A program made the position numbers and the translations under genes. From NCBI GenBank assembly GCA_015069095.1, contig SVJH01000024.1, positions 1-32,931 on the forward strand: a stretch of 32,931 bases of DNA. The letters are read 5' to 3'. The notes under the pieces were generated by a model. The model ran no database searches and was not told where the DNA came from. It saw only the letters and a list, made by a program, of their open reading frames with translations. This DNA comes from Oscillospiraceae bacterium (lineage in GTDB: Bacteria; Bacillota; Clostridia; UMGS1810). Positions 1-32,931 of the stretch are shown here, one piece after another; the first letter of the stretch is position 1, and every line of letters starts with the position of its first letter.

Positions 1-82
1 GCAAAACAAACAATATCAATTCATTGTATTGTGTTTTTGTGTCCGAAGATACAAAATGTTTTGAACGGTCAAATATAAAATT

Positions 83-113
83 ATTGCTTGGTAGTTGTCA
101 AGCAATTTTTTTG
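83..113 (+). terminator. Intrinsic terminator upstream of ardA
   Basis: An 8-bp perfect stem (ATTGCTTG at 83-90, CAAGCAAT at 99-106) with an 8-nt loop is followed by a T run. It probably ends a transcript entering from the left, inside the integrative element. Nothing else clear is visible in 1-245 apart from the ardA ribosome binding site. Confidence 0.7.
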
Positions 114-245
114 TATTTGTTTCGTAGTGAGGTGCGATACAATTTTTTTGTTTGATTTATAGGTTAAAGTCATCAGTTGTTATAAACTCCTTTTGTAATT
201 TGTAGAATATAAGAAAAACAAATTAGAGAAAGGGGCATTAAACAA

Positions 246-788
246 ATGATGAGTTTAAGGGTCTATTTAGCAAATCTAGGGAAATACACAGATGAGGGGT
301 ATTTAATAGGAAAGTATATTAAACTTCCTATTAAAGATAGTGATTTAGAAAGGGTGCTACAAGAAATAGGAATTGACGGTATAAAGTATGGGGCATATTT
401 TATACCTGACATTGAAACAAATGTCATAGGGTTATCTAAAACGATAACCGAATACACAAGCATTAGGGAGTTAAACACCCTTGCTGAAATGCTTGAAAAT
501 CTTTGTGAAAGCGACTATGAAAAACTGTCTGCTATTTTGGAATGCGAAATGTATTCAAACATAAGCGATATTATCGGGACTATTGAAAACCTTGAAAATT
601 GGGACTTGTATTATAATGCAAGAACCGAAAAAGAATTAGGGTATTATTTCATAGAGGAATTATCATCAATTCAAATACCTGATAATATAAGGCCTTATTT
701 TGATTTTGAAATGTATGGAAGAGATTTAAGAATTGAACTCGGAGGCACATTTACGACCTACGGATACATAGTAGAAAACTCTAAATAA
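246..788 (+). CDS. ardA: ArdA-family antirestriction protein
   Basis: ArdA proteins are acidic DNA mimics that inhibit type I restriction enzymes and protect incoming mobile DNA; they are common on ICEs of the Tn916 type. The 180-residue product has the usual family length (about 165-180). It shows an N-terminal LRVYLANLGKY stretch and a C-terminal stretch with YGRDL and GTFTTYGYIV, both typical of the family, and is rich in Asp and Glu. An AAGGGG ribosome binding site at 230-235 fits ATG 246; ATG 249, one codon later, is equally possible. It lies on the same strand as the excisionase and integrase genes, which fits cargo of one integrative element. Confidence 0.85.
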   Translation: MMSLRVYLANLGKYTDEGYLIGKYIKLPIKDSDLERVLQEIGIDGIKYGAYFIPDIETNVIGLSKTITEYTSIRELNTLAEMLENLCESDYEKLSAILECEMYSNISDIIGTIENLENWDLYYNARTEKELGYYFIEELSSIQIPDNIRPYFDFEMYGRDLRIELGGTFTTYGYIVENSK

Positions 789-940
789 TTAATATTTTAA
801 TAATTGAGGGTTTTATTACAAATCTGTTTCAAAAATCAAAAAAGTCAAGTCAAAAAACGAAAAAGTCAGCAGAAAATCTAACAAACTTTTAAGGTGGTTT
901 TATGCTGATTTAACAAAAAAATACGACTTTTCAAAATTCC

Positions 941-968
941 TTGACATATAAGGCTTTTATGTTATAAT
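941..968 (+). promoter_or_regulatory. Promoter upstream of xis-int
   Basis: A TTGACA -35 (941-946) and a TATAAT -10 (963-968) are 16 bp apart, the best sigma-A match in the ardA-xis gap. The transcribed leader carries a long A/T hairpin (982-997 with 1011-1025, ending in CTC and GAG) just before the excisionase gene, which might modulate translation or termination. Confidence 0.75.
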
Positions 969-1053
969 ATCGGTACTTTTACTCTTTTTTTGGAAACGAA
1001 AAACTGAAAAGTTTTCAAAAAAGAGAATTTATATAGATAAGGACTGATATTAA

Positions 1054-1227
1054 ATGAATAACACACCTAAAATGATGACTATAAATCAACTAGCAGAATT
1101 GGAGATACTTTCTTCAAGTGCTATAAGACGATTAGTAAAGGAAAACAAAATAAGACATCTTAAAATAGGAAGTAAGGTCTTGATTAACTATGACCATTTC
1201 ATTGACTTTCTAAACAATGTCGCATAG
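1054..1227 (+). CDS. xis: Excisionase-like small HTH protein
   Basis: This short gene encodes 57 residues (MNNTPKMMTINQLAELEILS at the start, ending FLNNVA). The pattern of a small winged-helix/MerR-like excisionase is visible: an MTINQLAE helix, SSSAIRRLVKENKI as recognition helix, and HLKIGSKVLINYDHFIDFL as the wing and last strand. Such proteins bend DNA next to the attachment site and steer the integrase towards excision. The gene lies 14 nt before the integrase start, is probably cotranscribed with it from the promoter at 941-968, and has the size of the Tn916 Xis class. The ribosome binding site is weak (AAGGA at 1039-1043). Confidence 0.85.
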   Translation: MNNTPKMMTINQLAELEILSSSAIRRLVKENKIRHLKIGSKVLINYDHFIDFLNNVA

Positions 1228-1241
1228 AAAGGAGATTTTGT

Positions 1242-2447
1242 ATGGCCTCTATCAAAGAAGTCAAAGGTAAAAAAGGAATATCATATCAGATTACAGTAGT
1301 AAATGGCAAAGACATTCACGGAAAGCAAATCAGGGCTTACAAGACTTGGACGCCTGACGCAGATATGACAAAGTGGGAAATCAAAAGACAGTTAGATATT
1401 GTTGCGGCGGAGTTTGAGAAAAAGTTTCTTGCTGACGGAGAGGCAGAGGACAAAACAACCTTTGCTGAATATTCTGAATATGTAATGTCTATTAAACATT
1501 ATGCTCCACGCACAAGGGAGAGAAACCAAGAATTGCTTGAACGCATTAACAACGCAATAGGTCATTTGAAGTTAGGGGAAATTAAGGCGAAGCACCTGAA
1601 CAAGTTTTTGAAATCATTAAGAGAAGAAGGCACAAACAAGAAAACAGGAAAAGGCTTGTCGGAGAAAACCATTCTTGAACATCGCAGACTAATCAATATG
1701 ATACTTGAAAAAGCAATCGTTGAAGATATAATTCACAAAAACCCTGTTAAACAAACAGAGAAGATAACCGCACCACAGAAAAAAGTTCAAGTTTTTCAGG
1801 TAGAAGATTTAATCAATTTTCTGCTTGCTATTGAAAATGAACAGTTAAAGTGGAAAGTTGCTACATATATGCTGACTACTTTGGGTTGTCGCAGGGGCGA
1901 GTTGATAGGGTTAAGGTTTAGAGATGTTTCAATGAACAATGGCGAAGTCAATATCACAAAGCAAACTATATATTCTGCTACATCAGGTATCATAGACGGA
2001 ACACCAACAAAAGAAAGAGTTGAAAGTTCAAACAGGCTTCCTGATTATGTGCTTGAACTGCTTAAAGAATATAAAGAATGGTATGCTGACTATATGAAAA
2101 ACTATGCTGATTGGAAAGGTGAAAGCAATATTGAAGATTGTCATATTTTCATTAGAGAAAACGGACAAGTCATGCACCCTGACAGTATAACTGATTGGAT
2201 GGACAAAATCAGCAAGCGAAAAGGTCTTAAACACGCAAACCCTCACAAGTTCAGACACACTTATGCGAGTTTGCTATTGAAAAGACAAGTTGATATTGTT
2301 TCTGTTTCAACTTTGCTTTCACACGCAAGCACAACAACCACTTTGAAGTTTTATTCACATCTTATAGGAAACGCAAGCGATATTTCAAAAGAGAAGTTTG
2401 ATGATTTCTTCAAAGAGTTCCAAATCACAAAGCAAAATCAAGCGTAA
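1242..2447 (+). CDS. int: Tyrosine site-specific integrase (Tn916/ICE type)
   Basis: The 401-residue product has the three-part layout of ICE integrases: an arm-type DNA-binding domain (about 1-65), a core-binding SAM-like domain (about 72-165) and a catalytic domain (about 185-390). The catalytic set is complete: Arg217 in GCRRGEL, Lys257 in TPTKER, His335 and Arg338 in HKFRHT, His361 in LLSHAS and the nucleophile Tyr371 in LKFYSH. An AAAGGAG ribosome binding site precedes the ATG. The gene reads towards the tRNA-derived attachment site about 175 bp downstream and follows the excisionase gene. It should integrate and excise the element whose right end is in this window. Confidence 0.95.
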   Translation: MASIKEVKGKKGISYQITVVNGKDIHGKQIRAYKTWTPDADMTKWEIKRQLDIVAAEFEKKFLADGEAEDKTTFAEYSEYVMSIKHYAPRTRERNQELLERINNAIGHLKLGEIKAKHLNKFLKSLREEGTNKKTGKGLSEKTILEHRRLINMILEKAIVEDIIHKNPVKQTEKITAPQKKVQVFQVEDLINFLLAIENEQLKWKVATYMLTTLGCRRGELIGLRFRDVSMNNGEVNITKQTIYSATSGIIDGTPTKERVESSNRLPDYVLELLKEYKEWYADYMKNYADWKGESNIEDCHIFIRENGQVMHPDSITDWMDKISKRKGLKHANPHKFRHTYASLLLKRQVDIVSVSTLLSHASTTTTLKFYSHLIGNASDISKEKFDDFFKEFQITKQNQA

Positions 2448-2455
2448 AACAAGCA

Positions 2456-2483
2456 TTAAAGGACGGCTGAAACCGTCCTTTAA
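2456..2483 (+). terminator. Terminator after int
   Basis: An 11-bp perfect stem (2456-2466 with 2473-2483; core AAAGGACGG/CCGTCCTTT) surrounds a 6-nt loop, starting 8 bp after the integrase stop codon. The T tract after it is short, so it may be leaky or may act mainly as an RNA 3'-end stabiliser. Confidence 0.65.
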
Positions 2484-2495
2484 TTGTGCTATTTT

Positions 2496-2579
2496 TTACC
2501 GCATTTCTTACCGCATTTTTACCGCACAATTTATTTGAAGTTGTAAAAATTATTAAAAGATATTGAAAGATATTGTGCG
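2496..2579. repeat. Direct and inverted short repeats next to the att site
   Basis: Three copies of TTACCGCA lie at 2496-2503, 2508-2515 and 2519-2526, phased by about one helical turn (12 and 11 bp). The last overlaps CGCACAAT (2523-2530), which is repeated inverted as ATTGTGCG at 2572-2579. A 10-bp tandem AAAGATATTG lies at 2556-2575. The position between int and the crossover region suggests arm-type binding sites for integrase or excisionase. The function is inferred from layout only. Confidence 0.55.
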
Positions 2580-2621
2580 TAAAATAAGGAAAAATCAAGA
2601 TATATCAAGGCGGAGGGGTAC

Positions 2622-2666
2622 CTCATAACCCGAAGGTCGTTGGTTCAAATCCGGCCCCCGCAACCA
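2622..2666 (+). repeat. Distal attachment site: 3' end of tRNA-fMet
   Basis: This 45-bp segment reads as the 3' part of an initiator tRNA-fMet. It has the anticodon loop CTCATAA, the stem strand CCCGA, variable loop AGGTC, a T arm (GTTGG, TTCAAAT, CCGGC), the 3' acceptor strand CCCCGCA, discriminator A and an encoded CCA. The 5' half (acceptor 5' strand, D arm) is absent: the bases to the left do not fold into it. This is the classic scar of an element integrated into the 3' end of a tRNA gene, the intact tRNA being at the other, unseen end to the left. The element would therefore cover 1 to about 2666 and extend out of the window. Confidence 0.8.
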
Positions 2667-2673
2667 AAATAAA

Positions 2674-2700
2674 ACAGTCGTCGTTTGACGGCTGTTTTTA
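2674..2700 (+). terminator. tRNA-type terminator after the att site
   Basis: A 9-bp stem (ACAGTCGTC at 2674-2682, GACGGCTGT at 2687-2695, one G-T wobble) with a GTTT loop is followed by a T-rich tract. This is probably the original terminator of the chromosomal tRNA-fMet gene, now separated from the tRNA by the element. Confidence 0.7.
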
Positions 2701-3013
2701 TTTTTATTCGGCAGATTTAATTATCGTTTTTGATTACAAGACCGACGAGCGTGGCTCGTTGGGTTAGCGAAACAAAAACAATCCAGTGAATTGTTTTTGT
2801 GAGCGGTGTCGCCCAAAATGCGAGTTTTTGATACTAAGCTATGATTAGTGATAAAAACGACACACGACGGCGAGTGGCGCGTAGCGATAACCCGAAAAAA
2901 CACTTGCGAGCGCATCCGGTGGATGATGAAGCGAGCAATAACAAGTGGCAGTGGTCGAAAAAATTGAGTGTGCTTTGCACCAGCGAAAATTTTTTCGGGT
3001 ACCACAACAGGAC
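2701..3013. other. Structured non-coding region
   Basis: I see no credible gene here; open frames on both strands carry no family signal or ribosome binding site. The DNA is more GC-rich than its surroundings and full of dyads: an 11-bp perfect hairpin (2772-2782 with 2790-2800) and an 11-bp inverted pair ACCCGAAAAAA (2890-2900) with TTTTTTCGGGT (2990-3000) enclosing 89 bp. AGCG/GAGC-rich words recur (2745-2770, 2868-2890, 2906-2935). It is bounded by two tRNA-like 3' ends and may be the remnant of an older insertion. Confidence 0.5.
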
Positions 3014-3043
3014 GTTGGTTCAAATCCGGCCACCTTTAGCCAA
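3009..3043 (+). pseudogene. tRNA-like 3' end fragment
   Basis: A perfect T arm is present (GTTGG 3014-3018, loop TTCAAAT, CCGGC 3026-3030), preceded by an AGGAC variable-loop-like segment and followed by CACCTTTAGCCA with a CCA end. It shares 19 bp with the fMet fragment (2638-2656 and 3013-3031), and both are preceded by GGGTACC. The spacing from T arm to CCA is one base too long for a standard acceptor stem, and no 5' half is visible, so I read it as a fragment, not a working tRNA. Confidence 0.45.
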
Positions 3044-3049
3044 ACAAAT

Positions 3050-3081
3050 AAGCACTTATCTTTGGGTAGGTGCTTGTTTTA
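3050..3081 (+). terminator. Terminator after the tRNA-like fragment
   Basis: An 11-bp stem with wobble pairs (3050-3060 with 3065-3075, loop TTTG) is followed by GTTTT. It sits directly behind the CCA end, as is usual for a tRNA gene. Confidence 0.6.
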
Positions 3082-3172
3082 CGTTATAGTTATTTTTCAG
3101 TTTTACCCAAAACAAACACATATATATCCCCCACTCTAATAACTACACGAATGTTACTTTCACAAAAAACAT

Positions 3173-3201
3173 TTGACAAATACAAAGTTTAATGTTATAA
3201 T
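3173..3201 (+). promoter_or_regulatory. Promoter of the Val T-box unit
   Basis: TTGACA (3173-3178) and TATAAT (3196-3201) are both perfect consensus, with an optimal 17-bp spacer. The predicted start is near 3208, just before T-box Stem I. Confidence 0.9.
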
Positions 3202-3208
3202 GTTTTCG

Positions 3209-3485
3209 TATAAAAACGATGACGGAAAGGGCTGCGTTAAATGCCGCTTAGAGAGGTAACGGTTGGTGCAAGTTACCGGGTAGGTTTCGCAAGTTTGTAG
3301 TTCCTGAGTTGAAAGGAAGAAAGCTATAAGTAGCAAGTAGAACCTTTTCGAGAATGCTGCGTAAGTGCAAAAAGGCTTGATAGAGCCTTAAGTGGTGCTT
3401 TTATAAAGCGCAATTTGAGTGGTACCGCGGGAATAATGTTATCTCGTCTCAAAGATTTTATACAATCTTTGGGATTTTTTTATTT
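3209..3485 (+). promoter_or_regulatory. T-box leader, predicted valine (GTA) specifier
   Basis: T-box RNAs bind a specific uncharged tRNA and then let transcription pass the terminator. Visible parts are the AGAGAG motif (3249-3254), distal-loop motif GGTTGGTGCAAG (3261-3272), the T-box GAGTGGTACCGCGGG (3417-3431), and a terminator (3447-3457 with 3464-3474, then Ts). Stem I base helix GGAA (3224-3227) pairs with TTCC (3301-3304), the upper helix TGCG (3233-3236) with CGCA (3288-3291). The nine-base loop strand 3292-3300 between them places the specifier at 3297-3299, GTA = Val, one purine before the helix. The bulge TGGT fits a tRNA ending in ACCA. The specifier is my manual fold; the T-box identity is firm. 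Confidence 0.9.
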
Positions 3486-3538
3486 TTTACACATTATTGG
3501 TATTGCAAAATTTATTATACTGAAAGGAATATAATAAA

Positions 3539-5830
3539 ATGAACGAACAAATGACAGGTCTCGACCTTAAAATTGGTGAGGTAGCTGCCAGAATTAAAGA
3601 ATTAAGACATATAGAAGGCATTTCAAAAATAACTATGGCAAATCTTACAGGTGTTTCGCCAGAAGAATATGAAGCTTGTGAAAACGGTTCTCATGATTTA
3701 AGTTTTGCTTTTATTTACAGATGTGCTCTTGCTTTTAAAGTAAACGTTACTGATATTATTGAAGGTAGCAGCCCTAAACTTAAATCATACACTGTTACAA
3801 AAAGAGGTATGGGTACAGAAATTCAAAAAGCTCATGGTATGGTATACTATGGTCTTGCTTCTGAATTTAAAGACAGAGTATCTGAACCTTTATACGTTAA
3901 ATGCAAATATGATGAAGAAGCCGAAAGAAAAGAGATTGAACTTACAACTCACGAAGGTCAGGAACTTGACCTTATTATTAAAGGCTCAATGAAAATCCAA
4001 ATTGGTAGCCACACAGAAATTCTTACTGAAGGTGACTCTATTTACTACGATAGTTCTACCCCACACGGTATGATTGCTGTCGGCGGAGAAGATTTGGAAT
4101 TTTACGCTATCGTTCTTCAAGGCGGTATGGGTGTTGATGCTATTGGCGAAAAACAGTATAAAGTTAAGAAAAAAGCTGCAAGAAATGCTTATGCAACTAA
4201 TCGCGTATGGCAGAACTTTATTGATGTTACAGAAAACGAAAATGGTTCACTTGAAACAATTAACTTTAAAAATGAAGATAAATTTAACTTTGCATTCGAT
4301 ATAATTGACAAAATCGCAGAAAAAGATCCTCAAAAAGTTGCTATGATGCATCTTGACAAAGATCAGAATGAAAGAAAATTCACATTTATGGATCTTAAAA
4401 AAGAATCTAACAGATATGCAAATTACTTCTTATCACTTGGAATAAAACGCGGAGATAAAGTCATGCTTGTTCTTCGTCGTAATTATCAGTTCTGGCTTAC
4501 AATCCTTGCATTACATAAAATAGGTGCTGTTGCAATTCCTGCATCTAACCTATTAAAAGCACACGACTACAACTACAGATTTAAAGCAGCAAGTGTATCT
4601 ACAATTATTTGCAGTAGTCAAGGCGTTATGACAAAAGAAGCAGATGAAGGAAGCATTGGCTGTGATGAACTTGTTAACAAGATTATTGTTAACGGCGAAA
4701 GAGATGGCTGGAGATGTCTTGATAAAGAAGTAGTTGAATTTTCTGACGTATACGAAAGACCAGATGACGCTCCTTGCGGCGATGACGATATGCTTTTGTA
4801 TTTTACATCAGGTACAACAGGAAATCCAAAAATGGCACTTCACAGTTATAAATATGCTCTTGGACATTTCCACACTGCAAATTACTGGCATTGTGTTGAT
4901 CCTGACGGGCTTCACCTTACAATTTCAGATACAGGTTGGGCAAAAGCAGCCTGGGGTAAAATATACGGACAGTGGCTTTGCGAAGCAGGTATATTTGTTT
5001 ATGACTTTGACAAGTTTGAAGCAGCAGACATTCTTCCTATGTTTGCAAAATATCATATCACTACATTCTGTGCCCCACCTACTATGCTTCGTATGCTTAT
5101 TAAAGAAGACATCAGCAAATACGATATGTCATCTATTTCTCACACAACAACAGCCGGCGAAGCGCTAAATCCTGAAGTATTCAGACAACTTGAAAAACTT
5201 TTAGATGTTAAAGTTATGGAAGGTTTTGGACAAACAGAAACAACTTGTGTTATCGGAAACCTTTACGGAAGAGATTTTAAACTTGGCGCTATGGGTAAAC
5301 CTGTACCACTTTATGATGTTGACATAGTTGACTCTGAAGGCAAGAGTGTAAAAGCCGGTGAAAACGGAGAAATTGTTATTCGTACGTCAGAGCGTGTTCC
5401 TTGCGGTTTATTTAAAGGATACTATCGTGATGAGCAAAAAACAAAAGAAGTTTGGCACGATGGATTATATCACACAGGCGACGTTGCATACAAAGATGAA
5501 GACGGCTTCTATTACTACGTTGGTCGTGTTGATGACGTTATTAAATCATCAGGTTACAGAATTGGACCATTTGAAATCGAAAGCGTAATTATGGAACTTC
5601 CTTATGTTGTTGAATGTGGTGTATCGGCCGCTCCGGACCCTGTAAGAGGTCAGGTTGTTAAAGCAAGTATTATTCTTACAAAGGGTACTACTCCAAGTGA
5701 TGAACTTATGCTTGAAATTCAAAACTACGTTAAAAAGAATACTGCACCTTATAAATATCCAAGAATTGTTGAATTTAAAGAAAGTTTACCAAAAACAACA
5801 AGCGGAAAAATTATAAGATCACAGTTATAA
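3539..5830 (+). CDS. XRE-cupin-acyl-CoA synthetase fusion (MACS type), Val T-box unit
   Basis: The 763-residue product joins an XRE-type helix-turn-helix (about 10-65), a cupin barrel (about 125-195; GQELDLIIKGS, GDSIYYDSSTPHGM) and a full AMP-forming acyl-CoA synthetase (about 245-763). The ligase has the ATP loop TSGTTGNPKM (Lys431), the MACS-typical DTGWAKAAWG, GEALNPEV, EGFGQTET, GYRIGPFEIES and the C-terminal TSGK with catalytic Lys757. MACS/ACSM enzymes activate short, medium and branched acids with ATP and CoA. A GAAAGGA ribosome binding site at 3522-3528 supports ATG 3539. It is the only gene behind the Val T-box and is followed by a terminator, so it should rise when tRNA-Val is uncharged. 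Isobutyrate as substrate is an inference. Acetate or propionate are alternatives. Confidence 0.88.
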   Translation: MNEQMTGLDLKIGEVAARIKELRHIEGISKITMANLTGVSPEEYEACENGSHDLSFAFIYRCALAFKVNVTDIIEGSSPKLKSYTVTKRGMGTEIQKAHGMVYYGLASEFKDRVSEPLYVKCKYDEEAERKEIELTTHEGQELDLIIKGSMKIQIGSHTEILTEGDSIYYDSSTPHGMIAVGGEDLEFYAIVLQGGMGVDAIGEKQYKVKKKAARNAYATNRVWQNFIDVTENENGSLETINFKNEDKFNFAFDIIDKIAEKDPQKVAMMHLDKDQNERKFTFMDLKKESNRYANYFLSLGIKRGDKVMLVLRRNYQFWLTILALHKIGAVAIPASNLLKAHDYNYRFKAASVSTIICSSQGVMTKEADEGSIGCDELVNKIIVNGERDGWRCLDKEVVEFSDVYERPDDAPCGDDDMLLYFTSGTTGNPKMALHSYKYALGHFHTANYWHCVDPDGLHLTISDTGWAKAAWGKIYGQWLCEAGIFVYDFDKFEAADILPMFAKYHITTFCAPPTMLRMLIKEDISKYDMSSISHTTTAGEALNPEVFRQLEKLLDVKVMEGFGQTETTCVIGNLYGRDFKLGAMGKPVPLYDVDIVDSEGKSVKAGENGEIVIRTSERVPCGLFKGYYRDEQKTKEVWHDGLYHTGDVAYKDEDGFYYYVGRVDDVIKSSGYRIGPFEIESVIMELPYVVECGVSAAPDPVRGQVVKASIILTKGTTPSDELMLEIQNYVKKNTAPYKYPRIVEFKESLPKTTSGKIIRSQL

Positions 5831-5842
5831 AACCACCTAATT

Positions 5843-5875
5843 ACCGGATGTGAAAGCATCCGGTTTTGTTTTTTA
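5843..5875 (+). terminator. Terminator after the Val unit
   Basis: An 8-bp perfect stem (ACCGGATG 5843-5850, CATCCGGT 5857-5864) with a TGAAAG loop is followed by TTTGTTTTTT. It isolates the Val unit from the Leu unit. Confidence 0.9.
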
Positions 5876-5885
5876 AAAAAACAAC

Positions 5886-5914
5886 TTGACTTTTAAAAAA
5901 ATATATGATATCAT
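5886..5914 (+). promoter_or_regulatory. Promoter of the Leu T-box unit
   Basis: TTGACT (5886-5891) and TATCAT (5909-5914) with a 17-bp spacer lie about 25 bp before T-box Stem I. Confidence 0.8.
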
Positions 5915-5921
5915 ATTTACA

Positions 5922-6205
5922 TCAAAAAAACACAAAGATGCGGAATAGTACGCAAAACACTTTCGCCTAAGAGAGATGCCGGTTGCTGCGAGGCATTGGG
6001 AAAGATTTGCAGAACTCACCGCGGAGTGGTTGATGTGAAATTTGTAGTAGCGTCAAACGGGAACTCCCGTTACAGAGTTAAGATGTGTTGGCATCTAAAG
6101 TGCATCCTACATAGGGTGAAAAAGAGTGGTACCGCGGAAACATTGTAAATTTATAACGTTTTCGTCTCTTTGAATAAACAAGGAGTCGAAGGCGTTTTTT
6201 GTTTA
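5922..6205 (+). promoter_or_regulatory. T-box leader, predicted leucine (CTC) specifier
   Basis: Stem I base helix GCGG (5940-5943) pairs with CCGC (6019-6022). The opposing loop strand has the canonical AGTA (5947-5950), and the upper helix GCAAA (5952-5956) pairs with TTTGC (6006-6010). The specifier strand reads GAA-CTC-A, the textbook form, placing CTC (Leu) at 6015-6017. AGAGAG (5969-5974), a GGTTGCTG distal-loop motif and the T-box GAGTGGTACCGCGG (6124-6137) are present. The terminator pairs 6157-6172 with 6179-6194, then TTTTTT. The UGGU bulge fits A73 of tRNA-Leu. This is the clearest specifier call of the three. Confidence 0.93.
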
Positions 6206-6244
6206 TTTATGTATTTTATTTTTGATTCGAAAGGGGTTTTCAAA

Positions 6245-7633
6245 ATGAAAAAAATCAGTATTACAGACATTACTCTTAAAAAACTTTCCGAGCAAAGAGA
6301 AGTAGCTTTATTATTTCGTGAAAAGACAGCAATTGCTTCTTGCGTAGATTTAATTGGTGCAGATAGTATTGAACTGCCTCCTGTTAAAAACATCAGAGAA
6401 GATTCTATTATATATAAAACAATCGCACAAAACGTTAAAAATGCAACTCTTGCAATTTGTGTAAAAAACAGCACTGATGAAATTATATCATCATACGAAT
6501 GTATTAAAGATGCAAAGCATAAACGTATTCAGATTGAACTCCCTATTTCAACTGTTCAAATGGAATATACATATCATCTAAAAGGCGATAAAATGCTTCT
6601 TAAAATTGCCGAAATGATTAAATGTGCAAAATCATTGTGCGACGATGTTGAATTTAGTGCACTTGATGCAACACGTGCAGATGAAGATTTCATTATTCTT
6701 TGTGCAAAATCTGCAAAAGAAAACGGTGCAAAAATATTTACCATTTGTGATGACGCCGGCGTTTCATTACCTAATGAAATTGCTTTATTAGTTAAAAAAA
6801 TCAAAGACGAAACAGGCATTGATGTTTTTGTTCAGCCGTCCGACCGAATCAGTATGGGTGTTGCATCATCAATTGAAGCAGTTAAATACGGCGCAGACGG
6901 AATAAAATGCGCGATGGCAGGAAAAGACGTTCTTTTAATGGATAAAATTTCTGATGCATTAAACACTTGCTCTTCAAAATTAGGAATTGAAACAAATCTT
7001 GACTACACAAAAATTCACGCAAGTATTGATAAAACACTTGAAAATGTTAATCATCAGTCTTACGAAAATGAAAGTGAAGTTGGAGGCATTAAAAAAGTAC
7101 TTCTTGATAATGACTCTACCCTATCTCAGGTTGCAAAAGCGGCTTCTGATTTAGGATACGACCTTTCAGAATCAGATGTTGGAAACGTTCACAAAGCTCT
7201 TATGCAGGTTTGCGAAAAGAAAAGTGAAGTTGGTGCAAAAGAATTTGAAGCACTTATTGCATCAAGTGCAATGCAGGCTCCTTCTTTCTATCATCTTGAA
7301 AACTACACAACCAACAGCACTAATCTTTCAAGTTCAATGTCTCAGGTTACACTAAAATATAACGACGAAATTATTTCAGGTGTGAGCATTGGAGATGGAC
7401 CTATCGATTCAGCATTCCGTGCTATTGAACAGTGTATAGGATATCACTATGAACTTGATGATTTTCAGGTTCACTCAGTAACAGAAGGAAAAGAAGCATT
7501 GGGCTCTGCTGTTGTAAGACTTCGTAACAACGGAAAACTATATTCAGGAAATGGAATTTCTACTGATATAGTTGCTGCAAGTATCAGAGCTTATATAAAT
7601 GCAATTAACAAGATAGTATTTGAGGAGGCATAA
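6245..7633 (+). CDS. 2-isopropylmalate synthase homologue with degenerate active site and intact LeuA regulatory domain
   Basis: The 462-residue product has a DRE-TIM barrel-like half (about 1-240) and a LeuA dimer/allosteric domain (about 345-460; GDGPIDSAF, VTEGKEALGSA, GISTDIVAASIRAYINAIN). The fold is recognisable from DATRADEDF and DDAGVSLPNE. The catalytic signature DTTLRDGEQ is replaced by DITLKKLSEQ, the HxHND metal motif by VQPSD (197-200 region), and the NGIGERAGN loop is gone. It therefore probably does not make isopropylmalate but may bind leucine as a sensor or as partner of the next gene. I chose ATG 6245 (GAAAGGGG upstream); an in-frame ATG at 6170 lies inside the T-box terminator. 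It is the first gene behind the Leu T-box and sits 1 nt before the ATG of the next gene. Confidence 0.85.
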   Translation: MKKISITDITLKKLSEQREVALLFREKTAIASCVDLIGADSIELPPVKNIREDSIIYKTIAQNVKNATLAICVKNSTDEIISSYECIKDAKHKRIQIELPISTVQMEYTYHLKGDKMLLKIAEMIKCAKSLCDDVEFSALDATRADEDFIILCAKSAKENGAKIFTICDDAGVSLPNEIALLVKKIKDETGIDVFVQPSDRISMGVASSIEAVKYGADGIKCAMAGKDVLLMDKISDALNTCSSKLGIETNLDYTKIHASIDKTLENVNHQSYENESEVGGIKKVLLDNDSTLSQVAKAASDLGYDLSESDVGNVHKALMQVCEKKSEVGAKEFEALIASSAMQAPSFYHLENYTTNSTNLSSSMSQVTLKYNDEIISGVSIGDGPIDSAFRAIEQCIGYHYELDDFQVHSVTEGKEALGSAVVRLRNNGKLYSGNGISTDIVAASIRAYINAINKIVFEEA

Positions 7634-7634
7634 A

Positions 7635-10094
7635 ATGAAGATTGTATTTTCAACAAAGAATGTAAATCGTACATCATTTATTGATTTGTGCCGATATGCT
7701 TATGACTACGGATTTTCAGGTTTTGAAATATATGATGCATTAAAAGAAAAAACTATGCACGCTGACAGTATTTTACGTCGCGACCGCGTAGCAGATGCAA
7801 AAAGAAAACTTATAAACAGATCTATTTCTGTTTCAGCACTTCGTATGCCACATCCTATTGAAAGCGATGAAACAACAAGTGATTTAATTACAAAATATGT
7901 AGATATGGCTTCAAATGCGTCTATCTCTTATGTAATTGTCCGCATTGAAGAGGAAATATCGTTTGATTTATTAAAAGAAAAACTTTCTGATGCTATTAAA
8001 AGAGCCGAAAAAACAGGTGTAGAAATTTTATTTGAAACTGTTGGCTATCTTTCAAACACAGAAAAAGTTATTGATATTATTAACTTTTTCTCATCTTCAA
8101 AAATTGGCGCTGCATGGAATGTAAGAGGAACATATTTCGGTGCAGGCGAAACTTCAGAAACAACAATAAAAAGTCTTGGTGCTTATATTAAATATGTACG
8201 TCTTGGCGATATGAAAGATGGAAAAACAGTTCTTATCGGCGAAGGCGAACTTGATGTTGAAAAACTTATAAATGCGCTTTCTTCACTTAATTATGAAGGT
8301 TATATATGCGCAGCGTGGAACGAAGAAATTAACGATGCAGATATTGTACTTACTCATTTTGCAAACTATATTTCTTCACTTAAAAGAGAAAAGAAAAGTT
8401 ATGAACACGCATATTTTAACCGTCAGAAAACAGGTACATTTGTATGGAAAAAATATGATGTTATCGACGCAACTTTCTCTGATGTACTTGACAAAATGGC
8501 AGAAACTTATCCTGACCAATATGCATTTAAGTACCCTACCCTTGACTACACAAGAACTTACAAACAGTTTAAAAAAGATGTAGATGAATGTGCTGCTGCT
8601 CTTATATCTCTTGGTGTAAAAGCAGGCGACCATGTTGCTGTATGGGCTACAAATGTGCCTCAGTGGTATATTACATTCTGGGCTACTACAAAAATCGGTG
8701 CTGTACTTGTTACTGTAAATACGGCGTATAAAATAAACGAAATTGAATACTTACTTAAACAGTCTGACACTCATACACTTGTTATGATTGAATTCTGTAA
8801 AGATATAAACTACAAAGAAATAATTAAAGAATTATGCCCTGAACTTGAAAATCTTACTCCGGGCGAACCTCTTTATTCAAAAAATCTTCCGTTTTTAAGA
8901 AACGTTGTAACTGTAGGTTTTTCTATGGACGGATGTCTTTCGTGGGAAGAAATGCTCTCTCGTGCGCCTATGATTCCTATCGAAGAAGTAAGAAGACGCG
9001 CATCACTTGTAAAACCTGACGATGTTTGTAATATGCAGTATACATCGGGGACAACAGGATTTCCTAAAGGCGTTATGCTTACGCACAGAAACATTGTAAA
9101 CAACGGAAAAACAATCGGCGACAGAATGGATTTATCGACTGCAGACCGTATGATGATTCAGGTTCCTATGTTCCATTGTTTTGGAATGGTACTTTCTATG
9201 ACATCTATGATGACACACGGCGGTACACTATGCCCTATTCCGTATTTTTCGCCAAAATCATCTCTTGCTTGCGTAAATGACGAAAAAATTACTTGTTTTA
9301 ACGGTGTTCCTACCATGTTTATAGCAATGTTTAATCATCCTGATTTTGCAAAAACCGATTTTTCATATATGAGAACAGGTATTATGGCAGGTGCTAACTG
9401 TCCTGCAGATTTAATGCGCCGTGCGTCTGTTGAAATGAATATGAAAGAAATCATTTCTGTTTATGGCCAGACTGAAGCATCTCCTGGCTGTACTATGGGC
9501 GAAGTAAATGAAGACCTTGACCACAGAGTTGAAACTGTTGGCAGTGCATTTCCTGGTGTTGAATGTAAGATTATCGACCCTGAAACAGGATGCGAACTTC
9601 CCGACGGCGAAAGTGGCGAATTTGTTGCAAGAGGCTTTAATATAATGAAAGGCTACTACAAAATGCCTGAAGCAACTGCACAGGCAATCGACAAAGACGG
9701 CTGGCTTCATTCAGGCGATATTTGTATGAGAACACCTGATGGATATTATAAAGTTACAGGACGTCTTAAAGATATGATTATCCGTGGCGGCGAAAACTTA
9801 TATCCGCGTGAAATTGAAGAATTTTATCTTACAAATCCTAAGGTTCGTGATGTTCAGGTTGTTGGTGTTCCTGACGAAAAATACGGTGAAGAATGCTGTG
9901 CATGGATTATTCTTCATAAAGGCGAAACGGCAGATGAAAATGAAATGCGCGCATTTGGTATGGCTTCAATTGCATCTCACAAAGTACCAAAATACTTTGT
10001 ATTTGTAAATGATTTCCCAATGAATGCCGCAGGAAAAATACTAAAATATAAAATGCGTGATGAATCTATTGAAATGTTAGGCTTAAAAAAATAA
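7635..10094 (+). CDS. TIM-barrel (sugar-phosphate-isomerase-like)/acyl-CoA ligase fusion, Leu T-box unit
   Basis: The 819-residue product has an N-terminal AP-endonuclease-2/xylose-isomerase-like TIM barrel (about 1-255; LFETVGYLS, GEGELDVEKLINAL, YEGYICAAW). A complete fatty-acyl-CoA synthetase follows (about 275-819): TSGTTGFPKG with Lys478, PMFHCFGM, SVYGQTEASP, GYYKMPEAT, SGDICMR, GRLKDMIIRGGENLYPREIE and AAGK with Lys801. The barrel lacks several usual metal ligands (WN for WD, RLGD for HLKD), so it may bind and not isomerise. The ligase belongs to a different branch (FadD/medium-chain type) from the XRE-cupin paralogues. GAGGAGG at 7622-7628 fixes ATG 7635, 1 nt after the previous stop, so translation is probably coupled. 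Isovalerate as substrate is inferred from the Leu T-box. Confidence 0.87.
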   Translation: MKIVFSTKNVNRTSFIDLCRYAYDYGFSGFEIYDALKEKTMHADSILRRDRVADAKRKLINRSISVSALRMPHPIESDETTSDLITKYVDMASNASISYVIVRIEEEISFDLLKEKLSDAIKRAEKTGVEILFETVGYLSNTEKVIDIINFFSSSKIGAAWNVRGTYFGAGETSETTIKSLGAYIKYVRLGDMKDGKTVLIGEGELDVEKLINALSSLNYEGYICAAWNEEINDADIVLTHFANYISSLKREKKSYEHAYFNRQKTGTFVWKKYDVIDATFSDVLDKMAETYPDQYAFKYPTLDYTRTYKQFKKDVDECAAALISLGVKAGDHVAVWATNVPQWYITFWATTKIGAVLVTVNTAYKINEIEYLLKQSDTHTLVMIEFCKDINYKEIIKELCPELENLTPGEPLYSKNLPFLRNVVTVGFSMDGCLSWEEMLSRAPMIPIEEVRRRASLVKPDDVCNMQYTSGTTGFPKGVMLTHRNIVNNGKTIGDRMDLSTADRMMIQVPMFHCFGMVLSMTSMMTHGGTLCPIPYFSPKSSLACVNDEKITCFNGVPTMFIAMFNHPDFAKTDFSYMRTGIMAGANCPADLMRRASVEMNMKEIISVYGQTEASPGCTMGEVNEDLDHRVETVGSAFPGVECKIIDPETGCELPDGESGEFVARGFNIMKGYYKMPEATAQAIDKDGWLHSGDICMRTPDGYYKVTGRLKDMIIRGGENLYPREIEEFYLTNPKVRDVQVVGVPDEKYGEECCAWIILHKGETADENEMRAFGMASIASHKVPKYFVFVNDFPMNAAGKILKYKMRDESIEMLGLKK

Positions 10095-10119
10095 TCACAG
10101 CGTTTGAGAGGCAATAAAA

Positions 10120-10926
10120 ATGAAAAAATACAAAATAATTGATGCTCACTGTCATATATATCCAGATAAAATTGCAAAAAAGGCAGCAGAAGCTACCTGC
10201 GATTTTTATGAAGGTCTTGGCTCTACTCTCGACGGCACTGTGTCTACTTTGTCAAAAGAAGCAGATATTGCCGGAATTTGCCATTGTATAGTTCAATCTG
10301 TTGCTACAACACCAAAACAAGTTTCAAGCATAAATAATTTTATTGCATCAACTGTCAATGAAAGTAACGGTAAATTTACAGGACTTGGAACACTTCATCC
10401 CGACAGTGAAGATATAGAAAGAGATGTAAATGAAATTATTGACCTTGGTTTAAAAGGTGTTAAACTTCATCCTGACATACAAAAATTTAAAATTGACGAT
10501 TATCGTATGCTTAAAATTTATGAACTTTGCGAAGGCAAACTTCCTATTCTTGTCCATACTGGCGATTGTCGTTATGACTTTTCAAACCCAAACAGAATGA
10601 TGCCAATTCTTGATATTTATAAAAACTTAACTGTTATAGGTGCTCATTTTGGCGGATGGTCTATTTGGGAAGAAGCAACAGAAAAACTAAAAAATTATAA
10701 AAACTTTTACGTTGACTGTTCATCTTCGCTTTATGCCATTTCATCTGAGAAAGCAAAAGAACTTATAAATGCATATGGCACAAAACGAGTTCTTTTTGGA
10801 ACAGACTACCCTATGTGGAAACCAGAAGAAGAAATTGAAAGATTTATGCAAATAGATCTTACAGAACGCGAAAGAGAAGATATTTTTTGCAACAATGCAG
10901 CAAAACTCTTCAATATAGAATTTTAA
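10120..10926 (+). CDS. Amidohydrolase_2 family metal-dependent hydrolase or decarboxylase
   Basis: The 268-residue product has the whole amidohydrolase-2 signature: DAHCHIYP (His10, His12), GVKLHPDIQ, ILVHTGD, GAHFGGW and the C-terminal LFGTDYPMW with the metal-binding Asp. Family members hydrolyse or decarboxylate small cyclic or carboxylic substrates on a TIM barrel; the sequence does not tell which. It follows the ligase fusion by 25 nt with a GAGAGG ribosome binding site and no terminator between, so it belongs to the Leu T-box unit. No terminator is visible after it: the promoter of the next T-box begins 19 bp downstream, so read-through into the Ile leader is possible. Confidence 0.85.
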   Translation: MKKYKIIDAHCHIYPDKIAKKAAEATCDFYEGLGSTLDGTVSTLSKEADIAGICHCIVQSVATTPKQVSSINNFIASTVNESNGKFTGLGTLHPDSEDIERDVNEIIDLGLKGVKLHPDIQKFKIDDYRMLKIYELCEGKLPILVHTGDCRYDFSNPNRMMPILDIYKNLTVIGAHFGGWSIWEEATEKLKNYKNFYVDCSSSLYAISSEKAKELINAYGTKRVLFGTDYPMWKPEEEIERFMQIDLTEREREDIFCNNAAKLFNIEF

Positions 10927-10944
10927 AAAAATTTAAAAAAACTA

Positions 10945-10973
10945 TTGACAAACTATTTTTCAAAGAGTATAAT
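10945..10973 (+). promoter_or_regulatory. Promoter of the Ile T-box unit
   Basis: TTGACA (10945-10950) and TATAAT (10968-10973) are consensus hexamers with a 17-bp spacer, right after the amidohydrolase stop codon. Confidence 0.9.
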
Positions 10974-10980
10974 ATGCTTA

Positions 10981-11262
10981 AATTTGAATATCACAAAGAA
11001 CGACTGTGACGAGGACGGTCGGATTGCGAAGCTTAAAGAGAGTTGCCGGTTGGTGCAAGGCAATGGCAGAACTTTCCAATGACTTATCACCTCCGAGTCG
11101 AAGGACCGAAAGCAAAATGCAAGTAGACTCCTTCCGTATTGCTGCGTAAAGGCAAAGGGCTTGTTAGAGTCCGGTAAGTGACGGAATTTTTTCCGTAATT
11201 TGAGTGGTACCGCGGGTTATACAACTCGTCTCAAAGTTTTCTTTGAGACGAGTTTTTTGTTT
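10981..11262 (+). promoter_or_regulatory. T-box leader, predicted isoleucine (ATC) specifier
   Basis: Stem I base helix GAGG (11011-11014) pairs with CCTC (11090-11093), the upper helix ATTG (11023-11026) with CAAT (11077-11080). The nine-base strand between CAAT and CCTC ends ATC-A, placing the specifier ATC (Ile) at 11086-11088, with GAG at 11095-11097 as in the other two leaders. AGAGAG (11037-11042), GGTTGGTGCAAG and the T-box GAGTGGTACCGCGGG (11202-11216) are present. The terminator is a perfect 14-bp stem (11223-11236 with 11241-11254) followed by Ts. The UGGU bulge fits A73 of tRNA-Ile. This leader resembles the Val leader in overall sequence, which suggests duplication with the gene behind it. 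Confidence 0.9.
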
Positions 11263-11319
11263 TATTCGAATTCGTAAAACTAATAATGTTATGTGCGAAA
11301 ATGAAGGGAGACAAACAAA

Positions 11320-13620
11320 ATGGATTACAGTTTAAAAGAAGTCGCAGGAAGAATCAAAGACCTTAGAGAAGCAAAAGGTTATACAACTGAGCAACTTGCG
11401 AAACTAACAGGTGTATCTGAAGAAGATTACAAAGTACTTGAAATGGGCGAAACAGACTTTAGCTTTACATTTATTTACAAATGTGCAAAAGCCTGTGGCG
11501 TTGAAGTTGTTGATATTTTAGAAGGTACAAGTACAACACTTACATCTTTTGCAATTACAAGAAAAGGCGAAGGACTTAAAATTCTAAAAAAATACGGCGT
11601 TGAATATAATAACCTTGCTCCAAAATTCAAAGGAAAACTTGCAGAACCTTTCCTTGTTAAATTCCCATATATTGAACAGGAACAAAATGAACCTATCAAA
11701 CTAAGTTCTCATAACGGTCAGGAATTTGACGTTATTGTTAAAGGTTCACTTAAAGTTCAGGTAGGAAATCATATAGATATCCTAAACGAAGGAGATTCTA
11801 TTTTCTATAACAGTATTATTCCACATGGTATGATTGCAGTGAGCGAAGGCGGATGTGAATTTCACGCTGTTGTTTTAAATCCTCAGGACGGAACTGTTAG
11901 CGAAGAGTACCCTGAAACTCCATATGTTGCTCAAAAAACTGCAACAAAAGAAGCAAGCAAAGAAACAGTGGCAGACAAATTTATCACATCATCTTATGAT
12001 GAAAATGGTGTATTTAACGGAATTACATTTAAAAATGAAGATAAATTCAACTTTGCATTTGACTGCGTTGATGCTATTGCCAAAAAAAATCCTGACAAAC
12101 TTGCAATGATGTGGGTTGCAAATGACAAAACAGACAGACGCTTTACATTTAGCGATATGAAAAAATATTCTGCAAAAACTGCAAACTACTTTGAATCACT
12201 TGGAATCAAAAAAGGCGATACAGTAATGCTTGTACTTAAAAGACATTACCAGTTCTGGTTCTCAATGCTTGCACTTCACAAAATCGGTGCTATTGCTATC
12301 CCTGCTACAAATCAGCTTGTAGAACACGATTTTGAATACAGATACAAAGCAGCAAAAGTAAAAGCAATTGTATGTACAGCAGATGGCGATGTATCTTGCG
12401 AAGCAGAAAAAGCAGCAAAAGCATTCCCAGAAATGATTAAAATATTAGTTGGCGGTAAAAAAGACGGCTGGAATGATTTTAACGTTGAAATGGAACGTTT
12501 TAGCACACACTATGACAGAACTGAAAATACACCTTGCGGAAACGACCCTATGCTTATGCTATTTACATCAGGTACAACAGGTTATCCACGTATTGCAACA
12601 CATTCTTACAAATATGCACTTGGCCACTACCCTACTGCAAAACATTGGCACAATGTAAATCCTGACGGACTTCACTTTACAATTTCAGATACAGGCTGGG
12701 GTAAGGCTCTTTGGGGTAAACTTTACGGACAATGGCTCTGCGAAGCAGCACAGTTCACATACGACTTTGACAGATTCCATTCAGAAGATATCCTTCCTAT
12801 GTTTGCAAAATATAACATCACAACATTTTGTGCTCCGCCTACAATGTACAGATTTTTCATCAAAGAAGATTTATCAAAATACGACTTATCTTCTATTGAA
12901 TATGCAACAACGGCAGGTGAAGCTTTAAACCCTGAAGTATTCAATCAGTTCAAAAAAGCAACAGGTCTTACAATTATGGAAGGCTTTGGTCAGACAGAAA
13001 CAACACTTTCTATCGCAAACTTTGTAGGCTCTACACCAAAAATCGGTTCAATGGGCAGACCAAGTCCTTTATATGATGTTGTTGTTTTAGACCCAGATGG
13101 AAATGAATGTAAAACAGGTGATACCGGTGAAATCTGTATCCGTGTCAAAGACAATATTCCATGCGGATTGTTTATCGGCTACTATTTAGATGAAGAAAAA
13201 ACAAACGAAGTATGGCACGACGGTTACTATCATACAGGCGACCAGGCTACAATGGACGAAGATGGTTACCTTTGGTATGTTGGTCGTATCGATGACGTTA
13301 TCAAATCATCAGGCTACAGAATCGGACCTTTTGAAATCGAAAGCGTTATCATGGAGCTTCCATACGTTTTAGAATGTGCAATCACTCCTGTTCCTGATGA
13401 AGTGCGCGGTCAGATTGTTAAAGCAACTATCGTTCTTGTAAAAGGTACAGAAGGCACAGATGATCTTAAAAAAGAAATTCAGGAATATGTAAAAACACAT
13501 ACTGCACCTTACAAATATCCAAGAATTGTTGAATTTGTTGATGAACTTCCAAAAACAATCAGCGGTAAAGTAAGACGTGTTGAAATCCGTAAAAATGATA
13601 TGGAAAAATTAAATAAATAA
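11320..13620 (+). CDS. XRE-cupin-acyl-CoA synthetase fusion (MACS type), Ile T-box unit
   Basis: This 766-residue protein is a close paralogue of the product of 3539-5830, with the same order: XRE helix-turn-helix (about 5-62), cupin (about 120-190; GQEFDVIVKGS, GDSIFYNSIIPHGM) and MACS-type ligase (about 245-760). Ligase motifs are TSGTTGYPR, SDTGWGKALWG, GEALNPEV, EGFGQTET, GYRIGPFEIES and ISGK with Lys750. The usual lysine of the ATP loop is Arg424 here, a conservative change that may lower rate. An AAGGGAG site supports ATG 11320. It is the first gene behind the Ile T-box. 2-methylbutyrate is the substrate inferred from that; an archaeal MACS from Methanosarcina is known to prefer this acid. 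The helix-turn-helix may allow autoregulation. Confidence 0.88.
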   Translation: MDYSLKEVAGRIKDLREAKGYTTEQLAKLTGVSEEDYKVLEMGETDFSFTFIYKCAKACGVEVVDILEGTSTTLTSFAITRKGEGLKILKKYGVEYNNLAPKFKGKLAEPFLVKFPYIEQEQNEPIKLSSHNGQEFDVIVKGSLKVQVGNHIDILNEGDSIFYNSIIPHGMIAVSEGGCEFHAVVLNPQDGTVSEEYPETPYVAQKTATKEASKETVADKFITSSYDENGVFNGITFKNEDKFNFAFDCVDAIAKKNPDKLAMMWVANDKTDRRFTFSDMKKYSAKTANYFESLGIKKGDTVMLVLKRHYQFWFSMLALHKIGAIAIPATNQLVEHDFEYRYKAAKVKAIVCTADGDVSCEAEKAAKAFPEMIKILVGGKKDGWNDFNVEMERFSTHYDRTENTPCGNDPMLMLFTSGTTGYPRIATHSYKYALGHYPTAKHWHNVNPDGLHFTISDTGWGKALWGKLYGQWLCEAAQFTYDFDRFHSEDILPMFAKYNITTFCAPPTMYRFFIKEDLSKYDLSSIEYATTAGEALNPEVFNQFKKATGLTIMEGFGQTETTLSIANFVGSTPKIGSMGRPSPLYDVVVLDPDGNECKTGDTGEICIRVKDNIPCGLFIGYYLDEEKTNEVWHDGYYHTGDQATMDEDGYLWYVGRIDDVIKSSGYRIGPFEIESVIMELPYVLECAITPVPDEVRGQIVKATIVLVKGTEGTDDLKKEIQEYVKTHTAPYKYPRIVEFVDELPKTISGKVRRVEIRKNDMEKLNK

Positions 13621-13652
13621 AATCAATTTTGCATATAAACGAGGTGTTTTGA

Positions 13653-15089
13653 GTGAAAAAAACATATGTAACTTCAATGCCAAACCATATCGGCGCATTT
13701 TTAAAAGCAAGCCAATGCTTTTCATCTCTTGGAATAAACATTACACGCGTAAGTTACAATAAAGCTGTTGATTCACACACCCTGTTTATTGATGCAGAAG
13801 GTACAGAGGAACAGTTAAAAAAGGCAGATACTAAGCTTGAAAAAATTGGTTATCTTCATAATAACACCAATAAATCAAGCATTGTATTGATAGAGTTTCA
13901 TCTTAAAGATGTTCCCGGAAGTGTAACAAATGTATTAACACTTATAAATGAATTTAATTTCAATATCTCATACATAAGTTCACAAGAAAACGGAACAGAT
14001 TATCAATATTTTAAAATGGGATTATACGTTGATGATTATGGTAAGATATCCGAGTTTTTAAAAGAAGCTGAAAAACTTTGCAAAGTTCGTGTAATTAACT
14101 ATAACAGTTCCGAAAAAGTTTATGATAACAGTATTTTTTATAATACCTACGTTTTAGGCCTATCACAAACAATGGGACTTTCAAAAGATGTAAGCAATAA
14201 ACTTTTGGTTCACATAAATCTTGCAATGCAAATGCTTGATGAACAAGGATTATCACCATATCGTACATTTGACAGCATCAGCAAATTTGCAGAACTATTA
14301 GGAAGTTCAAAAGGAAAAAACTTTAATCCCAGAATCAGTACTCATAAAATAACAGACAATACAGAAATAACACTTATCGAGCCACCTTGTGGAAGTAATA
14401 CTCTCATCATAAAAAGTTTAAACAAAGTATTATTTGTAGATAGCGGTTATGCGTGCTATAACGATGAGATGCTTAAAGTTTTTAGAAGGATTATTCCTGA
14501 TTTTGACACTATCGAAAAGACTATCCTTGTTACTCACGCTGATGTAGATCATTGTGGTTTATTACCATTATTTGATAAGATAATTACAAGCGTAAAAACT
14601 GCATCTTGCCTCAAAAAAGAATATGAAGGAAAAGACGGATACAGAGAATCAAACCCACTTCACAAACCATATATAAATATTTGTAAAATTCTCACATCAT
14701 ACAAGGCAGTTAACCCCGACAAAATAACACCGATGTGGAATAATACAGAAAAACTTACTGAACCTCTTACACAAATCGGATTTTTCGATTTTGGAGAATT
14801 GCATTTTGAAGTTTACGAAGGTAAGGGAGGTCATCTTCCAGGAGAAATTGTGCTTATTGATTACTTAAATCATATTGCAATTACTGGCGATATTTACATA
14901 AATACACATGGTCTTACTGCTCAACAAGCACAGTACAATCAGTATGCACCAATACTTATGACATCTGTTGATACAGATCCAAAACTATGTTTGGAAGAAA
15001 GAGGCGCAATTATGCAAAGACTTGGTGTTGGCAAATGGCAAATATTTGGTGCACACGGGTTTAAAAAAGATTATTCCGTTAATTTATAG
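13653..15089 (+). CDS. ACT-ACT-metallo-beta-lactamase-fold protein
   Basis: The 478-residue product begins with two ACT domains (about 4-70 and 76-146; the second has FHLKDVPGSVTNVL). After a linker comes a metallo-beta-lactamase-fold hydrolase (about 240-478) with THADVDHCG (His295, Asp297, Asp299, His300), GHLPGEIVL (His394) and ITGDIY (Asp413). The motif is HxDxDH, not the usual HxHxDH. ACT domains bind amino acids, so a hydrolase gated by a branched-chain amino acid is a reasonable guess; a thioesterase on acyl-CoA is one option but unproven. The start is GTG 13653 with a GAGG site at 13641-13644. It lies 32 nt after the Ile-unit ligase and is probably cotranscribed. Confidence 0.82.
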   Translation: MKKTYVTSMPNHIGAFLKASQCFSSLGINITRVSYNKAVDSHTLFIDAEGTEEQLKKADTKLEKIGYLHNNTNKSSIVLIEFHLKDVPGSVTNVLTLINEFNFNISYISSQENGTDYQYFKMGLYVDDYGKISEFLKEAEKLCKVRVINYNSSEKVYDNSIFYNTYVLGLSQTMGLSKDVSNKLLVHINLAMQMLDEQGLSPYRTFDSISKFAELLGSSKGKNFNPRISTHKITDNTEITLIEPPCGSNTLIIKSLNKVLFVDSGYACYNDEMLKVFRRIIPDFDTIEKTILVTHADVDHCGLLPLFDKIITSVKTASCLKKEYEGKDGYRESNPLHKPYINICKILTSYKAVNPDKITPMWNNTEKLTEPLTQIGFFDFGELHFEVYEGKGGHLPGEIVLIDYLNHIAITGDIYINTHGLTAQQAQYNQYAPILMTSVDTDPKLCLEERGAIMQRLGVGKWQIFGAHGFKKDYSVNL

Positions 15090-15118
15090 TCATATTTTTT
15101 AAAATCATATAAATATAA

Positions 15119-15150
15119 AAATCGTGCCTTATAAAAGACACGATTTTTTA
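15119..15150. terminator. Terminator between convergent genes
   Basis: An 8-bp perfect stem (AAATCGTG 15119-15126, CACGATTT 15139-15146) is flanked by A-rich and T-rich arms, so it can serve the ACT-MBL gene and the opposing LysR gene. Confidence 0.8.
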
Positions 15151-16035
15151 TTTTGAAAAGTTTGTTTCAATTATATAATCAATAAGTGTTTTAAGTGCTT
15201 TTGAAATCCACTTATTTTTATGATAAATAAGTTGTTTCCATATTTCTATATTTATATCACACACATCAAGATAGCATAGTTTTCCTGATTCTACAAGTTC
15301 TTTTGTTACAAAATCGGGAAGAAATGATAATGCATCACTATCGGCTACAATAGATGTAATCATATCCGTCCTTCCAATTTCAAGAATCGGCGTAATTTCC
15401 AATGACTTTTTTGCAAGTTCCTTATCAAAAACTCTTCTGTAGCCTTGTCCGTACTCTGTTAATATAAAAGGTTCGTTTATAATATCATTAATAGATAAAT
15501 TTTTAACTTTACTAAATTTTGAATTTGAACTTGCTACAAAATGCATCGAAATTGGTTCTTCTTTTGCTATAACATAATCTTTATGATACGAATGACTATC
15601 AAGCGTTATAATAACGTCGGCTTCGTTATGGTCAAGCATATCAAACATTACAGATGTATCAGCAGTAGTAAATTTTATGGAAATATCAGGATAAATTTTA
15701 TGAAAATCAATATAGTTTTTAGTAATTAAAGCATCACACAAAGAGTCCGGAGTAACAAGATGAATGTGCCCCGTGCATTCTTTTTCATCAAGATTTTCTT
15801 TAAATTCTTCTGTTAAAGTGCGAATTTGATGCGCATATGATACAAGTTCATGCCCCCTCTTTGTGAGTGTAATTGTATGATTTATTCTTTCAAACAAAAG
15901 ACAACCAAGTTCATCTTCAATCTGTTTTATTTGAAAAGAAATTGTTGATTGTGAATACCCAAGTTGCTCAGCGGCTTTAGTAAAACTTCCAAGTTCCGCA
16001 ACATGAATAAATGTGATTAAGTTTCTTAATTCCAT
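15148..16035 (-). CDS. LysR-family transcriptional regulator
   Basis: The 295-residue product has the LysR N-terminal winged helix-turn-helix (about 1-60; FIHVAELGSFTKAAEQLGYS, then STISFQIKQIEDELG) and a periplasmic-binding-like effector domain (about 90-290). A GGAGG ribosome binding site precedes the ATG. It is divergent from the sodium:solute symporter gene with 118 bp between the starts, the usual arrangement of a LysR activator and its target. The effector is unknown; a short-chain carboxylate would fit the neighbourhood. Confidence 0.93.
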   Translation of the reverse strand: MELRNLITFIHVAELGSFTKAAEQLGYSQSTISFQIKQIEDELGCLLFERINHTITLTKRGHELVSYAHQIRTLTEEFKENLDEKECTGHIHLVTPDSLCDALITKNYIDFHKIYPDISIKFTTADTSVMFDMLDHNEADVIITLDSHSYHKDYVIAKEEPISMHFVASSNSKFSKVKNLSINDIINEPFILTEYGQGYRRVFDKELAKKSLEITPILEIGRTDMITSIVADSDALSFLPDFVTKELVESGKLCYLDVCDINIEIWKQLIYHKNKWISKALKTLIDYIIETNFSK

Positions 16036-16086
16036 TATAATCCTCCAGCATCTATTTTTTCGATAATAAACATTAAAACTATTCGT

Positions 16087-16118
16087 TTGACTAATCTTAC
16101 TTGGTATTATATACTAAG
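16087..16118 (+). promoter_or_regulatory. Symporter promoter with overlapping dyad
   Basis: TTGACT (16087-16092) and TATACT (16110-16115) with 17-bp spacing form a good promoter for the symporter. A near-perfect dyad, CTTGGTAT-TAT-ATACTAAG (16100-16118), covers the -10. It has the size and T/A-ended form of a LysR operator, but the position on the -10 would suit repression or autoregulation better than classical activation. Confidence 0.65.
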
Positions 16119-16153
16119 TTATAGAAAAAAGCAAGACTTGGAGGAAATAAAAA

Positions 16154-17704
16154 ATGACAAATGCACAACTTTACACTATTATCGCTCTTTGCATTTATGC
16201 AATAGCAATGGCACTTATCGGATGCATTAGTTACGGTAAGTCGAAAACACTTGACGGATTTTTAATTGGCGGCAGAAATATAGGCGCTTGGGTTACTGCC
16301 TTTGCATATGGTACTACATATTTTTCTGCTGTTGTTTTCGTTGGATATGCCGGTCAACACGGATGGAACATCGGTCTTGGAAGTATTTGGATTGGTATTG
16401 GTAATGCAGTTTTAGGGTGCTTACTTTCTTGGATTCTATTTGCAAACAGAACAAGAAAAATGACCAAAAAACTAAATGCAAGAACTATGCCTGATTATTT
16501 TGAAAAACGTTATGATTCAAAAGGTATGAAAATACTTGCTGCTATTATTATATTTGTTTTCCTTGTTCCTTACTCTGCTGCTGTTTATAAAGGACTTGGT
16601 TCTCTATTTAGTGCAGTATTCCCTGGTGTTGAAACATGGGTATGGATGCTTATTATTGCTTGTCTTACAGCGGTTTATCTTGTTGCAGGCGGATACATTG
16701 CAACAGCATACACCGACCTTATTCAAGGTATTGTTATGATTGTTGGTGTTGTTTGCCTTATCTGTGCTGTTTTAGGACACAAATCAGTTGGCGGACTAAA
16801 CGGACTTATTGAAAATCTTAGAAACTTTAAATCAGTTGCCGGCGATCCCAACCCTACAACAGGCGCACAACTTACTAATATTTTTGGTGGTTCTTCATTT
16901 AAATTCCTATGCTTTAACATAATGCTTACAAGTTTTGGTACTTGGGGACTTCCACAGATGATTGGTAAATTCTATGCGGTAAAAGATACAGCGGCAATTA
17001 AGAGAGGTACAATCATTTCAACTATTTTCTGTGTAATTATCGGATGCGGTGCATACCTTATTGGAAGTACATCAAGACTTATTTTAGGAGGCGTACTTCC
17101 AAAAGGAGGCGTTGACTCAGTTATTCCTGCAGTACTTATGGAAGTTTTAGGTAACGGTACACTTGGAATTATACTTTTAGCAGTGATTATGATTCTTCTT
17201 CTTTCAGCATCAATGTCTACTCTTGAAGCAGTTGTTTTAACATCAGCATCAGCAGTTGCAGTTGACCTTATCCCTGCTGTAAGAAAAAAAGAAACAAAAC
17301 CTGAAAATCAAATGATGCTTACAAGAATTCTTTGTCTTGTATTTGTTGCTTGTTCGTTTATTTTTGCAACACAGAACATTCCGATTATAGTAAGCCTTAT
17401 GTCATTCTCTTGGGGAATTGTTTCTGGTTGCTTTATTGGACCTTACATCTGGGGACTTTTCTCAAAGAAAATTACAAAAATCGGTGCTTACTCAGGTATT
17501 ATTTCAGGGCTTTTGGTTGTAGGTATTTCTACACTTATAATTACATTAAATGCAGATTTTTCAACAGCAGCAAAAATGTCTCCTGAAATGGGCGTTGCAG
17601 CAATGGCGGTTTCTTTTGTTATTGTTCCGCTTGTAAGTGCATTTACAAAAAATAAAGATACAAAAAGAGTTGACGAAATCTTTACTTGTTACAACGAAGA
17701 ATAA
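16154..17704 (+). CDS. Sodium:solute symporter (SSS family)
   Basis: The 516-residue product is a polytopic membrane protein with about 13 hydrophobic segments and the SSS start: a first helix, then LDGFLIGGRNIGAWVTAF and the family stretch around ATAYTDLIQG in the fifth helix region. Members import proline, pantothenate, acetate and other monocarboxylates with sodium. The sequence does not settle the substrate. A TTGGAGGAAA ribosome binding site precedes ATG 16154. Because it is divergent from a LysR gene and next to three acyl-CoA ligases, uptake of short or branched carboxylates is a testable guess; an amino acid is the alternative. Confidence 0.9.
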   Translation: MTNAQLYTIIALCIYAIAMALIGCISYGKSKTLDGFLIGGRNIGAWVTAFAYGTTYFSAVVFVGYAGQHGWNIGLGSIWIGIGNAVLGCLLSWILFANRTRKMTKKLNARTMPDYFEKRYDSKGMKILAAIIIFVFLVPYSAAVYKGLGSLFSAVFPGVETWVWMLIIACLTAVYLVAGGYIATAYTDLIQGIVMIVGVVCLICAVLGHKSVGGLNGLIENLRNFKSVAGDPNPTTGAQLTNIFGGSSFKFLCFNIMLTSFGTWGLPQMIGKFYAVKDTAAIKRGTIISTIFCVIIGCGAYLIGSTSRLILGGVLPKGGVDSVIPAVLMEVLGNGTLGIILLAVIMILLLSASMSTLEAVVLTSASAVAVDLIPAVRKKETKPENQMMLTRILCLVFVACSFIFATQNIPIIVSLMSFSWGIVSGCFIGPYIWGLFSKKITKIGAYSGIISGLLVVGISTLIITLNADFSTAAKMSPEMGVAAMAVSFVIVPLVSAFTKNKDTKRVDEIFTCYNEE

Positions 17705-17711
17705 AACTTAA

Positions 17712-17745
17712 GGGACAGAATTTTTAAGTTCTGTCCCCTTTTTTA
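17712..17745 (+). terminator. Terminator after the symporter
   Basis: A 9-bp perfect stem (GGGACAGAA 17712-17720, TTCTGTCCC 17729-17737) is followed by CTTTTTT. It may also serve the opposing MaoC gene, although the T run on that side is weaker. Confidence 0.85.
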
Positions 17746-18171
17746 TATTCTACATTTTACTATCATTTCAGTTATATTCGTTAATACGAATTCATTGTTT
17801 TGATTATAAACTTCTATTTCAAGTTCTACTATTCCGTTTTTTTCATTTCGCTTTGTAAGTTTTGTAACTTTACACTTTCCGGTTAATACATCATCTACAA
17901 AAACAGGTTTTAACCACTCAATTTTTGTAGATTTTCCTGCTAAAATCTCATCCCCTGCTAAATCTATTTCAAGATACTTTGCCCAAACTGCCATAAATGA
18001 CATAACACCTGGCGCAATAAGTTTTCCAAAATGAGTGTTCTTTGCATATTCTTCGTCTGTATGAAGCGGGATGTTGTCATACTTTTTTGCAAAGTCTATC
18101 ATTTCTTCTTTCTCTATTTTTGCCGGTTTAAGTTCTATACTTAAGCCTACTTCAAAATCATCAAAGTACAT
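17743..18171 (-). CDS. MaoC-like hot-dog-fold dehydratase
   Basis: The 142-residue product has the length and pattern of single-domain MaoC-like (R)-enoyl-CoA hydratases: FDDFEVGLSIEL at the start, the hydratase-2 motif region with NIPLHTDEEYA, and the glycine turn IAPGVMSF. The usual catalytic Asp/His pair D-x4-H appears as DNIPLH (D31-H36). It probably acts on an acyl-CoA thioester. An AAGGAG site precedes ATG and a promoter lies just upstream, so it is transcribed alone. It could take part in branched acyl-CoA metabolism with the neighbouring ligases, but no direct link is visible. Confidence 0.82.
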   Translation of the reverse strand: MYFDDFEVGLSIELKPAKIEKEEMIDFAKKYDNIPLHTDEEYAKNTHFGKLIAPGVMSFMAVWAKYLEIDLAGDEILAGKSTKIEWLKPVFVDDVLTGKCKVTKLTKRNEKNGIVELEIEVYNQNNEFVLTNITEMIVKCRI

Positions 18172-18194
18172 TTTTCACATCTCCTTGTTTTATT

Positions 18195-18223
18195 ATTATA
18201 CCCCAAAACTATAAATAAAACAA
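18195..18223 (-). promoter_or_regulatory. Promoter of the MaoC-like gene
   Basis: On the minus strand TTGTTT (18218-18223) and TATAAT (18195-18200) are separated by 17 bp, about 24 bp before the start codon. Confidence 0.65.
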
Positions 18224-18233
18224 GAAAAATGCA

Positions 18234-18282
18234 AAAAAAGAAATGACCCTGATTGACTCTCTTGCCACAACCAGGGTCATTT
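18234..18282 (-). terminator. Strong hairpin terminator, minus strand
   Basis: An 11-bp perfect stem (AAATGACCCTG 18241-18251, CAGGGTCATTT 18272-18282) is followed on the minus strand by a run of seven Ts. No annotated gene ends here, which implies an unannotated transcript. Confidence 0.8.
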
Positions 18283-18650
18283 CTGTTCACTTTTGATATC
18301 TAACATCTTTTGTTATCCTCTCTTTCTTTGTCTACCTTTTGTCATCAACTATTACTACACTCAAAACATTCAATTTCATACCTTTTTCTCTAATGAGAAC
18401 CTCTTAATGTTTTTGCACTTTTTCGTTTCCAAAAGGCGAATTTTTTTAATTTACTTTATACAAAGGATTTAGTTAAACATATTTTTTTAAAATCTATTTA
18501 CAACGTTTATACACCGTCGTGTTTTTTTAATTCTTTTATTCTTTTTTACTCTCTTTTATTCTTAACTTTTTAACTATCCTTTTCCTGTTTAAATTTTTCC
18601 TTTGTATTAAGTTTCTCTTAATTTCTCATTGGACTGTACCTTCCTTTCTT
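18234..18650 (-). ncRNA. Candidate non-coding minus-strand transcript
   Basis: This stretch of about 420 nt has no protein gene on either strand, yet it has both ends of a transcription unit on the minus strand: TTGAAA (18682-18687) with TACACT (18658-18663) at 18 bp, and a strong terminator (18241-18251 with 18272-18282, then a T run at 18234-18240). The transcript would be purine-rich, with AAGAATAAAAGAG-type repeats near 18540-18570. Two tiny frames (11 and 15 codons) exist but look like chance. It fits no RNA family that I recognise. Confidence 0.4.
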
Positions 18651-18807
18651 CATCTTTAGTGTAGCATATATTCTATGGTTTTTTCAATTGACATTTTATT
18701 TAAATTTTTATTTAGTTTTTTGTTCAAAAAAGAGATTTTTTTTAAAATAATAAAATTTTTATTTACAAATGATATTTTTCTGTGATAAAATAAATTTATG
18801 GGGTTTA

Positions 18808-18840
18808 AAAAAGTGTGCATATTCTTTATGCACACTTTTA
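18808..18840 (-). terminator. Terminator of the prsA unit
   Basis: A stem of about 12 bp around AAAGTGTGCATA and TATGCACACTTT, followed on the minus strand by TTTTTTAAA, lies directly after the prsA stop codon. Confidence 0.85.
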
Positions 18841-18844
18841 TTTT

Positions 18845-19861
18845 TTAGTATTTAATTGGTTTTATTCTGCTAATTTCTTTATCGTTCAAACTTACTTTTG
18901 CATTAGCAGTTAATTCTTTAATTACTGTTTCAAAGTTTTCTTCTTCTAAAAGTTGTTTTGCATTGTCAAGATTATCTTCAACACGTTTAATGATGTGGAA
19001 ACCATAATCTGATTCAACAATTTCACTTATCTGTCCAACTTCAAGTTTGTATGCTGCATCTTCAAATGGTGCTACCATTTCGCCTTTTTTGAAGAAGTAA
19101 CCATCAGGATTTGACTGAAGACCAGGATCTTCTGAAAGTTCATTCATAACAGCATCGTAGTCTTGTTCACCACTATTGATTTTATCAAGTGTTTCTTGTA
19201 CGACTACTTTTAATTCTGCTTTTGCTTCATCTGACAAAGGTTCGCCTGTTTCAGGATTTGTAGTATTAAACAGAATGTGTTTTGCTGTAATATAACCTTT
19301 TTCTGTTATATACGCTGTAGCTTCTTCATCAGTTATTTGTAGTCTGTCATCTGTTTCTGTAAGTTTCTGTGTAACTTTGTCTGCAATCAGTTCAAGTTCA
19401 TTAACTCTTTTTAGTGTATCTTCAGTTGCACCGAATTTTTTAAGTTGTTCTTTAAAAGTTTTTTCTCCCATTGCTTTTCTTTCGTTAGCAATCTGAGTAT
19501 CAATTTGTGCTTTTTCTTCTTCTGTTAAAGCAATTCCGAAATCTTTTGCTTTTGCATTTAAAACACATAGAGAAACAATATATTCACGTGTAGATTCTCT
19601 TAGAACATCAATACCTTTTTTACCATTTGCATCTTTTGTATCCCAGAATGCATTATAATCTGTTGCACCTGAACTCTGTAGTACATCCTGCTCCATCACA
19701 TGCATAAAGTATGCATATACGTCATCTGTAATTTCAATACCGTTTATTGTGCCGACTGAAATAGGATTCTTTTTAATTGAACATCCTGCAAAACACATAA
19801 CAACCATACATACTGAAAGTACCAATGTTAAAATTCTTTTGTAATTTTTCAAAATAACCAT
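18845..19861 (-). CDS. prsA: PrsA/SurA-like peptidyl-prolyl isomerase lipoprotein
   Basis: The product (338 residues from ATG 19861) begins with a lipoprotein signal: positive start KNYKR, a hydrophobic run and the lipobox FAGC (Cys27). A SurA-N-like helical region follows, then a parvulin (PpiC) domain at about 190-300 with TAKHILF, SEDPGLQSNPDGYFFKKGEM and GFHIIKRVE. It should fold secreted proteins on the outer face of the membrane. The true start may be TTG 19852: the AAAGGA site sits right against ATG 19861 but 8 nt before that TTG. It follows mfd by 26 nt on the same strand, as in many Firmicutes. Confidence 0.88.
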   Translation of the reverse strand: MVILKNYKRILTLVLSVCMVVMCFAGCSIKKNPISVGTINGIEITDDVYAYFMHVMEQDVLQSSGATDYNAFWDTKDANGKKGIDVLRESTREYIVSLCVLNAKAKDFGIALTEEEKAQIDTQIANERKAMGEKTFKEQLKKFGATEDTLKRVNELELIADKVTQKLTETDDRLQITDEEATAYITEKGYITAKHILFNTTNPETGEPLSDEAKAELKVVVQETLDKINSGEQDYDAVMNELSEDPGLQSNPDGYFFKKGEMVAPFEDAAYKLEVGQISEIVESDYGFHIIKRVEDNLDNAKQLLEEENFETVIKELTANAKVSLNDKEISRIKPIKY

Positions 19862-19887
19862 TCCTTTCCATTGTACATGATTTATAA

Positions 19888-22800
19888 TTATATATCACTT
19901 TTGTCCTCTTGTGATGATTTTAAAAGACTTTGTAATATAATTTTAATATTATTGAGCACATCGTCGTTATATTTATAACTTAAATACGATTTTTCGCCCG
20001 ACGAAAACATAATTTTTCTTGATTTATCTGCTAATATATCTACTATCGCTTTTGTGCTGACATTTTTATTAAAAGTAAATATAATAAGGCCGTCTTTTTG
20101 TGTAAGTTTTGAAATATCAAGTTTTATACAGAGCGATTTTATATATGCAATTTTTATAAGATTGTCTACACTCGTGCCATATTCACCAAATCTGTCGATG
20201 AGTTCATCGGAAATATTTAGTGCATCTTCTTCATCACAAATATCTGCAATTTTTTTGTACATTTCAATCCTTACATTTTCATCCATAATGTACTTTTCAG
20301 GAATATAAGCATCAAAATTAAGTTCTATTGTTGTTTCAAAAATTGTAGATACTGTTTCGCCTTTAAGTTCTTTTACTGCACGTTCAAGCAGCATACAGTA
20401 CATATCGTACCCTACAAGATTCATATTCCCGTGTTGCTGTTTTCCAAGAAGGTTTCCTGCACCTCGAATTTCAAGGTCTCGCATTGCTATTTTAAAGCCA
20501 GAACCAAACTCTGTAAACTCTTTTATTGCCTGAAGTCTTTTTTGTGCAACAGAATCTAAAACTTTACTTTTTTCATATGTCATATATGCATATGCTAAAC
20601 GATTTGACCTTCCTACCCTTCCACGAAGTTGGTAAAGCTGAGAAAGTCCGAGTTTATCGGCATCTTCAATAATGATTGTATTTACATTTGAAACATCAAG
20701 CCCTGTTTCAATAATAGTTGTACAGACCAATATGTCAATATCGCCGTTTAAAAAGTCAATCATTATGCCTTCAAGCATATTTTCGGTCATTTTTCCGTGT
20801 GCATACGCTATACGCGCATCTGGAAACATATTTCGTATCTGCGCCGTTTTAACTTCAATATTTTCTACTCTGTTAAAAAGATAATATACCTGACCGCCTC
20901 GTGCAAGTTCTCTGTCGATGGCAGTTTTTATTACTGATTCGTTTCTTTCAAGTATAAATGTCTGGATTGGATATCTGTTTTCAGGAGGCTCAGAAAGCAC
21001 ACTCAAATCTCTAATTCCCACAAGCGCCATATTAAGCGTTCTTGGAATTGGTGTTGCGCTAAGAGTTAATACATTTACATTGTTTTTAAGTTTTTTTATT
21101 GCTTCTTTATGACCTACTCCAAAACGTTGTTCTTCGTCAATTATAAGAAGTCCAAGGTCTTTAAATGCAACATCTTTACTTAATATTCTGTGTGTTCCGA
21201 TTACAACATCCAAAGAACCGTTTTTAAGTCCGACTACTGTTTTTTCCTGTTGTTTTTTTGTACGAAATCTTGACATCATTTCAACATTTATACAGTACTC
21301 GCTCATTCTTTCTTTAAATGTGTTATAGTGCTGCTGTGCAAGTATTGTTGTAGGGACAAGATATGCCACTTGTTTTCCTTCCATTACAGTTTTAAATGCA
21401 GCACGTATTGCAACTTCAGTCTTTCCGTAGCCAACATCACCGCAAAGCAGTCTGTCCATAATCTTGCCTTTTTCCATATCAGCTTTGACTTCATTTATAC
21501 TTTTTAACTGGTCGAAAGTTTCCTCATATTTAAAGTCGTCTTCAAACTGCTTTTGCCAAGGTGTATCAGGGGGATAAACATACCCTTTTAAACTGTTTCT
21601 TTCGGCATAGAGTTTAATTAAGTCTTCGGCAAGTTCCATTACGCTTTCTTTTACTTTTTGCGTAGTTTTATGCCATTCTACTCCGCCAAGTTTATTAAGT
21701 TTTACGTTTTTTGCTTCTGCACCAACATACTTGTGAATAAAATCAAGCTGATTTGTAGGAACATATAAATAATCGCCGTTTTTATATTTTATCTGAATAT
21801 AATCTTTTGTTATGCCATCTACCACAAGTTGCTTAATTCCAATATACTGCCCTATTCCATGTGTTCTGTGAACAACATAATCTCCTATGTGAAGTTCATC
21901 AAAACTTTTTATCGCATTTTTTGAATTCGTTCTGTGGCGCTTCTTTTTTACGCTTGAAGGTGCAAATGACTTATCACTTAAAACAACTGTTTTAATTGTA
22001 GGATATTCAAAACTTTTTGACAAAGACCCTACCGACATAATAATCTGACCTTCGTTTGGAATTTTATCCAGACTTTCTGTTACTTGTGCATCAATATCTT
22101 CATTTTCAAGTGATGTTTTAATTGAATCAAGTTTTGACTTTGAAGAAATGAGAAGTATTACACGATATCCGTTTTGCTTCCAGTAGTTTAAATCATCATA
22201 TAAAAATTCAGTTTTTCCGCTGTATGAAGGAAGTGTTTTTGCACTTATATTTACAACTTCTTTTATTTTCGCATCGCCACCGGCATACATAACAGCACTT
22301 AAATATACAGACGGTTTACTTAAATAATTATCGAGATTATTCAAAAAATAACTTTTTTTGCTTTTTGGGAAAAGTCCTTTATCCAAAAGGTTTGTTATTA
22401 TTTCGTTTTGTTCTTTATCGTAAAATTTTATATTTTCACTTACTTTTGAATACTCATCAACAAAAACTATATAGTCATCATCTAAATAATCAAAAAGTGT
22501 AGGAAGTGCTTCATATACAAACGGAAGATACTTATCCATCGATGGAAAATATCCGTTTTCTGTAAGTTTTTGAATATCAGAGTAAAAATTTTCGTTCTTT
22601 AGTTTTTGTATTTTTTCAATTATCGGATTTACGTCATCGTAAATCATTTCACGAACAGGAATTATTAGTACCTCTTTAGCATTTTCAATAGAAATCTGTG
22701 TCATTAAATCAAACTCTCTTACAGAATCGACCTCATCGCCGAAAAATTCTATTCTCATAGGGTTTTTATGACACGGCGTAAAAATATCAAGTATTGAGCC

Positions 22801-23322
22801 TCTTATTGAAAACTGCCCCATTGCCTCGATTTGCGATACTCTTTTGTATCCCATTTCAACAAGTTTTTTTGATAAATCTGTAAGGTCAAATTCATCTGAA
22901 ACTTTTATGCCAAATCGGTATTTTTCAAACATCTCTTTTGGAAGTGTATACTGCATAAGAGATGACGCAGTTGCGACTATCGCTGAAGCATCTTTTAAAG
23001 ATGCAAGCGTTTTAATTCTTTCACATTCTATATCTTTTGTAGAAATTTCGACATCATAAAAGACGTATTCTTTTTGTTTAAAAAGCAATACGTTATTATT
23101 AAAAAGTTGCTCTAAATCTTCTTTTATAACATTTGTTTCCGATATATCACCGGTAATTACAAGTGCCTTTTTGCCAAGTTTTTTTGCAACCGAATATATA
23201 AGATGATTTTTTTGTGCTCCCGTAACACCTGAAACAAGAACTGGTGTTCTTTTTTCTTTTACAATATTTTCTATTGCACAAAGTTCGGGATAAATGTTTG
23301 AAATTTCAAGTAATGCGTTCAT
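19888..23322 (-). CDS. mfd: Transcription-repair coupling factor Mfd
   Basis: The 1144-residue product has the full Mfd layout: an N-terminal UvrB-like module (about 1-330), the RNA-polymerase-interacting domain (about 475-545; GDYVVHRTHGIGQY), the RecG-like translocase with Walker A GDVGYGKT (about 626) and DEEQRFGV, SATPIPRTL, QLRGRVGRS, and the C-terminal TRCF domain. It pushes stalled RNA polymerase off damaged DNA and recruits UvrA. Length is normal. It starts 12 nt after the pth stop, and prsA follows, so these three are probably one operon. Confidence 0.97.
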   Translation of the reverse strand: MNALLEISNIYPELCAIENIVKEKRTPVLVSGVTGAQKNHLIYSVAKKLGKKALVITGDISETNVIKEDLEQLFNNNVLLFKQKEYVFYDVEISTKDIECERIKTLASLKDASAIVATASSLMQYTLPKEMFEKYRFGIKVSDEFDLTDLSKKLVEMGYKRVSQIEAMGQFSIRGSILDIFTPCHKNPMRIEFFGDEVDSVREFDLMTQISIENAKEVLIIPVREMIYDDVNPIIEKIQKLKNENFYSDIQKLTENGYFPSMDKYLPFVYEALPTLFDYLDDDYIVFVDEYSKVSENIKFYDKEQNEIITNLLDKGLFPKSKKSYFLNNLDNYLSKPSVYLSAVMYAGGDAKIKEVVNISAKTLPSYSGKTEFLYDDLNYWKQNGYRVILLISSKSKLDSIKTSLENEDIDAQVTESLDKIPNEGQIIMSVGSLSKSFEYPTIKTVVLSDKSFAPSSVKKKRHRTNSKNAIKSFDELHIGDYVVHRTHGIGQYIGIKQLVVDGITKDYIQIKYKNGDYLYVPTNQLDFIHKYVGAEAKNVKLNKLGGVEWHKTTQKVKESVMELAEDLIKLYAERNSLKGYVYPPDTPWQKQFEDDFKYEETFDQLKSINEVKADMEKGKIMDRLLCGDVGYGKTEVAIRAAFKTVMEGKQVAYLVPTTILAQQHYNTFKERMSEYCINVEMMSRFRTKKQQEKTVVGLKNGSLDVVIGTHRILSKDVAFKDLGLLIIDEEQRFGVGHKEAIKKLKNNVNVLTLSATPIPRTLNMALVGIRDLSVLSEPPENRYPIQTFILERNESVIKTAIDRELARGGQVYYLFNRVENIEVKTAQIRNMFPDARIAYAHGKMTENMLEGIMIDFLNGDIDILVCTTIIETGLDVSNVNTIIIEDADKLGLSQLYQLRGRVGRSNRLAYAYMTYEKSKVLDSVAQKRLQAIKEFTEFGSGFKIAMRDLEIRGAGNLLGKQQHGNMNLVGYDMYCMLLERAVKELKGETVSTIFETTIELNFDAYIPEKYIMDENVRIEMYKKIADICDEEDALNISDELIDRFGEYGTSVDNLIKIAYIKSLCIKLDISKLTQKDGLIIFTFNKNVSTKAIVDILADKSRKIMFSSGEKSYLSYKYNDDVLNNIKIILQSLLKSSQEDKSDI

Positions 23323-23334
23323 TATTTCTCCTGT

Positions 23335-23916
23335 TTATGCACCAAAAGTATTAAACTTATTCATTGCCCACTGCGGTCCGTTTTTAATTATTCCTTCTGC
23401 AATTTCATGTGCAACTTTGAGCATTGGAAGTATTTTCTCCAAATCCTGATCGGTAAATCTTCCAAGAACGTAATCTGCTAAATCATAATTTGGATTGTCC
23501 GGACTTCCGACACCCATTTTAACTCTTACAAATTTATCACTTACAAGCTGATAAATAATTGATTTAATACCATTATGACCGCCGTCGCTTCCCTTTTCTC
23601 TTATTCTTATTCTGCCCGTAGTAAGACTTACATCATCGTGGAAAATAATTATATTTTCAGGCGGAATTTTGTAAAAGTCTGCGATGTCTCTTATGCTTTC
23701 GCCACTGTTATTCATATAAGTTAAAGGCTTTGCTAAAATCACTTTTTCGCCTGCAATAAATCCATCGCCAAAAACTGCCTTAAATTTATTTTTTTTAAGT
23801 TCAATATTAAATTTACCGCTAATAAAATCTATTGCATCAAAGCCTATATTATGTCTTGTTCTGTCATATTTTTTATCAGGATTTCCAAGACCTGCAATTA
23901 AATACATTCTTTTCAC
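23335..23916 (-). CDS. pth: Peptidyl-tRNA hydrolase
   Basis: The 193-residue product matches the bacterial Pth family over its whole length: GLGNPDKKYDRTRHNIGFD with the catalytic His, LTYMNNSG, and FHDDVSLTTGRIRIREKG followed by GGHNGIKSI. It releases peptides from tRNAs that drop off the ribosome. An AAAGAGGTG site precedes ATG. It lies between prs and mfd, the classic Firmicutes order, but a terminator separates it from prs, so it depends on read-through or on an unrecognised promoter. Confidence 0.97.
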   Translation of the reverse strand: MKRMYLIAGLGNPDKKYDRTRHNIGFDAIDFISGKFNIELKKNKFKAVFGDGFIAGEKVILAKPLTYMNNSGESIRDIADFYKIPPENIIIFHDDVSLTTGRIRIREKGSDGGHNGIKSIIYQLVSDKFVRVKMGVGSPDNPNYDLADYVLGRFTDQDLEKILPMLKVAHEIAEGIIKNGPQWAMNKFNTFGA

Positions 23917-23949
23917 CTCTTTTTGTATTTATTTTGTTTTAAAACAGCC

Positions 23950-23980
23950 CAAAAGCCGATGTGAAAATTCACACCGGCTA
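23950..23980 (-). terminator. Terminator after prs
   Basis: A 9-bp stem with one mismatch or wobble (GCCGATGTG 23955-23963, CACACCGGC 23970-23978) is followed on the minus strand by TTTTGGGC. The T run is short, so partial read-through into pth-mfd-prsA is likely. Confidence 0.7.
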
Positions 23981-24006
23981 CTTAGTTTAATAAAATTTGT
24001 ATGTAA

Positions 24007-24963
24007 TCAGTTAAATAGAGGACTTACTGATACTTCTTTGTAAATTCTTTCAATTGCTTCACCAAAGATTGGTGCAACAGAAAGAAGTTTGATTTTGTCA
24101 ATCTGTTTTTCAACCGGCTGACTAATTGTATCAAGCATAACAAGTTCTTCTATGCAAGAATTCTGAATTCTTTCAATAGCAGGGCCTGAAAGAACACCAT
24201 GTGTACAGCAAGCAAAAACTCTTTTTGCGCCTCTGTCAAGAAGTGCCTGTGCACCATTAACAATTGTTCCTGCTGTGTCAATCATATCGTCTACTAAGAT
24301 AACCTGTTTACCTTTAATATCTCCAATGATGTTCATAACTTCACTAACGTTTGCTTTAGGACGTCTTTTGTCAATAATAGCAATCGGAACATCAAGTTTA
24401 TTTGCAAAGTTTCTTGCTCTTGTAACGCTTCCAAGGTCTGGAGATACAACAACTACTTCGTCAAGTACATTTTCAAAAGCAGTTTTGAAATATTTTGCAA
24501 GTACAGGAACACCTAAAAGATGGTCAACCGGCACATTGAAAAATCCCTGAATCTGTGCAGCGTGAAGGTCCATTGTAAGAACTCTGTCAGCACCTGCTGT
24601 TGCAATAAGATCAGCAACAAGTTTTGCAGAGATTGGATCTCTTGCTTTTGATTTTCTATCTTGTCTTGCATAACCAAAATATGGAATAACTGCTGTTATT
24701 CTACCTGCTGAAGCACGTTTAAATGCATCAATCATAATAAGAAGTTCCATTAGATTATCATTTACAGGATTTGATGTTGACTGAATAACAAATACATCAG
24801 AACCCCTTACTGTTTCGTTAATATTAACAAAAACTTCTCCATCTGAAAAAGATCCTACCTGAGAATCCCCTACATTTGTGCCAAGATAATCGGCAATTTT
24901 TTTTGCAAGTTCACAACTTGCATTCGCAGCAAAAATTTTAATGTTTTTACCGTGTGCTATCAT
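24007..24963 (-). CDS. prs: Ribose-phosphate pyrophosphokinase
   Basis: The 318-residue product is a standard class I PRPP synthase: [41 protein letters not shown] and the PRPP loop [11 protein letters not shown]. It makes PRPP from ribose 5-phosphate and ATP for nucleotide, His and Trp synthesis. A TAGGAGG site precedes ATG. It is preceded by the glmU-like gene with 60 nt between, as in the glmU-prs pair of Bacillus. Confidence 0.97.
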
Positions 24964-25023
24964 TTGTTTATCCTCCTAAGTTATATTACATACAAATTGC
25001 CATCGCAATTTTAAAGTACTAAA

Positions 25024-25692
25024 TTATTTGCGTTTCCAGTCTTTTTTTACTGTTTGTCTGCATCTTGCAATTGCAAGTGAATCTTCATCTACATCATCTG
25101 TAATTGTAGAACCTGCAGCAATAAATGCTCCTTTTTTAACAGTAACAGGTGCAACAAGGTTTGTGTTACAACCAATAAACGCATTATCTTCAATAACTGT
25201 ACGGAATTTATTTTTTCCGTCGTAGTTAACTGTAATTGTTCCGCAACCAAAGTTGATGTTTTTACCAACATCGCTATCGCCAATATATGTTAAATGAGAA
25301 ACTTTTGTTCCGTCATCAATTACCGAGTTTTTAATTTCTACAAAATCTCCGATTTTAACGTGATTTCTGATATCTGCTTTTGGTCTGATATATGCAAACG
25401 GACCTACTGTTGTATCATCTCCAATTGAAGCATCCATCGCAACCGAGTTTTTAAATACTGTATTATTTCCAATTTTTGTATTTTCAATTGTTGAAAAAGG
25501 ACCAATCTGACAATTTTCGCCTATAACGGTATTTCCTTGTAAAATAACACCAGGAAGTAAAATTGTTCCTTTTCCTATTTCTACTTCTTCATCAATATAT
25601 GTGTTTGATACATCGACAATCTTTACGCCGTTATCAATATGTTTTTTAATAATTTCTTCATTTTTTGACTTTTGAAAATTAGAAAAATCCAT
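25024..25692 (-). CDS. GlmU acetyltransferase half only (left-handed beta-helix)
   Basis: The 222-residue product matches only the C-terminal half of GlmU (usually about 450 residues), beginning in the linker ([19 protein letters not shown]). The hexapeptide beta-helix is complete, and residues known from E. coli GlmU are kept: the Arg of YIRPKAD, the Lys of FVEIKNS, the catalytic His of [12 protein letters not shown], and NYDGKNKF. The usual active-site serine (GSDT) is GCNT here. The uridyltransferase half is absent, and nothing resembling it lies upstream on this strand. It should acetylate glucosamine 1-phosphate, the second activity coming from another gene. The AAGGAG site at the ATG shows this is a real start, not a truncation. 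Confidence 0.87.
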
Positions 25693-25743
25693 TTTTATTC
25701 TCCTTATTTACTCAAAATTATGTATAATAAAACATACATGTAT

Positions 25744-25772
25744 ATTATATGATTTTTTACTCACTTTTTCAA
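25744..25772 (-). promoter_or_regulatory. Promoter of the glmU-like/prs unit
   Basis: On the minus strand TTGAAA (25767-25772) and TATAAT (25744-25749) are 17 bp apart, about 50 bp before the start codon. Confidence 0.8.
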
Positions 25773-25858
25773 GTGATTTTTGCATATATTATAAATTTAA
25801 ACATATTTAACATATTTTTTGCTGTTTTTTTATGCACTTTGTTGATTTGTTCACAAAA

Positions 25859-25896
25859 AGAATAAAGGCATATCTGTATGATTGCCTTTATTTAAT
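25859..25896 (-). terminator. Terminator of the epimerase gene
   Basis: A 10-bp stem (AATAAAGGCA 25861-25870 with TGCCTTTATT further right) is followed on the minus strand by TTCTTTTTGTG. It separates the epimerase from the glmU promoter. Confidence 0.7.
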
Positions 25897-25906
25897 AAAA
25901 ATATAA

Positions 25907-26911
25907 TTATTTATAAAACTCAAAATACCAATCTGCAAAATTTTTAAGTCCTTCTTCTATTGTAGTTGAAGGTTTAAAATCAAAATCGGATATAAGTTCT
26001 GAAACATCAGCGTATGTTTGATAAACATCGCCCGGCTGCATTGGAAGATATTCTTTGTTTGCCTTTTGTCCAATACATTTTTCAAGCGTTTCTATAAAAT
26101 ACATAAGTTTTTCAGGTTTGTTATTACCAATATTATAAACTTTATATTGTACGCCGTTTTCGTCTTTTGCAGGCGGATTTGAAAGCATATTTTCAATGCC
26201 TTTTACGATATCGTCAACATAAGTAAAATCGCGGTACATGTCGCCGTTGTTAAATATTTTTATAGTTTCGCCCTTCATAATTTTGTTTGTAAATCCAAAG
26301 TAAGCCATATCAGGTCTTCCGTATGGGCCGTAAACTGTAAAGAATCTAAGTCCTGTCGAAGAAATTTTATAAAGATGACTATAAGTAAATGCCATAAGTT
26401 CATTTGTTTTTTTGGTTGCCGCATATAAACTTATTGGATGGTCAACATTGTCATCTGTTGAAAATGGTGTTTTTTTCTGATTTCCGTATACAGATGAACT
26501 TGATGCATATAAAAGATGCTCTACCGGATAATGACGGCAACATTCAAGTATATTATAAAATCCAATAACATTTGAACTTATATAAGCATCGGGATTATCT
26601 ATGCTGTATCTTACACCTGCCTGTGCTGCAAGGTTTACAACAATCTGAGGTTTGTAGTCAACAAACACTTTTTCAACTTTTTCTTTATCTGCAAGATCCC
26701 CTTTTATAAAAGTAAATTTTTCATATTTTTCAAGTATTTCAAGACGGGCATATTTTAAACGGGTATCATAGTAATCATTTATATTATCATAGCCTACTAC
26801 GCTTGCACCAAGTTCTAATAGTCTTTTAGATAGATGAAACCCAATAAAACCTGCTGCTCCTGTAATAAGATATTTTTTAGTTGCATCAAACGGCTTATAA
26901 TCTTTTCTCAT
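25907..26911 (-). CDS. NAD-dependent nucleotide-sugar epimerase (UDP-glucuronate 4-epimerase-like)
   Basis: The 334-residue product is an extended short-chain dehydrogenase: a Rossmann start GAAGFIGFHLSKRLLE, the DNINDYYD stretch typical of CapI/UDP-glucuronate epimerases, YASSSSVYG with catalytic Ser, and YAATKK with the Tyr/Lys pair. GLRFFTVYGPYGRPDMA is also characteristic of that subgroup. It probably makes UDP-galacturonate for surface polysaccharide. A CGGAGG site precedes the ATG. It is a single-gene unit. Other epimerase specificities cannot be excluded. Confidence 0.88.
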   Translation of the reverse strand: MRKDYKPFDATKKYLITGAAGFIGFHLSKRLLELGASVVGYDNINDYYDTRLKYARLEILEKYEKFTFIKGDLADKEKVEKVFVDYKPQIVVNLAAQAGVRYSIDNPDAYISSNVIGFYNILECCRHYPVEHLLYASSSSVYGNQKKTPFSTDDNVDHPISLYAATKKTNELMAFTYSHLYKISSTGLRFFTVYGPYGRPDMAYFGFTNKIMKGETIKIFNNGDMYRDFTYVDDIVKGIENMLSNPPAKDENGVQYKVYNIGNNKPEKLMYFIETLEKCIGQKANKEYLPMQPGDVYQTYADVSELISDFDFKPSTTIEEGLKNFADWYFEFYK

Positions 26912-26978
26912 TTTTATACCTCCGATATTTATATATACAAATTATACATTTTTATTTAAGCAAAGTCAATATTTACTA

Positions 26979-27007
26979 TTGAAATTAAAATTAAATTGTA
27001 GTATAAT
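26979..27007 (+). promoter_or_regulatory. Promoter of the hyd maturation operon
   Basis: TTGAAA (26979-26984) and TATAAT (27002-27007) are 17 bp apart. The start is expected near 27014, leaving a leader of about 143 nt before the first gene. Confidence 0.8.
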
Positions 27008-27013
27008 ATATGC

Positions 27014-27140
27014 GATAAGTTGAAAGTGAAAACTAACAGCAAATCAAACTATTACTACTGATTTTAAAAAGATTATTCTTTGAGAAAAAAGGACTTACAA
27101 TACTTAGTATTTTTACGTCCTTTTTTAAGGACGTTTTTTA
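27014..27140 (+). promoter_or_regulatory. Leader with mutually exclusive hairpins (candidate attenuator)
   Basis: A terminator (ACGTCCTT 27115-27122, AAGGACGT 27127-27134, then six Ts) lies between the promoter and the first hyd gene. Its left arm can instead pair with an upstream segment (AAAAAAGGAC 27085-27094 with GTCCTTTTTT 27117-27126), which would break the terminator; AATAC/GATT-type pairing at 27099-27111 (AATACTTAGTATT) stacks inside. A short frame from TTG 27020 ends in Tyr-Tyr-Tyr-stop (27050-27061) but has no ribosome binding site. The competing folds are seen directly; the signal is not known. Confidence 0.55.
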
Positions 27141-27156
27141 TTTTACGGAGGAACTT

Positions 27157-27414
27157 ATGGAAGAATTAAATAGGGTTGCACTTATTGGAATTATGATTGA
27201 AAACAAAGAAAGTGTGGGTAAAATAAATGATATCTTGCACACTTATGCAAATTATATAATCGGAAGAATGGGCATTCCGTATCAAAAACGAAACATTTCC
27301 ATAATAAGTGTAGCAATTGATGCACCAAATGATATAATAAATACTATTTCAGGAAAACTTGGTGCATTAGATGGTGTAAGTTCAAAAACGATTTATTCTA
27401 AATATTCAGATTAA
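27157..27414 (+). CDS. TM1266-family hydrogenase-system regulator
   Basis: The 85-residue product matches the small ACT/ferredoxin-like family called iron-only hydrogenase system regulator (TM1266 type): ALIGIMIENKES, VGKINDILHTYANYIIGRMGIP and the C-terminal SGKLGALDGVSSKT. Genes of this family sit at the start of HydE/HydG/HydF operons in clostridia and Thermotoga. The biochemical role is not settled; NikR/ACT-like ligand sensing is assumed. A CGGAGG site precedes the ATG, and hydE starts 9 nt after the stop. Confidence 0.9.
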   Translation: MEELNRVALIGIMIENKESVGKINDILHTYANYIIGRMGIPYQKRNISIISVAIDAPNDIINTISGKLGALDGVSSKTIYSKYSD

Positions 27415-27422
27415 GGAGATTT

Positions 27423-28463
27423 ATGAAAAGTTTAATTGATAAACTTGAAAGAGAAAATACTCTTTCAAAAGAAGAATGGATAACGTTATTAGAAAGCAAA
27501 ATTGACACCGAATATTTATTTGAAAGAGCAAGAAAAGTTCAAAGCGAAAATTACGGTAATGATGTTTATATAAGAGGTCTTATTGAAATATCTAACTATT
27601 GCAAAAACGACTGTTTATACTGTGGTATAAGATGCTCAAATAAAAACGTAAAAAGATATCGTCTTACAAAGGAAGAAATACTTTCGTGCTGCAAAAACGG
27701 TTATGAATTAGGATTTCGTACCTTTGTGCTTCAGGGTGGCGAAGACAAGTTTTATACAGACGATTTGATGTGTGATATTATTAAATCTATAAAGAAAAAC
27801 CATCCTGACTGTGCAATTACTCTTTCAATCGGTGAAAAAACAAAAGAAACATATCAAAAATATAAAAACGCAGGCGCAGACAGATATCTGCTCCGCCATG
27901 AAACTGCTGATAAAAAACACTACCAAAGCCTGCATCCTGAAAAAATGTCTTTTGAAAACAGACAAAAATGCCTTTTTGATTTAAAAGAAGTCGGATTTCA
28001 GGTTGGATGCGGATTTATGGTAGGCTCGCCATATCAAACAAGCGAAACACTTGCAAAAGATATGCTTTTTATTAAAAAGTTAAATCCGCATATGGTTGGG
28101 ATTGGTCCTTTTATTTCACAAAAGGATTCGCCATTTAAAGATATGAAAAACGGTAGTGCAGATAAAACACTTATTTTTGTTGCACTGCTTCGCCTTATGC
28201 TTCCAAATGCACTGCTCCCTGCTACAACAGCGCTTGGAACACTTTTGGAAGACGGCAGAGAAAAAGGAATATTGGCAGGGGCAAATGTTGTTATGCCAAA
28301 CCTTTCTCCAAAATTTGCAAAAGAAAACTATACACTTTATGACAACAAACTGTCAACCGGATGCGAAGAAGCATCGCACCTTTTAGAACTAAAAAAAAGA
28401 ATTGAAAAAATTGGTTATAAAATAGTTATATCGCGTGGAGACTACAAAGAAAGAAGGAAATAA
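27423..28463 (+). CDS. hydE: [FeFe]-hydrogenase H-cluster radical SAM maturase HydE
   Basis: The 346-residue product has the radical SAM CX3CX2C motif (Cys60, Cys64, Cys67 in NYCKNDCLYCGIRC), the family stretch FRTFVLQGGED, RHETADKKHYQSLHP and GCGFMVGSPYQT. HydE acts in assembly of the dithiomethylamine-bearing [2Fe] subcluster. Length is normal. An AAGGAG site sits right before ATG. It is second in the operon. The hydrogenase HydA itself is not in this window. Confidence 0.96.
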   Translation: MKSLIDKLERENTLSKEEWITLLESKIDTEYLFERARKVQSENYGNDVYIRGLIEISNYCKNDCLYCGIRCSNKNVKRYRLTKEEILSCCKNGYELGFRTFVLQGGEDKFYTDDLMCDIIKSIKKNHPDCAITLSIGEKTKETYQKYKNAGADRYLLRHETADKKHYQSLHPEKMSFENRQKCLFDLKEVGFQVGCGFMVGSPYQTSETLAKDMLFIKKLNPHMVGIGPFISQKDSPFKDMKNGSADKTLIFVALLRLMLPNALLPATTALGTLLEDGREKGILAGANVVMPNLSPKFAKENYTLYDNKLSTGCEEASHLLELKKRIEKIGYKIVISRGDYKERRK

Positions 28464-28465
28464 AA

Positions 28466-29884
28466 ATGTATGATGTAAAATCAAGCAAAGCAGAAGAATT
28501 TATAAACCATGAGGAAATTTTAGAAACATTAAAATACGCCGATGAGCACAAACGTGATGAAAAACTTATAAGTGAAATAATAGAAAAAGCAAAACTAAAA
28601 AAAGGTCTTTCTCACAAAGAGGCATCTGTACTTTTAGTGTGCGAACTTGAAGATAAAAACGAAGAAATTTACACTTTAGCGCGCGAAATCAAGCAAGAAT
28701 TTTACGGCAACAGAATTGTTATGTTTGCCCCTCTTTATCTTTCAAACTACTGCGTAAACGGATGCGTATACTGTCCGTATCATTTAAAAAACAAAAATAT
28801 AAGACGTAAAAAACTTACTCAGGAAGAAGTTAAAAATGAAGTTATTGCTCTTCAGGATATGGGACACAAACGCCTTGCAATTGAAGCAGGCGAAGACCCT
28901 GTCAACAATCCTATTGAGTATATCATAGATTGCATAAAAACTATTTATTCTGTAAAACACAAAAACGGTGCTATAAGACGTGTAAATGTTAATATTGCTG
29001 CAACTACTGTTGAAAACTACAGAAAACTTAAAGAAGCAGGAATCGGAACATATATTCTGTTTCAGGAAACATACCACAAAGAAAGCTATGAAACACTCCA
29101 TCCTACAGGTCCAAAACATAATTATGCATATCATACAGAAGCAATGGACAGAGCGATGGATGGCGGAATTGATGACGTTGGTCTTGGAGTTTTATTTGGT
29201 CTTGAACTTTACAAATATGAATTTGCAGGACTACTTATGCACGCAGAACATTTAGAAGCCAAATACGGCGTAGGTCCTCATACAATAAGTGTTCCAAGAA
29301 TACGCCCTGCAGACGACATTGACCCTGATACTTTTGACAACTCTATTGATGACGATACTTTTGCAAAAATCATTGCTTGTATAAGAGTTGCAGTTCCATA
29401 TACAGGAATGATAGTTTCTACAAGAGAAAGTCAAAAATGCCGTGAAAAAGTATTAAAACTTGGCGTTTCGCAAATAAGCGGCGGTTCAAAAACAAGCGTT
29501 GGTGGATATGTTGAGCCCGAAAAAGAAGAAGAAAACTCTGCCCAGTTTGACACAGTTGACAACAGAACACTTGACGAAGTTGTAAACTGGCTTATGAAGG
29601 AAGGTTACATTCCAAGTTTCTGTACTGCGTGCTACCGTGAAGGCAGAACGGGCGACAGATTTATGACACTTCTTAAAAACGGACAGATTTCAAACTGTTG
29701 TCATCCAAACGCACTTATGACACTTAAAGAATACTTAGAAGACTATGCATCGGAAGATACTAAAAAAATCGGAAGCGAACTTATTGAAAAAGAGCTTCTA
29801 AACATTCCAAACGAAAAAGTAAGAGAAATCGCGATAGATAACATTAAAAACATTCACGAAGGAAAACGTGATTTCAGATTTTAG
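28466..29884 (+). CDS. hydG: [FeFe]-hydrogenase radical SAM tyrosine lyase HydG
   Basis: The 472-residue product has the radical SAM motif (Cys96, Cys100, Cys103 in NYCVNGCVYC) and the C-terminal second cluster site CTACYREGRTGDRF with a later Cys in ISNCCHPNAL. HydG cleaves tyrosine to p-cresol, CO and cyanide for the H-cluster. The ATG is 2 nt after the hydE stop with a GAAGGAAA site, so the two are translationally close. Length and motifs are standard for the family. Confidence 0.97.
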   Translation: MYDVKSSKAEEFINHEEILETLKYADEHKRDEKLISEIIEKAKLKKGLSHKEASVLLVCELEDKNEEIYTLAREIKQEFYGNRIVMFAPLYLSNYCVNGCVYCPYHLKNKNIRRKKLTQEEVKNEVIALQDMGHKRLAIEAGEDPVNNPIEYIIDCIKTIYSVKHKNGAIRRVNVNIAATTVENYRKLKEAGIGTYILFQETYHKESYETLHPTGPKHNYAYHTEAMDRAMDGGIDDVGLGVLFGLELYKYEFAGLLMHAEHLEAKYGVGPHTISVPRIRPADDIDPDTFDNSIDDDTFAKIIACIRVAVPYTGMIVSTRESQKCREKVLKLGVSQISGGSKTSVGGYVEPEKEEENSAQFDTVDNRTLDEVVNWLMKEGYIPSFCTACYREGRTGDRFMTLLKNGQISNCCHPNALMTLKEYLEDYASEDTKKIGSELIEKELLNIPNEKVREIAIDNIKNIHEGKRDFRF

Positions 29885-29893
29885 GAGAAAATT

Positions 29894-31060
29894 ATGAGTT
29901 TAAATGATGCACCTAAATCCGAAAGAATTCACATTGGTTTTTTCGGAAAAACAAATGCAGGAAAATCGAGTGTGATAAATAAGGTAACGTCGCAGAATTT
30001 GTCGATTGTATCAGATATTAAAGGCACTACAACCGACCCTGTTTTAAAAAGTATGGAACTTCTTCCTATTGGTCCTGTTGTTATAATTGACACCCCCGGA
30101 CTTGACGATAAAACTGACCTTGGGAAAATGCGAATAGAAAAGACAAATGAAATACTTAGAAAAACAGACATCGCCGTTATTGTAATTGATGCAAATGATA
30201 ATGATGAAAATACGATAAATCTTATAAAAGAGAGAAATATTCCATATATTATCTGCTACAACAAATGCGATATTAAGTTAAGAGAAAATCTTAATGATAA
30301 CGAAATATGTGTCAGCGCCAAAACAGGCGAAAATATTGAAAAATTGAAAGAACTTATTGCAAGTAAAGCCGGAAACAATAAAAGTAACAAAAAAATTGTA
30401 TCGGATATTTTAAACGAAGGCGACATTGCACTTTTAGTTATCCCGATTGACGAAAGTGCACCAAAAGGAAGACTTATTCTACCTCAACAGCAAACTATAC
30501 GAGATTTGCTTGACGGTGGAAATATGTGCATTTGTGTTAAAGACACAGAACTTGAACAGGCAATTAAAGCTTTTAAAGATAAAGTTAAAATTGTAATAAC
30601 AGACAGTCAGGCGTTTAAAAAGGTTGCGAAAATTGTTCCGGATGACATTCTTCTTACATCTTTTTCGATTCTATTTATGCGATACAAAGGCGAGCTTGAT
30701 GGTGCTGTAAAAAGTGTAAAAAAACTTGATACACTTTCTGATGGCGATGTTGTTCTTATAAGCGAAGGATGTTCGCATCACAGACAATGTAACGATATTG
30801 GAACAGTTAAGATGCCAAATTGGATTAAGGAATATACAAAAAAAGACATTAAATTTGAGTTTACAAGTGGCGGAGAGTTCCCTTTAGATTTATCGAAATA
30901 CTCACTTGTTGTTCACTGTGGCGGATGTATGCTTAATGAAACTGAAATGAAAAACAGAATAAATATTGCAAATGATCAAAATGTTCCAATTACAAATTAC
31001 GGCATCACCATTGCACATATAAATGGAATACTTGAAAGAAGTATTAAACCATTTATATAA
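29894..31060 (+). CDS. hydF: [FeFe]-hydrogenase maturation GTPase HydF
   Basis: The 388-residue product has a GTPase domain (P-loop FFGKTNAGKSS near 17-26, DTPGLDD, NKCD), a dimerisation domain and a C-terminal cluster-binding part with GCSHHRQ and VHCGGCM, the CxH...CxxC pattern of HydF. HydF is the scaffold that carries the [2Fe] precursor to HydA. It starts 9 nt after hydG with an AGGAGAA site and ends the operon. Confidence 0.97.
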   Translation: MSLNDAPKSERIHIGFFGKTNAGKSSVINKVTSQNLSIVSDIKGTTTDPVLKSMELLPIGPVVIIDTPGLDDKTDLGKMRIEKTNEILRKTDIAVIVIDANDNDENTINLIKERNIPYIICYNKCDIKLRENLNDNEICVSAKTGENIEKLKELIASKAGNNKSNKKIVSDILNEGDIALLVIPIDESAPKGRLILPQQQTIRDLLDGGNMCICVKDTELEQAIKAFKDKVKIVITDSQAFKKVAKIVPDDILLTSFSILFMRYKGELDGAVKSVKKLDTLSDGDVVLISEGCSHHRQCNDIGTVKMPNWIKEYTKKDIKFEFTSGGEFPLDLSKYSLVVHCGGCMLNETEMKNRINIANDQNVPITNYGITIAHINGILERSIKPFI

Positions 31061-31064
31061 AGGT

Positions 31065-31152
31065 GTTACTTTTGAAAAAGTAACCAAACCCATACTTTTT
31101 TTAAAAAAAGTATGCCAAAAAACTTACATTAAGCAAAACATACGTTTTGCTT
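31065..31152. repeat. Cluster of three perfect hairpins
   Basis: Three consecutive dyads lie in 90 bp: GTTACTTTT/AAAAGTAAC (31065-31073, 31076-31084), a 24-bp perfect palindrome of arms CATACTTTTTTT and AAAAAAAGTATG (31091-31114), and AAGCAAAAC/GTTTTGCTT (31131-31139, 31144-31152). The style resembles interspersed GTTACTTTTT-type repeats of clostridial genomes; whether further copies exist cannot be seen here. Confidence 0.55.
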
Positions 31153-31164
31153 GAAATAAAACAA

Positions 31165-31190
31165 AAAGACGCTCATAAGAGCGTCTTTTA
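31165..31190. terminator. Bidirectional terminator, hydF/flavodoxin
   Basis: A 10-bp perfect stem (AAAGACGCTC 31165-31174, GAGCGTCTTT 31179-31188) with an ATAA loop and A/T flanks on both sides lies between the converging hyd operon and flavodoxin gene. Confidence 0.88.
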
Positions 31191-31712
31191 TTTTGCATAT
31201 TCAACAAGTTCATCTATTAAATTTATATCCGAAAAATCACCATCTGCATCGCAAAGGTCTATAAGCAGTTTTTCCATATCAGTTGGGTTTTCTTTATTTT
31301 TCATTATTTTCTTTAATGTTTTAATCGCTGTTTTATGTACAAGCGAAAGTTCGCTTGTTATCATTTTTCCCGGGAAATTAAACACTTTTATTTTTCCGTC
31401 AATATCAAATTTAAAGTTCTTTTTTATTACCATATCGTCATAGTAATCTCTGACATCTATTGGTGTTAAACCTGTTGTAAATACAATTATTTTTTTATCT
31501 TTTAGTTTTTCTATATTCTTTGTTATAAGTGTTACTCCGGCGATTATCTCCGCATAAAGTCCACCGCCGTAAATAATTGTATCGTATTTTAATAAATCGT
31601 CTGCTTTTACATCTTTTGCGTCAAAAATATCGCAATTTAGTCTTTCGCAAATCCAATTAGCGTACTGCTTAGTTGAACCATATTTTGATTTATAAATTAC
31701 TACTGTACTCAT
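31188..31712 (-). CDS. Flavodoxin-like protein
   Basis: The 174-residue product has the FMN phosphate loop at its start (YKSKYGSTKQYA), the YDTIIYGGGLYA stretch and VFTTGL, typical of flavodoxins and menaquinone-dependent protoporphyrinogen-oxidase-like (HemG) flavodoxins. It is likely a soluble electron carrier or FMN oxidoreductase. A GGAG site precedes ATG. It follows the TraX-like gene by about 20 nt on the same strand, so they may be cotranscribed. Confidence 0.88.
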   Translation of the reverse strand: MSTVVIYKSKYGSTKQYANWICERLNCDIFDAKDVKADDLLKYDTIIYGGGLYAEIIAGVTLITKNIEKLKDKKIIVFTTGLTPIDVRDYYDDMVIKKNFKFDIDGKIKVFNFPGKMITSELSLVHKTAIKTLKKIMKNKENPTDMEKLLIDLCDADGDFSDINLIDELVEYAK

Positions 31713-31730
31713 TTTTTCTCCTTTTTAATT

Positions 31731-32459
31731 TCACATTATAATAGTTCCAATTAAATATATTACAAAAAGATGCAACGGATAATAAACATAAAACAGATAT
31801 TTCAATTTTTTGCTTCCGCGCTCTCCGTTATAAAGCATCAGTATTGGAATGGCTAAAAGAGACATTACTTGTGTTTTTTTAACTGACAACACAATCCAGT
31901 CCGACATTTTTGTATATGCCAAAAGAAGCAGAAGACCAATTGAAAAATACAATATTTTTTGTTTTTTATCTTTACCAAAATATACAAATAACGGAAGTAA
32001 TATTCCAAAAATTCCGTAATCTATGCGAAAATCTGTATCACTTAAAATATTCGGCAAAAATTCAGATATAAATATAACAATAAAAAATACGCATATTGCA
32101 ATAAAAATACTATTTACATCTTTGTTTTTTATTGCTCTATCAACTGCATATGCAAGTAAAACCGATAGCGAAAACGTTACAAAAATGCTCATATAAAGCG
32201 ACTGATCGCTTATATAATACACAATCTGACAAAACAGAGCAAACACCAAAAGTGTGATTAGATATTTTGTTCGGTTTTTAGTGTGCTTTATTCCCTCGCC
32301 TATAAAATACGCAAATATTGGAAATGCAAGTCTTCCAATCATTCTAAGTATTATTACACCCGGAAAAAGCATAACGCCAATATGGTCAATTGTCATAAAT
32401 ATCAGCGCTAAAATTTTTAATTTGTTTGACGTAAGTACGCCGTTAGTAAGCATATTCAT
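31731..32459 (-). CDS. TraX-family membrane protein
   Basis: The 242-residue product has about seven or eight hydrophobic segments and the TraX N-terminal signature: LKILALIFMTIDHIGVMLFP, then RMIGRLAFPIFAYFIGEG. The first TraX was described as the F-pilin N-acetylating protein; chromosomal homologues in Firmicutes have unknown roles, probably acyl transfer at the membrane. The ribosome binding site is weak; ATG 32459 or the ATG two codons later could be the start. No conjugation gene is beside it, so the plasmid role should not be assumed. Confidence 0.85.
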   Translation of the reverse strand: MNMLTNGVLTSNKLKILALIFMTIDHIGVMLFPGVIILRMIGRLAFPIFAYFIGEGIKHTKNRTKYLITLLVFALFCQIVYYISDQSLYMSIFVTFSLSVLLAYAVDRAIKNKDVNSIFIAICVFFIVIFISEFLPNILSDTDFRIDYGIFGILLPLFVYFGKDKKQKILYFSIGLLLLLAYTKMSDWIVLSVKKTQVMSLLAIPILMLYNGERGSKKLKYLFYVYYPLHLFVIYLIGTIIM

Positions 32460-32489
32460 AATATTTAAAAATCTCTACCTTTGTATTAG

Positions 32490-32931
32490 TTAGAAAGTGT
32501 AAGAAGTGCGACAGATTCCACATGTGTCGGACGACTGAAAAGAAGGCAAAATTTCCGTTAATTTTTCACGTGTTTTATCTGCAAAGGAAGGCAAATTCAT
32601 AAACTCTTTCGCCCTTCCGTTCTTCCTCTCAGGCTTGTGTTTATCGCTGTCAACCGAGTTTGTAAATCCAGTCTTATATATGAACGTCAACATATGTGGG
32701 TCTGGGTTTCCTTCATCGTCATATCCGCCAACAATAACTTTATCGACAATACTCTCAAACATCGCTCTGTCAAATTCATCAATGCTTTGTTTTTCCTGTA
32801 TTACTTTTCTAAAGGTATTAAGTCTTGTGCGTATAGCCTTGCTTCGCTCGTTAGAGTGTAAGAACTGATATTTCTCTTCGTTATACTTTTCAAGTTTCGC
32901 CATAACATCAGATAACTTCTTTTCGTAAGTT
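32490..32931 (-). CDS. C-terminal part of a large serine recombinase (runs off the window)
   Basis: The reading frame stays open to the right edge, so an internal ATG at 32903 is not the start. The visible 147 or so residues resemble the C-terminal end of Tn4451/TnpX-type large serine recombinases: a Lys/Glu-rich helical stretch (EKYNEEKYQFL, TRLNTFRKVI), IDEFDRAMFESIVDKVIVGG and GNPDPHMLTFIYKTGF. The catalytic resolvase domain would lie outside the window. It marks a second mobile element at this edge. The C-terminal tail FQSSDTCGICRTSYTF with two Cys is unusual and may be a family feature or a degenerate end. Confidence 0.75.
   Translation of the reverse strand, partial: TYEKKLSDVMAKLEKYNEEKYQFLHSNERSKAIRTRLNTFRKVIQEKQSIDEFDRAMFESIVDKVIVGGYDDEGNPDPHMLTFIYKTGFTNSVDSDKHKPERKNGRAKEFMNLPSFADKTREKLTEILPSFQSSDTCGICRTSYTF

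Follow-up and report, generated by a model that had tools for sequence, protein, structure and literature searches.

Genes and T-box leaders of the locus

The window, i.e. the whole stretch of 32,931 nucleotides analysed here, derives from an Oscillospiraceae genome and carries a run of genes for acyl-CoA ligases together with a gene related to leuA. The following features were assigned.

3210..3454, + strand: T-box leader of the adjacent ligase module, GUA (Val); scored 93.0 bits, right at the gathering score
3539..5830, + strand: HTH-cupin-acyl-CoA synthetase (MbcS-like), putative isobutyrate ligase, Val module
5926..6172, + strand: T-box leader, CUC (Leu), with terminator/antiterminator, ahead of the LeuA-like gene; RF00230, 143 bits
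6245..7633, + strand: LeuA-like pseudoenzyme, 462 aa; HMGL-like TIM barrel, shortened linker, LeuA_dimer domain
7635..8432, + strand: sugar-epimerase-type TIM barrel (AP_endonuc_2), N-terminal part of the ligase fusion; model pLDDT 90
8433..10094, + strand: AMP-forming acyl-CoA ligase part of the fusion (PRK12583-like), proposed isovalerate-CoA ligase
10120..10926, + strand: amidohydrolase (Amidohydro_2, Pfam), same gene run
10997..11236, + strand: T-box leader, AUC (Ile); RF00230
11320..13620, + strand: HTH-cupin-acyl-CoA synthetase (MbcS-like), putative 2-methylbutyrate ligase, Ile module
13653..15089, + strand: ACT domain and metallo-beta-lactamase-fold protein behind the Ile ligase

The LeuA-like gene starts with ATG, preceded by the ribosome-binding site AAAGGGG. 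Its product (here also called pseudo-LeuA) consists of an HMGL-like TIM barrel (residues 1-270), a short linker and a LeuA_dimer domain (residues 328-462), and both domains expected of a LeuA were matched above the Pfam cut-off (HMGL-like, 4.1e-29; LeuA_dimer, 1.2e-32). The NCBIfam equivalog cut-off was missed (TIGR00973, 221.5 bits vs 598.7), and NF002086 scored 245 vs a cut-off of 532. The AlphaFold model (pLDDT 86.6) found its best PDB matches among isopropylmalate synthases, with a domain arrangement that is uncertain because of the pTM of 0.59. No other LeuA-like gene is present in the 2.06-Mb, 98% complete genome; a second LeuA-type match, with an E value of 7e-4 and confined to residues 148-225, was weak and presumably represents a different HMGL-type enzyme. 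In those homologous loci where an amidohydrolase was seen, its gene either follows the fusion or precedes the LeuA-like gene.

Specifier codons were read from the aligned specifier column of the RF00230 leaders. The leucine T-box which the first-pass annotation had placed ahead of the LeuA-like gene was confirmed as a Leu-class leader by its RF00230 match and its CUC specifier. Leaders of LeuA-like genes carried CUC in 63 of 64 cases and CUG in the remaining one, i.e. a leucine codon in all 64, and many of the most distant homologues had no T-box motif in the leaders searched. Among the true LeuA proteins retrieved, one (L027) likewise had a CUC T-box motif upstream.

The Val and Ile T-boxes, which were absent from the earlier annotation, each precede an HTH-cupin-acyl-CoA synthetase, and one T-box switch per branched-chain amino acid is thereby found within about 10 kb. 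The codon was GUN in 10/10 homologous Val leaders, the window's own counted and one false motif inside a gene left out, and AUC in 28/28 homologous Ile leaders. The two HTH-cupin-acyl-CoA synthetases are possibly self-regulating or sensing enzymes, and the ACT protein could be the isoleucine sensor of the Ile module, parallel to pseudo-LeuA. On another contig of the same genome (L116:686-4962, contig C44), a UAC (Tyr) T-box was found before an AMP ligase and IorAB; by analogous logic, this module looks like one for making tyrosine out of 4-hydroxyphenylacetate. Leaders with UUC and UAC are also present in further loci. Just past the Ile module, a LysR regulator lies divergent from a sodium:solute symporter (15148-17704), possibly for acid uptake, and at the left end (246-2447) an ArdA antirestriction protein and a tyrosine integrase may mark a mobile-element edge beside the cluster.

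Catalytic site and leucine pocket of the LeuA-like protein

For the family analysis, 84 distinct homologues of the LeuA-like protein were aligned with 8 true LeuA proteins of related genomes. Residue roles were taken from MtLeuA, whose numbering is used for His379 and Tyr410 (PMC2704214). It had been proposed that the protein lost catalysis and retained the leucine domain. This is strongly supported at the level of the family, and alignment with the characterised isopropylmalate synthase MtLeuA (1sr9/3fig) showed replaced metal ligands and conserved leucine-pocket residues.

The DRE-TIM signature DTTLRDGEQ indeed reads DITLKKLSEQ (residues 8-17) and HxHND reads VQPSD (residues 196-200), with the metal ligands D81, H285 and H287 of MtLeuA corresponding to K13, Q197 and S199. 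A histidine at either HxH position was found in 0/84 LeuA-like homologues vs 8/8 true LeuA proteins, and the metal-binding aspartate of RDG in at most 1/84 vs 8/8. All 84 homologues lack both the GxGER columns and the TYEIM segment through deletion. Also, the linker segment holding the His379/Tyr410 region is missing from the LeuA-like protein, which therefore has 462 aa compared to 504-514 aa in true LeuA. D8, D141 and R144 are retained in the family; the glutamate preceding D141 in true LeuA is leucine in the LeuA-like protein. The product thus lacks both the metal ligands of a LeuA (RDG aspartate and HxH) and its GxGERxG motif and linker with the catalytic histidine and Tyr410. By the alignment, the catalytic residues are lost across the LeuA-like family and not in one degraded gene. 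A LeuA with a shifted metal site was also considered and rejected, as no alternative ligand set was seen.

The leucine pocket was mapped via a C-domain profile aligned to 1sr9/3fig; the full-alignment profile left the C-domain unaligned to MtLeuA. The MtLeuA pocket residues G531, G533, L535, V551, Y554, A565 and A567 correspond to G383, G385, I387, L404, F407, A418 and G420, and these seven positions are near-invariant in the 84 homologues. G531 and G533 are positions at which changes make the enzyme feedback-resistant. The pocket position S411 was also mapped and is conserved in the family. Compared to true LeuA of related genomes, the pocket differs only by Phe instead of Tyr at 407 and by Ala/Ser at 411, so that in its pocket residues the domain resembles the leucine-sensing LeuA_dimer domains. 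The C-domain is the best-conserved part of the family (mean top-residue frequency 0.83, barrel 0.70), and with GDGPIDSAF at residues 383-391 and GISTDIVAAS at residues 437-446 the earlier description of a well-kept allosteric domain holds.

No internal stops were present in 74 LeuA-like coding sequences, and dN/dS of close pairs was 0.04-0.1; the gene is under purifying selection. A simple pseudogene was rejected by this dN/dS, and a sequencing or assembly artefact by the 84 distinct intact homologues.

The ligase fusion and a probable branched-acid pathway

The fusion starts at 7635, one base past the stop codon of the LeuA-like gene, and its ligase motifs YTSGTTGFPKG and AAGKILKYK are intact. 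Among about 80 homologous loci, all those on a sufficiently long contig have the fusion directly after the LeuA-like gene, usually with a gap of a few bases, which strongly supports the coupling of both genes assumed in the first-pass annotation. The barrel of the fusion matches UlaE-type epimerases, with UlaE as nearest solved structure of the model, and its metal-ligand motifs WD.HH, VH.KD and LEW read WNVRG, VRLGD and AAW in the window.

The fusion also occurs without the LeuA-like gene (roughly 27 of 98 genomes), and all seven standalone fusions with an Rfam-found leader have a Leu T-box with CUC. Therefore, control of ligase transcription by leucine works independently of pseudo-LeuA, which adds a further layer rather than being required as a partner by each such ligase. 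The metal motifs of sugar epimerases (ET.G, WD.HH, VH.KD, LEW) are retained in all 19 standalone fusion barrels. In paired loci they are mostly kept in early-branching pairs, mostly replaced in intermediate pairs, and the metal site is lost in 52/52 members of the core paired set, the close relatives of the window. In this core set, D and the first H of WD.HH are changed to N and R, H of VHVKD is R in 51 and K in one, and E of LEW is A in 49. By these patterns, the metal site of the fusion barrel decays stepwise, and only in lineages with pseudo-LeuA. Distances of the LeuA-like protein and of the fusion barrel seem to be correlated beyond what the ligase explains (partial correlation given ligase, 0.32 overall and 0.51 in the core set), a modest effect which is suggestive only.

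Family searches of the window's own genome did not find ilvC, ilvD or Aminotran_4 (ilvE family) and no normal leuC, the LeuC match being an aconitase-sized protein only. VorB was found with 573 bits (cut-off 399). This combination fits synthesis of leucine from isovalerate by a ligase, a 2-oxoacid:ferredoxin oxidoreductase and a transaminase. The LeuA-like gene is carried by 22 of 98 relatives, spread over about ten families. By hand counts among the matches listed, a true LeuA is present in about 2 of 22 carriers vs roughly 50 of 76 others (Fisher p about 2e-6), and a LeuC of normal size in about 4 of 22 carriers vs roughly 52 of 76 others (Fisher p about 5e-5).

According to the passages on these routes in PMC7356843 and references there, formation of leucine from isovalerate is established physiology of rumen bacteria (citing Allison 1962, 1966), and carboxylation also leads from isobutyrate to valine and from 2-methylbutyrate to isoleucine. 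The cluster most likely encodes this Allison-type pathway to leucine, valine and isoleucine. The acid taken by each ligase is inferred from the T-box codon and the pathway logic.

Proposed function and relation to known systems

Our best reading is that the LeuA-like protein senses leucine and controls the ligase, i.e. that it is a regulatory pseudoenzyme derived from LeuA and acting on the putative isovalerate-CoA ligase fusion, for which we estimate a probability of about two thirds. As the catalytic site is lost, the leucine site kept and the gene co-encoded with a ligase, the protein resembles a feedback sensor moved between pathways; a dead homologue under purifying selection and linked to its presumed target enzyme is also what characterises a regulatory pseudoenzyme. 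Leucine binding, contact with the ligase, the ligase substrate and inhibition as the sign of control are predicted.

In the proposed mechanism, pseudo-LeuA and the fusion would be co-transcribed under the Leu T-box. The ligase would most likely convert isovalerate to isovaleryl-CoA, from which a VorB-type 2-oxoacid:ferredoxin oxidoreductase would form 4-methyl-2-oxopentanoate by reductive carboxylation, followed by transamination to leucine. Plentiful leucine would bind to the LeuA_dimer domain of pseudo-LeuA, and the signal would pass via contact with the fusion, probably at its equally degenerate TIM barrel. Thereby, the ligase would be throttled and less isovalerate activated. MtLeuA relays the leucine signal through Tyr410 in its linker (PMC2704214); as this linker is deleted in pseudo-LeuA, signal transfer must differ there. 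For the origin of the system, a tentative scenario with slightly less than even chances is that LeuA lost catalysis as the isopropylmalate route was given up but retained its leucine switch, and was recruited as regulatory subunit for the replacement isovalerate-CoA ligase, where it would dock on a second dead barrel that is part of the fusion.

A different role of the barrel is conceivable, because polar residues specific to the family are conserved in it. Q105, E107, Y108, H111 and K113 are present in nearly all 84 homologues, K221 is a further conserved polar residue specific to the LeuA-like family, and K12, S199 and D200 are found in the core clade. A second ligand or activity could thus exist, such as a new metal-independent catalytic or CoA-thioester-binding function in the isovalerate route on which leucine feedback acts. 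However, formation of leucine from isovalerate requires no extra chemical step, DRE-TIM enzymes use a divalent metal whose ligands are gone here, and conservation is lower in the barrel than in the C-domain, so that we regard this explanation as unlikely.

Direct control of the ligase by pseudo-LeuA is not forced by the data, since the fusion lacks this partner in many genomes. The target of the sensor might instead be the 2-oxoacid oxidoreductase or a transporter, for instance; 10 relatives have VorB and the LeuA-like gene together in one locus. In most loci, however, VorB is unlinked, whereas the fusion is the sole invariant immediate neighbour and its barrel changes in step with the presence of the LeuA-like protein. 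Another partner is therefore, in our estimate, slightly less probable still than a new role of the barrel.

A surviving LeuA/CimA-like synthase activity based on replacement metal ligands is very improbable, despite the fold match to isopropylmalate synthases and the retained D8, D141 and R144: the protein has lost the metal aspartate, both histidines, GxGER and the His379/Tyr410 segment, and most of these genomes have no LeuC among the matches listed that could use the product. A decaying remnant, to which the loss of catalytic residues alone would point, is in practice refuted by the selection data (dN/dS and absence of stops) and hard to reconcile with strict linkage and a Leu T-box in many genomes.

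Under the preferred reading of a leucine sensor acting on the ligase, the protein offers a clear test case of an allosteric domain which persisted after its enzyme was lost and came to serve the enzyme of a replacement pathway. Rumen bacteria were described in the 1960s as requiring branched-chain acids, and the locus also provides candidate genes for this requirement, with codon-specific switches of their own. As the T-box codon indicates the amino acid of its module, substrates and feedback ligands are directly testable. The hosts are gut and rumen bacteria which seem to make leucine from isovalerate, a fermentation acid. Searches of part of the open-access literature yielded no account of an inactive LeuA homologue; regulatory pseudoenzymes are known, but the association of a pseudo-LeuA with a carboxylate-CoA ligase is new as far as could be checked.

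With LeuA itself (TIGR00973; MtLeuA 1sr9/3fig) the protein shares the fold and the domain order of DRE-TIM barrel, linker and LeuA_dimer; it differs by the absence of metal ligands, GxGER and the linker segment of the His379/Tyr410 region and by having an acyl-CoA ligase as operon partner. Compared to the rumen routes, for which the passages in PMC7356843 name no genes, each ligase here has its own T-box and the leucine arm additionally contains pseudo-LeuA.

A further parallel is provided by HisZ. The proposed principle is the same as in the short-form ATP phosphoribosyltransferase (PMC9734150), where a separate regulatory protein conveys amino-acid feedback to the committing enzyme. The folds of HisZ and the LeuA-like protein are unrelated. 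HisZ, a paralogue of histidyl-tRNA synthetase, is catalytically dead; the dead enzyme described here would stem from an older route by which the same amino acid was made, and its target would be a carboxylate-CoA ligase.

Follow-up and report, generated by a model that had tools for sequence, protein, structure and literature searches.

The RNA leader ahead of the [FeFe]-hydrogenase maturation operon in a 32,931-nucleotide stretch of Oscillospiraceae bacterium DNA (contig SVJH01000024.1, hereafter the window) is probably a protein-dependent transcription attenuator, with the first gene product of the operon, TM1266, as the likely factor holding its conserved hairpin. At the level of the family, comparison of relatives makes it reasonably probable that TM1266 proteins are RNA-binding feedback repressors, in which a fold like those of NikR C-terminal and ACT domains has been turned from DNA to RNA. 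Their operator would be a new family of two-fold symmetric hairpins controlling hydE, hydF, hydG, aspA-hydF, and TM1266 by termination or by ribosome blocking, at near as well as distant sites. The hairpins appear to form a new family of structured RNAs, and the proteins are most likely a new family of RNA-binding regulators.

The features of the leader and operon are listed in Table 1. If the predicted promoter is used, the RNA would start near 27014-27015. This promoter is one of four 11/12 matches among 35 promoter-like matches in the region, a number not above chance (38.4 in shuffles). Terminator-like matches are in slight excess (7 versus 4.0 in shuffles), and the folding z score of the leader is -2.08. 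Judged alone, the leader is modest evidence at the level of its sequence, and the comparison with relatives is decisive. It does contain the parts of a transcription attenuator, namely a promoter, a terminator ahead of the first gene (22 nt separate the end of the stem-loop from that gene), and a competing antiterminator. At the other end of the operon, a strong bidirectional terminator of 11 pairs (31164-31189) separates hydF from a convergent flavodoxin-like gene.

Table 1. Features of the leader and the hydrogenase maturation operon in the window.
Feature	Positions	Strand	Basis or remark
Promoter, sigma-70-type, TTGAAA-17-TATAAT	26979-27007	+	Consensus match only, 11/12
Leader RNA of the TM1266-hydE-hydG-hydF operon	27015-27156	+	Start inferred from promoter
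Mini-frame TTG...TAT TAC TAC TGA	27020-27061	+	No ribosome-binding site; YYY in 1/39 leaders
Conserved symmetric hairpin (proposed TM1266 operator)	27058-27091	+	R3 25.3 bits, E 7.1e-6; covariation in relatives
Hairpin CUGA box	27058-27061	+	
Hairpin P1 UUUU	27062-27065	+	Followed by AA
Hairpin P2 AAAGA, paired with UCUUU	27068-27072, 27077-27081	+	Followed by GA
Hairpin P1' GAAA	27084-27087	+	
Hairpin AAAG box	27088-27091	+	
Antiterminator 5' arm AAAAAAGGAC	27085-27094	+	Overlaps P1' by 3 nt and the entire AAAG box
Small hairpin AATAC-TTA-GTATT inside the antiterminator	27099-27111	+	Predicted pairing
Intrinsic terminator stem-loop, then TTTTTATTTT (T tail)	27115-27134	+	Sequence
Antiterminator 3' arm GTCCTTTTTT, within terminator left arm and loop	27117-27126	+	Pairing
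TM1266-family protein gene (PF21699 / TIGR03959), proposed RNA-binding repressor	27157-27414	+	Profile scores and predicted fold
HydE	27423-28463	+	TIGR03956, 569.5 bits
HydG	28466-29884	+	TIGR03955, 945 bits
HydF	29894-31060	+	TIGR03918, 545.7 bits

Elsewhere in the window, two T-box leaders were found on the + strand. The one at 5926-6172 (143 bits) precedes an ORF named from its translation as isopropylmalate/homocitrate-synthase-like, and the one at 10997-11236 (98.2 bits) precedes an ORF of 766 aa. Judging from translations, two similar long ORFs (3539-5830 and 11320-13620) encode an apparent XRE DNA-binding domain and cupin fused to an AMP-forming acyl-CoA synthetase, and the ORF at 13653-15089 seemingly joins ACT-like repeats to a metallo-beta-lactamase fold.

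The segments AAAAAAGGAC and GTCCTTTTTT form a 10-bp antiterminator pairing. Since GTCCTTTTTT also supplies bases of the terminator's left arm and loop, terminator and antiterminator are mutually exclusive. The original prediction of an attenuator ahead of this operon, with AAAAAAGGAC and the terminator right arm AAGGACGT (27127-27134) as competitors, was therefore sound: the two states exclude each other, and the architecture is kept in relatives. Overlooked at that time was the hairpin at 27058-27091; its 3' strand and the antiterminator arm share part of their sequence. Constrained folding of the RNA to 27126 gave the antiterminator as the free minimum (-19.5 kcal/mol), and with P1 and P2 forced a 7-bp antiterminator remained (-17.2 kcal/mol). 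This shorter pairing fits beside P1, so exclusion would require that the AAAG box be held too. For the RNA to 27142 the free minimum was an extended antiterminator-like fold (-22.3 kcal/mol), with the plain antiterminator at -21.7 and the hairpin plus terminator at -21.4 kcal/mol. The antiterminated and hairpin-plus-terminator folds thus lie within about 1 kcal/mol of each other, with read-through slightly favoured and formed first. Given such near-balanced states, a factor clamping the entire hairpin could tip the outcome to termination.

The same competition was recognized in relatives, where the P1'-AAAGG segment can base-pair with the terminator of its own locus, in the left arm and loop. 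We evaluated this cognate duplex in 43 leaders, in 36 of which a terminator was placed; the finder placed none in L062, L084, L088, L004, L066, L127, and L006, that of L127 being visible by eye. Over the 36 leaders the cognate duplex averaged -14.87 kcal/mol, versus -11.15 (sd 0.48) with the terminators permuted, and none of 20,000 permutations was as low. A leader's own terminator ranked first in 6 of the 36, the window included, and among the top five in 19, and it came 19th or lower in four leaders with poor cognate pairing (L061, L008, L034, and L070).

The relatives were drawn from the best 80 of at least 584 hydG loci, together with the TM1266 genes of the genomes of the family, 14 of 16 of which have one. 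Many TM1266 leaders share the arrangement CUGA-N4-RA-hairpin-GA-N4'-AAAG followed by a terminator just ahead of the gene. A strict pattern with N4 fully paired, run over both strands of 116 sequences (115 loci and the window), gave 19 matches; four were the window site under four names, and the remaining 15 lay in such leaders or directly ahead of hydG. DNA similarity searches with the leader against the 16 genomes returned, besides itself, only short weak matches, which indicates an element conserved in structure and not in sequence. Rfam 15 placed no family at gathering score over the leader, either in the window or in the loci of 18 relatives; the lists below gathering held nothing credible and resembled chance, and the T-box model (RF00230) had no gathering-level match in the leader.

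A covariance model built from 14 sequences including the window (R1) was searched against 94 sources (750,462 bases), and all 64 matches at E <=0.19 had the same orientation as the hyd genes (both matches of L006 on the minus strand). A second search, over 53 of the 94 sources picked from the first, gave 61 matches at E <=0.1, of which 14 were the training set. One of them, L062:2961 within the hydE region, is probably due to chance, yet was kept in the 61-row alignment and in the resulting model R2; L021 and L051, with long inserts in their hairpins, were outside this search and counted as motif loci. The 61-row alignment was fitted to the model; in it, 95.6% of cells are paired, double changes occur in 7 of the 8 pairs, and covariation reaches 0.559 versus 0.144 in shuffles (0/500 as high); sliding the partners abolishes it. 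A structure-free MAFFT alignment of 18 relatives, with the window left out, shows the same hairpin (98.6% of cells pair; covariation 0.660 versus 0.176, 0/500 as high), with double changes in 5 pairs, a number reached by 85 of 500 shuffles of this small set. Covariation among the relatives is strong in P1. Model R3, derived from the latter alignment, had its best match in the window at 27055-27097, and the next best had an E of 0.0029; since R3 was built without the window, the membership of the window is not circular.

Several weak model matches were set aside as chance, namely those inside ORFs (G002:C42, G011:C55, G014:C12, G309, G311:C15, and G328) and one flanked by convergent genes and followed by no gene of its own (G004:C77). 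A search for additional copies in the genome of the window, scoring 150 out of 1194 candidates, overlooked even the site in the window itself. Among the literature matches listed, no title or abstract start describes this RNA, for which an earlier description as an orphan motif is possible, and the main texts of PMC8632094 and PMC2965389 do not mention hydrogenase. The hairpin family is apparently new and undescribed.

The architecture, CUGA-P1-RA-P2-loop-P2'-GA-P1'-AAAG, precedes the hydrogenase-maturation genes of many Clostridia, and in the window it reads CUGA(27058)-UUUU-AA-AAAGA-UUAU-UCUUU-GA-GAAA-AAAG(27091). Acetanaerobacterium elongatum (L022) and Lutispora saccharofermentans (L071) are among the organisms with the motif in their leaders. 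It has a two-fold pseudo-symmetry, CUGA-P1-RAAG-loop-CUGA-P1'-AAAG, in which P1 is flanked on both sides by like, outward-facing CU-GA/RA-AG internal loops. Over the 61 rows, the 5' box holds C in 59, U in 60, G in 52, and A in 61, the 3' box holds C in 45, U in 61, G in 56, and A in 57, and the AAG parts are nearly invariant. The terminal loop, on the other hand, varies in length and sequence, and P1 is UUUU/GAAA in the window versus, for example, CACC/GGUG or CCCG/CGGG in relatives. The P1 of the window, made of A-U and G-U pairs throughout, is weak, and P1 and P2 together amount to -3.9 kcal/mol. Two leaders carry tandem copies of the hairpin (L034 3824-3903 and L068 2496-2585), which suggests cooperative control.

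We placed 68 matches relative to genes, four of them weaker than E 0.2. Among the 27 assigned to hydG, 22 end 3-15 nt ahead of the hydG start, against the ribosome-binding site. Both layouts, terminator and ribosome-binding site, would give control of the same sign, with the hairpin held closed meaning off. A survey of the class (293 genomes, model R2, E <=5e-4) scored 22 candidates per genome, so that absences mean little. It returned 56 matches in 52 genomes, four of which (G019, G031, G080, and G113) had chance matches inside ORFs, leaving a genuine motif in 48 of the 293. With sites placed from locus DNA or from match coordinates, 47 of the 48 lay no more than about 200 nt upstream of a maturation gene, the targets being TM1266, hydG or hydG-like genes, hydE (G103, G231, and G281), hydF (G020 and G190), and aspA-hydF (G091 and G265). 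The sole target outside the maturation genes was in G236 (L168, G236:C47), where a motif near 2535 on the minus strand abuts the ribosome-binding site of an operon for an ABC importer; it was retained as a site and is unexplained. No site was found upstream of hydrogenase structural genes in this limited class survey.

Some sites stand apart from the TM1266 gene, for example ahead of hydG in G008 (L119), hydE in G103 and G231 (L139 and L142), and aspA-hydF in G091 and G265 (L170 and L171), as would be expected for a diffusible protein. In the two aspA-hydF operons the hairpin is accompanied by a terminator, and TM1266 is encoded elsewhere in the genome. According to PMC11736057, AspA is able in vitro to supply ammonium for the dithiomethylamine ligand of the H-cluster and is frequent in hyd operons, so aspA would fit the same regulon. 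Records carrying an Alphaproteobacteria, Ilyobacter, or Phascolarctobacterium label (L059, L064, L080, L041, and L053) also show the hairpin ahead of hydG, reflecting either transfer along with TM1266-hydG or mislabelled bins. In L071, a NiCo riboswitch (8855-8950, 59.8 bits) lies downstream of the hyd operon.

The motif and TM1266 occur together. Of the 80 hydG loci, 54 include a TM1266 gene; 48 of them carry the motif (E <=0.19) versus 2 (L034 and L058) of the 26 without such a gene (p 9.6e-13). Whole genomes of those 26 encode TM1266 elsewhere in nine cases, including those of L034 and L058, and a genome search of the 26 and four more added one motif, right ahead of the distant TM1266 gene of G306. 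By genome, the RNA site accompanies the gene of its proposed binder in 51 of 63 hydG genomes with TM1266 versus 0 of 17 without (p 5e-10); a weak match in one of the 17 (G328) lies inside an ORF and is not genuine. The remaining 12 TM1266 genomes had no counted motif, some of them with weak candidates. When the 30 loci without a counted motif were rechecked with R3, five matches at E <=0.2 appeared, none of which was added to the counts. Four were weak candidates in TM1266 genomes (L039; L033, just ahead of hydG; L060, before TM1266; L036, behind the operon), and the fifth, antisense in the TM1266-less locus L078, was taken as chance. A possible site about 590 nt ahead of hydE in L039/G311 was likewise left out.

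In the class survey, TM1266 was present in 46 of the 48 motif genomes. The two whose assemblies lack it (G026 and G178) have congeners with TM1266, and since many genomes are drafts its absence may be an assembly gap. The corresponding Fisher table (46/184 versus 2/109) is blind to which genomes have hyd genes and was not used as evidence. On a tree of 81 HydG proteins, which predates the G306 motif and scores L025 as lacking the motif, at least 10 changes in TM1266 presence and 16 in the motif are needed. Well-supported branches provide six independent contrasts, in which, on average, the motif goes along with TM1266 in 5.2 and runs counter to it in 0.0 (median p of the sign test 0.0625, not significant). 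Independent branches therefore agree in direction, short of significance, and a third trait could underlie the presence of both TM1266 and the RNA.

The window protein belongs to the TM1266 family (PF21699 / TIGR03959, structure 2nzc) by both curated models (TIGR03959, 110.5 bits, cut-off 60.8; PF21699, 106.7 bits, cut-off 27) and by fold, whereas the NikR_C profile PF08753 scored 12.6 bits, below its cut-off of 22. Its predicted structure (mean pLDDT 95.3) is closest to the solved structure of the Thermotoga maritima TM1266 protein (2nzc, Z 15.6), followed by the NikR C-terminal domain (Z about 11-14), ACT domains (10-11), and ribosomal protein S6 (about 9.8), the last being an RNA binder. 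The ferredoxin-like sensor fold is thus common to NikR C-terminal and ACT domains and the window protein, with identities to NikR that are low (6-21% among the matches listed). This fold is better known for sensing than for RNA binding, and NikR has an additional ribbon-helix-helix DNA-binding domain, for which TM1266, only 85 residues long, has no room. Nine residues are invariant in 47 TM1266 sequences (R6, N24, R37, G39, P41, G66, G69, G73, and K77) and two nearly so (Y42 and K67). Fold likeness alone is no proof of function; a sensor fold with conserved basic residues would suit a two-fold symmetric RNA. Family names read 'iron-only hydrogenase system putative regulator', with no mechanism in the name, and no title or abstract start among the literature matches listed gives a mechanism for TM1266. 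A table on the effects of CO2 in Thermotoga neapolitana lists the regulator, hydG, and hydE side by side, all with raised values (PMC7039931), and speaks to co-expression only.

These observations are consistent with the following mechanism, in which we infer TM1266 binding, repression as the sign of control, and a ligand sensed by TM1266. By default, the strand 27085-27094, transcribed ahead of the terminator, would pair with 27117-27126, breaking the terminator so that RNA polymerase continues. Clamping of the hairpin, with its CUGA and AAAG boxes both engaged, would withhold this strand; the terminator would then form and the operon would be off. The clamping factor would most likely be TM1266, a small NikR-C/ACT-like sensor devoid of a DNA-binding domain, recognising the two like CUGA/RAAG internal loops beside P1, possibly with each subunit of a dimer taking one loop. 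The maturases would then be under feedback control. Where a hairpin is set against the hydG ribosome-binding site, as in some other genomes, it would block translation, and in others the hairpin stands ahead of hydG, hydE, hydF, or aspA-hydF at a distance from the TM1266 gene.

Protein-dependent attenuators include PyrR and TRAP of Bacillus subtilis and the ribosomal-protein leaders L10(L12)4 and S6:S18. In these systems a short RNA site bound by a protein competes with an antiterminator, leading to termination and feedback on the protein's own operon, in some cases at the level of translation. Likewise, the conserved RNA site in the window overlaps the antiterminator, and we propose that a bound protein acts there on its own operon. 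Unlike in PyrR and TRAP, the RNA is a two-fold symmetric CUGA-P1-RAAG hairpin, the protein is TM1266, and the pathway is H-cluster assembly; the RNA target of the TM1266 family is a proposal of the present analysis. Literature bearing on attenuators and leaders of these kinds includes PMC4538822 and PMC4027176. Moco/Wco riboswitches, which precede some hydrogenase operons according to PMC5651825 and PMC9481103, are likewise RNA leaders near hydrogenase-related genes, but the RNA is different, and the Rfam search of the leader found no Moco RNA. T-boxes and amino-acid leader-peptide attenuators have the terminator/antiterminator logic in common with the present leader, which has neither a T-box match nor a conserved leader peptide.

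The original prediction had also seen a link between tyrosine and hydrogenase assembly, in which a ribosome on a Tyr-Tyr-Tyr leader peptide would govern the attenuator. The frame is indeed there, from TTG at 27020 to TGA at 27059-27061 with TAT TAC TAC at its end, and HydG consumes tyrosine. Two weaknesses named along with that proposal are real: the frame has no ribosome-binding site, and the Tyr codons (27050-27058) are too far from the antiterminator arm (from 27085) for a stalled ribosome to reach it. With a predicted RNA start about 6 nt ahead of the TTG besides, translation is unlikely, and the mini-frame is probably not translated. Its UGA stop is the conserved UGA of the CUGA box, so that the conserved element overlaps the end of the frame. 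Among 39 motif-bearing leaders, YYY mini-frames were found in the window only and YY mini-frames in two (window and L051): relatives keep the hairpins and not the Tyr codons. Tyrosine-dependent attenuation is thus extremely improbable and was rejected; the tyrosine link is unneeded as well as unsupported. That the terminator works without switching, ending a short stand-alone RNA or damping a constitutive promoter, is also hard to credit. Promoter and terminator alone could yield an RNA of about 120 nt, and neither kind of feature clearly exceeds chance there, but regulated switching is indicated by the preference of the antiterminator for its own terminator across 36 leaders, by the covarying hairpin that overlaps this antiterminator, and by the hairpins at ribosome-binding sites of hydG.

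A different question is what holds the hairpin. A riboswitch for a metabolite or metal (such as an H-cluster precursor, SAM, iron, or an amino acid), with TM1266 merely one of the regulated genes, is unlikely, though a case can be made for it from the highly conserved internal-loop purines, the use of terminators or ribosome-binding sites as expression platforms, the tandem copies in L034 and L068, and a single-pathway regulon, all of them typical riboswitch traits. A riboswitch would not need TM1266, yet the search found no genuine motif in any of the 17 TM1266-less hydG genomes, and the motif is also found where TM1266 is encoded elsewhere in the genome. Moreover, one two-fold symmetric hairpin of about 34 nt, whose terminal loop varies and which shows no obvious junction, resembles the site of a protein dimer. 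Binding by another maturation protein (HydF, HydE, or HydG) would fit a regulon made up almost wholly of maturation genes, but HydG is present in all 80 genomes by construction and the motif was found only in those with TM1266, which makes such a binder quite doubtful. The co-occurrence thus favours TM1266 as the factor that would hold the hairpin.

If this reading is true, it adds one RNA family and one RNA-binding protein family to those described. With an RNA operator defined, TM1266 becomes open to direct tests of both its binding target and the signal it may sense, be it iron, an H-cluster precursor, or an amino acid. Control of this kind would bear on how the supply of H-cluster maturases is matched to need, and on the tuning of hydrogen metabolism in gut Clostridia.
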